Positions 1 to 64,000 of a stretch of 64,000 bases of DNA are shown in pieces; within the stretch, counting starts at the first letter, position 1; each line of letters opens with the position of its first letter. A program made the translations under genes and the position numbers. Origin of the DNA: an uncultured Flavobacteriaceae bacterium (GTDB lineage: Bacteria > Bacteroidota > Bacteroidia > Flavobacteriales > Flavobacteriaceae); the NCBI GenBank assembly GCA_937136455.1, contig CAKZOO010000179.1, forward strand, positions 62,001 through 126,000, written 5' to 3'. The notes below the pieces were generated by a model. That model worked only from the letters and a program-made list of their open reading frames with translations, was not told the origin of the DNA and did not search any database.

Positions 1-508
1 ACCAGCGACATCTCCGTCTTGTAAATTGAGCTCCTTTACCTTAAAATTGTGTTTGTTAGCCCACATGAGGTACATTCGCATTAGCATCGATGCCCAATCA
101 CAACTTTCAGTTCCTCCAGCACCAGCAGTAATTTGCAGGACGGCGTCAAAACTATCCGCTTCTTCAGAAAGCATGTTCTTAAACTCTATAGACTCGATGA
201 GTTCCTCAGCTTTTTGATAGTTCTGATCCAGTTCCTCTTCACTGAATTCTCCTTCTTTGTGAAACTCATAGGCGAGTTCCAGTTCTTCAACTGCTAGTGT
301 TGCTTTGTCAAAGTCTTCGATCCAACTTTTAATCGATTGGATTAACTTCATTTGATTTTGAGCAGCCTTGGGATTATCCCAGAAGTCAGGAGCAAAGGAT
401 TTTTCTTCCTCGTTTTGTAGTTCTATGTTTTTTTGATCGATGTCAAAGATACCTCCTTAACGCAGCCAGGCGATCTAAAAGATCTTGTATTTGATCTGAT
501 GTTGTCAT
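1..508 (-). CDS. prfB: Peptide chain release factor 2 (N-terminal part; partial at window edge; needs +1 programmed frameshift)
   Basis: Reverse strand reads MTTSDQIQDLLDRLAALRRYL-TGA then, in +1 frame, DIDQKNIELQNEEEKSFAPDFWDNPKAAQNQMKLIQSIKSWIEDFDKA..., typical RF2 N-terminus. AGGAGGTATCTTTGAC matches the RF2 frameshift site. Confidence 0.93.
442..457 (-). promoter_or_regulatory. prfB: prfB programmed +1 ribosomal frameshift element (SD-like AGGAGGT + CTT TGA C)
   Basis: Reverse complement of 442-457 is AGGAGGTATCTTTGAC; in-frame TGA at 443-445; frame restored by +1 slip at CTT. Confidence 0.93.
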
Positions 509-592
509 TTGATAAGAATTTGAGCAAAAATAGGATTAATGCTTGGTTGTACAATCAATTTTTATAAATTTAATAGATTTAAAATTCACTTT

Positions 593-2995
593 ATGAAAAA
601 CCTTCTGAGCTACTTATTCGTAGCGACAAGCTTCTGGCTACAGGCACAAACATTTGAACAGACCAAAGAATTTTTAAAACTAGAGGGTTTGTTCGAAATT
701 TATTACGATGAATCATCAGATAAAATGCTGATGAAGGTTGATCAATTAGATCGAGAATTTCTGTATGTCAATTCACTCAGTAGTGGGATCGGTTCCAACG
801 ATATTGGTTTAGATCGCGGTCAATTGGGTAATGAACAAGTGGTTTCATTTAAGAAAATGGGAAACAAACTATTCATGATTCAGCCAAATCTTTACTATAG
901 AGCTATTACCGACAATCAATTGGAAAAAGCATCGGTGGAGCAGGCATTTGCCAAATCGGTCTTGTATGGTTTTGATATTTTGGATCAGAATTCAGAATCC
1001 TATCTTATTGATATTAGTTCTTTTGTCAAAAGGGATTCTCATGGAGTCTCCAATCGTTTAGCGAGGATGAATCAAGGGTCTTATAAGTTAGATCTCTCCA
1101 AGTCAGCTATTAATTTAGATCGCACTCGATCCTTTCCAAAAAACACTGAGATCGATGTAATGCTCACTTTTAGTGGGGATGCGAAAGGATATTATATTCG
1201 TTCAGTAAGTCCCAATAGTAATTTAGTAACTGTAGCGACACATCATTCATTTATTGAATTGCCAGATGATAATTATAAGATGAGAATTTTTGATCCAAGA
1301 TCAGGTGCTTATTCATACGATTATATGGATTATGCTAGTCCAGTTCAAGAACCTATTCTCAAACGTTTTACCATGCGTCATCGTCTAGAGAAAAAAAATC
1401 CTAATGCAGCTGTAAGTGAAGCCGTTGAACCGATTGTTTATTATTTAGACAATGGAACTCCAGAACCAGTTCGTTCTGCATTACTTGAAGGAGGTAGCTG
1501 GTGGAATCAAGCCTTTGAAGCTATCGGATACAAAGATGCATTTCAGGTTAAGATGTTACCTGATGATGCGGATCCATTAGATGTTCGTTATAACGTCATA
1601 CAATGGGTACACCGCTCCACCAGAGGATGGAGTTATGGAGCCAGTGTTGCTGATCCAAGAACTGGTGAAATTATCAAAGGTCATGTAAGTTTGGGAAGTT
1701 TGAGAATTCGTCAAGACTTTATGATTGCTCAAGCACTTGCCAACAAGCCATTTGCAGATGCTGATGACAACGATCAAAAGATGTTAGATATGGCTTTAGC
1801 TCGTATTCGACAATTATCTGCTCATGAAATTGGACATACTCTTGGATTCCTACACAATTATGCGGCAAGTGCTGCTGGTAACATATCGGTAATGGATTAT
1901 CCTCATCCACAAGTTAATTTAGAGGGTGATCAAATTGATTACAGCAAGGCATATGAAACAGGTATAGGAGCATGGGATAAAGTTTCAGTGGCTTATTCAT
2001 ATAGTGATTTTGGAATGGATGAATCAAAAGTTCTACCAAAATTGACCAGCATACTTGAAGATGCTAAGTCCAAAGGATTGTGGTTTATCACAGATCAGGA
2101 TGCAAGACCAGCTTCCAGTGCTCATGCCAATGCTCATTTATGGGATAATGGTAAAGATATTATTGCAGAGTTGGACGCTATGTTAGCGCTTAGAGCAAAG
2201 GCGATCGATAATTTTAGCGTTGACAATATTCGAACAGGAGAACCATTATCAGTTCTTGAAGATGTTTTTGTCCCCCTTTATCTATATCATCGTTATCAAA
2301 CAGAGGCTGTTGCTAAAGTTATTGGTGGAATGGTATTTGACTATCAGGTAAAAGGTTCTAATCAAGATGCTATGAAAGTGGTTTCAGCCAAGCGTCAGCG
2401 CCTTGCCTTAAAGAGCTTGCTCAAAACAATAGACGCTAATACGATTGCTGTTCCAAAAGAAAAACTCTCCTTGTTTCCTCCAAGAGCTTATGGATATGCT
2501 AGGGGTAGAGAATCATTTAAATCTAAAACCGGAGCGAGTTTTGATCCTTTTTCTGCCGCTGAAACTGCTGCAGATATCACTTTTAGTTTTGTGTTAAACC
2601 CAGAGCGTGCTTCAAGATTGATTCAGCAAAAAGCTTTGGATCCAAACCAATTGGGATTGGATGAAGTGATCGATCAATTGATTGATCAGACGGTTAAGCG
2701 ATCTGAAAAATCACTTAAGGATCAATACTTAATAGAAACCAATAGAATCATTTCATTTCGATTGTTAGATCATCTCATGGCGCTTTCATCGAATAGCTCC
2801 GTATACGGTCAAGTCAATGCAATAGCCTCAAAGGCACTTTTAGATCTTTCAAAATCACTATCGAGTGATGATCAATTTTCATATGAAATGAAAAAGAGAA
2901 TCGCTGATTTTTTTGATAACAAATACCAATTCAAACTTCCTGAAACACTTCAAATTCCAGATGGTTCACCAATTGGAATGGATTGTTTTAATTAA
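593..2995 (+). CDS. Zinc-dependent metalloprotease (secreted, HExxHxxGFxHN)
   Basis: ORF 539..2995; likely start at 593 (MKNLLSYLFVATSFWLQAQ signal peptide); HEIGHTLGFLHN motif at 1823-1858. Confidence 0.85.
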   Translation: MKNLLSYLFVATSFWLQAQTFEQTKEFLKLEGLFEIYYDESSDKMLMKVDQLDREFLYVNSLSSGIGSNDIGLDRGQLGNEQVVSFKKMGNKLFMIQPNLYYRAITDNQLEKASVEQAFAKSVLYGFDILDQNSESYLIDISSFVKRDSHGVSNRLARMNQGSYKLDLSKSAINLDRTRSFPKNTEIDVMLTFSGDAKGYYIRSVSPNSNLVTVATHHSFIELPDDNYKMRIFDPRSGAYSYDYMDYASPVQEPILKRFTMRHRLEKKNPNAAVSEAVEPIVYYLDNGTPEPVRSALLEGGSWWNQAFEAIGYKDAFQVKMLPDDADPLDVRYNVIQWVHRSTRGWSYGASVADPRTGEIIKGHVSLGSLRIRQDFMIAQALANKPFADADDNDQKMLDMALARIRQLSAHEIGHTLGFLHNYAASAAGNISVMDYPHPQVNLEGDQIDYSKAYETGIGAWDKVSVAYSYSDFGMDESKVLPKLTSILEDAKSKGLWFITDQDARPASSAHANAHLWDNGKDIIAELDAMLALRAKAIDNFSVDNIRTGEPLSVLEDVFVPLYLYHRYQTEAVAKVIGGMVFDYQVKGSNQDAMKVVSAKRQRLALKSLLKTIDANTIAVPKEKLSLFPPRAYGYARGRESFKSKTGASFDPFSAAETAADITFSFVLNPERASRLIQQKALDPNQLGLDEVIDQLIDQTVKRSEKSLKDQYLIETNRIISFRLLDHLMALSSNSSVYGQVNAIASKALLDLSKSLSSDDQFSYEMKKRIADFFDNKYQFKLPETLQIPDGSPIGMDCFN

Positions 2996-3012
2996 TTCAT
3001 TTACAGTATTTT

Positions 3013-4038
3013 ATGGAAGTAAATTTAATTTCAGATACGATTACAAGACCCACTCCAGGAATGATCGATGCCATGATGAGTGCTCAGGTTGGAGATGATG
3101 TGTTTAAAGAAGATCCTACGGTCAATGAATTTGAAAATCGAGTAGCACAGCTTTTTGGTAAAGAAGCAGCTTTGTTTTTTCCAAGTGGAACTATGGCTAA
3201 TCAAACAGCTATAAAAGTTCACACCCAGCCAGGTGAACAATTGATCTGTGATCACTATGCTCATATTTTTAATTATGAAGGAGGGGGAGTTAGTTTTAAT
3301 TCTGGAGTATCATGCAAACTCGTAGAAGGAACTAGAGGAATGATGACCGCTGAGCAAGTTGAAGCAGCCATTAACCCACCAGATTTTTATCACAGTCCAT
3401 TAACTTCCTTAGTTGAAATTGAAAACACGACCAATAAGGGAGGAGGTGCCTGTTACGATTTTTCAGAACTACAGAGGATTAGAGCTGTATGTGACAAGCA
3501 CAATTTATCCTATCATCTAGATGGTGCACGCCTTTGGAACGCTGTTGTCGCAAAAGGAGAAAACTTTTTGCAGTACGGAAACTTATTCGATTCGATCAGT
3601 GTGTGTTTTAGTAAGGGATTAGGGTGTCCTGTTGGATCGGTTGTAGTCGGTTCCAAGGATTTTATCCACAAGGCTCTTAGAGTTCGAAAGATTTTTGGAG
3701 GAGGGATGAGACAAGCAGGTTATTTGGCTGCAGCTGGTATTTACGCCTTAGACAACCATATAGAATCCTTAGCTTTAGACCATCAAAAAGCAGCTGAAAT
3801 AGGAGCTGTACTTTCCAAAAAGTCATCTATTTTAAAGGTCGAACCAGTAGAGACCAATATTGTCATCTTCGAGCTCAATACCGATTGTATATCTGAGGAA
3901 AAATTTAATAAGTTTTTAGATGATCATCAAATTCGAATCATTGCTATGGGAGGAGGAAAACTTCGCATGGTCACTCATAGAGATTATACTGATTCCATGC
4001 ACGAGTATTTAATTTCAGTCTTAGAACAACTAGATTAA
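3013..4038 (+). CDS. ltaE: Low-specificity L-threonine aldolase (PLP-dependent)
   Basis: MEVNLISDTITRPTPGMIDAM..., HLDGARLWNA, SVCFSKGLGCPVGS PLP-lysine motif. Confidence 0.88.
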   Translation: MEVNLISDTITRPTPGMIDAMMSAQVGDDVFKEDPTVNEFENRVAQLFGKEAALFFPSGTMANQTAIKVHTQPGEQLICDHYAHIFNYEGGGVSFNSGVSCKLVEGTRGMMTAEQVEAAINPPDFYHSPLTSLVEIENTTNKGGGACYDFSELQRIRAVCDKHNLSYHLDGARLWNAVVAKGENFLQYGNLFDSISVCFSKGLGCPVGSVVVGSKDFIHKALRVRKIFGGGMRQAGYLAAAGIYALDNHIESLALDHQKAAEIGAVLSKKSSILKVEPVETNIVIFELNTDCISEEKFNKFLDDHQIRIIAMGGGKLRMVTHRDYTDSMHEYLISVLEQLD

Positions 4039-4075
4039 GAGAAATAGGTAACTTTGCGCTTTCAAAATTGAATAG

Positions 4076-6118
4076 ATGACAAAAGCACCCCTAGCAAAGA
4101 AAATCGATACTGTTTTATCAAATCATTCAGTAGATCGTTTGGATCCCTATTACTGGATGAACAAGCGTGATTCAAAAGAAGTTTTGGATTATTTAGAGGC
4201 TGAAAATAACTATTATAAGCAAGAGACAAAGGATACTGAAGCATTTCAAGAAATGCTTTTTGAGGAAATGAAATCTCGGATCAAAGAGGATGATGAATCA
4301 GTTCCTTTTAAAAAGAATGGCTATTGGTATATTACTAAATTTGAAAAGGGTAAAGAATATCCAATTTATACCAGAAGAAAAGAAACTCTTGAGGCTCCAG
4401 AAGAGTTGTTGTTTGATTGCAATCAAATGGCAGCGGGATTTTCGTACTTTCATTTAGGTTCTTTTTCAGTAAGTCCCGACAATAAATTAGCAGTATACAG
4501 TGTAGATACCGTCTCTAGAAGACAATATACTTTGCATGTAAAAGATTTAGTGAGTGGTCAGATTCTAGAAGATAAAATCGTCAATACTTCGGGTTCAGCT
4601 AGTTGGGCTAATGACAATAAAACTTTATTCTATTCTCTAAAAGACGAGCAAACTTTAAGATCTATTGGGATCTATCGCCATCAATTAGGAATTGATAAGG
4701 ATCAGTTGATGTATCATGAAGAAGATGATACCTTTAGTGTTTTTGTTTCAAAATCTAGATCAGGAAAGTATATCGTAATCGGTTCATCCAGTACTCTAAC
4801 TTCTGAATACAGAATTTTAAATGCAGATCAACCCCTAAGTGAATTTAAATTATTCACCGAAAGACAAAGAGGATTAGAATACGACATATCGCATTTTGAA
4901 GATCATTTTTACATCCTCACAAACAAGGATGAGGCTTTAAATTTTAAGGTGATGCGAACACCTATTGAAAAGACTTCAATAGAGAATTGGGTAGATTTTA
5001 TCGCACACGATTCTAAATCATTAATAGAAGACTTTACGAGTTTTAAGAAGTTCTATGTACTCGCTACTAGAGAAAATGGTTTAACTCGTATTAAAATTGC
5101 TAGTTGGGATCATGAAACCTCTTATGAGATTCCCTTTGACAACGAAACTTATACAGCCTATATTGGATCCAATCCTGAGTTTGATTCTCTTGAATTGCGC
5201 TATGGATACACGAGTTTGATTGAACCGAATTCGGTCTACAACTTTCATATGGAGTCTAGGGAAAAGACCTTGTTAAAACAAGTCGAAGTATTAGGAGGAA
5301 AATTTGATTCTAACAACTATATACAAGAGCGTATTTGGGCTACAGCAGAGGATGGGGTTCAAGTTCCGATATCACTAGTTTATCACAAAGACACTCCATT
5401 AGATGGAACTAGTCCTTTGTTTCAATATGGATACGGTTCTTATGGACATACGATTGATCCTTCTTTTTCATCATTGAGATTGAGTTTGTTAGATCGTGGT
5501 TTTATTTATGCAATAGCCCATATTAGAGGTTCAGAATATATGGGAAGAGAATGGTATGAAACAGGTAAGCTCCTTCAAAAGATGAATACTTTTACCGATT
5601 TTATCGCTTGTTCAAAGCATTTGATCGCTCAAAACTATACAAGCGAACAAGGATTATTTGCTTATGGTGGTTCTGCAGGTGGTTTGTTGATGGGAGCAGT
5701 GATGAATATGGCTCCTAAGCTCTATAAGGGGATTGTAGCGAACGTTCCCTTTGTCGATGTTGTTACCACTATGTTAGACGATTCAATACCACTGACAACA
5801 GGGGAGTATGACGAATGGGGAAATCCTAATCAAAAGGAGTATTTTGATTATATGCTCTCCTATTCTCCCTATGATCAAGTAAGTGCACAGGAGTATCCAA
5901 ATACGCTGATTATCACTGGCTATCACGATTCACAAGTACAGTACTGGGAGCCTGCAAAGTGGGTTGCAAAACTCAGAGATTTAAAAACAGATTCGAATCA
6001 ATTGTACTTTTCAATTAATATGGATGCTGGACACGGCGGTGCCTCAGGTCGCTTTGAATCACTAAAAGAAGTAGCACAGGAGTATTCCTTTATAATCAAT
6101 CTTGCAAATAAAGCTTAG
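4076..6118 (+). CDS. ptrB: Oligopeptidase B / prolyl oligopeptidase family S9A peptidase
   Basis: N-terminal DPYYWMNKRDSKEVLDYLEAEN, catalytic GGSAGG, C-terminal YHDSQVQYWEPAKWVAKLR and DAGHGGASGR. Confidence 0.9.
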   Translation: MTKAPLAKKIDTVLSNHSVDRLDPYYWMNKRDSKEVLDYLEAENNYYKQETKDTEAFQEMLFEEMKSRIKEDDESVPFKKNGYWYITKFEKGKEYPIYTRRKETLEAPEELLFDCNQMAAGFSYFHLGSFSVSPDNKLAVYSVDTVSRRQYTLHVKDLVSGQILEDKIVNTSGSASWANDNKTLFYSLKDEQTLRSIGIYRHQLGIDKDQLMYHEEDDTFSVFVSKSRSGKYIVIGSSSTLTSEYRILNADQPLSEFKLFTERQRGLEYDISHFEDHFYILTNKDEALNFKVMRTPIEKTSIENWVDFIAHDSKSLIEDFTSFKKFYVLATRENGLTRIKIASWDHETSYEIPFDNETYTAYIGSNPEFDSLELRYGYTSLIEPNSVYNFHMESREKTLLKQVEVLGGKFDSNNYIQERIWATAEDGVQVPISLVYHKDTPLDGTSPLFQYGYGSYGHTIDPSFSSLRLSLLDRGFIYAIAHIRGSEYMGREWYETGKLLQKMNTFTDFIACSKHLIAQNYTSEQGLFAYGGSAGGLLMGAVMNMAPKLYKGIVANVPFVDVVTTMLDDSIPLTTGEYDEWGNPNQKEYFDYMLSYSPYDQVSAQEYPNTLIITGYHDSQVQYWEPAKWVAKLRDLKTDSNQLYFSINMDAGHGGASGRFESLKEVAQEYSFIINLANKA

Positions 6119-6166
6119 TTTACTAAAAATTACTTAATTTTGTTCCGAATTACAAAGACGACCCCT

Positions 6167-7195
6167 ATGTCAAACAAAATTCAAGCACACGACTCTATAC
6201 TCAAACTTATAGGAAACACCCCTTTAGTTAAACTTCACAAATCAGTTGCTTCTTTTTCTGGAGACTATTACGCAAAAGTAGAAGCCTTTAACCCTGGACA
6301 TTCTGCTAAAGATAAAATTGCACTTCACATTATTGAATCTGCTGAAGAAAAAGGAATTTTAAAAGAGGGAGACACTATTGTAGAAACCACTTCTGGTAAT
6401 ACTGGTTTTTCTGTTGCGATGGTAAGTGCTATTAAAGGTTATAAGTGTATTTTGGCTGTGAGTTCAAAATCTTCACCAGACAAAATAGATATGCTTCGCT
6501 CTATGGGAGCAGAGGTGCATGTTTGTCCAGCACATGTTGCTGCAGATGATCCTCGTTCTTATTATGAAGTCGCAAAGCGCATTCACAAAGAAAACCCTGG
6601 ATCGATATACATCAATCAATATTTTAACGATTTAAACACGGAAGCTCATTTTAAGTCCACTGGACCTGAAATTTGGGACCAGATGGCAGGTGAAATCACT
6701 CATTTGGTAGCTTGTAGTGGTACAGGAGGCACGATCTCTGGAACTGCACAGTACCTAAAGTCTAAAAATCCTGACATTCAAATTATTGGTGTAGACGCCT
6801 ATGGTTCTATTCTCAAAAAATACCACGAGACTGGAGAGATTGATCCAAATGAAATCTATCCGTATCGAATTGAAGGATTAGGTAAAAACCTTATACCTAC
6901 GGCTACTGATTTTAATGTGATCGACCGTTTTGTAAAAGTAAAAGACGGTGAAAGTGCTCATATGGCCAGAGCGATCTCAAAATCAGAAGGAATTTTTGTA
7001 GGATATACTTCGGGTGCGGCACTTCAAGCTGTAAAACAACTCAATGATGAGGGTGTTTTTGATGAAAATTCAAAGGTAGTTGTCATCTTCCCTGATCACG
7101 GGTCACGTTATATGTCTAAAGTTTATTCTGACGAGTGGATGAGTGCTCAAGGATTTATGGAAATAGCTAAGGAAAAAGAAAAAGTATTGCGTTAA
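6167..7195 (+). CDS. PLP-dependent cysteine synthase family protein
   Basis: [46 protein letters not shown]. Start at 6167 preferred to 6140 because 6135-6142 is a TAATTTTG promoter-like motif. Confidence 0.88.
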
Positions 7196-7218
7196 AATTC
7201 ACGCACATTACAAGAGTC

Positions 7219-7248
7219 AAAACGACCTCTATGGGGTCGTTTTTTTTT
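7219..7248 (+). terminator. Rho-independent terminator after the cysteine synthase gene
   Basis: AAAACGACC-tctatgg-GGTCGTTTT followed by T-tract. Confidence 0.85.
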
Positions 7249-7313
7249 GTCTCTTTAATATTTAATTCTTAATAAATTTATAATTACTTTTGCACCAAAA
7301 CCAATCAAAGTCT

Positions 7314-8573
7314 ATGAGAGATATATTTGATAGAATTAGGGAAAATAAAGGTCCATTAGGAAAATGGGCTTCTCAAGCTGAAGGCTATTTTGTATTTCCT
7401 AAATTAGAAGGACATATTTCAAATCGAATGAAATTTCAAGGTAAAGAAGTAATTACCTGGAGTATCAACGATTATTTAGGTATGGCAAATCTTCCAGAAG
7501 TGATCAAAGCAGATGCTGATGCAGCTGCTGCACATGGTGCAGCCTATCCAATGGGAGCCAGAATGATGAGTGGCCATACCGACTTTCACGAACAATTACA
7601 ACAAGAACTTGCTGCATTTGTAAACAAAGAAGCGGCTTACCTTTTAAATTTTGGATATCAAGGTATAATGTCTGCTATTGATGCCTTAGTTTCAAAAGAC
7701 GATATTATTGTTTACGATGTAGATGCTCATGCTTGTATTATTGATGGTGTTCGTTTACATATGGGTAAGCGATTTACTTTTAAACACAACGATGTTGCGT
7801 CATTAGAAAAAAACTTAGAGCGTGCTACAAAGATGGCTGAACAAACTGGAGGAGGTATTTTAGTGATCTCTGAAGGGGTGTTTGGAATGAGAGGTGAACA
7901 AGGTAAACTAAAAGAAATTGTTGAGCTTAAGAAAAAGTTCAACTTTAGATTGTTAGTCGATGATGCTCACGGTTTTGGTACACTTGGTAAAACAGGAGCT
8001 GGAGCAGGTGAGGAGCAAGGAGTTCAAGACGATATCGATGTTTATTTTGCAACTTTTGCTAAATCAATGGCAGGTATTGGAGCGTTCTTAGCTGCAGATC
8101 AAGAAATCATCGACTACTTAAAATACAACCTAAGATCTCAAATGTTTGCTAAATCATTACCAATGATTTACGTAAAAGGAGGATTAAAGCGTTTGGAATT
8201 ATTAAGAACCAAGCCAGAACTCAAGGCAAAACTTTGGGAGAATGTAAACGCACTTCAAAATGGTTTAAAAGATGCAGGATTTGATATTGGAACTACAACT
8301 TCTTGTGTAACTCCAGTATATCTCAAAGGAAGTATCCCTGAGGCGATGGCTCTTGTTAAAGACCTTAGAGAAAATTATGGAATTTTCTGTTCTATTGTAG
8401 TGTATCCTGTAATTCCAAAGGGATTAATCTTATTGCGTTTAATTCCAACTGCAACTCACACAATGGAGGATATCGAAATCACCCTAAAAGCATTCTCTAG
8501 TATTAGAGAGCGTTTAGAAAACGGTACTTATAAGCGATTATCAGCTGCTGTTTCTAAGGCGATGGGAGAATAA
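7314..8573 (+). CDS. Alpha-oxoamine synthase family PLP enzyme; serine palmitoyltransferase-like
   Basis: WSINDYLGMANLPEV, GARMMSGHTDFHEQLQQELAAF, LVDDAHGFGTLGKTGAG, TFAKSMAGIGAF. Start 7314 (MRDIFDRI) preferred because TTG at 7290 lies in TACTTTTG (7285-7292). Confidence 0.82.
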   Translation: MRDIFDRIRENKGPLGKWASQAEGYFVFPKLEGHISNRMKFQGKEVITWSINDYLGMANLPEVIKADADAAAAHGAAYPMGARMMSGHTDFHEQLQQELAAFVNKEAAYLLNFGYQGIMSAIDALVSKDDIIVYDVDAHACIIDGVRLHMGKRFTFKHNDVASLEKNLERATKMAEQTGGGILVISEGVFGMRGEQGKLKEIVELKKKFNFRLLVDDAHGFGTLGKTGAGAGEEQGVQDDIDVYFATFAKSMAGIGAFLAADQEIIDYLKYNLRSQMFAKSLPMIYVKGGLKRLELLRTKPELKAKLWENVNALQNGLKDAGFDIGTTTSCVTPVYLKGSIPEAMALVKDLRENYGIFCSIVVYPVIPKGLILLRLIPTATHTMEDIEITLKAFSSIRERLENGTYKRLSAAVSKAMGE

Positions 8574-8594
8574 TCAAATCGAAAATAGATCTAT

Positions 8595-8626
8595 AAAAAT
8601 AGCCCTGTTATCAGGGCTATTTTTTT
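8595..8626. terminator. Bidirectional terminator between convergent genes
   Basis: AAAAATAGCCCTG-ttat-CAGGGCTATTTTTTT. Confidence 0.88.
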
Positions 8627-8647
8627 GTTTTATATTTACTCGTTCGG

Positions 8648-9769
8648 TTAGTTAATACCAAACTTATAGGTGTTTCTCTTTTTGTAAACCTCTGGTTTAA
8701 ATTCGGTCCATAACTTTTTTATTGCCAGATTATTGACAAGTTCAGGAGTTCTGACACAATTGACAACTCCGATCTTTTCAAAAGACTTGTAAAAGTGACT
8801 AAACAGCATGGCAGTGACCCCTTTGTTTTGATATTTTGGATGTACTCCAATAAGGTAAAAAATAGCGTCAGGATTGTTTTTCTTCGCTTTTAAAAGATGA
8901 TAGAATCCAAAGGGGAATAGTTTTCCTTTTGCTTTTTGAAGTGCTCTTGAAAATGAAGGCATGGTGATTGCAAAACAGATCATTTCACCCTCATTCGTAA
9001 AGACAAATTTAATGTATTCAGGGTTGATAAAACTGATAAATTTCTTTGTTAAGTAGTCCTTTTGAACCTGTGTGATTGGAACAAATGAAGACAGAACAGC
9101 ATAGGACTCATTAAAGAGATCAAACATTTGATCTACATAAGGAAGTAGTTCTTTGGTTGAGTGAAAGTTTTTTACGTGAAGACCCAATCGGTGTCCTAAT
9201 ATTTTATCGAGTTTTTCAAATTTAGTATTGTCGATATTACTAAATGGGAATCGATTTTCTTCGTATTCTTTCTCAACTGTAAAACCGTATTTTTTATAGT
9301 GTTCTACATAATAGGGATGATTGTACCAAGTAATCATGGTTCCAATCGTATCAAAGCCTTCAACCAATACTCCAACCTTATCTAAATTAGAGAATCCTAC
9401 AGGGCCTTCCATATAGGAGAGTCCATTGGCTTTTCCAATCTCATAGACCTTGTCTAAGAGGATCTTAGAAACTTCATAATCATCAACAAAATCAAACCAA
9501 CCAAAGCGCATTTTTGACACCTTTTGCTCATTAATTTCAATCCAATTGATAATTGCAGCAATTCTTCCGACAATTTTTCCGTTTTTATAAGCGAGAAAAT
9601 ACTGAGCCTGAGCTGTTTTAAAAACAGGATTTTTGTCCTCTTGAAACTGTTCCAACTCTTCCTTAATCAAAGGAGGAACCCAATAGGGAGAGTCTTTGTA
9701 TAACTCAAATGGAAAAGTGACAAATTTCTTGAGCTCTTTTTCGTTTTGAACTTCTTTTAAATGTATCAT
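8648..9769 (-). CDS. GNAT-fold N-acyltransferase-like protein
   Basis: FVTFPFELYKDSPYWVPPLIKEE N-terminus; GVHPKYQNKGVTAMLFSHF GNAT acyl-CoA-binding-like motif. Confidence 0.7.
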   Translation of the reverse strand: MIHLKEVQNEKELKKFVTFPFELYKDSPYWVPPLIKEELEQFQEDKNPVFKTAQAQYFLAYKNGKIVGRIAAIINWIEINEQKVSKMRFGWFDFVDDYEVSKILLDKVYEIGKANGLSYMEGPVGFSNLDKVGVLVEGFDTIGTMITWYNHPYYVEHYKKYGFTVEKEYEENRFPFSNIDNTKFEKLDKILGHRLGLHVKNFHSTKELLPYVDQMFDLFNESYAVLSSFVPITQVQKDYLTKKFISFINPEYIKFVFTNEGEMICFAITMPSFSRALQKAKGKLFPFGFYHLLKAKKNNPDAIFYLIGVHPKYQNKGVTAMLFSHFYKSFEKIGVVNCVRTPELVNNLAIKKLWTEFKPEVYKKRNTYKFGIN

Positions 9770-10686
9770 TATTTGAAGTGATTATCCACTCTGATCGATG
9801 CACCTAAACCAAAGAAAAGTCTCGATGGAGTCTCTTTAAAGTTTGTCCCAAGGAAGGCATCAACTTGAATATTTTTGTTAATTAAATAAGCTCCACCAGT
9901 CCTGATTATTTCATCTGCATAATAATCATTGATAATACTTTGCCCTTCAACAAAGAGACTTAGTTTGTAGTATTTTCTAAAACTGTGAACTAAAGTGCTG
10001 GTAATTGAATACTCTCGATTAGAAGCAGGTTTGTCGATAGAGAAATTAGTAACCAACACCCAATAAGGACTTAAATGTTGTTGTAAAATCAACATTTCTT
10101 TGTCGTATATAGTGGTGTAGGTATTACTAGTGGGATCATAGGGATCAAACCTATTGAATAAACTTTCTTTTTTGTGTATGTTGAGTCCTGCATAAATAGA
10201 AACAACAGGTATTAAGTTCTTTAAAACAAATCGATGGTTGTTTTTCCAAGAGTAATAATCAGGTTCAGCAAACTGATGAGGATCGTAGATCAAAACTTTA
10301 AATCCGAATCGATTCTTAAAGATACCTTTGGCATTGATGTTTTCTAAATGATCAATTTTAGAACGACGACCAAATTCATAGATGAGTTCTACTCGTTCTT
10401 TAAACCCAAATCTAAAGGTTGATTCAATATCGTTGATGTGATAATCACTATCGGGATAAATATGAGTTTGATGATCAGTACTGTATAAGGATTCTAATTG
10501 ATAAACAGCTTCTCCAACTGTATAGGCTCCCATGGTTCGACCAGGAGTGTTAGAATTGATGATATCGGTGTACTGTGCTCTAGATGTAGTTGAAGTTAAA
10601 AGTAATCCAATCACAAATAGGAAGGTGTAGTTAAATTGATTGGGTACTGATTGAATTCTTGAAAAATATTTTGTTCGTTCTAACAT
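9769..10686 (-). CDS. Putative outer-membrane beta-barrel protein (MetA-phenol-degradation-like family suspected)
   Basis: N-terminal hydrophobic signal, alternating hydrophobic beta-strand pattern, C-terminal LGASIRVDNHFK; ends within 1 nt of the GNAT gene start. Confidence 0.5.
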   Translation of the reverse strand: MLERTKYFSRIQSVPNQFNYTFLFVIGLLLTSTTSRAQYTDIINSNTPGRTMGAYTVGEAVYQLESLYSTDHQTHIYPDSDYHINDIESTFRFGFKERVELIYEFGRRSKIDHLENINAKGIFKNRFGFKVLIYDPHQFAEPDYYSWKNNHRFVLKNLIPVVSIYAGLNIHKKESLFNRFDPYDPTSNTYTTIYDKEMLILQQHLSPYWVLVTNFSIDKPASNREYSITSTLVHSFRKYYKLSLFVEGQSIINDYYADEIIRTGGAYLINKNIQVDAFLGTNFKETPSRLFFGLGASIRVDNHFK

Positions 10687-10711
10687 CGTTTAAAAATCTA
10701 GAATTGTATTT

Positions 10712-10972
10712 TTGATAAAATTAATAAAGTTAATGGGTTTTTTTACTACAGTTCTCTATTTTATATTAGGTATTTACGTTTTTGGTTTTCTCTTAAGGTT
10801 GGCTTCTCCTTATATTATGAAGTATATTTTGAAGCGATTTGAAAAGAAAATGGGTGGTTTTCAAGATCCATTTGATCAAAAAAGATCAACTAAATCAAAA
10901 CAACCGTTAAAAGAAAAGGATGAAATCGTCGGAGATTACATTGATTTTGAAGAAGTTAAAGATGATGAATAA
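10712..10972 (+). CDS. Small single-TM protein (DUF4834-like)
   Basis: 86 aa, N-terminal TM helix and charged C-terminus; stop overlaps start of next gene. Confidence 0.6.
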   Translation: MIKLIKLMGFFTTVLYFILGIYVFGFLLRLASPYIMKYILKRFEKKMGGFQDPFDQKRSTKSKQPLKEKDEIVGDYIDFEEVKDDE

Positions 10973-13376
10973 ATTAGTTAGTTCGATAAAACACCTAGGG
11001 GTTGTAGCCCTTTTTGCAATTATTGCAGTAGGATTCTTTTATCCAATCCTTCAATCGAAGGTATTGTATCAATCAGATATCGTCCAATATATTGGGATGT
11101 CTAAACAACAAAAGGATCACAAATTAGCTACAGGGGAGGAGACTTTTTGGACTAATGCTGCTTTTGGCGGGATGCCAACCTATCAATTAGGAGCTCGATA
11201 TCCCTATCATTTTATAAAGAATATCGATTCTGCACTTCGATTTTTACCCAGACCTGCTGATTATTTATTTCTACTCTTTTTGAGTTTTTACGTTCTGATG
11301 TTAAGTCTAAAAGTTGAGTATAGACTTGCAATCTTAGGAGCCTTAGGCTTTGGTTTATCGACCTATTTCTTAGTGGTGTTATCTGTTGGACACAACGCAA
11401 AGGCTCATGCGATTGCCTATTTGCCATTATTGTTTTCGGGTATGGTGCTCGTCTTTAGAAAAAAGTATTTAACAGGAGCTGTCTTAACAGCCCTCGCCAT
11501 GGGATTGGAGCTTGTAGCAAACCATTATCAGATGACGTATTACTTTTTGCTCTTCTGTTTGGCACTAGGAATTGTATTTTTGATCAAGGCTTTTAAAGAA
11601 GGAGAACTAAAACCTTATTTTACTCAAATAAGTGTCCTTATTGGTGCAGTTCTTTTGGGAATTAGTATTAACGCTACCTCTATCTTGGCAACTTCGGAGT
11701 ATTCTGAGTGGAGTACAAGAGGAGCTTCTGAACTCAGTATTGATCCTGAAGGAAAACCCAAAGCACCAAGTGTAGGTCTTGATTATGATTATATCACGGA
11801 ATATTCCTATGGTATTTTTGAAAGCCTCAATTTATACGTGCCTCGATTATTAGGTGGTTCTGGATCGGAGCAATTATCACAAGACTCTCATTTGTTTCAA
11901 TTTTTAAACAATCAAGGAGTTCCCGTTCAGTCGATTCAACAATTTATTTCTCAAGCCCCACTGTATTGGGGAGATCAACCAATAGTTGCAGGTCCAGCCT
12001 ATATTGGAGCGATCGTGATTTTTTTCTTCGTATTAGCACTGTTTTTTTATAAAGGCCGTTATCGATTACCACTGTTAATTGGAACTGTCTTATCTATTGC
12101 ATTATCGTGGGGTAAGAATTTTGAGTTACTAACTACTTTAATGATCGATTATTTTCCGCTTTACGACAAGTTTAGAGCGGTTTCTTCAGCTCAAATACTT
12201 GCAGAGTTAACCATACCTGTATTTGCTTTTTTAGGGCTAAAATCCTTTTTAAATGATTCAGATGATGCCTATAAAATTAAACTTCTTCAAAAGATTCTCT
12301 TAGGATTTATCTCTTTTGGTGTGGTTTTGTTTGGACTTAGCTTTTTATTTGAATTTCAAGGAGGAATGGATCCTTATTTCAGGTATAATTACGGAGATGA
12401 ATTCGTAGACGTCTTAGTCAAAGATCGAAGATCTGTGTATATAAGTGATGTATTTAGATCAACTGTTTATGTGATTCTTTCAGCGTCTTTATTGTGGATT
12501 TACACCAAGAAACGATTTAGTTCCAACTATTTTTATATCGGTTTGGGACTTTTAATCCTTCTCGATTTAGGTGGAGTAGCCAAACGTTATCTCAATAGTG
12601 ATAATTTTGTTTCATCAAAAGAGATGAACAAACCTTTTGTCGCATCTGACATCGATAAAAGAATAGCTCAAGATAAATCACATTACCGCGTCTTTGATTA
12701 TACTGAGGGAATCAATGGAGCTCGTACCTCTTATTTTCACAACTCAATAGGAGGCTATCACGCTGCCAAACCAAGAGTTATTCAGGAATTATTTGAATAT
12801 CACATAGCCAGAGAATCTTGGGAACCACTTCGTATGCTCAATGTGAAATACGTGATGCAAAAAGATGAGAAGGGGGAACAAAGTTTAATTGTCAATGAGG
12901 AAGCTAATGGAAATGCTTGGTTTGTACAAGCTCTGAGTACTTTTGATTCTCAAGATTATATCATGACTCGATTAGGAGCAACATCGACTAGACATGAAGC
13001 GATTGCCGTAAAAGAGGAGATTGATTCACAGATTCCTTCTGTATTCTCTAGAACTGATCAAGCTATTATCCAATTAGAATCTTATACACCCGATCATTTA
13101 ATCTATAGTAGTTCGAATCCAGATGATGGTTTTGCAGTGTTTTCAGAGCTCTATTATAAAAATGGATGGAATGCCTATATGGATGGCGAGTTAGTACCCC
13201 ATTACAGAGTCGATTACGCTCTAAGAGGCCTCTTTATTCCAAAAGGAACTCATAACATTGAATTTAAATTTGAACCTCAGGTAGTCAAAACTGGCTCAAT
13301 GATACAATTGGTGAGTTTTGTGTTCCTTTTGATTTTAATCGGTTTCACTGCTTATCGTCAGTTGAAGAACGAATAA
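10965..13376 (+). CDS. YfhO family membrane protein
   Basis: Multi-TM; SDIVQYIGMSKQQKD, FWTNAAFGGMPTYQLGARYPYHFIKNID, C-terminal YKNGWNAYMDGELVPHYRVDYALRGLFIPKGTHNIEFKFEP. Confidence 0.85.
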   Translation: MNKLVSSIKHLGVVALFAIIAVGFFYPILQSKVLYQSDIVQYIGMSKQQKDHKLATGEETFWTNAAFGGMPTYQLGARYPYHFIKNIDSALRFLPRPADYLFLLFLSFYVLMLSLKVEYRLAILGALGFGLSTYFLVVLSVGHNAKAHAIAYLPLLFSGMVLVFRKKYLTGAVLTALAMGLELVANHYQMTYYFLLFCLALGIVFLIKAFKEGELKPYFTQISVLIGAVLLGISINATSILATSEYSEWSTRGASELSIDPEGKPKAPSVGLDYDYITEYSYGIFESLNLYVPRLLGGSGSEQLSQDSHLFQFLNNQGVPVQSIQQFISQAPLYWGDQPIVAGPAYIGAIVIFFFVLALFFYKGRYRLPLLIGTVLSIALSWGKNFELLTTLMIDYFPLYDKFRAVSSAQILAELTIPVFAFLGLKSFLNDSDDAYKIKLLQKILLGFISFGVVLFGLSFLFEFQGGMDPYFRYNYGDEFVDVLVKDRRSVYISDVFRSTVYVILSASLLWIYTKKRFSSNYFYIGLGLLILLDLGGVAKRYLNSDNFVSSKEMNKPFVASDIDKRIAQDKSHYRVFDYTEGINGARTSYFHNSIGGYHAAKPRVIQELFEYHIARESWEPLRMLNVKYVMQKDEKGEQSLIVNEEANGNAWFVQALSTFDSQDYIMTRLGATSTRHEAIAVKEEIDSQIPSVFSRTDQAIIQLESYTPDHLIYSSSNPDDGFAVFSELYYKNGWNAYMDGELVPHYRVDYALRGLFIPKGTHNIEFKFEPQVVKTGSMIQLVSFVFLLILIGFTAYRQLKNE

Positions 13377-13383
13377 TACGACT

Positions 13384-14664
13384 ATGAAGAAAGTACTTCT
13401 AATCCTATATTATTGGCCACCTGCAGGAGGACCAGGAGTACAACGATGGTTAAAATTTGTTAAGTATTTTAAGGAGTTCGACATAGAACCAATACTTTAT
13501 ATTCCTTCAAATCCTCATTATCCATTAAGAGATGCATCTTTGATAAATGAGGTTCCAGCAGATTTAAAGATTTACAGTCAACCAATTAATGAACCTTATC
13601 GCTGGGCTTCTAAGCTCTCTAAGAAGAAAACGAACGATTTGAGTTCCGGTGTTGTAGGAGCTAAGAATAAGTCACTATTATCAAAGCTTATGTTATTTAT
13701 TCGTGGTAATTTCTTTATACCTGATGCCCGAAAATCATGGGTAAAGCCTTCAATTTCTTATTTGAAAAAGGTGTTAGAAAAAGAAGGAATTGATACGGTT
13801 ATTACAACTGGACCACCTCATTCATTACACTTAATTGGGATGGGACTACAGAAGGCATCTAAAATAAAGTGGTTAGCAGATTTTAGAGATCCTTGGACTA
13901 GTATTCACTATCAAGACAAACTTTATATGAGTGAATGGGCTAATCGTAAGCACAAGCGATTGGAGTCAAAAGTATTAAATGCTGCGAATGTTATCTGCGT
14001 TACCAGTCCTTCTACTAAAAGTTCTTTTCAGCGCATCACTTCCAAACCGATTCTTTTAATCACCAACGGATTTGATACAGAAGTCGAAACTTCAGTAGCT
14101 TTAGATTCTCATTTTAGTTTGACGCATATAGGAAGTTTACTTTCCCAGCGCAATCCCAAAATGTTGTGGAGTGTTTTAAAGGATTTATGTGAGGAGGAAT
14201 CAGGTTTTAAGGAAGATTTAAAATTGATTTTTGTCGGCAAAACAGATCCTCAAATTATTGAGCAATTAAGTGATTTCAATCTTGAGGCTAATTTTGAAAA
14301 TGTAGGATATGTATCCCACCAAGAAGCGATTAAATATCAGAAAAAAACTCAAATATTATTGCTGATCGAAAGCTTTGACTCTAATGTAGCACAAATTATT
14401 CCTGGGAAATTATTTGAATACCTCTCTGCAAACCGCCCCATTATAGCTATTGGGCCAGAGTCTTGGGATGTAGACCAACTATTAGCGGATAGCAATGCTG
14501 GTACTGCCTATGCCTTAGATGATACAAATTCATTAAAAAACGATATCTTAACCTATTATAGGCTCTACAAAAGAGGTGACTTACATATTGATTCGAGTGG
14601 AATTGAGGCTTATCATCGAAGAGCGCTTACTGAGAAAATGTCAAAAATCCTATGGGAATTGTAA
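13384..14664 (+). CDS. Glycosyltransferase family 4-like protein
   Basis: YYWPPAGGPGVQRWLKFVKYF N-terminus; IPGKLFEYLSANRPIIAIGP in C-terminal domain. Confidence 0.85.
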   Translation: MKKVLLILYYWPPAGGPGVQRWLKFVKYFKEFDIEPILYIPSNPHYPLRDASLINEVPADLKIYSQPINEPYRWASKLSKKKTNDLSSGVVGAKNKSLLSKLMLFIRGNFFIPDARKSWVKPSISYLKKVLEKEGIDTVITTGPPHSLHLIGMGLQKASKIKWLADFRDPWTSIHYQDKLYMSEWANRKHKRLESKVLNAANVICVTSPSTKSSFQRITSKPILLITNGFDTEVETSVALDSHFSLTHIGSLLSQRNPKMLWSVLKDLCEEESGFKEDLKLIFVGKTDPQIIEQLSDFNLEANFENVGYVSHQEAIKYQKKTQILLLIESFDSNVAQIIPGKLFEYLSANRPIIAIGPESWDVDQLLADSNAGTAYALDDTNSLKNDILTYYRLYKRGDLHIDSSGIEAYHRRALTEKMSKILWEL

Positions 14665-16106
14665 TTCAACAATCGGTTAAAAATACCTTGAGTACCTATT
14701 TAGGTTTTGCGGTAGGTGCACTTAATACCTTGGTGTTTTACACTCACTTTATGAGTGCTTCTAATTACGGTGTTGTCGCTTTAATGCTTTCCATTGCTAC
14801 TGTTGGAGCTCCTTTTATTCTCTTTGGCTCACATCAGGTATTGATTCGATATTATCCAAAGTTTTCCTCTTCAGATCAATCAAAATTGATGGGTTTTTCA
14901 TTTTTGATTCCATTTGTAATGTCTTTTATCGTTGGAATTCTCATCTCTATTTTTGAGCAACCACTTATTAGTTTTATTCAAAGTGATTCCCAGCTCCCTT
15001 CTTATTTTCTTTGGTATGTCTATCTCATAGGGGTCTTTATGGCTTTTTTTGAGTATTTCTACGCTTTAAGTAGAGCTTCCTTACAATCTGTTTTAGGAAA
15101 TTTTGCTAAAGAAGTATTTCACAGAGTCTTAATTGCCATAGGGCTTTTGGCCTTGTCATTTGAGTTGTTGACCATAGATTCGTTTATGTTTTTATTAGTG
15201 GTTGTTTATGCACTTCGACTTTTATTGATGATGTATTACAGTTTAAAAGTCACTACTAATAGGTGGTCCTTTAAGTTGTCTTTTTCTATAAAACCCTTGT
15301 TTTTATATGCCCTTGTAATGTTGATGGGATCCGCAGCAGCTTTAGCGATTTTAGAAGTCGATAAGATCATGATTAATTTGTATTTAGATCTCAATCAAGT
15401 AGCCTATTATACGGTGGCAGTATTTATAGCGACATTAATTGCTGTACCCTTTAGAGCCATGCATCAAATAACGCTGCCAATAACTGCTAAATTAATTGCT
15501 GATGAAAATTTTGAGGGACTCTTGGATCTTTATAAGAAAAGTAGTTTAAACCTAAGTATTGTTACTGCTTTGGTGATGATTCTTTTATTAGTAAATATTG
15601 AAAATCTCTATCAATTTATTCCTGAGAATTACTCTCAAGCAATCTTTGTTGTTTATCTTTTGGGAATTGCTAAGTTTTTGGATGCGAGTCTTGGTATCAA
15701 TAATGCGATTATCAACAATTCTCCTTTCTACGCATATGTCTTGGGATTTGGAGTCGTGTTGGCAATTTTAACGGTACTTTTTAATATGTGGTTATTGCCT
15801 GTTTACGGGATCGTTGGAGCAGCTTATGCTTCTTTATTTGCTCTATTGATTTACAATGTATTAAAGTTAGTATTGGTGATGGTTAATTATAAAATGCAAC
15901 CGTATTCTTTAAAGACTTTAGTAATTGTTGTGATATCAGTATTGATTTACTATGCTGTTACTAATATGAGTAGTGCTAGCAATATCTATATCGATCTGCT
16001 GATAAAGAGTTTCGTAACTCTATTTGTCTTTGTGGGAATCTCTTATAAAATCAAACTCTCAATGAGCCTTAATGATTTGATTGATAGAGTTTTGAGAAGA
16101 AATTAA
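14652..16106 (+). CDS. Polysaccharide flippase / Wzx-like MATE superfamily protein
   Basis: ~14 hydrophobic segments, VKNTLSTYLGFAVGALNTLVFYTHFMSASNYGVVALMLS; overlaps upstream GT by 13 nt. Confidence 0.8.
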   Translation: MGIVIQQSVKNTLSTYLGFAVGALNTLVFYTHFMSASNYGVVALMLSIATVGAPFILFGSHQVLIRYYPKFSSSDQSKLMGFSFLIPFVMSFIVGILISIFEQPLISFIQSDSQLPSYFLWYVYLIGVFMAFFEYFYALSRASLQSVLGNFAKEVFHRVLIAIGLLALSFELLTIDSFMFLLVVVYALRLLLMMYYSLKVTTNRWSFKLSFSIKPLFLYALVMLMGSAAALAILEVDKIMINLYLDLNQVAYYTVAVFIATLIAVPFRAMHQITLPITAKLIADENFEGLLDLYKKSSLNLSIVTALVMILLLVNIENLYQFIPENYSQAIFVVYLLGIAKFLDASLGINNAIINNSPFYAYVLGFGVVLAILTVLFNMWLLPVYGIVGAAYASLFALLIYNVLKLVLVMVNYKMQPYSLKTLVIVVISVLIYYAVTNMSSASNIYIDLLIKSFVTLFVFVGISYKIKLSMSLNDLIDRVLRRN

Positions 16107-18883
16107 TGAAGTTTTTCTTTAAGGTATTTAGCTGTGTGAGATTTGGTGTTATTTGCAACCTCTTCGGGAGTTCCACAGGCGATGAGACATCCACCTTTAT
16201 CACCACCCTCCAGTCCTAGATCGATAAGGTAATCGGCACTCTTGAGCATATCGATGTTGTGTTCAATAAGTAGGATAGAATGGCCGTTTTCTAATAGTGC
16301 ATTAAAGGAGGCTAAGAGTTTAGCGATATCGTGAAAATGAAGCCCCGTAGTTGGCTCATCAAAAATGAATAAGGTGTGGTTGTCTTTAGATCCCTTCAAT
16401 AGGAAAGAAGCTAATTTAATTCGTTGTGCCTCACCACCAGAAAGGGTAGAAGAGGCTTGTCCTAAGGCGACATATCCAAGACCAACTGCTTCTAGTGGTT
16501 GTAGTTTTTTAGCTATTTTTTGTTCTCGATGCTTAGTAAAGAAGTCAAGAGCATCACTAACGGTCATGTGTAAGACATCGTTGATATTCTTTCCCTCGAA
16601 TTTAATTTCTAAGATTTCTTTTTTAAAACGCTTTCCTTTACAAACGTCACATTCGATATGAATATCAGCCATAAATTGCATTTCAACGGTGATTTCTCCT
16701 TCACCTTTACATTTGTCACAGCGCCCTCCGTCGACATTAAAAGAGAAGTGTTTGGGTTGGTATCCTCTAAGTTTACTTAGGGGTTGTTTGGTGAACAAAC
16801 TTCTGATGTCATCATATGCCTTGATATAGGTGACTGGATTGGATCTGGATGATTTCCCTATTGGGTTTTGATCGATAAATTCTACCTCTTTTAAATCTTT
16901 AGAATGAATTTGATAAGTACTGTGTTGTCCTATTTTTTGACCGTATCCACCGAGTTCTTTCACTACTATCGGATAGATGAGATTTTTTACAAGGGTGCTT
17001 TTACCACTTCCAGACACACCGCTAATAGCTGTGAGTGATTTAAGAGGTATTTTTAAGTCTATATTCTTTAAATTGTTTTCTCTTCCTCCTTTAATTTCAA
17101 TATAGTCCTTAGAAGTTCTTCTTTTTTGAGGAATAGGTATTTCTAAGCTTCGATTGAGGTATTGTGCCGTCAAGCTATTGGAAGCCAGTAATTCTTTTAA
17201 GCTTCCATAGGCAACAAGAGAACCACCATGTGTTCCCGCTTCAGGTCCAATATCGATCACTAGATCAGCTGCCTTGATGATATCCTCGTCGTGTTCGACT
17301 ACGATCACTGTATTGCCCAATGCTTTGAGCGATTTGAGGACTTCAATAAGATTTTCAGTGTCCTTAGGGTGCAAGCCGATGCTGGGTTCGTCTAAGATAT
17401 ACATAGATCCTACAAGAGAACTGCCTAAGGAAGTCGCCAGGTTGATACGCTGACTCTCTCCACCAGACAACGAATTTGATTTTCTGTTGAGATTCAAATA
17501 GGGGAGTCCTACCTTTAAAAGGTATTCGATTCTAGAGTTGATTTCAATAAGAATTCTCTTAGCTACTTGCTGCTCGTAATCAGTAAGTTGGAGTTCTTTG
17601 AAGAATACCGCTAATTCATCGATAGGTAAAACGACTAATTCTTGTATACTAGCACCACCTACCTTAACATAAGAAGTTTCCTCTTTTAATTTGGTTCCTT
17701 TACAGCTAGGGCAAATGGTTTTTCCTCTAAATCGAGCGAGCATGACCCTATTGTGAACCTTGTAATTCTTTTTCTCAAGTTTGTCAAAGAAGGGATGAAG
17801 TCCTGTAAATCCTTTGGCTCCATTCCAAACTAAATCTTGTTGCTCTTTTGACAACTCACACCATGGCTTGTGAATCGAAATAGTGTAATCTGCAGCTACA
17901 TTGATTAGCTTATCTAAGTATCGCTGCATGCTTTTTCCTCTCCAAGGAGCAATGGCTTCTTCGTAGATGGAAAGGTTGGTGTTGGGAATGACTAAATCTG
18001 GATCGATTCCAACGATATCACCATATCCTTCACAGTTAGGACAGGCACCATAAGGGTTGTTAAAGCTGAAAAAATGAGTGTTAGGTTCTGTAAAACTCAT
18101 TTGATCCATTTCAAACTTATTGTTGAATTCCTGAGCCTTATTGCTTTTGAGGTCTAAAACTCTAAGACTTCCTTTTCCTTCAAAGAAGGCGAGTTCAATG
18201 GTGTTTTTTAATCGATTGATAAAATCTTCGTCCTCAGCTAGGACAATACGATCAACAACGAGTTCAAAGGAAGATGGGATATTCTCTATGGGTTCACTGA
18301 TTTTGATGACTTCTCCATTGGCGTAAATTCTAGCATAGCCTTGCTTTACGAGAAGATCAATGGTCTTAGAGGGTTGTTTTTTATCCGTAATATGAACGGG
18401 AGCGAGTAATAAAAGTCTTGTTCTGAGCTCAAAGGATTGAATGTAGTCTAACACATCTTGAAGCTTGTGTTTTTTTACTTCCTCACCACTTATAGGAGAA
18501 TAGGTTCTTCCAATTCTCGAAAAGAGCAATTTTAAATAATCGTAAATCTCAGTTGAAGTTCCAACGGTAGATCTAGGGTTGGTGGTATTGACTTTTTGTT
18601 CAATAGCAATTGCTGGAGCAATACCCAGTATGCTATCTACTAGTGGCTTGTCCAGTTTCCCAAGAAATTGCCTTGAATAGGAAGAAAGACTCTCAATATA
18701 ACGACGTTGTCCCTCAGCATAAAGCGTATCAAAGGCTAAAGATGATTTTCCAGAGCCAGAAAGTCCCGTTATCACCACTAATTGATTTCTGGGAATAGCA
18801 ACATCTAAATTCTTAAGGTTGTGCAATTTAGCGCCCTTAATTAGAATGTTTTCTCTTGGATTATAGTCTTTTAAATCGATCAT
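16103..18883 (-). CDS. uvrA: Excinuclease ABC subunit A
   Basis: TGLSGSGKSSLAFDTLYAEGQRRYIESLSSYSRQFLG; duplicate ABC signatures; CxxC zinc motifs. Confidence 0.97.
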   Translation of the reverse strand: MIDLKDYNPRENILIKGAKLHNLKNLDVAIPRNQLVVITGLSGSGKSSLAFDTLYAEGQRRYIESLSSYSRQFLGKLDKPLVDSILGIAPAIAIEQKVNTTNPRSTVGTSTEIYDYLKLLFSRIGRTYSPISGEEVKKHKLQDVLDYIQSFELRTRLLLLAPVHITDKKQPSKTIDLLVKQGYARIYANGEVIKISEPIENIPSSFELVVDRIVLAEDEDFINRLKNTIELAFFEGKGSLRVLDLKSNKAQEFNNKFEMDQMSFTEPNTHFFSFNNPYGACPNCEGYGDIVGIDPDLVIPNTNLSIYEEAIAPWRGKSMQRYLDKLINVAADYTISIHKPWCELSKEQQDLVWNGAKGFTGLHPFFDKLEKKNYKVHNRVMLARFRGKTICPSCKGTKLKEETSYVKVGGASIQELVVLPIDELAVFFKELQLTDYEQQVAKRILIEINSRIEYLLKVGLPYLNLNRKSNSLSGGESQRINLATSLGSSLVGSMYILDEPSIGLHPKDTENLIEVLKSLKALGNTVIVVEHDEDIIKAADLVIDIGPEAGTHGGSLVAYGSLKELLASNSLTAQYLNRSLEIPIPQKRRTSKDYIEIKGGRENNLKNIDLKIPLKSLTAISGVSGSGKSTLVKNLIYPIVVKELGGYGQKIGQHSTYQIHSKDLKEVEFIDQNPIGKSSRSNPVTYIKAYDDIRSLFTKQPLSKLRGYQPKHFSFNVDGGRCDKCKGEGEITVEMQFMADIHIECDVCKGKRFKKEILEIKFEGKNINDVLHMTVSDALDFFTKHREQKIAKKLQPLEAVGLGYVALGQASSTLSGGEAQRIKLASFLLKGSKDNHTLFIFDEPTTGLHFHDIAKLLASFNALLENGHSILLIEHNIDMLKSADYLIDLGLEGGDKGGCLIACGTPEEVANNTKSHTAKYLKEKLH

Positions 18884-19018
18884 AGGTCAAAAGATAAATA
18901 TACTATCGATATCAAAAATCTCCTAATCAAATGAATTCTTTTCTTTTGATATTTAATTGGAATCAAATGATTTTTTTTCTATATTTAAACTTATAACAAT
19001 AACAAACAACGCCTATAG

Positions 19019-19103
19019 CATAAGTTACTTTTAAATTTTAGTGTATAACCATCACAAGATCAGTTTATTATTGGTCTTTGTGTTGTATTTAAAGTAACTT
19101 ATG
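19019..19103 (+). promoter_or_regulatory. Inverted repeat / predicted 5'-UTR hairpin enclosing the sigma factor start codon
   Basis: CATAAGTTACTTTtAAA (19019-19035) is complementary to TTTAAAGTAACTTATG (19088-19103); inner stem CACAAGATCA (19053-19062) with TGGTCTTTGTG (19072-19082). Confidence 0.7.
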
Positions 19104-19682
19104 AACTCAACAGAACTAGATGCTCATTTAGTAAGGCGTTATCTCAACGGAGAGGAAACTGCACTTCACAAACTCATTGTCAATCACCAATCTCGTGTTA
19201 AGGGATTTATATTTTCTAAGGTAAAAGATAGAGATATCACTGAAGATATTTTTCAAGACACCTATATCAAAGTGATCAAATCGCTTCGCAAAGGATCTTA
19301 TAACGAAGAGGGTAAGTTTTTGCCATGGGTGATGAGAATCGCCCACAATTTAATTGTGGATTACTTCAGAAAACAAAACAAGGTTCCAACCCTTTCAAAT
19401 GCCATGGAATTTGATATATTTTCTGTGATTTCTGATGATTCACTTCACATGGAAGAGCGATTGGTTAAAAGCCAAATAGAACTTGAAGTCAAAGAATTGG
19501 TGACTCGATTACCTAAAGATCAAAAAGAAGTTATTGAAATGCGTATGTATCGAGATATGAGTTTTAAAGAGATTTCAGAAAATACAGGGGTAAGTATCAA
19601 TACAGCCCTTGGTAGAATGCGCTATGCCTTACAAAATATCAGAAAAGAAATTGAAGCTAAAAAGCTAGTTTTAAGTTACTAA
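19101..19682 (+). CDS. RNA polymerase sigma factor, sigma-70 family (ECF-type)
   Basis: DITEDIFQDTYIKVIKSL region 2, LPKDQKEVIEMRMYRDMSFKEISENTGVSINTALGRMRYAL region 4. Confidence 0.93.
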   Translation: MNSTELDAHLVRRYLNGEETALHKLIVNHQSRVKGFIFSKVKDRDITEDIFQDTYIKVIKSLRKGSYNEEGKFLPWVMRIAHNLIVDYFRKQNKVPTLSNAMEFDIFSVISDDSLHMEERLVKSQIELEVKELVTRLPKDQKEVIEMRMYRDMSFKEISENTGVSINTALGRMRYALQNIRKEIEAKKLVLSY

Positions 19683-19717
19683 CACAATAATATTAAAATA
19701 ATAACGTTATAAGGTTG

Positions 19718-19864
19718 ATGAATAATTCAACCATTAACCAAATCGAAACTCAAAATAGTCTTCAATTCTATCGAATTGACAGTCTGTTGTTTATAGGTAT
19801 GTTTTCACAAGCGTATTATACTGTAGCCTGTGGAAATGATCATTTGGAGTTTATTTTGAACTAG
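19718..19864 (+). CDS. Candidate 48-aa small protein downstream of the sigma factor
   Basis: Not in ORF track: MNNSTINQIETQNSLQFYRIDSLLFIGMFSQAYYTVACGNDHLEFILN*; co-directional, tail-to-tail overlap with nth by 14 nt. Confidence 0.4.
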   Translation: MNNSTINQIETQNSLQFYRIDSLLFIGMFSQAYYTVACGNDHLEFILN

Positions 19865-20513
19865 ATTTTTTCAAGTACTCGTTAATCACAGAAGCTCTTC
19901 CTATGGTTTTTGTGATGATGTCTTTTTCTAAATCCCAACCTCTCGCTGGAGAATACTCTCGACCGTACCAAATTATTTGAAGGTGGAGTTTGTTCCATTT
20001 GTCTTTTGGAAACAACCTTTTAGCATCTTTTTCTGTTTGAACTACATTTTTACCATTGGAAAATCCCCAACGATACATCAAACGATGAATATGAGTGTCT
20101 ACAGGAAAAGCGGGGATGTTAAATGCCTGTGAAATCACAACTGATGCAGTTTTATGACCAACCGCTGGAAATTGTTCTAGTTTCTCAAGTTCTTTTGGAA
20201 CTATGCCTTCGTACTTTTCAACCAATATTTTTGACAATCCGAAAATACCTTTAGATTTCATTGGAGAAAGTCCAACAGGTTTTATAATCTCTCTGATTTC
20301 GTCAACACTTAGTTTGATCATATCATAGGGGTTATCTGCCTTTGCAAAAAGCAATGGTGTGATTTGATTGACTCGAACATCGGTGGATTGTGCTGAGAGC
20401 AATACAGCAATTAAAAGCGTATAAGGATCCTTGTGATCAAGAGGAACAGGAACCTCTGGGTAAAGTTCTTCTAAGGTATCTATTGTGAATTTTACTTTTT
20501 CAGCTTTGGTCAT
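19851..20513 (-). CDS. nth: Endonuclease III
   Basis: LIAVLLSAQSTDVRVNQITPLLF, LEQFPAVGHKTASVV, FPVDTHIHRLMYRWG. No C-terminal Fe-S cysteine cluster evident. Confidence 0.93.
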   Translation of the reverse strand: MTKAEKVKFTIDTLEELYPEVPVPLDHKDPYTLLIAVLLSAQSTDVRVNQITPLLFAKADNPYDMIKLSVDEIREIIKPVGLSPMKSKGIFGLSKILVEKYEGIVPKELEKLEQFPAVGHKTASVVISQAFNIPAFPVDTHIHRLMYRWGFSNGKNVVQTEKDAKRLFPKDKWNKLHLQIIWYGREYSPARGWDLEKDIITKTIGRASVINEYLKKSSSK

Positions 20514-20546
20514 TTTTGTACTTTTATAGTTAAATATAAGATTCTT

Positions 20547-21002
20547 ATGAAAACTCTAAAAGTAGGAGATGTAGTTCCTGAATTCAAAGTCTTAGATGAA
20601 GAGGCTAAAGTTGTTAAACTCAGCGATTTTAAAGATAAAAAATTAATTGTTTTTTTCTATCCTAAGGCTTCAACTCCTGGCTGTACTATGGAGGCTTGTA
20701 ACCTGAGGGACAATTACCAACTATTACTCGATAAAGGATATGCTATGATTGGTGTAAGTGCAGACTCGGCTCAAAGACAGAAAAACTTTAAAACAAAATA
20801 TGAGTTTCCGTTTCCACTCATCGCAGATGAGGACAAAGAATTAATCAATTTGTTTGGAGTATGGGGTCCAAAGAAATTTATGGGTAGGGAATACGATGGA
20901 ATTCACAGAATGACCTTTATCGTTGAAAATTCAAAAGTGATTCGTGTGATCGATAAGGTAAAGACCAAAGATCACGTAGCACAAATTCTAGAGGAAGTCT
21001 AG
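20547..21002 (+). CDS. bcp: Thioredoxin-dependent thiol peroxidase (peroxiredoxin Q/BCP)
   Basis: VVFFYPKASTPGCTMEACNLRDNY-like peroxiredoxin motif. Confidence 0.93.
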   Translation: MKTLKVGDVVPEFKVLDEEAKVVKLSDFKDKKLIVFFYPKASTPGCTMEACNLRDNYQLLLDKGYAMIGVSADSAQRQKNFKTKYEFPFPLIADEDKELINLFGVWGPKKFMGREYDGIHRMTFIVENSKVIRVIDKVKTKDHVAQILEEV

Positions 21003-22456
21003 TTTATTTCAATAGTTTTTAATCGTTTTTCCTTATTGGTAAAGAGGTGTTTTTCTTTGATGATTTCTGCAATTCCAGGAGGCACCATCTTTTCCCAATC
21101 AGGATCACCATTGGTAATCATATCGTGAACATGTCCAGACATGATTCCTAATATTTCGTGATCGTAATCGATGATATCCATTACCTTTCCATTGTACTTG
21201 AAAAATTTGTACAACTCTTTCATTCTAGGATGAACCTTTAAGGTATTCGAAGTAATGATTTCTCCGTTGCGTTCATCTCTCATAGGGTAAAGGTATACCT
21301 TGAGGTTTTTAAAGAACAGTTTACCAAAAGCTTCTAGGATACCACCACTGAGATGTCTGTAGTACTTTTCGTCAAAAATCGCCTCCAAGTTGTTGACCCC
21401 CATGGTAAGGCCAATTCGCTCTTTGGTAAAACTGTGGAAGTATTCTACTAATTTATAGTACTCTTGGAAGTTGGAGATGATTACATTATGCCCTAAATGA
21501 CAGAGTAAATCAGCTCGATCTAAGAAGTCTTGCTCGTCAATTTCACCAGAAACTCTAAGGTTTGACAAGGTAATCTCAAAAACGACCATAGTCCTCTCTA
21601 TATCCACTGAGTTTTCATGTCTGAATATTTCAAGAGATTTATTGAGCATGTCCTGATTGACACATGTTACTGGTCTAAAACGACCTCTGATCGCCAAAAT
21701 GTTCTTTTTGTAAAGAACAGCTGCTGGCAGTACATTATTTCCGTCAGGACCAAACATTACTGCATTGGTCATTCCATTTCGAACGAGTTGTAAACTCATC
21801 AGACGGTTGTCAACTTTGTGAAATGCTGGCCCTGAAAAATTCACCATATCAATTTCAAGTACATCTTGATCTAAGTGATCATAGAGGTATTTGAGAAGAT
21901 TTTTAGGTTTGTCATAAGTATAAAAAGCACCGTATATCAAGTTAACTCCTAGCAATCCTAGGGTTTCTTGTTGCAATCTAGCTTCGTTCTGTTTAAAACG
22001 GATATGGAGGATAATCTCGTTGTATTCTTTTTGATCAGGCTCTAATTGAAATTTAATTCCAACCCATCCATGACCTTTAAACTTTTTTGCAAAATCAATA
22101 GTAGCAACAGTATTGGCATAGGAGAAAAAGAGCTTGTCATTTTTCTCAGTCAATCGTTCTTCCATTAGATTCATCTCGTGAGTCAACATCTTTTTAAGAC
22201 GTGATTGGGTTACATAGCGACCATCTTCCTCACTTCCGTAGATTGCATCTGAAAATTCCTTGTCATAAGCACTCATTGCTTTTGCAATAGTACCTGAGGC
22301 ACCACCAGCTCTAAAGAAATATCGTGCAGTTTCCTGACCAGCTCCAATTTCAGAAAAGGTTCCGTAAATCTTTTGATCTAAGTTAATGCGAAGTGCTTTT
22401 GCTTTAGAAGAGGGAGTGTTATCGAATTCTGTCTCTAATTTTGTAACAGATGCCAT
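20999..22456 (-). CDS. Conserved protein of unknown function (485 aa)
   Basis: Long intact ORF, NLDQKIYGTFSEIGAGQETARYFFRAGGASGTIAKAMSAYDKEFSDAIYG; no catalytic motif I can name. Confidence 0.75.
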   Translation of the reverse strand: MASVTKLETEFDNTPSSKAKALRINLDQKIYGTFSEIGAGQETARYFFRAGGASGTIAKAMSAYDKEFSDAIYGSEEDGRYVTQSRLKKMLTHEMNLMEERLTEKNDKLFFSYANTVATIDFAKKFKGHGWVGIKFQLEPDQKEYNEIILHIRFKQNEARLQQETLGLLGVNLIYGAFYTYDKPKNLLKYLYDHLDQDVLEIDMVNFSGPAFHKVDNRLMSLQLVRNGMTNAVMFGPDGNNVLPAAVLYKKNILAIRGRFRPVTCVNQDMLNKSLEIFRHENSVDIERTMVVFEITLSNLRVSGEIDEQDFLDRADLLCHLGHNVIISNFQEYYKLVEYFHSFTKERIGLTMGVNNLEAIFDEKYYRHLSGGILEAFGKLFFKNLKVYLYPMRDERNGEIITSNTLKVHPRMKELYKFFKYNGKVMDIIDYDHEILGIMSGHVHDMITNGDPDWEKMVPPGIAEIIKEKHLFTNKEKRLKTIEIN

Positions 22457-22543
22457 AGAAAAAGTTTAATTACCTACAAAAATATAAAAGTTTAAAAGAG
22501 CAGTCCCTAATAAAGTCATAAATTTGACAAAAATTTAAGATTC

Positions 22544-23308
22544 TTGGAACTGACATTTTTAGGTACGGGTACTTCACAGGGAATTCCTATTATAGGAAGC
22601 GATCATCCAGTATGTCAAAGTAGTGATCCAAAAGACAAAAGACTTCGATCTTCAGCGATGCTATCATGGGGTGAATACCGCTATATCATTGATTGTGGAC
22701 CTGATTTTAGAGCTCAGATGTTACATCATTCAGTCACTAAAATTGACGGAATCTTATTTACTCATGAGCATTCAGATCACACCGCTGGTATCGATGATAT
22801 CAGACCTTTTTATTTTCGTCAGGGAGAAATTGATGTGTTTACCTCAAAAGCGACCTTAGCATCTCTCAAAAGACGTTTTGATTATATTTTTGAAGCTGAT
22901 AATAAATATCCAGGGGCCCCTGGAGTTTCTGTCAATGAAATTTCAGAGAAGCAACCTTTTAAGATTGGAGATAAATGGGTCACTCCAATTCTTGCAAATC
23001 ACAATAGAATCGATGTGTTGGGATTCAGAATTGATAATTTGGTTTATTTAACTGACGTTAAGTTTATACCCAAGGAAGAATTTAAAAAATTAGAGGGCGT
23101 TGAAGTGTTGGTGATAAACGCTCTAAGAATCGAATCACATCACTCGCATTTAAATTTAGAAGAAGCTGTTGAACTTGCTCAAATAATAGGAGCGAAGCAA
23201 ACCTATTTCACCCATATTAGTCATATGTTAGGATTTCACAAGGAAGTTGATCATCAGCTTCCAAAGGGAATAAATTTAGCTTATGACAACTTAAAAATAA
23301 CAATTTAA
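22544..23308 (+). CDS. MBL-fold metallohydrolase (PhnP-like); TTG start
   Basis: LGTGTSQGIPIIGSDHPVC, HEHSDHTAGIDDIRPF. TTG at 22544; TAAATTTG at 22519-22526. Confidence 0.88.
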   Translation: MELTFLGTGTSQGIPIIGSDHPVCQSSDPKDKRLRSSAMLSWGEYRYIIDCGPDFRAQMLHHSVTKIDGILFTHEHSDHTAGIDDIRPFYFRQGEIDVFTSKATLASLKRRFDYIFEADNKYPGAPGVSVNEISEKQPFKIGDKWVTPILANHNRIDVLGFRIDNLVYLTDVKFIPKEEFKKLEGVEVLVINALRIESHHSHLNLEEAVELAQIIGAKQTYFTHISHMLGFHKEVDHQLPKGINLAYDNLKITI

Positions 23309-23481
23309 TGAAACAACGATTACTGATTTACTTAGCGATATTTCTATTTTTTATCACTCTTTATCAATATGTGAGTACTAAAAATTACGTCGAATCTGCT
23401 GACAAAAGAATGATGAAGTACAGAGCTGAAATTGAGCAGCTCACCAAAGAGTTGGATTCCTTAAAACAATTGAAAAAGTAA
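23308..23481 (+). CDS. Candidate 57-aa membrane-anchored coiled-coil small protein
   Basis: Not in ORF track: MKQRLLIYLAIFLFFITLYQYVSTKNYVESADKRMMKYRAEIEQLTKELDSLKQLKK*; TAATG overlap with preceding stop. Confidence 0.6.
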   Translation: MKQRLLIYLAIFLFFITLYQYVSTKNYVESADKRMMKYRAEIEQLTKELDSLKQLKK

Positions 23482-23482
23482 A

Positions 23483-24130
23483 CTAGATTCGCTCTAAGAG
23501 CCAATCTCTAAACTCAAAGAAATTTTGAGGACAGATTCCATGTCCCATGGGATATTCTCTATAGGTCGAAGATATTTGCTCTCTTTTTAAGATATTGCTT
23601 ATTTTTCGAGCCCAATCGACTGGAATAATTTGATCTTCACTTCCGTGAGAAGAAAAGACAGAAAGGTGTTCATATGAGGATTTGTCCTCTTTAAATTCAC
23701 AAATCCCTTCGTTGATATAACCACTCAGACCAATGATGTTTTTAACTAATTGTGGATAACGACTCATTAGTGCATAACTCATGATAGTTCCTTGACTAAA
23801 TCCTATCAGACTGATATTTGTTGAATCAATAGGGTAGTTTTCTATTAGGAATTCTATAGTTTGTGCAATGAGTTCAATAGCTTCAATAGCCTGCTTGTCA
23901 TCGGACCATTTGGATTGATCGGCTCCAAAGTGAATGGCATACCAGGCATTTCCAAAGTCGGGTAGGGCTATAGGGGCTTTTAACGAAAAGATATAAGCCT
24001 GATCGGGTAATTCTCGCTTAAATGAAAACAAGTCATTTTCATCACTTCCATAACCGTGAAGTAAAATAAGTGCCGGATTCTTATCCTTTTGAGTGGGTTC
24101 TTTAACTAAATATTCTAGGGGAGCATTCAT
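23483..24130 (-). CDS. Alpha/beta hydrolase, phospholipase/carboxylesterase family
   Basis: LILLHGYGSDENDLFSF, IGFSQGTIMSYALM (GxSxG), MGHGICP. Confidence 0.88.
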   Translation of the reverse strand: MNAPLEYLVKEPTQKDKNPALILLHGYGSDENDLFSFKRELPDQAYIFSLKAPIALPDFGNAWYAIHFGADQSKWSDDKQAIEAIELIAQTIEFLIENYPIDSTNISLIGFSQGTIMSYALMSRYPQLVKNIIGLSGYINEGICEFKEDKSSYEHLSVFSSHGSEDQIIPVDWARKISNILKREQISSTYREYPMGHGICPQNFFEFRDWLLERI

Positions 24131-24131
24131 C

Positions 24132-24458
24132 TTAATTGATAAAAGTGAACCACTTTTGGAAATACGATCCTATAAATGGAGTTAGTGTCATTTTGGATTG
24201 AATGGCATTCCAAAAACCATGTCCCCACATTAAGAGGTACACCAACCACAATATTCCAAACGATAAAAATTCAAGGTAATTACTTACCAGGATTGCTAGG
24301 GCGTGAAAAATCAAATGCACACCAAATGCTTGTCGAATATGAAAGCGAGCAAAAGCATTTTTCTCATGACTATTCATACTCATCGCAATCAGTGCTCCTA
24401 CAATGGTGAGGTAGGATATCATCGCTGCATTTTGTCCCTTTGGTTGTCGATTAGTCAT
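24132..24458 (-). CDS. Small membrane protein (DUF4870/Tic20-like)
   Basis: ARFHIRQAFGVHLIFH and multi-TM pattern. Confidence 0.65.
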   Translation of the reverse strand: MTNRQPKGQNAAMISYLTIVGALIAMSMNSHEKNAFARFHIRQAFGVHLIFHALAILVSNYLEFLSFGILWLVYLLMWGHGFWNAIQSKMTLTPFIGSYFQKWFTFIN

Positions 24459-25713
24459 TTAATAAGATGCTATTATTATTGATACTTCCGTAAGATTTTC
24501 CTTTTAATTGATTTCCTAAGTACATACAGTTACGAGAAGAACTCTTGATATCAGAATTGCTGAATTCGTATTCGAAATCCGGATCAAATAAAGTTAGTGA
24601 AGCCATTGCTCCTTCTTCAAAACTAGGTGAAGCTATGTTGTAGATCGATCTGCCGGAACTCAGTAGTTCAACTGCTTTTTCCATTCCAAAGATGCTGTTT
24701 AAAACTCCAAATGAGGCCTCAAGACCAATAGACCCTGGTGTGGCGTTGTCAAATTCTACATTTTTGAGTTCGATATCAATTGGATTGTGATCACTGACTA
24801 CTGAATCAATAGTTCCATCTAACAATCCCTTTTGAAGTTCTTTTTGGTCTTCTTGAGTTCGAAGAGGGGGTCTTAAATTGACATTCGTATCAAAATCATT
24901 AAGCAGTACATCGGTTCCCCAGAGGTTGTGTAAAGCGACACTACAACTCACATTAAGTCCTTTCTTTTTGGCTGCTGCAATGAGTTTAACACTCTCTTTT
25001 GTAGAAATTGTAGGTATGTGTAATCGACCTCCACTGTATTCTAGTAAATGTAGATCTCTTTGGATTTGTAAGTGCTCCGAAAGTGATGGAATGCCTTTGA
25101 GTCCTAATAAGGTGGATTGAATACCCTCGTGAGCCACTCCTTTATGAGCGACCTCTCTATTTTGAGGATAACTGTATACCAAACCGTCAAAACTCTGAGT
25201 GTATTGAAGTGCAATTTTAAGCAGATTGGCATTGGTAATGGTTTTTTTGTAATCGCTAAAAGCCAAAACTCCATTCTCGAACATATCGTATAAATCAGCT
25301 AAGGCTTCGCCTTTAGATTCAATTGTCAGGGCTCCTAGGAGGTGAACATTGGTGTTAGAGTAGGACTTTGCTAAATTCTTTAAAAACCCAATAGAGGTAC
25401 TCTTATCAGGAATTGGATGCGTATTGGTATTGAGTAAGATATCCGTAAAGCCAGAAAGTGCAGCTGTTCGAACACCGTTTTCTAAAGTTTCTCGCTCTTC
25501 AAATCCAGGTTCTCCAAAACTTACTGAAGCATCGAACCATCCTAAAGAAACGTGAAGGTTCTTTAAGGCAATTTTCTCAGTGTTGTTGGGGAGTTCAATT
25601 TTTGAAGCGATTTTCTCAATACGTCCATTTTTAATTAAAATATCTCTTTTTTTAAGGTGGAGTTCCTTTGAATTGGGGTAAACCAAGGTTGCTTGATGCA
25701 AGAGTATATTCAT
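24451..25713 (-). CDS. Dihydroorotase-like amidohydrolase, probably non-catalytic
   Basis: Dihydroorotase architecture (FGEPGFEERETLENGVRTAALSGFTDI, NLRPPLRTQEDQKEL, GTIDSVVSDHNP) but HxH replaced by SVS (DASVSFGEPG). Confidence 0.82.
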   Translation of the reverse strand: MNILLHQATLVYPNSKELHLKKRDILIKNGRIEKIASKIELPNNTEKIALKNLHVSLGWFDASVSFGEPGFEERETLENGVRTAALSGFTDILLNTNTHPIPDKSTSIGFLKNLAKSYSNTNVHLLGALTIESKGEALADLYDMFENGVLAFSDYKKTITNANLLKIALQYTQSFDGLVYSYPQNREVAHKGVAHEGIQSTLLGLKGIPSLSEHLQIQRDLHLLEYSGGRLHIPTISTKESVKLIAAAKKKGLNVSCSVALHNLWGTDVLLNDFDTNVNLRPPLRTQEDQKELQKGLLDGTIDSVVSDHNPIDIELKNVEFDNATPGSIGLEASFGVLNSIFGMEKAVELLSSGRSIYNIASPSFEEGAMASLTLFDPDFEYEFSNSDIKSSSRNCMYLGNQLKGKSYGSINNNSILLND

Positions 25714-25792
25714 AGACTTTGATTGAAAATCAGTGATATTTAGACAAAAGTAATAAACCTAATTGTAAAACGGTAGAAAACCCGTAATTATT

Positions 25793-26500
25793 CTAATTTT
25801 CATTTAAGGCTTTGTGAAGTCCTTCGAGTAATAACGGCTCCATAATTTGGTAACCTTTAGTGTTGGGATGGACGCCATCACTTCCTAAATCACTTCTCAA
25901 ACCTCTATTATCATCCTTCATTGGAGTAAAGTAGTCCACTAAAACAAGATGGTTATCGTTGGCATAATCTTCAATCATTTGATTGAGTATGTTAACTTTT
26001 TCAGTAGGAACAATCTGTTCTCTCCACGGAAAGCGATTGGCAGGTACCAGTTTACACAATACAACTTTAATGTTGTTAGCAAGAGCTAATTCAGCCATAC
26101 TTGCAATATTTCCAAAAACCTTTTCGATTTCTATGGGTCCTGTATTTTCAGCAATATCATTAATTCCAGCAAGGATAGCTACAGCTCTAGGGTTAAGGTT
26201 AATGACGTCTTCTCTAAAACGCATCAGCATTTGACCAGTTGTTTCACCACTGATTCCCCGATCTACTAGATGGTTTTCTTCGAAGAATTCAGGATGATTG
26301 TTAATCCAGCCATCAGTTATGGAATCTCCCATTAACACAGCGGTAGGTTCCATTCCTTTTTGAAGTAGTTCTGTATTTGCCTTAGAGTATCTACCTAAAT
26401 TAATACCGGAGTTCCAAAGGGATTGATCGAGTTTCTGAGATAATGCAGCACTTGATACAGCTAATAACAAGCCGAGACTTATAAATTTAATCTTATTCAT
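25793..26500 (-). CDS. SGNH/GDSL-family hydrolase
   Basis: VLMGDSITDGW, ILAGINDIAENTG, SDGVHPNTKGY. Confidence 0.9.
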   Translation of the reverse strand: MNKIKFISLGLLLAVSSAALSQKLDQSLWNSGINLGRYSKANTELLQKGMEPTAVLMGDSITDGWINNHPEFFEENHLVDRGISGETTGQMLMRFREDVINLNPRAVAILAGINDIAENTGPIEIEKVFGNIASMAELALANNIKVVLCKLVPANRFPWREQIVPTEKVNILNQMIEDYANDNHLVLVDYFTPMKDDNRGLRSDLGSDGVHPNTKGYQIMEPLLLEGLHKALNEN

Positions 26501-27992
26501 CTTGAGTGTACAAGGCAGGTTTACCCTTGGTTCTTGTGTTATTGATAAAATCCTTAACGTCTTGATTTGCTTTGATTAAATCTTCATGTCTGAGATACAT
26601 CATATGTCCAGAGTGATATCCGTTAAAAGAAAGGCGATCTTTTAGTTTACCACTTGGATCCATTTGCCACATATTGTATTTAGCATTGTAATAAGTTGTT
26701 GCTCCATCGAAATAACCTGACTGAGTCATCACGTGTAAATAAGGGTTCATCGCCATAGCTTGTCTGAGGTTTTCACCAGTGTTATCACCGGAACGATCCC
26801 AAGGGTGAACTGGGCCAAACATATTGTACTTAACATCTGTTTTCCAGTTGAGTTCATTCTTCATATAATAGTTAATAGCAGGTGTAAAAGAATGTAGCCA
26901 TGAAGTGAGTTCAGAATTAAAATCTGGTCTCGATCCTGCTTCCATGCGATCGATACCTAAATATCTCGAATCTAATCGACCAATAGTTTTACCCTTTTCT
27001 CTTAAGAGTTCTTTCCAAAAGTAACTATAGGACATATCGAGATTGTGTCTCATAAATTCATCTGCTTTGATACCTGTATAATAAGCCATTTTATCTGCAA
27101 GAGCTTTTTTGTGCTCTTCAGATTCGAATCCAATTCTCATGAGTCCAGGTAATAAGGTATTAATACTGTAGTGTTCTACCTCCTCTAAGACTTTTTCTAG
27201 TGTTTGAGACTGTAAGACTGATGGCAGTGTTTTTTGATACCATGCAGCTGCAGCGAAATAAGGGAGTCTATTGGCAATTTCTACTGGACCATCTCTCTTA
27301 ATTCCTAAATCAGTTGGAGAAACAAGGATAACTCCATTGAGGTACATCCACTGATTGTTTTGAAGTTCGTAGGCCAATCCAGAAACTCTTGTAGTACCAT
27401 AGGATTCTCCAATGAGGTATTTAGGAGAAGCCCATCTATTGTTTCGACTTACAAAGGTGTTTATCCATTCTGCTAGGTATTTGATATCAGCATTGACTCC
27501 AAAGAAACGCGAGCGATCGATTTCTTTGCCGGAAGCCGGAATGGTTCTTGAATAGCCAGTATTTACGGGGTTTACATATACAATATCAGCAACTTCTAAA
27601 ACAGAATAAGGGTTTTCTTTAAATCCATAAGGTTGTACTGGATACCCTTCATCGTCAATATTGAGAACTCTTGGCCCTGTATATGCAAGGTGCATCCAAA
27701 CAGATCCTGACCCAGGTCCTCCATTAAATGAAATAAGGAGGGGACGGTTATCTCTATTTCGAATATCGTCTCTGGTGTAATAAGTATAGTGTAAGCTGGC
27801 AACTGGATTAGCGTTCTCATCCCATACAGGCTGTGTTCCAGTTTGAGCGGTGTACATAAAGGTGCCGTTTACAGCATTGAGCTTGTGATGGGTGGTTACA
27901 ATGGTATCGACTGCAAGTGTTCTGCTTTGAGCAAATAGACCAAAGCTCACAAAGAGAGCGACTATGAAACTTAAAATACTACTTTTTTTCAT
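26493..27992 (-). CDS. S10 family serine carboxypeptidase-like protein
   Basis: Signal peptide; FNGGPGSGSVWMHL, LIGESYGTTR, GYFDGATTYYN, NGYHSGHMMYL. Confidence 0.9.
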   Translation of the reverse strand: MKKSSILSFIVALFVSFGLFAQSRTLAVDTIVTTHHKLNAVNGTFMYTAQTGTQPVWDENANPVASLHYTYYTRDDIRNRDNRPLLISFNGGPGSGSVWMHLAYTGPRVLNIDDEGYPVQPYGFKENPYSVLEVADIVYVNPVNTGYSRTIPASGKEIDRSRFFGVNADIKYLAEWINTFVSRNNRWASPKYLIGESYGTTRVSGLAYELQNNQWMYLNGVILVSPTDLGIKRDGPVEIANRLPYFAAAAWYQKTLPSVLQSQTLEKVLEEVEHYSINTLLPGLMRIGFESEEHKKALADKMAYYTGIKADEFMRHNLDMSYSYFWKELLREKGKTIGRLDSRYLGIDRMEAGSRPDFNSELTSWLHSFTPAINYYMKNELNWKTDVKYNMFGPVHPWDRSGDNTGENLRQAMAMNPYLHVMTQSGYFDGATTYYNAKYNMWQMDPSGKLKDRLSFNGYHSGHMMYLRHEDLIKANQDVKDFINNTRTKGKPALYTQDE

Positions 27993-28054
27993 TATTGAGG
28001 ATTTTTTTTGTTTTCCTAAATGTAGAAAAAAATAGACAATTTTGAATGCTGAAA

Positions 28055-28810
28055 TTAAAACTTCTCAAAGACTCCTAATCCAAATAAGGCATAGTCGTAT
28101 TTGACAGGATCATTAGCATCCATCATTCTCAGTGATTGATCTAATTCTAAAAGTGTTTTGTGATCGTTTTGTTTTCTTGTAACAAGTCCAAGTTTTCTGG
28201 AGACATTCGCGGTGTGAACATCTAAAGGGCAAGAGAGCTTTGAAGTGGGTATGGTCTTCCAAATACCCAAATCAACACCTTTAGTGTTAGGGCGTACCAT
28301 CCAACGCAAAAACATATTCATACGCTTGGCAGCTGATCCCTTGCTGGGGTCTGCAAGGTGTTTTGTCGATCGCTTCAGATAGTGTTCTGAGAAGAAAAGT
28401 GCTTTAAAATTTGATAGTTGTTCTTGAATACTTGAAATACCACTAAACTGATGCTCTAAACCACCATGCCTAGTGTAAATCTCTCTTAGATTGAGTACGA
28501 AGCACTTAAAGTCTTCAGCATTAAAGGTTCTGTGAACAAATCCATCTAGAGTTTCTAGCTGGTGTTCTTTGGCGTTAATGACAAAATCATAGGGATTGTT
28601 TCCCATTCGATCCATCATCGATTTGGCATTTTTAATAATGCTTTTTCGATTACCCCATGCAATAGTTGCCGCTAAAAAACCCGCGATTTCAATATCTTCT
28701 TTTAGCTGAAAGGAGCGCGGTATTTGAATGGGATCTGAATCGATAAAATCAGGATGTTCGTATTGATAGGCCTTTTCATCCATAAAGGCTTTGAGCTCAC
28801 TGAATTCCAT
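28055..28810 (-). CDS. TIGR02757-family conserved protein
   Basis: MNMFLRWMVRPNTKGVDLGIWKTIPTSKLSCPLDVHTANVSRKLGLVTRKQND. Confidence 0.75.
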   Translation of the reverse strand: MEFSELKAFMDEKAYQYEHPDFIDSDPIQIPRSFQLKEDIEIAGFLAATIAWGNRKSIIKNAKSMMDRMGNNPYDFVINAKEHQLETLDGFVHRTFNAEDFKCFVLNLREIYTRHGGLEHQFSGISSIQEQLSNFKALFFSEHYLKRSTKHLADPSKGSAAKRMNMFLRWMVRPNTKGVDLGIWKTIPTSKLSCPLDVHTANVSRKLGLVTRKQNDHKTLLELDQSLRMMDANDPVKYDYALFGLGVFEKF

Positions 28811-29472
28811 TAGTTGATCAATTTACCGTCTTTCATATAGAGGGTTCGATCAGCCATGGCTGCTAATTCTTTGTTGTGAGTAACAATGATAAAGGTCTGT
28901 TTGAATTCATCTCTCAATTTAAAAAAGAGGTCGTGTAAGTTTTTAGCAGATTCAGAATCTAAATTACCACTGGGTTCATCTGCTAATATGACATCAGGTT
29001 GATTCATCAGCGCTCTTGCGACTGCAATACGCTGCTGTTCACCTCCTGAGAGCTGATTGGGTTTGTGGTGTTCTCTGCCTTTAAGACCTAAATAATCAAG
29101 TAACTCCAATGCTCTAGCGGTTGCATCTTGTTTTGAAGTTCCTGCGATAAATGCTGGAATACAAATGTTTTCAAGGGCAGTAAACTCTGGTAGTAATTGA
29201 TGAAACTGAAAGATAAATCCTATGTGCTTATTTCTAAATTGAGCAATCTCCTTTGGGGAGAGTTTGGTGATATCAACTGCTCCAATTTGAATACTACATT
29301 CACTGGTATTGGAAGCCTGATCTAAACTGCCCAATACTTGTAATAAAGTAGTCTTACCAGCACCAGAAGCTCCAACTATAGCGATAACTTCCCCCTTTCT
29401 AACCTCTAAATCAATAGATTTTAAAATGGATAGATCTCCGTAGTTTTTGCTTATGTTTTGTGCTTTAATCAT
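28810..29472 (-). CDS. ABC transporter ATP-binding protein (LolD/MacB-like)
   Basis: Walker [46 protein letters not shown]. Confidence 0.92.
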
Positions 29473-29791
29473 TAAAAAATCGTTTAAAACCGATTCGCTT
29501 CAACATTTTCTTTTCAAAATTCCAAAAGAAACGATATTGACCAAACAGCGTTCCAAATATAATAAGTAATACTTGATAGGTTGGGAAAATAAGTAAAATA
29601 CGAACCATCCAATAGAGAACATACCAATACCAAACATCTGGTAAACTGTCGTAATTCATTCCTACAGCCTCAAGAATTGGTCGAGCTAGTTTCACTGCAG
29701 CACTTCCTGTGATGGAAAATACAATAAAAATAATGATTAGTGAAAAGTTTGATTCAATACCCCAGCGTTTTTTTAGTTTTTCAAATGCCAT
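29465..29791 (-). CDS. Small conserved membrane protein (DUF6787-like)
   Basis: [41 protein letters not shown]-terminal [16 protein letters not shown]. Confidence 0.65.
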
Positions 29792-29805
29792 AATGAATTC
29801 AGTTC

Positions 29806-30759
29806 CTACGATTTAAAAGATTTAATTAATTGTTCTGCTAAGTCCATCCCAATTCTCGTTTGTGCTTCTTTAGTGCTTCCACCTATATGAGGACTTAGCG
29901 ATATTTGTGGATGCATCAACAGTGCTACTTCTGGATTGGGCTCAGATTCAAATACATCAAGACCAGCAAAGGCTAATTGATCGGTATTTAAAGCGTTGAT
30001 GAGTGCGATTTCATCAACGGCATTTCCTCTTGCTGTATTGATGAGTCCAGCTCCTTTTTTCATCATTCCAAATTCCTTTTCTCCCAAAAGATACTCATCT
30101 TGTGAAGGAATGTGTAGTGAAATAAAATCTGACTGTTCTAAGAGGTGTTTTTTAGAGACGTTTATCAGGTTAAATTCAATTTCTTGGCCGTCGTAAAATT
30201 CTAATTTAAGTGTCACCTTTGTCTGAGCAATGTCGTGATACAATACACGCATTCCTAGTCCGATAGCCTTTTTAGCGGTTTCTTGACCTATGGCTCCAAA
30301 TCCAATGATTCCCAATGTTTTACCTTCCAATTCTCTAGCAGAGGAATAACTCTTTTTAAGTTCTTTAAAACGAGATTCACCTTCTAAGGGCATGGAGCGA
30401 TTTGAATCTTGTAAGTGCCTCACACCTGTGAGTAAATGTGCTATAGTCAATTCGGCTACTGCTTTTGCAGAGGCAGAAGGAGTATTAATCACTTTGATTT
30501 GATGCGTTAGTGCTGCATCTAAATCAATATTGTCCAATCCAACTCCAGCTCGTGCTACAGCTTTGAGGTATTTTGCATCTTTGATGATGGTCGAATCCAC
30601 TTTGGTCGCAGAGCGAACCACTAAAATATGAATCTCTTGCTCGTTGAGATAATTGAGTAATTGACTTTGAGCTACAGAGGTTTGAAATACTTTAAAGTGA
30701 TTGTTTTCAAGATGCGCTATCGCATCTTGTGACAATCCATCATTGATTAAAATATTCAT
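29806..30759 (-). CDS. serA: D-2-hydroxyacid dehydrogenase, likely D-3-phosphoglycerate dehydrogenase
   Basis: LKAVARAGVGLDNIDLDAA, GKTLGIIGFGAIGQETAKKA, INTARGNAVDE; adjacent to serC. Confidence 0.88.
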   Translation of the reverse strand: MNILINDGLSQDAIAHLENNHFKVFQTSVAQSQLLNYLNEQEIHILVVRSATKVDSTIIKDAKYLKAVARAGVGLDNIDLDAALTHQIKVINTPSASAKAVAELTIAHLLTGVRHLQDSNRSMPLEGESRFKELKKSYSSARELEGKTLGIIGFGAIGQETAKKAIGLGMRVLYHDIAQTKVTLKLEFYDGQEIEFNLINVSKKHLLEQSDFISLHIPSQDEYLLGEKEFGMMKKGAGLINTARGNAVDEIALINALNTDQLAFAGLDVFESEPNPEVALLMHPQISLSPHIGGSTKEAQTRIGMDLAEQLIKSFKS

Positions 30760-30760
30760 C

Positions 30761-31825
30761 TTATGCTTTTTTTTCCAATTCGCGCATGACGTCCACTAAA
30801 ACCTGAACACTTTCAAGGCTAAGGGCGTTGTAGATAGAGGCTCTATAACCTCCAACTGAACGATGCCCATTTAATCCGTTGATACCCGCTTCTTTCCACA
30901 TGGAGTTAAATCGATCACCTAATTGCTCATCAGCCAAGGTAAAGGTCACGTTCATTTTTGATCTAAAGTCCCTGTCTGCATAGGGAACAAAAAGTGGGTT
31001 CTTGTCTAATTCACCGTATAGTAGGGCTGCTTTTTGATTGTTAATCTTTTCAATAGCTGCAATTCCTCCAAGATCTTTAAGCCAGTCTAAAGTCAACATC
31101 GAAGTGTAAACTGCAAAAACAGAAGGGGTGTTAAACATACTTTCTTTATCGATGTGGATTCGGTAATCTAACATAGCTGGAATCGCTCTAGACACCTTTC
31201 CTAAAAGATCTTCTTTTACGATTACAAGAGTCGTTCCCGCAGGCCCCATATTCTTTTGGGCTCCAGCATAGATGAGGTCAAATTTCTCAAAGTCCAAGAC
31301 TCTTGAAAAAATGTCAGAACTCATATCACATACTAATGGAACTGAAGTTTCAGGGAAACTTTGATATTGTGTACCGTAAATGGTATTGTTCGAAGTTAAA
31401 TGCAAATAATCTAAATCCGTTGGAATATCATAGGAGGTTGGAATGCTTTTGTATCCGTTTTCCTTAGAGCTAGCGAGAACTTGAACCTCCCCAAAGCTCT
31501 TAGCTTCTTTGATTGCTTTAGAACTCCAAGTACCTGTATCAACGTATCCAGCTTTGCGTTCGAGTAGGTTGTAGGCTACCATCAAAAATTCAAGACTGGC
31601 TCCTCCTTGTAGGAAAAGTGCTTTGTAGCCTTTGTTTTCTAATCCTAACAGAGACAAGGCTAAGTGATGTGCCTTATCCATGACCTCTACAAAATCTTTT
31701 GAACGATGTGAGATTTCAATTAATGAGAGGTTTAAGTCGTTAAAGTTTAGTACAGCATCAGAAGCTTTTTTAATTACTTCCTGGGGCAATACACAAGGTC
31801 CTGCACTAAAGTTGTGTTTTTTCAT
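30761..31825 (-). CDS. serC: Phosphoserine aminotransferase
   Basis: KHNFSAGPCVLPQEV, FLQGGASLEFLMVAYNLL, YAGAQKNMGPAGTTLVIV. Confidence 0.95.
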   Translation of the reverse strand: MKKHNFSAGPCVLPQEVIKKASDAVLNFNDLNLSLIEISHRSKDFVEVMDKAHHLALSLLGLENKGYKALFLQGGASLEFLMVAYNLLERKAGYVDTGTWSSKAIKEAKSFGEVQVLASSKENGYKSIPTSYDIPTDLDYLHLTSNNTIYGTQYQSFPETSVPLVCDMSSDIFSRVLDFEKFDLIYAGAQKNMGPAGTTLVIVKEDLLGKVSRAIPAMLDYRIHIDKESMFNTPSVFAVYTSMLTLDWLKDLGGIAAIEKINNQKAALLYGELDKNPLFVPYADRDFRSKMNVTFTLADEQLGDRFNSMWKEAGINGLNGHRSVGGYRASIYNALSLESVQVLVDVMRELEKKA

Positions 31826-31834
31826 AAGTTGTTG

Positions 31835-32869
31835 TTATAACGATAAAACAAAATTTAAAGTATCGATATCATCAGCGTAATCACTGAGACCAGGTTTTTG
31901 AGTCTGACCAAACGCAATCTCTGATTCTAAAAAATCTTTTGCAACGACGCATTGAATTTCTTCTTTTCTAGAATTTAATTCCTGGAGCAGTTGTTCTTTT
32001 GAGTCGTAAAACTCGTAAAAGAGACTTCCTATGGGTGAACTCAAAGAGTCATCCTCTTTAAGAATTAAAAATCCATTGTCTAGAATTTTAAATTCACTCA
32101 TCAAATATACGGCTTTATTATAGTCGTAATTATTGGAGTATTTTTCAAAATTAATTAAATCACTGTAAGGGAAAACGGCCTTAAACAACAGGTCGAAATC
32201 GTATCCTTTCGGAACGTAAATTTTGGATACAGAACGACATCCAAGTCCAAAATAACGAAAGATATCTTCTCCTAGAGCGTGTAATTCTTCAGGGTTTTCA
32301 CTGCCACTGAGCACTGCCACTGAATTTCTGTTTCTTCGAATGATATTTGGTTTTTTGGAGAAATAATGCTCAAAATAACGTGCCGTATTATCACTTCCCG
32401 TTGCGATCACCGCATCGTATTCTTTAACAAGTTCATCGGTGAATTCAATAGTGTCTTGATCGTCTGGATTAAATTCATTAAGCTTGTTAACCATAAAGGG
32501 TAAAAGATGAGCATCAGATGATGATAATTTTACCAGGGTATTGTGACCGGAAAGATAACATACCAATAGGTCGTGAAATCCTACTAGAGGAATATTTCCA
32601 GCGAGAATGAGTAAAATTTTCTTCGGTTGGTCAATAGAGAGATTATAGGTAGCTAGCCATTCAAAAAGTTGCTCTTCTGTAAGTAAATTTCCCCAGGATT
32701 CAAGACTGTGAGTCAATTCCTTAGCGGTAAACCAACTGTTAGAACTCTCTGCTTTTTTCATGACTTCATTCAGTGATGTATCCACTGTTTTTGAATCATT
32801 TGAATTAAATTGAGTCCTCAAATAACTTCCCAGTTTTAACACCGCTTGAATTCTTTTATTTTCCTTCAT
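31835..32869 (-). CDS. Acyl-CoA reductase (LuxC-like)
   Basis: ILAGNIPLVGFHDLLVCYLSGHNTLVKLSSSD, ATGSDNTARYFEHYFSKKPNIIRRNRNSVAVL, YFGLGCRSVSKIYVP. Confidence 0.82.
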   Translation of the reverse strand: MKENKRIQAVLKLGSYLRTQFNSNDSKTVDTSLNEVMKKAESSNSWFTAKELTHSLESWGNLLTEEQLFEWLATYNLSIDQPKKILLILAGNIPLVGFHDLLVCYLSGHNTLVKLSSSDAHLLPFMVNKLNEFNPDDQDTIEFTDELVKEYDAVIATGSDNTARYFEHYFSKKPNIIRRNRNSVAVLSGSENPEELHALGEDIFRYFGLGCRSVSKIYVPKGYDFDLLFKAVFPYSDLINFEKYSNNYDYNKAVYLMSEFKILDNGFLILKEDDSLSSPIGSLFYEFYDSKEQLLQELNSRKEEIQCVVAKDFLESEIAFGQTQKPGLSDYADDIDTLNFVLSL

Positions 32870-32937
32870 TATATTACTTGTGAAAGCGCAGTTTTGGTTT
32901 AACTTTGTCGCACAAAAGTAAGGAATAGAATTAGATT

Positions 32938-33291
32938 ATGGCTATAATAATTACAGATGAATGTATTAACTGCGGAGCTTGCGAGCCTGAATGTCCAAAT
33001 AATGCAATTTACGAGGCCTCAGAAGAGTGGTCCTACAGTGATGGAACAACACTAAAGGGATCGGTAGTCTTGCCTAATGGAACTGCAGTCAATGCAGATC
33101 AGGAGCAAGAACCTCTTAGCGATGAGTATTATTTCATCGTATCTGATAAGTGTACAGAGTGTATCGGTTTTCACGATGAGCCACAATGTGCAGCTGTATG
33201 TCCAGTAGACTGCTGCGTTCCGGATGAAGATCGTCAAGAATCTAAAGAAGAATTAACTGAAAAACAACAATTTATGCACAGAGATGCATAA
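32938..33291 (+). CDS. 4Fe-4S dicluster ferredoxin
   Basis: [18 protein letters not shown] and [22 protein letters not shown]. Confidence 0.92.
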
Positions 33292-33306
33292 GTAGCATAC
33301 AATTAT

Positions 33307-34401
33307 ATGAAAGCAGGTATTGTAGGATTACCAAACGTAGGAAAATCGACATTGTTCAATTGTTTGTCCAATGCAAAGGCGCAGAGTGCTAACTTTCCAT
33401 TTTGTACCATCGAACCCAATTTAGGAGTCGTTAATGTACCGGATCCCCGATTGAGCAAACTAGAAGAATTAGTAAATCCAGAGCGCGTATTGCCTGCTAC
33501 TGTTGAAATTGTAGATATTGCTGGTTTAGTTAAAGGAGCGAGTAAAGGTGAAGGTCTTGGGAACCAATTCTTGGGAAACATTAGAGAAACGGATGCTATA
33601 TTGCACGTTTTGCGTTGTTTTGAAGATGACAATATCGTCCATGTTGATGGAAGTGTCAATCCTATTCGCGATAAGGAAACTATCGATATTGAATTGCAGC
33701 TCAAAGACTTAGAAACTTTAGATAAGAAATTAGACAAGGTTAAAAGAGCTGCAAAAACAGGAAATAAAGAGGCTCAGAAAGAAGAAGCAGTTCTTTTAAA
33801 GATCAAAGCTGGTTTAGAGCAGGGAAAATCGGTTAGAGCTGTTGAGCTAACTGATGACGAACGCAGTGAATTTGTAAAACCACTTCAATTTATTACCGAT
33901 AAACCGGTAATGTATGTTTGTAATGTCGATGAGTCATCAGCTGTGAACGGAAATGACTACGTAGAAAAGGTAAAAGCTGCAGTTGCTGATGAAGCTGCAG
34001 AAGTCATCTTCTTAGCTGTTGGAACAGAGGCCGATATCAATGAATTGGATTCTTTTGAAGAACGTCAAATGTTCTTAGAAGATCTTGGTCTTTCGGAGCC
34101 TGGTTCAGCAAAATTGATTCGAGGAGCGTATAAATTACTCAATCTAGAAACCTATTTTACTGCCGGAGTAAAAGAAGTAAGAGCTTGGACCATACCTGTA
34201 GGAGCAACTGCTCCACAAGCAGCTGGGGTGATTCATACCGATTTTGAAAAAGGCTTTATTAGAGCTGAGGTTATCGCTTATGATGATTTTGTTAATTTTG
34301 GGTCTGAAGCTAAGGTAAAAGAGGCTGGAAAAATGAGAGTCGAGGGTAAAGAATACATCGTAAAAGATGGTGACGTGATGCATTTCAGATTTAATGTTTA
34401 A
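33307..34401 (+). CDS. ychF: Redox-regulated ATPase YchF
   Basis: [41 protein letters not shown]-terminal TGS-like domain. Confidence 0.96.
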
Positions 34402-34426
34402 GCTATAGTGCTCACCTACAGAATAC

Positions 34427-34453
34427 AAGCCAGCTTTATAGCTGGCTTTTTCT
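34427..34453 (+). terminator. Rho-independent terminator after ychF
   Basis: AAGCCAGCT-ttat-AGCTGGCTTTTTC. Confidence 0.85.
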
Positions 34454-34562
34454 TTAATTAAAGGCTTTGCATGTATTGGATAACTTGTTAATTACTTTAA
34501 TAGACAGCTGTTTTTTCTTATAGGTAGACTTGTTATATTAGTGCCTCTTAGGATTTACTATT

Positions 34563-36434
34563 ATGTCTACAAACACGAGCTATACTGAAGATAATATTCG
34601 ATCACTCGATTGGAAGGAGCACATTCGTATGCGTCCCGGTATGTATATCGGAAAACTCGGTGATGGAACTTCAGCAGATGATGGAATTTACATTCTTTTA
34701 AAAGAGGTGATTGACAACTGTATCGATGAATTTGTTATGGGTGCAGGAAAGACTATTGAGATTGGAGTCAAAGATACTCAAGTAACTGTTAGGGACTACG
34801 GTCGAGGGATTCCTCTTGGTAAAGTTGTCGATGTAGTGTCTAAGATGAACACCGGTGGAAAGTACGATTCAAGGGCTTTTAAAAAGTCAGTGGGGTTAAA
34901 CGGTGTGGGTACTAAGGCGGTCAATGCCTTATCGGAATATTTTTTAGTGGAATCCTCTCGTGACAATCTCCTAAAGTCTGCAACCTTTGAAAAGGGAAAT
35001 TTAGTTTCAGAACAAGGCCCTGAAGAGAGTTCAAGAAGAAAGGGGACCAAAGTAACCTTTGTTCCAGATCCTACCATATTTAAAAATTACAAATTTCGTT
35101 CTGAGTACATCGTAAAGATGATCAAGAACTATGTTTATCTCAATCCAGGATTGACTATTGTTTTTAACGGTGAAAAATACCTATCAGAGAACGGACTAAA
35201 AGATTTAATTGAAGACAACAATCAGGTTGAGGACATGCTCTATCCGATTATTCACTTAAAAGGAGAGGATATTGAAATCGCCATTACCCACTCCAAAACA
35301 CAGTATAGTGAAGAATACCATTCTTTTGTGAACGGACAGCACACAACTCAAGGAGGAACACATCAAGCTGCCTTTAGAGAAGCGATTGCCAAAACCGTTA
35401 AAGAGTTTTACGGAAAGAACTACGATTCTGCAGATATTCGAAAATCCATCATATCAGCTATATCGATCAAGGTGATGGAGCCTGTTTTTGAATCGCAAAC
35501 CAAGACAAAGCTCGGTTCTACTGATATGGGAGGTGGAATGCCCACAGTTCGTACGTATATCAATGACTTCCTCAAAACGGAACTCGATAATTATTTACAC
35601 AAGAATCCTGAAACCGCAGAACTCTTACAGCGCAAGATTCTTCAAGCAGAGCGCGAGCGCAAAGAATTGTCTGGAATTCGAAAACTCGCAAGAGATCGCG
35701 CTAAAAAGGCAAGTCTTCACAATAAAAAACTAAGAGATTGCAGAGTACATCTTACCGATGTAAAAAATGATAATTCCAATAAGAGTACCCTCTTTATCAC
35801 AGAGGGAGATTCAGCTTCTGGATCGATTACCAAATCGAGGAACGTCAATACGCAAGCAGTTTTTAGTCTTAGGGGTAAGCCACTCAATTCCTATGGAATG
35901 TCTAAGAAAATAGTCTATGAAAATGAAGAGTTTAACTTACTTCAAGCTGCCTTAGACATCGAAGATTCTATGGAAAATCTTCGCTACAACAAGATTGTGA
36001 TTGCTACCGATGCTGATGTCGATGGGATGCATATTCGATTGCTCTTAATTACCTTCTTTTTACAATTTTTTCCAGAGCTCATCAAGGAAAATCACCTCTA
36101 TATATTACAAACACCTCTTTTTAGAGTTCGAAATAAAAAAGAAACGATCTACTGTTATTCTGATGAAGAGCGCCGCAATGCGATTTCAAAATTGGGAAAT
36201 AAACCTGAAATCACACGATTCAAAGGATTGGGTGAAATTTCACCAGATGAATTCAAACATTTTATAGGTGAAGAAATTAGATTGGAACCCGTGATGTTAG
36301 ACAAATCGATGACAATTGAACAACTCTTAGAGTTTTATATGGGTAAAAACACTCCTGATCGTCAAAAGTTCATCATTGAGAACCTCAAAGTAGAACTCGA
36401 TATTGAAGAGGAGATTGTTTCAAAAACAGCATAA
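34563..36434 (+). CDS. parE: DNA topoisomerase IV subunit B (type IIA topoisomerase B subunit)
   Basis: [42 protein letters not shown]. Confidence 0.93.
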
Positions 36435-36440
36435 TCACTT

Positions 36441-39083
36441 ATGGATAACGAAAATCAAATAGATCAACAGCTTCCAGAGGATCATTCCAATGAGACTGAT
36501 AGCTTGGTAAAGGTTACCGGCATGTACAAGGAGTGGTTTTTAGATTACGCTTCTTATGTAATTCTAGAACGAGCTGTTCCTGCTATTGAAGATGGATTAA
36601 AACCTGTACAACGACGTATCATGCACTCCTTGAAGGAGTTGGATGACGGTCGCTACAACAAGGTTGCTAATGTGGTTGGTCATACCATGCAATACCATCC
36701 ACATGGAGACGCCTCCATTGCGGATGCTATGGTGCAGATTGGACAGAAGGATTTATTGATCGATACTCAGGGAAACTGGGGAAATATTCTGACAGGGGAT
36801 GGAGCAGCTGCTTCGCGTTATATCGAAGCAAGACTCTCTAAATTTGCATTAGAAGTAGTGTATAGCCCTAAGATTACTTCCTGGCAACTCTCATACGATG
36901 GTAGAAAGAAAGAACCTATCAATCTTCCGATTAAATTTCCGTTATTGCTCGCTCAAGGAGCAGAAGGGATTGCGGTAGGATTGTCTACTAAAATATTGCC
37001 TCACAACTTTATAGAGCTCATCGATGCCTCTATCAAGCACCTGCAAGGCAAGCGTTTTAATTTAATTCCCGATTTTCCAACAGCTGGAATCATCGATACG
37101 AGTCAATACAACGACGGTCTTAGAGGAGGGAAGATTCGCGTGAGAGCGCGTATCGGACAGTTAGACAAGAAAACACTTGTGATCACTGAGATTCCCTATG
37201 GAACCAATACTTCAACGCTGATCGATTCGATTCTTAAGGCCAATGAAAAAGGGAAAATTAAGATTAAGAAAATAGAGGACAACACTGCCGAGAATGTTGA
37301 GATCTTAATTCATTTGCCACCTGGAATTTCACCAGATAAAACCATTGATGCACTCTATGCTTTTACGAGTTGTGAAAATTCAATTTCTCCGTTGTCCTGT
37401 ATTATTGAAGACAACAAGCCTATTTTTATTGGAGTATCTGAAATATTAAAGCGATCAACAGATCTCACGGTTCGTTTATTGCGCTTGGAATTAGAGATTA
37501 AACTCTCGGAACTGGAAGAGCAATGGCATTTTTCATCTTTAGAGCGCATCTTTATCGAAAAGAGAATCTATCGCGATATTGAAGAAGAAGAAACTTGGGA
37601 AGGTGTGATTGCTGCGATTGACAAAGGTTTAGTACCTCATATCACTCATTTAAAAAGAGCAGTTACTGAAGAAGATATTACCCGATTAACTGAAATTCGA
37701 ATTAAGAGAATTTCAAAATTTGATTTGGACAAGGCTCAACAGTACATCGATAGTATTGAAGAGAAAATTGCAGAAGTAAAGCATCATTTAGATCACATCA
37801 TCGATTTTAGTATTGATTATTTTAAACACCTCAAAGAAACCTACGGCAAGGGTAAGGAACGCAAATCTGAAATACGCGTATTTGATGATATTGAAGCGAC
37901 CAAGGTGGTTATTCGAAACACTAAGCTCTATGTGAATCGAGAAGAAGGCTTTGTGGGAACTTCGCTTCGCAAAGACGAATACGTTACCGATTGCAGTGAC
38001 ATTGATGATATTATTGTCTTTACAGGGGACGGAAAGATGATGGTGACCAAGGTTGATTCCAAAACCTTTATTGGCAAGGGAATTATTCACGTTGCGGTCT
38101 TTAAGAAGAAAGACAAGCGTACGACTTATAATTTAATTTACAGAGATGGTAAAAATGGTCCGAGTTATGTTAAAAGATTCAATGTAACTTCGGTTACTAG
38201 GGACCGTGAATACGATCTGACCAACGGAGCTAGCAATTCAGATGTATACTATTTTAGTGCAAATCCCAATGGTGAGGCTGAGGTTGTGACCATTTTATTG
38301 AGACAAGTGGGTAGTATTAAAAAGCTCAAATGGGATTTGGACTTTTCCGATGTACTGATCAAAGGTAGGGCTTCAAAGGGTAATATTGTCACCAAGTATT
38401 CCATTAAGAGAATAGAGCTCAAGGAAAAAGGAGTTTCGACTCTTAAGCCACGAAAAATATGGTTTGACGATGTGGTTCAGCGCTTAAATGTCGATGGTAG
38501 AGGAAGTCTACTCGGGGCCTTTAAAGGAGATGATCTACTTCTGGTAATTACTTCTAAAGGTGTCGTAAAAACCATGACTCCTGATATGAATCTTCACTTT
38601 GATGAGGATATGATTGTATTAGAAAAATGGAACCCTCATAAGCCGATTTCAGCAGTGTATTACGACGGAGAAAAAGAGGTGTATTTTATGAAGCGATTCC
38701 TTGTGGAGCAAGCTAAAAAAGAAGATTTGTTTATCAGTGAACACCCAGAATCCTTTTTAGAGCTTGTGTCAACTGATTGGAGACCACAGATGGAAATTGA
38801 GTACCGAAAACCAAAAGGAAAAGACGCTAAACCCAATGAAATAATCAATATTGAAGAGTTTATCGCCGTAAAAGGTCTCAAAGCTCAAGGAAATATTCTC
38901 ACCAAAGAAAACATCAAAGGAACTAATTTGTTAGAATCGCTTCCTTATGAAGAAGAAGAGGAAAAAGTTCCTGAAGAGATTGAAGTGGTATCAGAAGAGG
39001 AGGTCATCAATGACGAATTTAATGAAGATGAAGGTTTACCGACTACTTCTAGTAATAATCCAGATCAGCCAACCTTGTTTTAA
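36441..39083 (+). CDS. parC: DNA topoisomerase IV subunit A (GyrA/ParC family)
   Basis: YASYVILERAVPAIEDGLKPVQRRIMHSL, YHPHGDASIADAMV, GDGAAASRYIEARLS; acidic C-terminus. Confidence 0.93.
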   Translation: MDNENQIDQQLPEDHSNETDSLVKVTGMYKEWFLDYASYVILERAVPAIEDGLKPVQRRIMHSLKELDDGRYNKVANVVGHTMQYHPHGDASIADAMVQIGQKDLLIDTQGNWGNILTGDGAAASRYIEARLSKFALEVVYSPKITSWQLSYDGRKKEPINLPIKFPLLLAQGAEGIAVGLSTKILPHNFIELIDASIKHLQGKRFNLIPDFPTAGIIDTSQYNDGLRGGKIRVRARIGQLDKKTLVITEIPYGTNTSTLIDSILKANEKGKIKIKKIEDNTAENVEILIHLPPGISPDKTIDALYAFTSCENSISPLSCIIEDNKPIFIGVSEILKRSTDLTVRLLRLELEIKLSELEEQWHFSSLERIFIEKRIYRDIEEEETWEGVIAAIDKGLVPHITHLKRAVTEEDITRLTEIRIKRISKFDLDKAQQYIDSIEEKIAEVKHHLDHIIDFSIDYFKHLKETYGKGKERKSEIRVFDDIEATKVVIRNTKLYVNREEGFVGTSLRKDEYVTDCSDIDDIIVFTGDGKMMVTKVDSKTFIGKGIIHVAVFKKKDKRTTYNLIYRDGKNGPSYVKRFNVTSVTRDREYDLTNGASNSDVYYFSANPNGEAEVVTILLRQVGSIKKLKWDLDFSDVLIKGRASKGNIVTKYSIKRIELKEKGVSTLKPRKIWFDDVVQRLNVDGRGSLLGAFKGDDLLLVITSKGVVKTMTPDMNLHFDEDMIVLEKWNPHKPISAVYYDGEKEVYFMKRFLVEQAKKEDLFISEHPESFLELVSTDWRPQMEIEYRKPKGKDAKPNEIINIEEFIAVKGLKAQGNILTKENIKGTNLLESLPYEEEEEKVPEEIEVVSEEEVINDEFNEDEGLPTTSSNNPDQPTLF

Positions 39084-39458
39084 ATGAAAAAACTGTTATA
39101 CCTAGTCGCATTTGCTTTTGTATTTTTCTGGGGATGTCATCCACCAGAACGCAACTGTGTTGATTTTCACGATGGCTCCTTTACATTTAGTGAGATGATC
39201 GATGGTGAAATGCACACAACCACCTTTACTAGAAATGGAGACTTAGAAATTTCTGAGTACAGAGGACATATAGACTCTGCTTCTGTTCGCTGGGTTAATG
39301 ACTGTGAATACGTTCTCAAGAATTTAAATCCCAAGAACAAACAAGAAGAGAAACCACTTCATATGAAGATTTTAAAAACAGAAGGAAATACTTATACTTT
39401 TGAATACTCGGTTATGGGATCTTCTGATAAAAGAAGAGGTACCGTTGTAAAGAACTAA
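39084..39458 (+). CDS. Small putative lipoprotein
   Basis: MKKLLYLVAFAFVFFWGCHPP lipobox-like N-terminus; follows parC stop directly. Confidence 0.7.
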   Translation: MKKLLYLVAFAFVFFWGCHPPERNCVDFHDGSFTFSEMIDGEMHTTTFTRNGDLEISEYRGHIDSASVRWVNDCEYVLKNLNPKNKQEEKPLHMKILKTEGNTYTFEYSVMGSSDKRRGTVVKN

Positions 39459-39470
39459 AAACTAACGATT

Positions 39471-40259
39471 GTGTTTGAAATTTTTGCTTCAGCAGATGCT
39501 TGGATAGCCCTGTTAACACTGACATTCCTTGAAATTGTACTAGGGATTGACAATATTGTATTTATCTCTATTGCCGCTCAAAAATTAGAAGAAAAAGACA
39601 AGAAAAAAGCCACTAATCTCGGATTGTTATTGGCGATGTTATTTCGCATTCTGTTGCTTTTTGGAATTAATCTCCTCACTTCGTTAAACGAATCTTTTTT
39701 CAAATTTGACACTGCTTGGATCAAGGGTGGTGTTTCTGGTCAAGCAGTCATCCTCTTTCTAGGAGGATTGTTTTTGCTTTATAAGAGCACCAAGGAAATT
39801 CACGAAAAGATAGAAGATAAAGAGCACGATATCACACAAGTAAAGAAAAACCAATCTAAAACCTTGTGGTCAGCCATTATGGAAATCACTGTTATCAATA
39901 TTGTATTTTCTTTTGATTCGATTTTAACGGCAATTGGGATGACTAATGGAATCTCTCCCAATCCCAATGATGCATTGATTCTAATGGTAGTGGCAGTGGT
40001 GATCTCTGTACTGATTATGATGCTTTTTACTTATAAAGTCAGTGAGTTTGTCAACAAACACCCTTCTATACAAGTACTTGGACTTTCCTTTTTGATTCTC
40101 ATTGGGTTTATGTTGATTGTTGAATCAGCGCATCTATCGCACTTGGTTGTCTTCAACAATCCTATAGGGTCGATACCTAAGGGCTATTTGTACTTCGCTA
40201 TTGCATTTTCTCTAATGGTAGAGTTCATCAACATGAACGTGAGAAAGAAAAGCGCTTAG
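39471..40259 (+). CDS. TerC family integral membrane protein (GTG start)
   Basis: LTFLEIVLGIDNIVFISIAAQKL, INIVFSFDSILTAIGM. Confidence 0.92.
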   Translation: MFEIFASADAWIALLTLTFLEIVLGIDNIVFISIAAQKLEEKDKKKATNLGLLLAMLFRILLLFGINLLTSLNESFFKFDTAWIKGGVSGQAVILFLGGLFLLYKSTKEIHEKIEDKEHDITQVKKNQSKTLWSAIMEITVINIVFSFDSILTAIGMTNGISPNPNDALILMVVAVVISVLIMMLFTYKVSEFVNKHPSIQVLGLSFLILIGFMLIVESAHLSHLVVFNNPIGSIPKGYLYFAIAFSLMVEFINMNVRKKSA

Positions 40260-40630
40260 GAGGGCTTATATTCTTTAAATACTCCATTTTTATAGAATAC
40301 AACGATCTTTTCGACATCTGAACTGTGATTTAGATGGGTCGATTGTGTTTCTATTTGAGTGTTTTTATCATAAACCAAATTAGAGTCCTTATTAAAGCTA
40401 GAATTCTTTGAATCGGCTTCTTTCCCAAAAAGCAACCAATTGATATCGATATCGGGGTAGGAGTGAACAATCTTCATTACAAAGTCCAAACTGGGTTTGT
40501 TTCTTCCAGAGAGTAAATGTGAAATACTCGATCTAGGAACTGATATCGTATCAGCAAAAGATGAGGAGCTCAACTGCTTTTGCTCGAGTACTATTTTGAG
40601 TCGATTGATGAATTCTTCTTGCTGTAACAT
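40256..40630 (-). CDS. XRE-family helix-turn-helix transcriptional regulator
   Basis: FINRLKIVLEQKQLSSSSFADTISVPRSSISHLLSGRNKPSLDFVMKIVHSYPDIDINWLLFG; start MLQQEEF at 40630 preferred over 40705. Confidence 0.85.
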   Translation of the reverse strand: MLQQEEFINRLKIVLEQKQLSSSSFADTISVPRSSISHLLSGRNKPSLDFVMKIVHSYPDIDINWLLFGKEADSKNSSFNKDSNLVYDKNTQIETQSTHLNHSSDVEKIVVFYKNGVFKEYKPS

Positions 40631-40780
40631 TGTTAAACAAATATAGCTATTATATATTAATTGGCAAGAGTTTGTACTGTTGTAATTCACAAATATTTTT
40701 AACACTAAAACTTTAAATAAATTAATTTAAATAACTGACATATAGTTATATGGGAATATTTATTAATACATTGTTTAATA

Positions 40781-40839
40781 TTGTAAAATATGTGTTTACA
40801 ATTGTAACACATTTGTAAACTAATAGTGTTAACTTGTAA
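40781..40839. repeat. Four TTGTAA direct repeats with helical spacing plus a palindromic core (candidate operator)
   Basis: TTGTAA at 40781, 40802, 40813, 40834 (spacings 21, 11, 21); TGTGTTtACAATTGTAACACA at 40791-40811. Confidence 0.6.
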
Positions 40840-40900
40840 ATAGTCCTAGGTTTTATCAGTGGTATAAAAGCTGTACATTTGTCAGAAATTTAAGAGTGTT

Positions 40901-42007
40901 ATGAGGATTAAAGAATTTGATTATTCCAATTTTAAAGTAGCTAGTATCAAGGGTCGTTATCTAAATTATCAGACTACAATAGATACGGTATCAACATTGG
41001 TCGATAGTTCTTCTGTTCGAATTATTGGACAATCAGTTCGCTCTTTAGATATTCCTCTAATCACTCTTGGAACTGGTTCAAAACGCATTTTAATGTGGTC
41101 TCAGATGCACGGGAACGAGTCTACAACGACTAAGGCGGTATTGGATCTGCTTTCCTTCTTTAAGTCTAATTCTCCTGCTGCTACTGCTATTTTAGAAGCA
41201 GCTACACTCTATATAATCCCTGTTTTAAACCCAGATGGGGCAAATGATTATACGCGTTTTAACGCAAATGAGGTGGATTTAAATAGAGATGCACAAGATC
41301 GAACCCAACCGGAATCTAAAGCGCTTAGAGCGGTATTTGAAGAGGTGAAACCTCACTATTGCTTTAATCTTCACGATCAACGAACGCTTTTTAACGTAGG
41401 AGAGACTAATAAGGTGGCTACTGTATCCTTTTTATCACCTGCAGCGGATCAGCAGCGCTCTATTACCGATTCTAGAGTGCGAGGCATGAAGCTTATTGCA
41501 GATATGAACGATGTCCTTCAGCAATACATTCCTGGTGGTGTTGGACGTTATGACGATGGATTTAATATCAATTGCGTAGGGGATAGCTTTCAATTTGAAC
41601 AAGTACCGACTATTCTGTTTGAATCAGGTCATTATCCCAATGATTACGATCGCGATCAGACAAGAGCACTGATTGCAGTAGCAATTTACACTGCTATTAA
41701 TAGCATTATCTATGAATTATATGAATTCAATGAGGTTGAAGCCTATCACAAGATTCCTGAAAACAATCAATTGTTTTACGATATACTCATTGAGAATCCA
41801 CAGATTCTCGATTCTAAATACACAGAAGAACAGGTTTTAGCGATCAACTATCAAGAAGTATTAGTCAATCAAAAGATTGAATTTGTGCCTAAAGCATTTG
41901 AAATCAAGCCAAAAGGAGCTTTTTACGGGCATAAAATACTCGATATGCGTTTGGATTTAGATCGAGATGAGCTTAATAAACGCCAATATTTGACAAATCA
42001 AGATTGA
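40901..42007 (+). CDS. M14-type zinc carboxypeptidase
   Basis: SQMHGNESTTTKAVLDLL, NPDGANDYTRFNANEVDLNRDAQDRTQPE, FNLHDQ, FESGHYPND. Confidence 0.88.
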   Translation: MRIKEFDYSNFKVASIKGRYLNYQTTIDTVSTLVDSSSVRIIGQSVRSLDIPLITLGTGSKRILMWSQMHGNESTTTKAVLDLLSFFKSNSPAATAILEAATLYIIPVLNPDGANDYTRFNANEVDLNRDAQDRTQPESKALRAVFEEVKPHYCFNLHDQRTLFNVGETNKVATVSFLSPAADQQRSITDSRVRGMKLIADMNDVLQQYIPGGVGRYDDGFNINCVGDSFQFEQVPTILFESGHYPNDYDRDQTRALIAVAIYTAINSIIYELYEFNEVEAYHKIPENNQLFYDILIENPQILDSKYTEEQVLAINYQEVLVNQKIEFVPKAFEIKPKGAFYGHKILDMRLDLDRDELNKRQYLTNQD

Positions 42008-42092
42008 TTTGTTGCATTATCTTCAAAAAAATAAGCTATTTATTGAATTATATTAAATTATTGATTATTTTTGCATTATCAAAATTCAATTT

Positions 42093-42575
42093 ATGACTAC
42101 AGTAAAATTAGATGAAATAGATCACCAGATCTTAGATATGTTGATCGACAACACAAGAACCCCATTTACAGATATTGCAAAGAAATTATTGATTTCAGCA
42201 GGTACTGTACACGTTCGTGTTAAAAAAATGGAAGAAGCTGGTATCATCCAAGGATCTTCTTTGACTCTTGATTATATTAAGTTGGGCTACTCATTTATTG
42301 CGTATGTTGGAATCTTTTTGGAGAAAACACATCAAACTAAGTTTGTGATTGAGCGTTTAAATCAAATTCCAAACGTTACTGTAGCACATATTACTACAGG
42401 TAAATTCAATATTTTCTGTAAGATTAGAGCAAAGGATACCACTCATGCAAAGAACATCATCTTTAAAATAGATGACATCGATGGAATCAGCAGAACAGAG
42501 ACGATGATTTCATTAGAAGAGAGCATTAACGATAAAAAGCGTTTGATGCATACTATTTTTTCTGAACTAGATTAA
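42093..42575 (+). CDS. Lrp/AsnC family transcriptional regulator
   Basis: LDEIDHQILDMLIDNTRTPFTDIAKKLLISAGTVHVRVKKMEEAGIIQG. Confidence 0.93.
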   Translation: MTTVKLDEIDHQILDMLIDNTRTPFTDIAKKLLISAGTVHVRVKKMEEAGIIQGSSLTLDYIKLGYSFIAYVGIFLEKTHQTKFVIERLNQIPNVTVAHITTGKFNIFCKIRAKDTTHAKNIIFKIDDIDGISRTETMISLEESINDKKRLMHTIFSELD

Positions 42576-42594
42576 GTAACTACTGCTTATAAAC

Positions 42595-42623
42595 AAAAAA
42601 GCACCTCATTGAGGTGCTTTTTT
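42595..42623. terminator. Terminator between convergent asnC-like and aroB genes
   Basis: AAAAAAGCACCTC-att-GAGGTGCTTTTTT. Confidence 0.88.
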
Positions 42624-42642
42624 ATGTTGAATAATTTACTTC

Positions 42643-43707
42643 TTAAAGTGAATTGTAGTATTCAAAAGCGTCATTGAGGTCGTTGTCTTTGATCTGTATG
42701 TCGTATACGGCCTTTCCAATGCGTTCTAAGAGCACGTATTTGATTTGACCATGAGAATTCTTCTTGTCAAATTTTAAGAGCGCTATCGCCTCTTTTTTGT
42801 CTTTATCTGAAATTTTAACCTTTCCGTAGTGATTTAGTAATGTGCTGCTGACTTCTTCGAGTTCATCGCTACTCAAACCAGTATAAATAGTTGATAAGTA
42901 TGATTCCATGATCATTCCAACAGCGATCGCTTCTCCGTGCAGGAGCATTTTATCTTCTCCTAGTGATAGAAAATATGATTCAATCGCATGCCCAAGAGTG
43001 TGACCAAAATTTAAGACTTTGCGAAGCGAGTTTTCTCTTGGATCTTTTTGAACCACATCAGCCTTGATTTGAACAGAGGTTGAAATAGCTTCTTCAATAC
43101 TAGTTGAGTTAAAATTGTCTTTTAGTTGATTCCAGTAGTCTTTGTCACAGATAAGACCGTGTTTGAGCATTTCAGCAAAACCGCTTTTGAGTTGTCTTTT
43201 GTCAAGAGTTGCTAAATACGCATGGTCTACAATTACAAATTCAGGTTCTACAATGACTCCAATTTGATTTTTAAGCATTCCTAAATCCACGCCGGTTTTA
43301 CCTCCAACAGAGGCGTCAACCATCGAAAGCAGGGTAGTAGGGATATTGTAGAAATCAACACCTCTTTTAAAGCAAGAAGCAATAAATCCTCCCATATCAG
43401 TAATCACACCACCACCGAGGTTAATCATCGCACTCTTGCGATCAGCACCTAATTCAGATAGCGCTTCCCAAACACCATTACAAGTTTCGAGTGTTTTATT
43501 GATTTCACCTGATTCTATTTCAATGATTTCAATAGGAAATTCGCCCTCTAGGTTTCCCATAAAATAGGGAAGGCAATTATCGTGTGTGTTTTCATCGACA
43601 AAAACCACGATTAAAGAGTAGTTTTTATCTGTAAGTGTTTCTGCTAATTTAGGATACGATTCTGCACCAAAAAGGACGGAAGAGTTTGCTGTTTTAATCG
43701 ATTTCAT
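42643..43707 (-). CDS. aroB: 3-dehydroquinate synthase
   Basis: NLGGGVITDMGGFIASCFKRGVDFYNIPTTLLSMVDASVGGKTGVDL, NFGHTLGHAIE. Confidence 0.95.
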   Translation of the reverse strand: MKSIKTANSSVLFGAESYPKLAETLTDKNYSLIVVFVDENTHDNCLPYFMGNLEGEFPIEIIEIESGEINKTLETCNGVWEALSELGADRKSAMINLGGGVITDMGGFIASCFKRGVDFYNIPTTLLSMVDASVGGKTGVDLGMLKNQIGVIVEPEFVIVDHAYLATLDKRQLKSGFAEMLKHGLICDKDYWNQLKDNFNSTSIEEAISTSVQIKADVVQKDPRENSLRKVLNFGHTLGHAIESYFLSLGEDKMLLHGEAIAVGMIMESYLSTIYTGLSSDELEEVSSTLLNHYGKVKISDKDKKEAIALLKFDKKNSHGQIKYVLLERIGKAVYDIQIKDNDLNDAFEYYNSL

Positions 43708-43790
43708 AGGTACTTAAATTCAAGGCAAAATAAAGACTATTTTTGCATTAATAATAAAAATCCCTGAGCTATATTTGCCTAATTATTAAT

Positions 43791-44966
43791 TTGACAATAA
43801 TGAAGCGAATTTTTGAGGATACTGCAACGGCATTTGCTTTAAAATCAGACACTGAATTAGAGCGTGCGTATTTTCTTTTTAAACTTATAGCCAATGAACC
43901 ACTCGTTAAAGTTGGAACAGCTGTTACCAATTTTGCACTTAAGGCACATTTACCTGTTGAAGGTCTGATACGAGCAACTGTATTCGATCATTTTTGTGCT
44001 GGTGTTTCTGAGGAAGATTCTATTGAAACAGTCGACAAACTCTTTTCAAAAAATGTACACTCGATTTTCGACTATTCAGTGGAGGGAAAAGTAGAGGAGT
44101 ATTCTTTTGACCAGATCAGGGATCGCATCCTCAATATTTTCAACTATTTGACCCAAAGAGAGGCGCTTCCTTTTGCAGTGTTTAAACCAACTGCTATGGG
44201 TTCAATAGAGATCTACCAAAAGAAATCTGAAGGAAAATTAACAACCGAAAAAGAGCAGGAATCATGGAATCGCATCGTAAATCGCATTGAAGCGATTTGT
44301 CAAAAGGCAGCTCAAAACGCCATTCCTGTTTTAGTTGATGCAGAAGAGAGTTGGATGCAAGATGCCGCTGATGATCTTCTCGAAGAATTGATGGAAAAGT
44401 ACAATAAGGAAGAGGTGATTGTCATTAATACCATTCAAGCGTATCGATGGGATCGATTGGACTATTTAAAAGGATTGGTGGAAAGAGCAAAGTCCAAAGG
44501 TTTTAAAATAGGAATTAAATTGGTCCGAGGGGCCTATATGGAAAAGGAAAATGAACGTGCTCAAAAAATGGGTTATAAGAGTCCTATCTGTGCGTCCAAA
44601 GCAGCTACAGATGATAATTACAATACAATTTTGCGTTTTATGATGGAGCACATCGATTCTTTTTTAATTTACGCTGGAACACATAATGAAGAATCAAATT
44701 ATTTACTGATGGATTTGATCGATCAAAATTCTTTAGCAAAAGACGATCCAAGAGTGTGGTTTGGTCAACTCTACGGAATGAGTGATCACATCAGTTTTAA
44801 TCTTTCAAAAGAAGGGTATAATGTGTCAAAATACCTTCCATTTGGTCCTGTCAAAGACGTGATGCCTTATCTAATGAGAAGAGCAGAAGAAAATACTTCT
44901 GTAGCTGGTCAGACTTCCAGAGAACTCACTTTGCTTAAAAAGGAACGCGATCGCAGAAAATTATAA
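43791..44966 (+). CDS. Proline dehydrogenase
   Basis: FAVFKPTAMGS, VLVDAEESWMQDAADDL, IKLVRGAYMEKENERAQ, AGTHNEESN, FGQLYGMSDH. Confidence 0.92.
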   Translation: MTIMKRIFEDTATAFALKSDTELERAYFLFKLIANEPLVKVGTAVTNFALKAHLPVEGLIRATVFDHFCAGVSEEDSIETVDKLFSKNVHSIFDYSVEGKVEEYSFDQIRDRILNIFNYLTQREALPFAVFKPTAMGSIEIYQKKSEGKLTTEKEQESWNRIVNRIEAICQKAAQNAIPVLVDAEESWMQDAADDLLEELMEKYNKEEVIVINTIQAYRWDRLDYLKGLVERAKSKGFKIGIKLVRGAYMEKENERAQKMGYKSPICASKAATDDNYNTILRFMMEHIDSFLIYAGTHNEESNYLLMDLIDQNSLAKDDPRVWFGQLYGMSDHISFNLSKEGYNVSKYLPFGPVKDVMPYLMRRAEENTSVAGQTSRELTLLKKERDRRKL

Positions 44967-45344
44967 TAAATTTATAGCTTCAACGGTTACCTGATCTTCA
45001 CAAGAGCTGAGGCTAATTTCAACTTCTTGTTCATTTAAGATTCCTTCGAGTATATAGTGTCCACAAGGTTCTCTTCTAGGCTCACTCTTCTTGAAGTTAA
45101 TTTCACCATCGAGAAATACTCGAGAAATCCCCGTAGTATCTAATTCTGTACTTTGAATACGCTCTGAGAGATTTGAAGCGTATTGATGTGGTTTAGATCG
45201 CAGATCATTTAAAACCCTACAATTGGGTAAATAACAAAAGCTGACACCAGTTTCATCTGATTTCTTTTTTAGAAAAAAAGCTAAAAAGATCAATCCTATA
45301 GATAAACCTGCTAAATAGAAGCCCAATCGCTTGAGAAATGGCAT
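44961..45344 (-). CDS. DUF4258-like single-TM protein
   Basis: N-terminal TM, SERIQSTELDTTGISRVFLDGEINFKKSEPRREPCGHYILEG. Confidence 0.65.
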   Translation of the reverse strand: MPFLKRLGFYLAGLSIGLIFLAFFLKKKSDETGVSFCYLPNCRVLNDLRSKPHQYASNLSERIQSTELDTTGISRVFLDGEINFKKSEPRREPCGHYILEGILNEQEVEISLSSCEDQVTVEAINLL

Positions 45345-45345
45345 A

Positions 45346-46539
45346 TTAAAAAATTAAGAAGTTAATATTGGTATGAGTTAATCCTAGTTGATCTCCAATG
45401 GTACTGCTAGTAAGTACTCCTTGATAGAGATAGACTCCGTTTTTGAGTCCTTGATCCAAACGCAGAGCATTGTCAATACCACCCTTTTCTGCCAGATCCA
45501 ATAAGATAGGGGTGCAGATATTACTCATAGACACCGATGCCGTCTTAGGGTATCTGGAGGGGATGTTGGGAACACAATAGTGAATGACATCAAATTTCTT
45601 AAAGGTTGGTTTTTGATGAGAAGTGAGTTGAGAAGTTTCAAAACAACCACCTCGATCGATACTGATATCGATAATCACAGACCCTTTCTTCATAAAGGAA
45701 ACCATTTCCCCAGAAACCACCACAGGAGTTCTGTGATGACATTCAATTGCTCCTACAGCCACATCACAACGTCTTAGTGCTTTGAGCATGTTTTTTGGTT
45801 GTAGAGTAGAAGTGTAGATAGGGTGTTTTAATTCCGATTGTATCTTTCTTAGATTTGAAGTAGAATTGTCAAATATTTTAACAGATGCTCCGAGATTTAA
45901 GGCTGTTTTGGCCGCCCAAACAGCTGCAGTACCTGAACCAAAGATGACGATCTCTGTAGGAGGTACCCCTGAGATATTTCCAAAAAGCTGTCCTTTTCCC
46001 TCATGGGATTTACTCATCAATTCGGCTGCTATATAAATTGCAGACAAACCAGAAATTTCACTCAAAGAACTTACAAAAGGAAAACTTCCGTCGTGCTCAG
46101 TGAGTTCTTCTAATGCGATTGCAGTTATCTTTTTCTCTTGAAGTTTGTTGATATAATAAAGATCCTTAGACTTTAAGTTCAAGGTAGAAATGACAGTGCT
46201 ATGAGGTTTTAAAAGATCTATTTCTTGATCGTTAACTGGAGCGACTTTGAGTATTAAGGGGCATTCAAAAACTTTTTTAGGATCACTTTCAATAGAGGCA
46301 CCAGCCTTTTGATATTCACTGTCTGAAAAATGTGCGTGATCGCCAGCACCTTGTTCTACGATGACCTTGTGGTCATTTGCGACAAGTGCAGCAATAGCGT
46401 CAGGAGTGAGGCATACCCTTTTTTCTTCCATTTCTCGTTCCTTAGGAAGCCCAATAATTAAGCTGCCTTTTTTGATAGCGACTGCTAAACGCTCTTCTTT
46501 AGGCATCAGTTCAGTCGGATTAAAGGGTGATTCCATCAT
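45346..46539 (-). CDS. ald: Alanine dehydrogenase
   Basis: GLPKEREMEEKRVCLTPDAI, VIFGSGTAAVWAAKTALNLGASVKIFD, IDISIDRGGCFETS. Confidence 0.88.
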   Translation of the reverse strand: MMESPFNPTELMPKEERLAVAIKKGSLIIGLPKEREMEEKRVCLTPDAIAALVANDHKVIVEQGAGDHAHFSDSEYQKAGASIESDPKKVFECPLILKVAPVNDQEIDLLKPHSTVISTLNLKSKDLYYINKLQEKKITAIALEELTEHDGSFPFVSSLSEISGLSAIYIAAELMSKSHEGKGQLFGNISGVPPTEIVIFGSGTAAVWAAKTALNLGASVKIFDNSTSNLRKIQSELKHPIYTSTLQPKNMLKALRRCDVAVGAIECHHRTPVVVSGEMVSFMKKGSVIIDISIDRGGCFETSQLTSHQKPTFKKFDVIHYCVPNIPSRYPKTASVSMSNICTPILLDLAEKGGIDNALRLDQGLKNGVYLYQGVLTSSTIGDQLGLTHTNINFLIF

Positions 46540-46949
46540 CAGTGTTCAATTAGGGTTAAGGTTCTGCTTTCAGGACTGTCAATAGTCAACTGTACTTCTG
46601 TATATCGATCAGGCAATAAATTGACAATACGCTCTGACCATTCGATAAAGATCCATCCATCAAAGTTAAAATAATCTTCAATACCGATGTCATACGCTTC
46701 AACTTCATCTTCAATACGATAAAAATCAAAGTGGTACGCTAGAGTCTTACCCAATGAATCTTCATAGGTGTTGACAATTCCAAAACTTGGACTCTGACCA
46801 GAGTCCTCACATCCGAGTTTAGCAATCAGTTCTTTGATTAAGGTTGTTTTTCCAGCCCCCATTTCACCGTTGAGGCAAAGTAATTTTGAGCAGGACTTCT
46901 CTATAATGTATGTTGCTGCTTTAGATAGTTCTGAAACACTGTAGGTCAT
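46539..46949 (-). CDS. tsaE: tRNA threonylcarbamoyladenosine biosynthesis ATPase TsaE
   Basis: LNGEMGAGKTTLIKELIAKLG, SPSFGIVNTYED, HFDFYRIE. Start 46949 (MTYSVSEL) preferred over 47015, which overlaps porX. Confidence 0.92.
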   Translation of the reverse strand: MTYSVSELSKAATYIIEKSCSKLLCLNGEMGAGKTTLIKELIAKLGCEDSGQSPSFGIVNTYEDSLGKTLAYHFDFYRIEDEVEAYDIGIEDYFNFDGWIFIEWSERIVNLLPDRYTEVQLTIDSPESRTLTLIEH

Positions 46950-46992
46950 TATATTTATTTTAAGAGTCACAAAGATACAGAAGAACTCGAGA

Positions 46993-48534
46993 TTATTTAG
47001 GGTATAAAACCACAAAGGGCAAAATCATTTCTTCCAGTGAAATTCCACCGTGTTGATATGAGTCTTTGTAGTGATTTATGAATTGATTGTAGTTGTTTGG
47101 GTAGGCGAAAAAGGTATCAGCTACCGCAAAGACATAATTAGTACTTATACTCATGGAACTCAATCCAAAACTTTGTGGATCATCGATTCGTATGGAGTCC
47201 TTTGAAGAGGCCTTGAGATTTGATCCCAACTTGTATCTAAAATTGCTGTTGATTTCTCTAGATGCTTTGATGATAGATGGTGTCTTTACTCTAATAGTCC
47301 CGTGATCAGTAGTAAGGATGAGTTGTAAATCCATTTCAGCAGCTCTTTTGACAATTTCCAAAAGAGGTGAATTTTCAAACCAGGACTTGGTTAAGGAACG
47401 ATAGGCTTTATCGTCAGATGCTAATTCTTTAATGACGTTCATTTCTGTTTTTGCATGAGATAAAATATCGATGGTATTATAAACTAAAATATTGAGATCA
47501 TTGTCTTTAAGTTGATGAATTTTAGATAAATAACGTTGGCCTTGTTTTAGATTGCTAATTTTGTCATAGGTCCAATTGATCGAATCGTCTAAACGTTGTA
47601 ATTGTGCTTTAAAGAAACTGTCCTCTTCATTGTTTTTTCCTCCTTCTTCTAAATCGTCTTTCCATAAATCTGGATGTTTTTTTTCCATTTCTAGAGGGGT
47701 TAAACCGGAGAAAATGGCATTTCTAGCGTAATGTGTTGCTGATGGCAGAATAGCGTAATAGGCTTCTTCGTGGTCTATTTGGTAATATTGATCAATAATT
47801 GGAGCAATTTTTCTCCATTGATCAAATCTTAAATTGTCTAAGACAACTAACAAGGTTTTTTTGTTGAGTAAAGGGCGTATTTTTTCTTTGTAAAGTCGGT
47901 GTGATAATGCAGGAGCATCTTGACCTTTGATCCACAGTGGATAATTCCTTTCAACGAATTTGGCAAAGTATTTATTGGCGGTTAACTTTTGAGATTCTAG
48001 AATTTCTGAGAGATTTCCTGACTTTTCATCTTCTAGTGTTTCTTCCCAGAAAATCAACTTCTTAAAGATATCCACCCAGTCTTTATGAGTTTGAGCAGCT
48101 TCAATTTCACCACTGAGTATTCCAAATTCTTTTTGGTAGTCCGTAGTCGCTTTATCGCTGATGATTTTGGGAAGTTCTAAATTCTTTTTAAGGCTCAGAA
48201 GTATTTGATTTGGATGAACAGGCTTTAAGAGGTAGTCAGCTATTTTAGATCCCAAAGCGTCGTTCATGATACGCTCTTCCTGATTGTTGGTAATCATTAT
48301 GACTTTTAGGGTTGGTTGAAGTTCTTTGATTTTTCCAAGGGTTTGTAAACCGTCCATACCAGGCATATTTTCATCTAAGAGTACCATGTTGAAATGTTCC
48401 TTTTCAATGCGTTTTAGAGCTTCATAACCACTGTTGCACTGACTGACTAAATACCCTTTTTCTTCCAAAAAAAGGATGTGAGGCTTTAATAAATGTATCT
48501 CATCATCGACCCACAAGATATTTAGCTGATTCAT
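46993..48534 (-). CDS. porX: PorX-like response regulator with PglZ domain
   Basis: Receiver domain (ILWVDDE, VLLDENMPGMDG, LLKPVHPNQI) plus PglZ-type C-terminus (LVVLDNLRFDQW, LTTDHGTIRV). Confidence 0.9.
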   Translation of the reverse strand: MNQLNILWVDDEIHLLKPHILFLEEKGYLVSQCNSGYEALKRIEKEHFNMVLLDENMPGMDGLQTLGKIKELQPTLKVIMITNNQEERIMNDALGSKIADYLLKPVHPNQILLSLKKNLELPKIISDKATTDYQKEFGILSGEIEAAQTHKDWVDIFKKLIFWEETLEDEKSGNLSEILESQKLTANKYFAKFVERNYPLWIKGQDAPALSHRLYKEKIRPLLNKKTLLVVLDNLRFDQWRKIAPIIDQYYQIDHEEAYYAILPSATHYARNAIFSGLTPLEMEKKHPDLWKDDLEEGGKNNEEDSFFKAQLQRLDDSINWTYDKISNLKQGQRYLSKIHQLKDNDLNILVYNTIDILSHAKTEMNVIKELASDDKAYRSLTKSWFENSPLLEIVKRAAEMDLQLILTTDHGTIRVKTPSIIKASREINSNFRYKLGSNLKASSKDSIRIDDPQSFGLSSMSISTNYVFAVADTFFAYPNNYNQFINHYKDSYQHGGISLEEMILPFVVLYPK

Positions 48535-48565
48535 TTACTTATATTTGTATTAAAATTTAGATGTT

Positions 48566-49786
48566 TTGAGCAAAAACCAAAAGCTTTTTACCTTCAATGA
48601 TCCAATTTACGGATTTATTCGAATTCGCCACCCTTTTTTATTAGAACTCATCGATGATCCTGTTTTTCAGCGTCTTAGAAGAATTACACAAATGGGTTTG
48701 TCTTCCTATGTATTCCCAGGAGCACAGCATACCAGATTTGAGCACGCTATTGGGGCTATGTACTTAATGAGTAAGGCTATCAGGGTTTTGCGATTAAAAG
48801 AGGTTGAAATAAGTGTTGAAGAAGAACAAGGGTTGTTAGGTGCTATCCTTTTACACGATATTGGTCATGGTCCATACTCTCATGCGATGGAACATATATT
48901 GCTCAAGGAGGTATCTCATGAAGAAATTACACTTCAATTGATGAAATCACTCAACAAGAAGTATCATGGGGTATTGGATATCGCTATTGAAATTTTTCAA
49001 AAGACCTATCCCAAAACATTTTTGAATGAATTGGTAGCAAGTCAATTAGATATTGATCGATTGGACTATCTTAAAAGAGACAGTTTTTATACTGGTGTAG
49101 CAGAGGGGAATATCAATTCAGAACGATTGATTTCCATGTTGGATGTTATTGATGGTTCCTTAGCTATTGAAGAAAAGGGCGTGTTCTCTGTTGAAAAATT
49201 CCTCATGGCTAGAAGATTTATGTATTGGCAGGTCTATCTTCACAAAACTTCTTTTGTAGCAGAAGAACTTCTCTTAAAAATCTTTAAAAGAGTTAAAGAA
49301 TTACTGCAAAGTAACAGTTATATTTTCATGTCCACCTCGCTGCATTTCTTTTTAAAAGAAGATAGAAAATTAGACGATTTAGCCCTAGAACATTTTGTTC
49401 AATTAGACGATATAGACGTGATGTACGCTATAAAAAAATGGTGTGAAAGTGAAGATAAGGTATTGTCTACTCTTTCTAAGATGCTCATTGAGAGAAACTT
49501 ACTTGCAATAGACATACAAACTAAAAAGATATCGGATTCTAAACTCAACAAGATTAAGAAAAGCTGCATGGAACATTTGAATCTCAGCAAAGAAGAAGTG
49601 GATTATTTTGTCTTTAGCGGTTCCATTAAAAACTCTGCTTATAACAAGAAAATCAATCCAATAGCACTGGCCAATGAGGATAATGAACTCGTTAATTTTG
49701 ACTCAGCAAAGGATCAAAGTTTTTCAAAATCACTCTCTAAATCTGTGGAGAAGTATTATATATGCTTCCCAAAAGAACTCAAATAG
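48566..49786 (+). CDS. HD-domain phosphohydrolase (TTG start)
   Basis: [57 protein letters not shown]. Confidence 0.9.
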
Positions 49787-49821
49787 GGATTAATCTCTTA
49801 GAATTTCTTAATTTTGTATCC

Positions 49822-50826
49822 ATGAAATTTACAGCTAGTCAGATAGCCGCCATACTCGATGGCGAAATAGATGGAAATCCAGAAGTGTGGGTTGATAAGC
49901 TATCTAAGATAGAAGAGGGCGAAGAGGGGTCGTTGACTTTTTTGTCAAACCCTAAGTACACTTCCTATATCTATTCTACTTCCTCCTCTATAGCTATAGT
50001 AGACAAAGACTTTGTAGCAGAGAAATCTATTGTACCCACTTTAATTAGAGTTAGTGACGCTTACGGAGCTTTTTCAAAGCTTTTGTCTTATTACGATTCG
50101 ATTAAAACAGAAAAAAGTGGAATTGAATCTCCTTCTTTTATTTCAGATGATCTCAAACAGGGTAAAGGACTTTATATTGGAGCCTTTACGTATATTGACA
50201 AAGGAGTTATTCTAGGTGATGATGTGAAAATCTACCCCAATGTTTATATAGGAGAAAATGTTCAAATAGGTAATCGTGTAACCTTGTTTTCAGGTGTTAA
50301 AATCTACTCGGATACGCGAATTGGAAACGATTGTGTCATTCATTCCAATGCGGTTATCGGTGCTGATGGATTTGGATTTGCTCCAAATTCTGAAGGGGTA
50401 TACAACAAAGTTCCTCAAACAGGTAATGTAATTATCGAAGATCACGTAGATATTGGAGCTTCTACAACTATTGACAAAGCTACTTTAGGGTCCACTATTA
50501 TTCGAAAGGGTGTAAAACTCGACAACCAGATTCAAATTGCACACAATGTTGAAATTGGGGAAAATACAGTTATCGCAGCTCAAAGTGGGGTTGCAGGTTC
50601 TACAAAGGTTGGGAAAAATTGTATTATTGGTGGACAAGTAGGAATAGCTGGCCATTTGACCATTGGAGATAATGTGCGTATGCAGGGGCAATCAGGAGTC
50701 ATCAAGAGTTTAAAAGACGATGCCGTAGTACAAGGAACTCCTGCATTTAATTATAACGATTACAACAAGTCTTACGTATACTTTAAAAATTTACCAAAAC
50801 ATCTAAATCAGAAAAAAAACAACTAA
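49822..50826 (+). CDS. lpxD: UDP-3-O-(3-hydroxyacyl)glucosamine N-acyltransferase
   Basis: Hexapeptide repeats, [47 protein letters not shown]; start [12 protein letters not shown] at 49822. Confidence 0.95.
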
Positions 50827-50827
50827 G

Positions 50828-52228
50828 ATGACAACCACATCGAAAAAACAAACAACTATTGCAAAAGAAGTGAGTCTTACAGGTGTAGGGCTTCATACTG
50901 GTAATAATGTAACACTTAAATTTTGTCCTGCTGATGCAAACTCTGGATATGTTTTTAAAAGAGTTGATTTAGAAGGACAACCGACCATCAAAGCGGATGC
51001 CTCTTTTGTAGTAAGTACTCAAAGAGGTACCAATTTAGAAAGCGGTAATGTAGTCATTAATACAAGTGAGCACGTTCTCGCTGCATTGGTGGGGTTGGAA
51101 ATCGACAATGTGTTAATTGAAATTGATGCAGCTGAACCTCCAATAATGGATGGTTCCTCTAAATTTTTTATAGAAGCTATTGAAAAAGCTGGTGTTCAAG
51201 AACTAGAAGATGATCGCGAAGAATATGTGGTTAAAGAAATCATCAATTTAAAAGACGAGGAAACGGGATCTGAAATTACCTTACTTCCAGCAGATGATTA
51301 TCAAGTAACTGCTATGGTTGATTTTGGAACTAAGATTTTAGGAACTCAGAATGCTTCTTTAGATTCCATTTCAGATTTTAAAGCAGAAATTGCAGATTCG
51401 AGAACCTTCAGTTTTTTACACGAACTAGAAATGCTCTTAGACAACGGTCTCATTAAGGGAGGAGATCTCAATAATGCCATTGTATACGTAGATAAAGAGA
51501 TTTCTGATGAGACGATGAAAAAGCTTCAAAAAGCATTTAATAAAACAGATATATCAGTTACTCCAAACGGAATACTCAATAACTTAACGCTTCACTACAG
51601 CAATGAAGCTGCTCGCCACAAACTATTAGATGTGATTGGTGATTTAGCTCTAGTAGGCTGCAGAATTAGAGGAAAGGTCATCGCTAGTAAACCTGGACAT
51701 AAGATCAATACTGACTTCGCTAAGAAATTAGCAAAGATAATCAAGGAGGAAAAACGAAAAAACGTCCCTACATACGATTTAAACCAACCACCACTAATGG
51801 ACATCCACCAAATCATGGATATGTTACCTCACAGACCTCCATTTTTGTTTATCGATCGCATTATAGAGCTATCTGATTCTCATGTGGTAGGAATGAAGAA
51901 TGTAACCATGAATGAGGATTTCTTTGTGGGTCATTTCCCAGGAGCTCCAGTTATGCCAGGGGTTTTGCAAATAGAAGCTATGGCTCAAACAGGAGGGATA
52001 TTAGTGCTGTCTACAGTTCCTGATCCAGAGAACTATTTGACTTATTTTATGAAAATTGACAATGTCAAGTTCAAACAAAAAGTACTTCCTGGAGATACGT
52101 TAATTTTTAAATGTGATTTAATAACGCCTATACGAAGAGGAATTTGTCATATGAGTGCTCAAGCTTTTGCTAATGGAAAACTCGTATGTGAAGCAGAAAT
52201 GATGGCTCAAATCTCAAAAAAACAATAA
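50828..52228 (+). CDS. lpxC/fabZ: Bifunctional UDP-3-O-acyl-N-acetylglucosamine deacetylase / 3-hydroxyacyl-ACP dehydratase
   Basis: LpxC part: SLTGVGLHTG, SEHVLAAL, LHYSNEAARHKLLDVIGDLALVG; FabZ part: IMDMLPHRPPFLFIDRI, GHFPGAPVMPGVLQIEAMAQTGG. Confidence 0.96.
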   Translation: MTTTSKKQTTIAKEVSLTGVGLHTGNNVTLKFCPADANSGYVFKRVDLEGQPTIKADASFVVSTQRGTNLESGNVVINTSEHVLAALVGLEIDNVLIEIDAAEPPIMDGSSKFFIEAIEKAGVQELEDDREEYVVKEIINLKDEETGSEITLLPADDYQVTAMVDFGTKILGTQNASLDSISDFKAEIADSRTFSFLHELEMLLDNGLIKGGDLNNAIVYVDKEISDETMKKLQKAFNKTDISVTPNGILNNLTLHYSNEAARHKLLDVIGDLALVGCRIRGKVIASKPGHKINTDFAKKLAKIIKEEKRKNVPTYDLNQPPLMDIHQIMDMLPHRPPFLFIDRIIELSDSHVVGMKNVTMNEDFFVGHFPGAPVMPGVLQIEAMAQTGGILVLSTVPDPENYLTYFMKIDNVKFKQKVLPGDTLIFKCDLITPIRRGICHMSAQAFANGKLVCEAEMMAQISKKQ

Positions 52229-52229
52229 G

Positions 52230-53015
52230 ATGAATCAACCATTAGCCTATGTGCACCCAGGTGCTAAAATTGCTAAGAACGTCGTAATTGAACCTTTTAC
52301 TACTATAAGCAATAATGTGGTCATTGGAGAAGGAACTTGGATTGGATCCAATGTGACTATTATGGAAGGGGCACGTATTGGTAAAAATTGCAATATTTTT
52401 CCAGGCGCTGTGATTTCAGCACCTCCACAGGATTTAAAGTACAACGGAGAAGAGACGACTGTTGAAATTGGCGATAATGTAACTATTAGAGAATGTGTTA
52501 CCATTAATAAAGGAACTACAGATCGAATGAAAACAGTTATTGGAGATAATTGCTTAATCATGGCTTATTGTCATGTGGCTCACGATTGTTTTATTGGTAA
52601 TAACTGTATTTTTTCCAACAACTCAACGCTTGCAGGACATGTTACTGTCGGTAACAATGTTGTAATGGCTGGACTTGTTGCGGTTCATCAGTTTGTTACT
52701 ATTGGAAGTTTTTCTTTTGTAACAGGTGGATCTCTTGTTAGAAAAGATGTTCCTCCCTATGTCAAAGCTGCTAGGGAACCTCTTTCATTTGCAGGAATTA
52801 ATTCGGTAGGACTTCGAAGAAATGGATATAGTCCAGAAAAAATTAGAGAAATTCAAAACATTTATAGAATTTTATACCAGAGAAATTATAACAATACCCA
52901 AGCTATTCAAATAATAGAAGCTGAAATGGAAGCGACACCAGAAAGAGATGAAATCATTCTCTTTGTAAAAGATTCCAAACGAGGTATTATGAAAGGATAT
53001 ATAAGTAATTCATAA
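52230..53015 (+). CDS. lpxA: Acyl-ACP--UDP-N-acetylglucosamine O-acyltransferase
   Basis: Left-handed beta-helix repeats; PPQDLKYNGEETTVEIGDNVTIRECVTINKGT; MAYCHVAHDC. Confidence 0.95.
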   Translation: MNQPLAYVHPGAKIAKNVVIEPFTTISNNVVIGEGTWIGSNVTIMEGARIGKNCNIFPGAVISAPPQDLKYNGEETTVEIGDNVTIRECVTINKGTTDRMKTVIGDNCLIMAYCHVAHDCFIGNNCIFSNNSTLAGHVTVGNNVVMAGLVAVHQFVTIGSFSFVTGGSLVRKDVPPYVKAAREPLSFAGINSVGLRRNGYSPEKIREIQNIYRILYQRNYNNTQAIQIIEAEMEATPERDEIILFVKDSKRGIMKGYISNS

Positions 53016-53017
53016 CT

Positions 53018-53584
53018 ATGGCAAGTACATCAGATATCAGAAAAGGATTGTGCATTCGTTACAATAACGACATTTACAAAATCATTGAATTCTTACACGT
53101 TAAACCAGGAAAAGGTCCTGCTTTTGTAAGAACTAAACTAAGAAGTATTTCAAATGGAAAAGTATTGGACAATACCTTTTCAGCTGGACATAAAATAGAG
53201 GATGTTCGTGTTGAGACGCGTTCGTATCAGTTTTTGTATCCAGAAGGAAATACCTATCACTTTATGAACGTGGATGACTACAATCAAATTGAGCTTCCAG
53301 AAACAGCCTTGGATCGTCCAGATTTAATCAAAGAAGGGGATGTGGTGAAAATCATGTTTAACGCAGAAGACCAAGCACCTCTTTCAGTGGAGATGCCTGC
53401 TTCTGTAATTTTAGAGGTAACCTATACCGAACCAGGTGTAAAGGGAAATACAGCGACTAACGCTACAAAACCTGCTACAGTTGAAACAGGAGCTATCATC
53501 AATGTTCCTCTTTTTATCAACGAAGGAGATAAGATTAAAGTGGATACTGAAAAAGGTGCGTACATGGAACGCATCAAGGAGTAA
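53018..53584 (+). CDS. efp: Elongation factor P
   Basis: DIRKGLCIRYNNDIYKIIEFLHVKPGKGPAFVRTKLR; C-terminal ATKPATVETGAIINVPLFINEGDKIKVDTEKGAYMER. Confidence 0.96.
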   Translation: MASTSDIRKGLCIRYNNDIYKIIEFLHVKPGKGPAFVRTKLRSISNGKVLDNTFSAGHKIEDVRVETRSYQFLYPEGNTYHFMNVDDYNQIELPETALDRPDLIKEGDVVKIMFNAEDQAPLSVEMPASVILEVTYTEPGVKGNTATNATKPATVETGAIINVPLFINEGDKIKVDTEKGAYMERIKE

Positions 53585-53607
53585 GGATCAAAAAAAATAT
53601 TCTTTAT

Positions 53608-53637
53608 TAAGGCTTTGGTTTTACAAACAAAGCCTTA
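53608..53637. repeat. 10-bp perfect inverted repeat upstream of sucD
   Basis: TAAGGCTTTG-gttttacaaa-CAAAGCCTTA; followed by TACTTTTG (53636-53643). Confidence 0.75.
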
Positions 53638-53665
53638 CTTTTGACTTAAATTAAAACAAGTATAG

Positions 53666-54538
53666 ATGAGCGTTTTAGTAAACAAAGATTCAAAAATCAT
53701 TGTTCAAGGATTTACTGGTAGTGAAGGAACTTTTCACGCTGGTCAAATGATCGAATACGGAACTCAAGTGGTCGGTGGTGTTACTCCAGGAAAAGGGGGA
53801 CAAACGCATTTAGGGAAACCTGTATTTAACACTGTAAAAGAAACTGTTGATCAATTAGGAGCAGATACTTCTATCATTTTTGTACCACCTGCATTTGCAG
53901 CTGATGCCATCATGGAAGCTGCTGAAGCTGGGATTAAAGTGATCGTATGTATCACTGAAGGTATTCCAGTTGCTGATATGGTTAAAGTCAATCAATATAT
54001 CGCCAATAGAGACTGTCGTTTAATTGGACCTAACTGTCCTGGGGTGATTACTCCAGAGGAGGCAAAGGTTGGTATTATGCCAGGATTTGTATTTAAATCA
54101 GGAACAGTAGGAATAGTTTCAAAATCAGGAACATTAACTTATGAGGCTGCTGATCAAGTGGTTAGAGAAGGATTGGGGATTACTACTGCCATTGGAATTG
54201 GTGGAGATCCAATCATTGGAACAACTACCAAACAAGCGGTTCAAATGCTAATCGAAGATCCAGCTACAGAATGTGTCGTGATGATTGGAGAAATTGGTGG
54301 ACAATTAGAAGCTGATGCAGCAAATTGGTACAAAGAGAGTGGTTCAAAGAAACCAATTGTAGGATTTATTGCTGGTGAAACTGCTCCTGCTGGTAGAACT
54401 ATGGGACACGCTGGTGCTATTGTTGGTGGTTCTGACGATACGGCTCAAGCAAAGAAAGCGATTATGAGATCATGTGGAATTCACGTAGTTGATTCACCAG
54501 CTCAAATCGGTAAGAAAGTAAAAGAAGTATTGGGTTAA
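53666..54538 (+). CDS. sucD: Succinyl-CoA ligase (ADP-forming) subunit alpha
   Basis: [65 protein letters not shown]. Confidence 0.96.
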
Positions 54539-54559
54539 TCCAATCTTTAAATCAAATAC

Positions 54560-54587
54560 AAATCCCGCTATTTGCGGGATTTTTTAT
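54560..54587 (+). terminator. Rho-independent terminator after sucD
   Basis: AAATCCCGC-tattt-GCGGGATTTTTTATT. Confidence 0.88.
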
Positions 54588-54626
54588 TACAAATACATAA
54601 CGTATCTTTACTAAAACTAATTAAAG

Positions 54627-55373
54627 ATGAAATTATTAGAAAATAAAACAGCAATCATCACTGGCGCAAGTCGTGGAATTGGATCTGGAATAGCAAAAGT
54701 ATTTGCTCAGCACGGAGCAAATGTTGCCTTTACTTATAGCTCAAGTGAAGCACCTGCACTCGAATTAGCAGAAGAATTAACAGTCTTAGGAGTTAAAGCT
54801 AAGGCTTACAAGAGTGATGCATCTGACTTTGAGGCTGCTCAGCAGTTAGTCGATGCTGTATTGGAAGATTTTGAAACGATTGATATCTTGATCAACAATG
54901 CTGGAATCACCAAAGACAATTTACTCATGCGTATGAGTGAAGAGGATTTTGATTCTGTTATTAGAATCAACCTTAAATCTGTGTTTAATATGACCAAGGC
55001 GGTACAGCGTACCTTCTTAAAACAACGCTCCGGTTCTATTGTCAATATGACTTCGGTAGTTGGTGTTAAAGGGAATGCTGGTCAAGCAAATTACGCAGCT
55101 TCTAAAGCGGGAATGATTGGATTTACAAAATCAGTAGCTTTAGAACTCGGATCTAGAAATATTCGTTGTAATGCGATTGCACCAGGATTTATTGAGACTG
55201 AAATGACTGCTAAACTCGATGAGAAAGTAGTACAAGGATGGAGAGATGGTATTCCGTTAAAAAGAGGAGGAACTCCAGAAGATGTAGCCAACGCCTGTGT
55301 GTATTTAGCATCTGATCTTTCTGCTTATGTTACAGGACAAGTCCTCAACGTAGACGGAGGAATGTTAACCTAA
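54627..55373 (+). CDS. fabG: 3-oxoacyl-[ACP] reductase
   Basis: TGASRGIGSGIA, NNAGITKDNLLMRM, YAASKAG, SAYVTGQVLNVDGGM. Confidence 0.95.
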   Translation: MKLLENKTAIITGASRGIGSGIAKVFAQHGANVAFTYSSSEAPALELAEELTVLGVKAKAYKSDASDFEAAQQLVDAVLEDFETIDILINNAGITKDNLLMRMSEEDFDSVIRINLKSVFNMTKAVQRTFLKQRSGSIVNMTSVVGVKGNAGQANYAASKAGMIGFTKSVALELGSRNIRCNAIAPGFIETEMTAKLDEKVVQGWRDGIPLKRGGTPEDVANACVYLASDLSAYVTGQVLNVDGGMLT

Positions 55374-55401
55374 TTGAATTTTAAAATTAAAACCTAATAA
55401 A

Positions 55402-56217
55402 ATGGAAAAATTACCAAAAATTGCAATGCCCGTAGTGATATTAATTATCATTGCTGTAATTGTGTTGTCTAAGTCAACACTAACAATAGGCTCAGGTCAA
55501 GCTGGAGTTCTATACAAAACCTTTGGGGGCGGTGTAGTTACAGATCAAGCTCCTTTAGGTGAAGGATTTCACGTGATTGCTCCTTGGAATAAAGTCTTTA
55601 TTTACGAAGTGAGACAACAGGAAATCTTTGAGAAAATGCAAGTATTATCTTCTAATGGATTGGAGATAAAATTAGACGCTTCTGCTTGGTTTCAACCCAA
55701 GTATGAATTTTTAGGGATGTTGCATCAATCAAAGGGTGAAAAATACGTTCAACGTGTTCTTATGCCAGCCATTCGTTCAGCAGCTCGTTCTGTTGTAGGT
55801 CGTTACACTCCTGAACAATTGTACTCTTCAAAGAGAGATGTCATTCAATCAGAAATTTTTGAAGAAACAAAGAAAATTGTAGATGATCAATTCATTCAGC
55901 TCAACGAAATACTAGTTAGAGATGTAACACTTCCTCCGACTATTAAAGAGGCGATTGAGCGTAAATTAAAGCAAGAACAAGAGTCTTTAGAATACGAATT
56001 TAGATTGGTTACTGCATCTAAAGAAGCTGAGAAACAAATTATCGAAGCACAAGGTAAGGCTGATGCCAACAGAATTTTATCAGCTTCACTAACGGATAAA
56101 ATCCTTCAAGATAAGGGAATAGAAGCTACTATTAAATTGTCAGAATCGCCAAATGCTAAGGTTATAGTTATTGGTTCAGGAGAATCTGGTCTTCCACTCA
56201 TTTTGGGAAATAATTAA
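55402..56217 (+). CDS. SPFH/prohibitin family membrane protein
   Basis: N-terminal TM; AGVLYKTFGGGVVTDQAPLGEGFHVIAPW; EAIERKLKQEQESLEYEFRLVTASKEAEKQIIEAQGKADA. Confidence 0.9.
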   Translation: MEKLPKIAMPVVILIIIAVIVLSKSTLTIGSGQAGVLYKTFGGGVVTDQAPLGEGFHVIAPWNKVFIYEVRQQEIFEKMQVLSSNGLEIKLDASAWFQPKYEFLGMLHQSKGEKYVQRVLMPAIRSAARSVVGRYTPEQLYSSKRDVIQSEIFEETKKIVDDQFIQLNEILVRDVTLPPTIKEAIERKLKQEQESLEYEFRLVTASKEAEKQIIEAQGKADANRILSASLTDKILQDKGIEATIKLSESPNAKVIVIGSGESGLPLILGNN

Positions 56218-56309
56218 TTGTAACGCTGATTTAACAAATTGTTATTTATAGATAAAAACTAATTTATTGTTTTAGGATTCTAAATAATATTGTTAATTTT
56301 ACGCCCACA

Positions 56310-56363
56310 ATGAAAAAGATACATTCACATCACCATATTGTAAACTACTTTCAAACGAGGTAG
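56310..56363 (+). CDS. hisL: Histidine operon leader peptide MKKIHSHHHIVNYFQTR
   Basis: 17-codon ORF with four His codons (CAT-TCA-CAT-CAC-CAT) immediately upstream of an attenuator and hisG. Confidence 0.9.
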   Translation: MKKIHSHHHIVNYFQTR

Positions 56364-56418
56364 CATATGGCTATGTATAATCATATTAGACCCGTTTGAG
56401 TAATCAAGCGGGTTTTTT
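56351..56418 (+). promoter_or_regulatory. his operon transcription attenuator (antiterminator/terminator)
   Basis: Terminator ACCCGTTTGA-gtaa-TCAAGCGGGT + TTTTTT (56390-56418); antiterminator TCAAACGaGGT (56351-56361) pairs with the same ACCCGTTTGA (56390-56399). Confidence 0.88.
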
Positions 56419-56430
56419 AATTTAAAGCGT

Positions 56431-57291
56431 ATGAATACAAAAATTAAAATTGCAGTTCAAAAAAGCGGTCGTCTAAACGAAGATTCTTTAGCATTATTAA
56501 AGGATGCAGGTATTTCTATTGACAATGGAAAAGATCAACTCAAGGCGAGTGCTCGCAACTTTGACTTAGAGGTTTTTTATCTCAGAAATGGAGATATTCC
56601 ACAATACCTCAGAGATGGGGTAGTGGATTGTGCAATTATCGGAGATAACCTTTTATTTGAAAAGGGAGATGATATTGAAGTAGTGGAACGACTTGGGTTT
56701 TCAAAATGCAGAGTTTCTTTAGCCTTACCTAAAGATGCTACTTACAACGGGATTGAGGATTTTAAAGGAAAGACCATTGCCACTTCATATCCAAATACCG
56801 TAAAGAAGTTTTTGGAAGCAAAGGGAATCACACCTGAGTTACACATCATCAACGGATCTGTTGAAATCGCTCCCAATATAGGACTAGCGGATGCTATTTG
56901 CGATATTGTTTCTTCTGGAAGTACACTCTTTAAAAACAATCTCGTAGAAGTAGAACACCTGATGGATTCTGAAGCAGTATTGGCTGTTTCTCCAAAAATA
57001 AGTGCAGAGGCACAAGCTTTATTAGACAACCTTCAATTTAGAATTCAATCAGTTCTAAGAGGAAGAAAGGCTAAATACGTACTTTTAAATGCTCCTAATG
57101 ACCAATTGGATGCTATCCTTAAAATCCTACCTGGAATGAAGAGTCCAACGGTATTGCCTTTAGCACAAGAAGGATGGAGTTCAGTTCACTCAGTGGTTGA
57201 TAAATACGCTTTCTGGGATGTGATTGATCAATTAAAGGCTCAGGGAGCTGAAGGAATCTTAGTTTGTTCAATTGAAAAAATGGTACTCTAA
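56431..57291 (+). CDS. hisG: ATP phosphoribosyltransferase
   Basis: KIAVQKSGRLNEDSLALLKDAGI, DCAIIGDNLLFE, ICDIVSSGSTLFKNNL. Confidence 0.96.
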   Translation: MNTKIKIAVQKSGRLNEDSLALLKDAGISIDNGKDQLKASARNFDLEVFYLRNGDIPQYLRDGVVDCAIIGDNLLFEKGDDIEVVERLGFSKCRVSLALPKDATYNGIEDFKGKTIATSYPNTVKKFLEAKGITPELHIINGSVEIAPNIGLADAICDIVSSGSTLFKNNLVEVEHLMDSEAVLAVSPKISAEAQALLDNLQFRIQSVLRGRKAKYVLLNAPNDQLDAILKILPGMKSPTVLPLAQEGWSSVHSVVDKYAFWDVIDQLKAQGAEGILVCSIEKMVL

Positions 57292-57293
57292 GC

Positions 57294-58595
57294 ATGCAAA
57301 ACTTTTACAATCCATCTAGATCTCAGTGGGAGTCGATACTAAAGCGACCTACTGCTACATTTGACGATGTTGAGTCTGTAGTGGTTGAAGTTTTTAATGC
57401 TGTTAAAACAAGTGGAGACCAGGCTTTAAAAGAGTATACCAAGAAATTTGACAGAACTGAAATTGACAATTTAACGGTTAGTTCTCAGGAGCTCACAGCA
57501 GCTGTAAATACACTTTCAAAGGAATTAAAAGAGGCTATTGATTTAGCATATGACAATATTTATAAATTTCACAAGGCACAACAAACTTCAAGAGTTGAAG
57601 TAGAAACCACCTCTGGTGTGGACTGCTGGCAAGAAAAAAGACCGATTCAAAAGGTTGGTTTTTATATTCCAGGAGGTTCAGCTCCACTCTTTTCAACTGT
57701 TTTGATGCTGGCGATCCCTGCTCAGATCGCTGGATGTAGTGAAGTAGTACTATGTACTCCTCCGACTAAAGAAGGAACGGTGCACCCTGCAGTGCTATAT
57801 GCTGCTAAGCGTTGTGGAATCCAAAACATCTACAAAGTAGGAGGGATTCAAGCAATTGCAGCGATGACCTATGGTACTGAGAGTATCACTAAGGTTTATA
57901 AAATATTTGGTCCCGGTAATCAATTTGTGACTTTGGCCAAGCAATATGCGACTACCCTAGGGGTTGCTATTGATATGCCTGCTGGACCTAGTGAACTCTT
58001 AATAGTAGGAGACAGCTCTGCAAATCCTGCATTTGTAGCTTCTGATTTACTATCTCAGGCAGAACACGGTCCAGATAGTCAGGTAATCTTAGTGAGTACC
58101 GATAAAAAACTTATTGATGATGTCTCTGTTGAAATTGAAAAGCAATTAGAGGAACTCCCAAGAAAAGAGATTGCTAAAAAGGCGATCGCCAATTCGAAGA
58201 TGATCTATTTTGATTCCAAACAGGATGCTGCTGATTGTATCGATGCGTACGGTCCTGAGCACTATATTATCTGTTGTGAAGAGGAACAATTCTATATTGA
58301 TGCCATTCACAATGCAGGATCGGTGTTTATTGGTAATTACACTCCTGAGAGTGCTGGTGATTACGCCTCTGGAACCAATCACACCTTACCGACCAATGGA
58401 TACACCAAGCAGTACAGTGGGGTGAATCTGGACAGTTTCTTGAAACAGATGACCTTTCAGAAGATCTCAGAAAAAGGAATTCAAGCCATAGGACCTGCAA
58501 TAGAACTCATGGCAGAGGAAGAAGGATTGCAGGCACATAAAAATGCAGTGACACTTCGTTTAAATCAATTAAAAGCGAATAAAGAATACAACTAA
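57294..58595 (+). CDS. hisD: Histidinol dehydrogenase
   Basis: VGFYIPGGSAPLFSTVLMLAIPAQIAGCSEVVLCTPP, IFGPGNQFVTLAKQ, DMPAGPSELLIV, LSQAEHGPDSQ. Confidence 0.97.
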   Translation: MQNFYNPSRSQWESILKRPTATFDDVESVVVEVFNAVKTSGDQALKEYTKKFDRTEIDNLTVSSQELTAAVNTLSKELKEAIDLAYDNIYKFHKAQQTSRVEVETTSGVDCWQEKRPIQKVGFYIPGGSAPLFSTVLMLAIPAQIAGCSEVVLCTPPTKEGTVHPAVLYAAKRCGIQNIYKVGGIQAIAAMTYGTESITKVYKIFGPGNQFVTLAKQYATTLGVAIDMPAGPSELLIVGDSSANPAFVASDLLSQAEHGPDSQVILVSTDKKLIDDVSVEIEKQLEELPRKEIAKKAIANSKMIYFDSKQDAADCIDAYGPEHYIICCEEEQFYIDAIHNAGSVFIGNYTPESAGDYASGTNHTLPTNGYTKQYSGVNLDSFLKQMTFQKISEKGIQAIGPAIELMAEEEGLQAHKNAVTLRLNQLKANKEYN

Positions 58596-59641
58596 TGAGT
58601 GGATTTGAACTCAATAATTTGTTACGAGAGAACATCAAGTCGATTAAGGCTTACTCTTCTGCTAGAGATGAATACGTCTCTAATGGAAGTGAGATGATCT
58701 TTTTAGATGCTAATGAAAACCCTTATGAAAATGGGGTGAATCGCTATCCAGATCCACTTCAGCGATCTTTAAAAGAGGAACTCTCAAAGATAAAGAGAAT
58801 CCCAACGGATCAAATTCTCCTTGGAAATGGTTCCGATGAAGTATTGGATTTGATCTTTAGAGCTTTTTGTGAGCCTGGTAAGGATGCAGTTATGACACTG
58901 CCGCCTACCTATGGAATGTATCAGGTATTGGCAGATCTCAATGCAGTACAAGTACAGCAGATTCCACTGACTGAAGATTTTTTAATCGATACAGAAATAG
59001 TACTCAACAATCTTAAAGATCAAAAACTGCTCTTTGTTTGTTCCCCTAACAACCCATCGGGAAATTTATTGCAAGAAGCAGGGATTGAGGTCATCCTAAA
59101 CAATTTTAAGGGTATTGTAGTAGTCGATGAGGCTTATATTGATTTTACAGATGCAAAATCTTGGATTCATAGACTTGATGAGTATCCAAATCTGATCGTC
59201 ACTCAAACCCTGTCTAAGGCTTATGGTTTGGCGGGAATTCGATTGGGGATGTTATTCGCAAGTAAAGAAATTGTCAGTGTTTTAAACAAGATCAAACCCC
59301 CTTACAATGTCAATGAGCTTACCCAAGAACGTGCCTTAGAGCGTGTTTTAGCCAATGATCAGGTGCTGGTAGAAGTACAATCGATCATCGAAAGTAGAAA
59401 AGCACTTATCGAAGCTTTAAAAGAGGTATCTTTTGTCGAGCACATCTTTCCATCAGATGCCAATTTTGTACTAGCTCGAGTGGATGATGTCACCAAACGT
59501 TACAATCAATTATTAGAAAAAGGAATAGTCGTTAGAAATCGATCGACTCAATTACACTGTGAAAATTCTCTTCGTTTTACCGTTGGTACTACCGAGGAAA
59601 ACAAGGAACTTATCCGTGTATTAAAAACGATAGAATCATGA
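58595..59641 (+). CDS. hisC: Histidinol-phosphate aminotransferase
   Basis: [51 protein letters not shown]. Confidence 0.96.
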
Positions 59642-60774
59642 AAAAAGTACTCTTTATCGATAGAGACGGAACACTTATAATCGAACCAAAGGACGATCCT
59701 CAAATCGATGCTTTTGAAAAGGTAAGTTTTTATCCAAAGGCAATTGCTACCATGGCTCAAATAGCAAAACTCAATGCTTTTGAACTTGTGATGGTATCCA
59801 ATCAAGATGGATTGGGAACCGATTCTTTTCCAGAAGAGACCTTTTGGCCGGTTCAAAACTTTATCGTAGATACCTTTAAAAGTGAAGGGGTTGAGTTTAG
59901 TGAAATCGTACTCGATAGAACCTTTGCATCGGATAATGCACCTACTCGAAAGCCTGGTACAGCATTACTTACTAAGTATATGGACACAACTGTATACGAC
60001 TTAGAAAATTCCTATGTAATTGGAGATCGTATTACTGATGTGGCACTTGCAAAGAATTTAGGTTGTAAGGCGATCTATATTAATTCAGGGAATCAATTGG
60101 GAATTGAAGAAGTTACTACCTATGGTGATTTAAATCCTACCATTGCTCTTGAGAGCACTGATTGGTCAACGATTTATGCCTTTTTAACCACAGGAGCACG
60201 AACTGCTCAAGTTGTTCGTACGACCAAAGAGACGGATATCAAGATTTATTTGGATCTCAATGGAGTAGGAAAGGGAACAATCAATACTGGAATTTCCTTT
60301 TTTGATCATATGTTGGATCAACTCTCCAAACACGGACAGGTCGATCTCAGTATTGAAGTTAAAGGCGATTTAGAAGTCGATGAGCACCATACGATTGAGG
60401 ATACAGCTATTGCACTTGGAGAAGCATTTGCAAAGGCTCTTGGTTCCAAACTCGGAATTGAACGCTATGGATTTTGTTTGCCTATGGATGACTGCTTAGC
60501 TCAAGTAGCCATTGATTTTGGTGGTAGAAACTGGTTGGAATGGGATGCGGAATTTAAACGTGAAATGGTAGGAAAAATGCCTACTGAAATGTTCTTCCAC
60601 TTTTTTAAATCCTTTAGCGATGGAGCAAAAGCTAATTTAAATATCAAAGCAGAAGGGGTGAATGAACACCACAAGATAGAAGCCATCTTTAAGGCCTTTG
60701 CCAAGGCGATTAAAATGGCTATTAAGCAAGATCCAGATAAAATGGTACTGCCTTCAACAAAAGGAATGTTATAA
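59638..60774 (+). CDS. hisB: Bifunctional histidinol-phosphatase / imidazoleglycerol-phosphate dehydratase
   Basis: HAD motif [13 protein letters not shown] motifs [48 protein letters not shown]. Confidence 0.96.
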
Positions 60775-61358
60775 TGAAATTAGTCATCATCGATTACGGA
60801 GCTGGGAACATTAAGAGTATCCAATTTGCATTTGAGCGGTTGGGAGTGCACGCAGTGCTCAGCAGTGATGCCATAGAAATACAAGCAGCTGATAAGGTGA
60901 TCTTTCCAGGAGTAGGAGCGGCAGGTGCTGCCATGAAAATGCTCAAGGATAAAAATTTAGACACCTTGATTCCAAAACTCACTCAACCTGTTTTGGGGAT
61001 TTGCTTGGGATTGCAACTCATGTGTCGCTACAGTGAAGAAGATCACACCCCAGGATTAGGTATTTTTGATGTAGATGTAAAGCGTTTTGATACTTCCAAG
61101 GTCAAGGTACCACAAATTGGTTGGAATGCCATCAGTAGTTTGAAAACGGAGTTATTTGAAGGAGTTGAAGAAGACTCCTATATCTATATGGTACACTCGT
61201 TTTTTGTGCCAAAATGCGATCAAACTATAGCAGAAGCAACCTATGATGGAGCCTATAGTGCAGCGCTTAGTCGTGACAATTTTTACGCTACTCAATTTCA
61301 CCCAGAAAAGAGCAGCAGTGTAGGAGAACAAATCTTAAAGAACTTTTTAGCGATCTAA
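60774..61358 (+). CDS. hisH: Imidazole glycerol phosphate synthase subunit HisH
   Basis: [42 protein letters not shown]. Confidence 0.96.
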
Positions 61359-62086
61359 TGAGAATTATACCAGCAATTGATATTATCGACGGAAAATGTG
61401 TTCGACTCTCAAAAGGAGATTACGACACCAAAAAAATCTATAATGAAAACCCCTTAGAAGTTGCCAAAGAGTTTGAGGCTCACGGTATTGAATCATTGCA
61501 TTTAGTGGACTTAGACGGCGCTAAATCACAACATATTGTAAACTACAAGGTCTTGGAGCAAATTGCTTCTCAAACATCCTTAAAAGTTGATTTTGGTGGT
61601 GGTATTAAATCCGAAGAGGATATTCGTGTGGCATTTGATTCAGGAGCCAATCAAATCACTGGAGGAAGTATTGCGGTAAAGAATCCAACGATTTTTGAAT
61701 CTTGGTTATCTCATTACGGATCTGATAAAATTATCTTAGGTGCTGATGCTCAAAATGAAAAGGTAGCTGTATCAGGATGGTTAGAAGAATCAAAAGAAGA
61801 CTTACTTCCTTTTATTAAGAGTTATGTAGCCAAGGGAGTGCGTTATATCATCTGTACAGATATTTCAAAAGACGGAATGTTAGAAGGTCCTTCTTTTGAT
61901 TTGTACCAAAAAATATTGGCTGATAATACCTACTCAAATATTAAACTCATTGCCAGTGGTGGTATTTCTACCTTTGAGGAGTTACCTAGGCTTCAGGAAT
62001 TGGGATGTGAAGGAACCATTATCGGTAAAGCAATCTATGAAAACAGGATTAGCTTAAAGCAATTAGAACAATTTATAATTAGTTAA
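61358..62086 (+). CDS. hisA: ProFAR isomerase
   Basis: [49 protein letters not shown]. Confidence 0.96.
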
Positions 62087-62087
62087 G

Positions 62088-62843
62088 ATGCTCAGTAAGA
62101 GAATAATACCTTGTTTGGATATCAAGAACGGAAGAACGGTTAAGGGCGTCAACTTTGTAGCACTGAGAGATGCAGGGGATCCTGTAGAGCTCGCAGCACA
62201 ATATGCTAAAACTGGAGCTGATGAGCTGGTGTTTTTAGATATTACAGCCACTGAAGAAGCAAGAGCAACTCTAGCTAATTTAGTACACGATGTAGCAGAA
62301 GCCATCAATATTCCTTTTACCGTCGGAGGAGGAATTCGTTCTGTAGAAGATGTAGACATCTTACTCAAGAATGGTGCAGATAAAATATCCATCAATTCCT
62401 CAGCCGTTCGAAATCCACAACTCATTAACGATTTATCGAGTAAATTTGGATCTCAATGTGTGGTAGTTGCTATCGATGCTAAAGAAATAGATGGACAGTG
62501 GAAGGTGCACTTAGTAGGAGGAAAGGTACCTACAGAGCTCGATTTATTTGAGTGGGCTCAAGAAGTGGAACAAAGAGGTGCAGGAGAAATTCTCTTTACC
62601 TCAATGGATCACGATGGAACCAAAGACGGTTTTGCAAATAAGGCCTTAGCTAAGATGTGTGAACTGGTCAATATTCCAGTAATCGCCTCTGGAGGAGCTG
62701 GAAAAAAAGAACATTTCATCGATGTTTTTAAGGAAGGAAAAGCAGATGCAGCTTTGGCTGCAAGTGTTTTTCACTTTGGAGAAATTCCAATTCCAGAATT
62801 AAAAAATGATTTAAAACAAGCGGGTATAAGAGTTCGCATATAA
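62088..62843 (+). CDS. hisF: Imidazole glycerol phosphate synthase subunit HisF
   Basis: [45 protein letters not shown]. Confidence 0.97.
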
Positions 62844-62850
62844 AAAAGCC

Positions 62851-63447
62851 ATGAATATAGATTTTTCAAAAACAGAAGGAGGATTAGTTCCAGCGATTGT
62901 TCAAGACGCCATCACTAAAAACGTTTTGATGTTGGGATATATGAACAAAGAAGCAGTTGAGAAGACCTTAGAAACCAAAAAGGTTACGTTTTATTCACGT
63001 TCTAAAAATCGTTTGTGGACTAAAGGAGAAGAGAGTGGAAATTTCTTAAACCTAGTTTCGATGTCAGTAGATTGTGATCAGGACACCCTACTCATTAAAG
63101 CGAATCCTGTAGGTCCTACTTGTCACAAGGGTACTGATACCTGCTGGGCTGAAGAAAACACAGAGTCTTATGGTTTTATCTCTGAATTAGAAGCTGTTAT
63201 CACTGAACGTATTGCTAATAAAGACACGGCAAAGAGCTATGTCGCTTCGCTTTTTGATAAAGGAATAAACAAAGTAGCACAAAAAGTAGGTGAAGAGGCC
63301 GTTGAAGTGGTTATCGAAGCAATGGATAACAACGACCAACTCTTCAAAGAAGAGTCAGCAGATCTTTTGTTTCACTATCTGATGTTGCTTCAAGCGAAAG
63401 GATATACCCTAAAAGATATAGTAGCGGTCTTAAAGTCGAGACACTAA
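62851..63447 (+). CDS. hisIE: Bifunctional phosphoribosyl-AMP cyclohydrolase / phosphoribosyl-ATP pyrophosphatase
   Basis: LMLGYMNKEAVEKTLETKKVTFYSRSKNRLWTKGEESGN; KVGEEAVEVVIEA, ESADLLFHYLMLL. Confidence 0.96.
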   Translation: MNIDFSKTEGGLVPAIVQDAITKNVLMLGYMNKEAVEKTLETKKVTFYSRSKNRLWTKGEESGNFLNLVSMSVDCDQDTLLIKANPVGPTCHKGTDTCWAEENTESYGFISELEAVITERIANKDTAKSYVASLFDKGINKVAQKVGEEAVEVVIEAMDNNDQLFKEESADLLFHYLMLLQAKGYTLKDIVAVLKSRH

Positions 63448-63881
63448 GAAATCCAACTTTTAGAAATAGCCTTCTTACTCAAATACACAAGAAGTACAGC
63501 AACGATGATGATAGTTGATTGAAGCCCGTAATAAGCGGCTTCTCCTACTATTTCTGGGCCGTTGGTGAAAAAGATATAATAGCCTGTGTTGAGTACTACT
63601 GCAATCAAAGAGATTTGAAATAGCAATAACGCTTTTGCTTTTTTAAGCAACAAAAAAACACTTGCTACAAATCCACCCCATACTGCTAGTGCATAAAAGG
63701 CGGTGATCACTTTAGGAGTTGAATCCATAAGTGCTACTAGATTGGGGTCTAAAAGGGCTTTAGCATCATCACTCATAGTGACTTCACCTAAATACTGAAG
63801 GACGCCAACAAGGTTCCACAGAATTGCTATTACCGCAACAATACTGAACCAAAGTGGGTTTTTTTGAGGTTGAGTTGTCAT
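63444..63881 (-). CDS. Small four-TM membrane protein
   Basis: 145 aa, hydrophobic, PLWFSIVAVIAILWNLVGVLQYL. Confidence 0.7.
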   Translation of the reverse strand: MTTQPQKNPLWFSIVAVIAILWNLVGVLQYLGEVTMSDDAKALLDPNLVALMDSTPKVITAFYALAVWGGFVASVFLLLKKAKALLLFQISLIAVVLNTGYYIFFTNGPEIVGEAAYYGLQSTIIIVAVLLVYLSKKAISKSWIS

Positions 63882-63946
63882 AATTTTATTGTTTGGTTTC
63901 TTAAATTTAAGAAATTAATCAATAAGTTCAACTCACACATTGATGA

Positions 63947-64000
63947 TTAAAGTATGGATTCTCCGTTGAGATCGGTCGTTAGTATTTCACTCATGACATC
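63947..64000 (-). CDS. Possible 3' end of a minus-strand CDS (...DVMSEILTTDLNGESIL*)
   Basis: Open minus-strand frame from window edge to TAA at 63947-63949; too short to identify. Confidence 0.3.
   Translation of the reverse strand, partial: DVMSEILTTDLNGESIL

Follow-up and report, generated by a model that had tools for sequence, protein, structure and literature searches.

Attenuation is a textbook mechanism that was worked out in E. coli, and a 2004 survey of his attenuators by Vitreschak et al. reportedly lists the Bacteroidetes/Chlorobi as well. The his attenuators predicted in some Firmicutes combine alternative hairpins with leader peptides in which His codons number three to five (PMC9413887). 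In the trp attenuator rnTrpL/peTrpL of Sinorhizobium meliloti, the leader ORF starts at the 5′ end of the RNA (PMC7298713). Within the Flavobacteriaceae, a 2021 transcriptome study of F. psychrophilum describes a structured 5′ element of hisG that is conserved in other genera of the family and gives no Rfam hits, and it speaks of 'strong clues' for leader-peptide attenuation at amino-acid operons (PMC9723704).

The locus considered here lies in a window of 64,000 nucleotides from an uncultured Flavobacteriaceae bacterium. A first-pass annotation of this DNA had proposed a histidine-dependent attenuator upstream of hisG, and comparison with related sequences supports that proposal. The element is very probably a ribosome-mediated transcription attenuator that adjusts expression of the entire hisGDCBHAF(IE) operon to how much charged histidyl-tRNA is available. 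Its parts, and the complete operon downstream of it, are as follows.

56294..56301, forward strand: promoter -7 box TAATTTTA (Bacteroidota consensus TAnnTTTG), with a predicted transcription start near 56306; from sequence
56310..56363, forward strand: leader peptide ORF, encoding MKKIHSHHHIVNYFQTR; from sequence and counterpart His-rich ORFs in relatives
56322..56336, forward strand: control codons, four His in five (CAT TCA CAT CAC CAT); from sequence, the His run being kept in relatives
56351..56361, forward strand: region 2, the 5′ arm of the antiterminator, TCAAACGAGGT, overlapping the last leader codons; from pairing with region 3 over 32 sequences
56365..56386, forward strand: segment between regions 2 and 3, in which an ATATG/CATAT hairpin is possible inside the antiterminator; from folding
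56390..56399, forward strand: region 3, ACCCGTTTGA, common to antiterminator and terminator; from alignment and folding
56404..56413, forward strand: region 4, TCAAGCGGGT, the 3′ arm of the intrinsic terminator; from pairing with region 3 over 32 sequences
56413..56418, forward strand: T-run of the intrinsic terminator; from sequence, kept in relatives
56431..57291, forward strand: hisG, ATP phosphoribosyltransferase, long form (TIGR00070, E 2.7e-53; TIGR03455)
57294..58595, forward strand: hisD (TIGR00069, E 2.1e-158)
58595..59641, forward strand: hisC (TIGR01141, E 1.6e-104)
59638..60774, forward strand: hisB, bifunctional (NF003937, E 3.6e-160)
60774..61358, forward strand: hisH (TIGR01855, E 1.7e-61)
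61358..62086, forward strand: hisA (TIGR00007, E 3.3e-76)
62088..62843, forward strand: hisF (TIGR00735, E 2.4e-106)
62851..63447, forward strand: hisIE, bifunctional (NF002747, E 2.6e-83)

What precedes the hisG ATG at 56431 is a short leader ORF in which codons for the operon's own amino acid stand in tandem, followed by an intrinsic terminator with a 10-bp stem, a 4-nt loop and the T-run. The ORF has 17 codons, four of which are His (56322-24, 56328-30, 56331-33 and 56334-36), and its stop codon is at 56361. Region 2 nearly repeats region 4, with one A inserted; each is complementary to region 3, and the antiterminator arm can therefore compete for the 5′ arm of the terminator from a position that a stalled ribosome would expose and a terminating one would cover. 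The letters and coordinates that the first-pass annotation gave for the His-rich ORF, for the 2:3 antiterminator and 3:4 terminator, and for the promoter-like box (which reads TAATTTTA) all agree with the sequence.

We gathered hisG upstream regions from genome collections at the family, class and phylum level; the 132 upstream regions of relatives used for counting represent mostly the family and the class. To count as a leader, a short ORF had to have three or more His codons within seven; a second count required a terminator after it. By this measure, 120 of the 132 regions contain a His-rich leader ORF and 108 contain a leader with a terminator. The reverse strands of the same regions gave 4 and 0, respectively, and dinucleotide shuffling gave leaders in 21/660 and leaders with terminators in 0/660. 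Moreover, a covariance model of the element, built from 32 Flavobacteriaceae sequences, matches 259 of the 301 family genomes searched; hisG was found in 256 of the same 301, and the two sets differ in seven genomes. Two of these (G207 and G241) have hisG without a model match, and direct reading reveals His leaders below the threshold; the other five have a match without hisG, and comprise G027 with a broken hisG, G005 with a borderline match, and three incomplete genomes. In 62/62 genomes compared, hisG and the element share a strand, and the element is 11-162 nt upstream. An alignment of hisG upstream regions, which the first-pass annotation had suggested as a check, finds the His codons and the competing regions 2-4 conserved in relatives: they occur in essentially every hisG-bearing Flavobacteriaceae genome sampled, with letters rewritten across Bacteroidia. 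In other classes of the phylum, a His-rich ORF precedes hisG in 17/30 genomes by the ORF criterion alone, several of these ORFs resembling attenuator leaders, and no upstream His leader was found for the most diverged hisG among these 30 genomes.

Several individual loci depart from the common arrangement. In G027, the his attenuator is kept before a broken hisG of which only the protein start is recognisable (L173, G027:C11:14399-14529); no other hisG match was found in this genome, which is 99% complete, and its his operon is decaying. Second model matches within single genomes are mostly weak or correspond to the same hairpin read on the other strand, and one genome has a second strong copy of the element, on a short locus (L180, G141:C126:23065-23194; E 5.8e-18). 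In five loci whose hisG is at 47-49% identity (L128-L132), the His codons of the leader form two clusters, as in MNGYKQHHLSLHHHHHVVIR. A terminator was sought at these five by a simple stem criterion and not found, and it is possible that they use another form of hairpin or control translation.

The run of His codons is conserved across relatives, and the other leader codons vary. In two relatives (L025 and L044), TAG replaces the CAG codon of the others and the leader peptide is shorter. Region 2 is nearly intact in these two sequences, where it begins at the stop codon, and its retention despite the early stop implies a constraint on the RNA rather than on the peptide.

Pairing between the competing regions is conserved as well. 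Over the 32 Flavobacteriaceae sequences, 3:4 is paired in 100% of cells, including one A-U to G-C change, well above slid controls, and 2:3 is paired in 96.9% of cells versus 22-59% when slid by 1-3 columns. Compensatory changes are few within the family, where regions 2-4 hardly vary, and because this variation is too small to yield more than pairing percentages, we turned to a comparison across families. There the letters are rewritten: for example, where region 3 is GGGCTTACC and region 4 is GGTAAGCCC, region 2 follows as GGGTAAGC. Region 2 segments of type A pair at -10.1 kcal/mol with A arms versus -6.8 with B arms, and those of type B at -11.2 kcal/mol with B arms versus -7.9 with A arms. 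Each type thus pairs clearly better with arms of its own type, and regions 2, 3 and 4 change together between families. In relatives, region 2 follows the last His codon by a median of 13 nt, a spacing that would fit the edge of a stalled ribosome, and the terminator arm follows region 2 by a median of 31 nt. With the His codons and regions 2-4 conserved at the expected spacing, the 2:3 / 3:4 switch that the first-pass annotation had described is well supported.

The leader RNA is predicted to fold much more stably than shuffled versions (z -3.95, 0/200). When folding extends only to the end of region 3, P(2:3) in this genome is 0.97 whichever His codon the stalled ribosome occupies, and the ATATG/CATAT hairpin has P 0.96; with the ribosome at the stop codon, P(2:3) is 0 and region 3 is free, and 3:4 forms. 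Across 110 relatives, region 3 is engaged upstream at 0.60 in the stalled state versus 0.14 with the ribosome at the stop. The excess is moderate, as a shuffled region 3 arm in the stalled state still reaches 0.44 versus the real 0.60. The segments of relatives that match the stretch between regions 2 and 3 are more stable than shuffles, with a mean z of -1.2. Folding of both conformers was another of the checks suggested beforehand: at equilibrium the terminator beats the antiterminator in every folded state (about -18 versus -14 kcal/mol). Since the terminator is the stabler structure in all states once region 4 has been made, the switch needs co-transcriptional, kinetic trapping of 2:3.

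From these features we infer a sequence of events in which transcription would begin some 4 nt ahead of the leader ORF, with ribosome loading at or close to the RNA 5′ end. With ample histidine, translation would proceed to the stop codon at 56361 and the ribosome would cover region 2, so that 3:4 would pair and RNA polymerase would stop at the T-run. Under histidine shortage, the ribosome would stall in the His codons, and region 2, which lies about 13 nt beyond the last of these, would remain free to capture region 3 ahead of the synthesis of region 4, allowing transcription into hisG. The 2:3 structure would then act as a kinetic trap against the stabler terminator.

The proposed start of transcription draws on the spacing of the promoter box, which predicts a 5′UTR of 4 nt before the leader ATG. 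Among relatives, a TAnnTTT core lies no more than 60 nt from the leader ATG in 92 of 105 cases, most often with a gap of 4-12 nt upstream (about 1.8 would be expected in gaps 3-9), and such a core precedes hisG itself in only 24/110. The box of F. psychrophilum occupies -12 to -5 according to the transcriptome study, which also gives a median 5′UTR of 24 nt among genes with mapped starts and 5.5% leaderless mRNAs (PMC9723704). If the same position applies, predicted 5′UTRs would be about 0-8 nt in about half of the relatives. The first-pass annotation had called the almost leaderless start unusual; this holds in comparison with enterobacteria, but, as predicted from box spacing, such a start would be common for this element in the group.

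Two other accounts of the hairpin would dispense with the peptide as a sensor. Terminators between two co-directional genes are common, and the upstream ORF (55402-56217) ends 172 nt before region 3, so the hairpin might be a mere terminator of that gene and the His ORF a product of chance. This is very improbable given that the leader ORF, region 2 and the terminator accompany hisG in hundreds of genomes, that a leader with a terminator did not arise once in the 660 shuffles, and that a promoter-like box stands between the upstream gene and the hairpin. It is just as improbable that a T-box, a riboswitch or an RNA-binding protein controls the terminator. In other phyla, T-boxes or the HisR repressor do regulate his genes (PMC9413887), but here Rfam gave no family match at gathering or relaxed thresholds, a sensitive search gave none above the gathering score of any family, and RF00514 (His_leader) itself found no match at its gathering threshold, nor at E up to 5 on 55900-56700. 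Conservation of the His run amid varying leader codons, and the location of region 2 at ribosome-edge distance, likewise point to the translated peptide as the sensor, and we retain the attenuator as the preferred reading.

A further question is whether the attenuator follows the full classical scheme, in which a functional 1:2 stem would shut the operon when the leader is untranslated. The first-pass annotation had claimed such a stem between CCATAT in the His codons and ATATGG downstream. The letters are present, and when the complete leader RNA from this genome is folded untranslated the stem forms with P 0.91 around an inner CTACTTT/GAGGTAG hairpin, but conservation fails. Over the 32 sequences the CCATAT/ATATGG pairing fills 45.8% of cells, below the levels obtained with slides of -1, -2 and -3 columns (towards the 5′ end), and its centre is paired in only 2-4/32. 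The inner stem is paired in 67.9% of cells, no better than shuffled, and before region 3 appears, pairing of region 2 is 0.64 versus 0.59 with shuffled flanks, a slight excess. Because neither the proposed stem nor the inner one is conserved, a two-state scheme is better supported than a full 1:2 / 2:3 / 3:4 scheme, and a functional 1:2 stem is unlikely. The ribosome-free RNA folded up to region 3 likewise favours 2:3, and an untranslated leader might therefore read through. A search of the relatives' leaders for a conserved 1:2 stem that would free 3:4 in the untranslated leader, and so prevent such read-through, found none.

The genome that carries this his attenuator also has a Trp version upstream of trpE (L217, G000:C66, 147729-148166, minus strand). 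Its leader has a GTG start, (M/V)NKNYTNTKWWWNSQS with three tandem TGG codons, and a terminator AAGGCTTGTC/GACAGGCCTT stands between it and trpE. The GTG lies 4 nt after a TATCTTTG box, and the predicted transcription start is the GTG itself. Upstream of ilvD, pheA and two homoserine dehydrogenase genes of this genome, no clear attenuator was found.

We suggest tentatively that the his attenuator of Bacteroidota may be a distinct compact form, leaderless or nearly so and without a 1:2 stem, in which the last peptide codons contain region 2, a version of region 4 weakened by a bulge. If this is true, coupling of transcription and translation would begin at the very 5′ end of the RNA, and a leader left untranslated would, unlike in E. 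coli, not be shut off. These bacteria mostly initiate translation without Shine-Dalgarno sites, and the element could be a ready probe of transcription-translation coupling under such initiation. Although almost every member of one large family has such a his attenuator and it is widespread in the phylum, the RNA family library contains nothing that matches it, and a covariance model built on these sequences could become an entry there.

In its general design the element is like the enterobacterial his leader (RF00514), with a peptide rich in His codons, an antiterminator opposed to a terminator, and a position before hisG and the full his operon. It differs from that leader in that the ORF of 17 codons includes four for His, that the terminator comes only about 110 nt after the start, that the 5′UTR is predicted to be 4 nt and that no 1:2 stem is conserved. 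The predicted Firmicutes his attenuators have similar leader peptides and hairpins in a different phylum (PMC9413887). The rnTrpL/peTrpL attenuator of S. meliloti is leaderless, as the his leader is predicted nearly to be; it concerns Trp rather than His, belongs to another phylum and has a known rather than a predicted 5′ end (PMC7298713). The hisG element of F. psychrophilum comes from the same family and precedes the same gene, and the main text of that study describes it without a His peptide, competing stems or distribution (PMC9723704). Hence, the kind of switch is known and the element itself probably is too; what the present comparison of sequences adds is its anatomy, its ubiquity and its predicted near-leaderless start.
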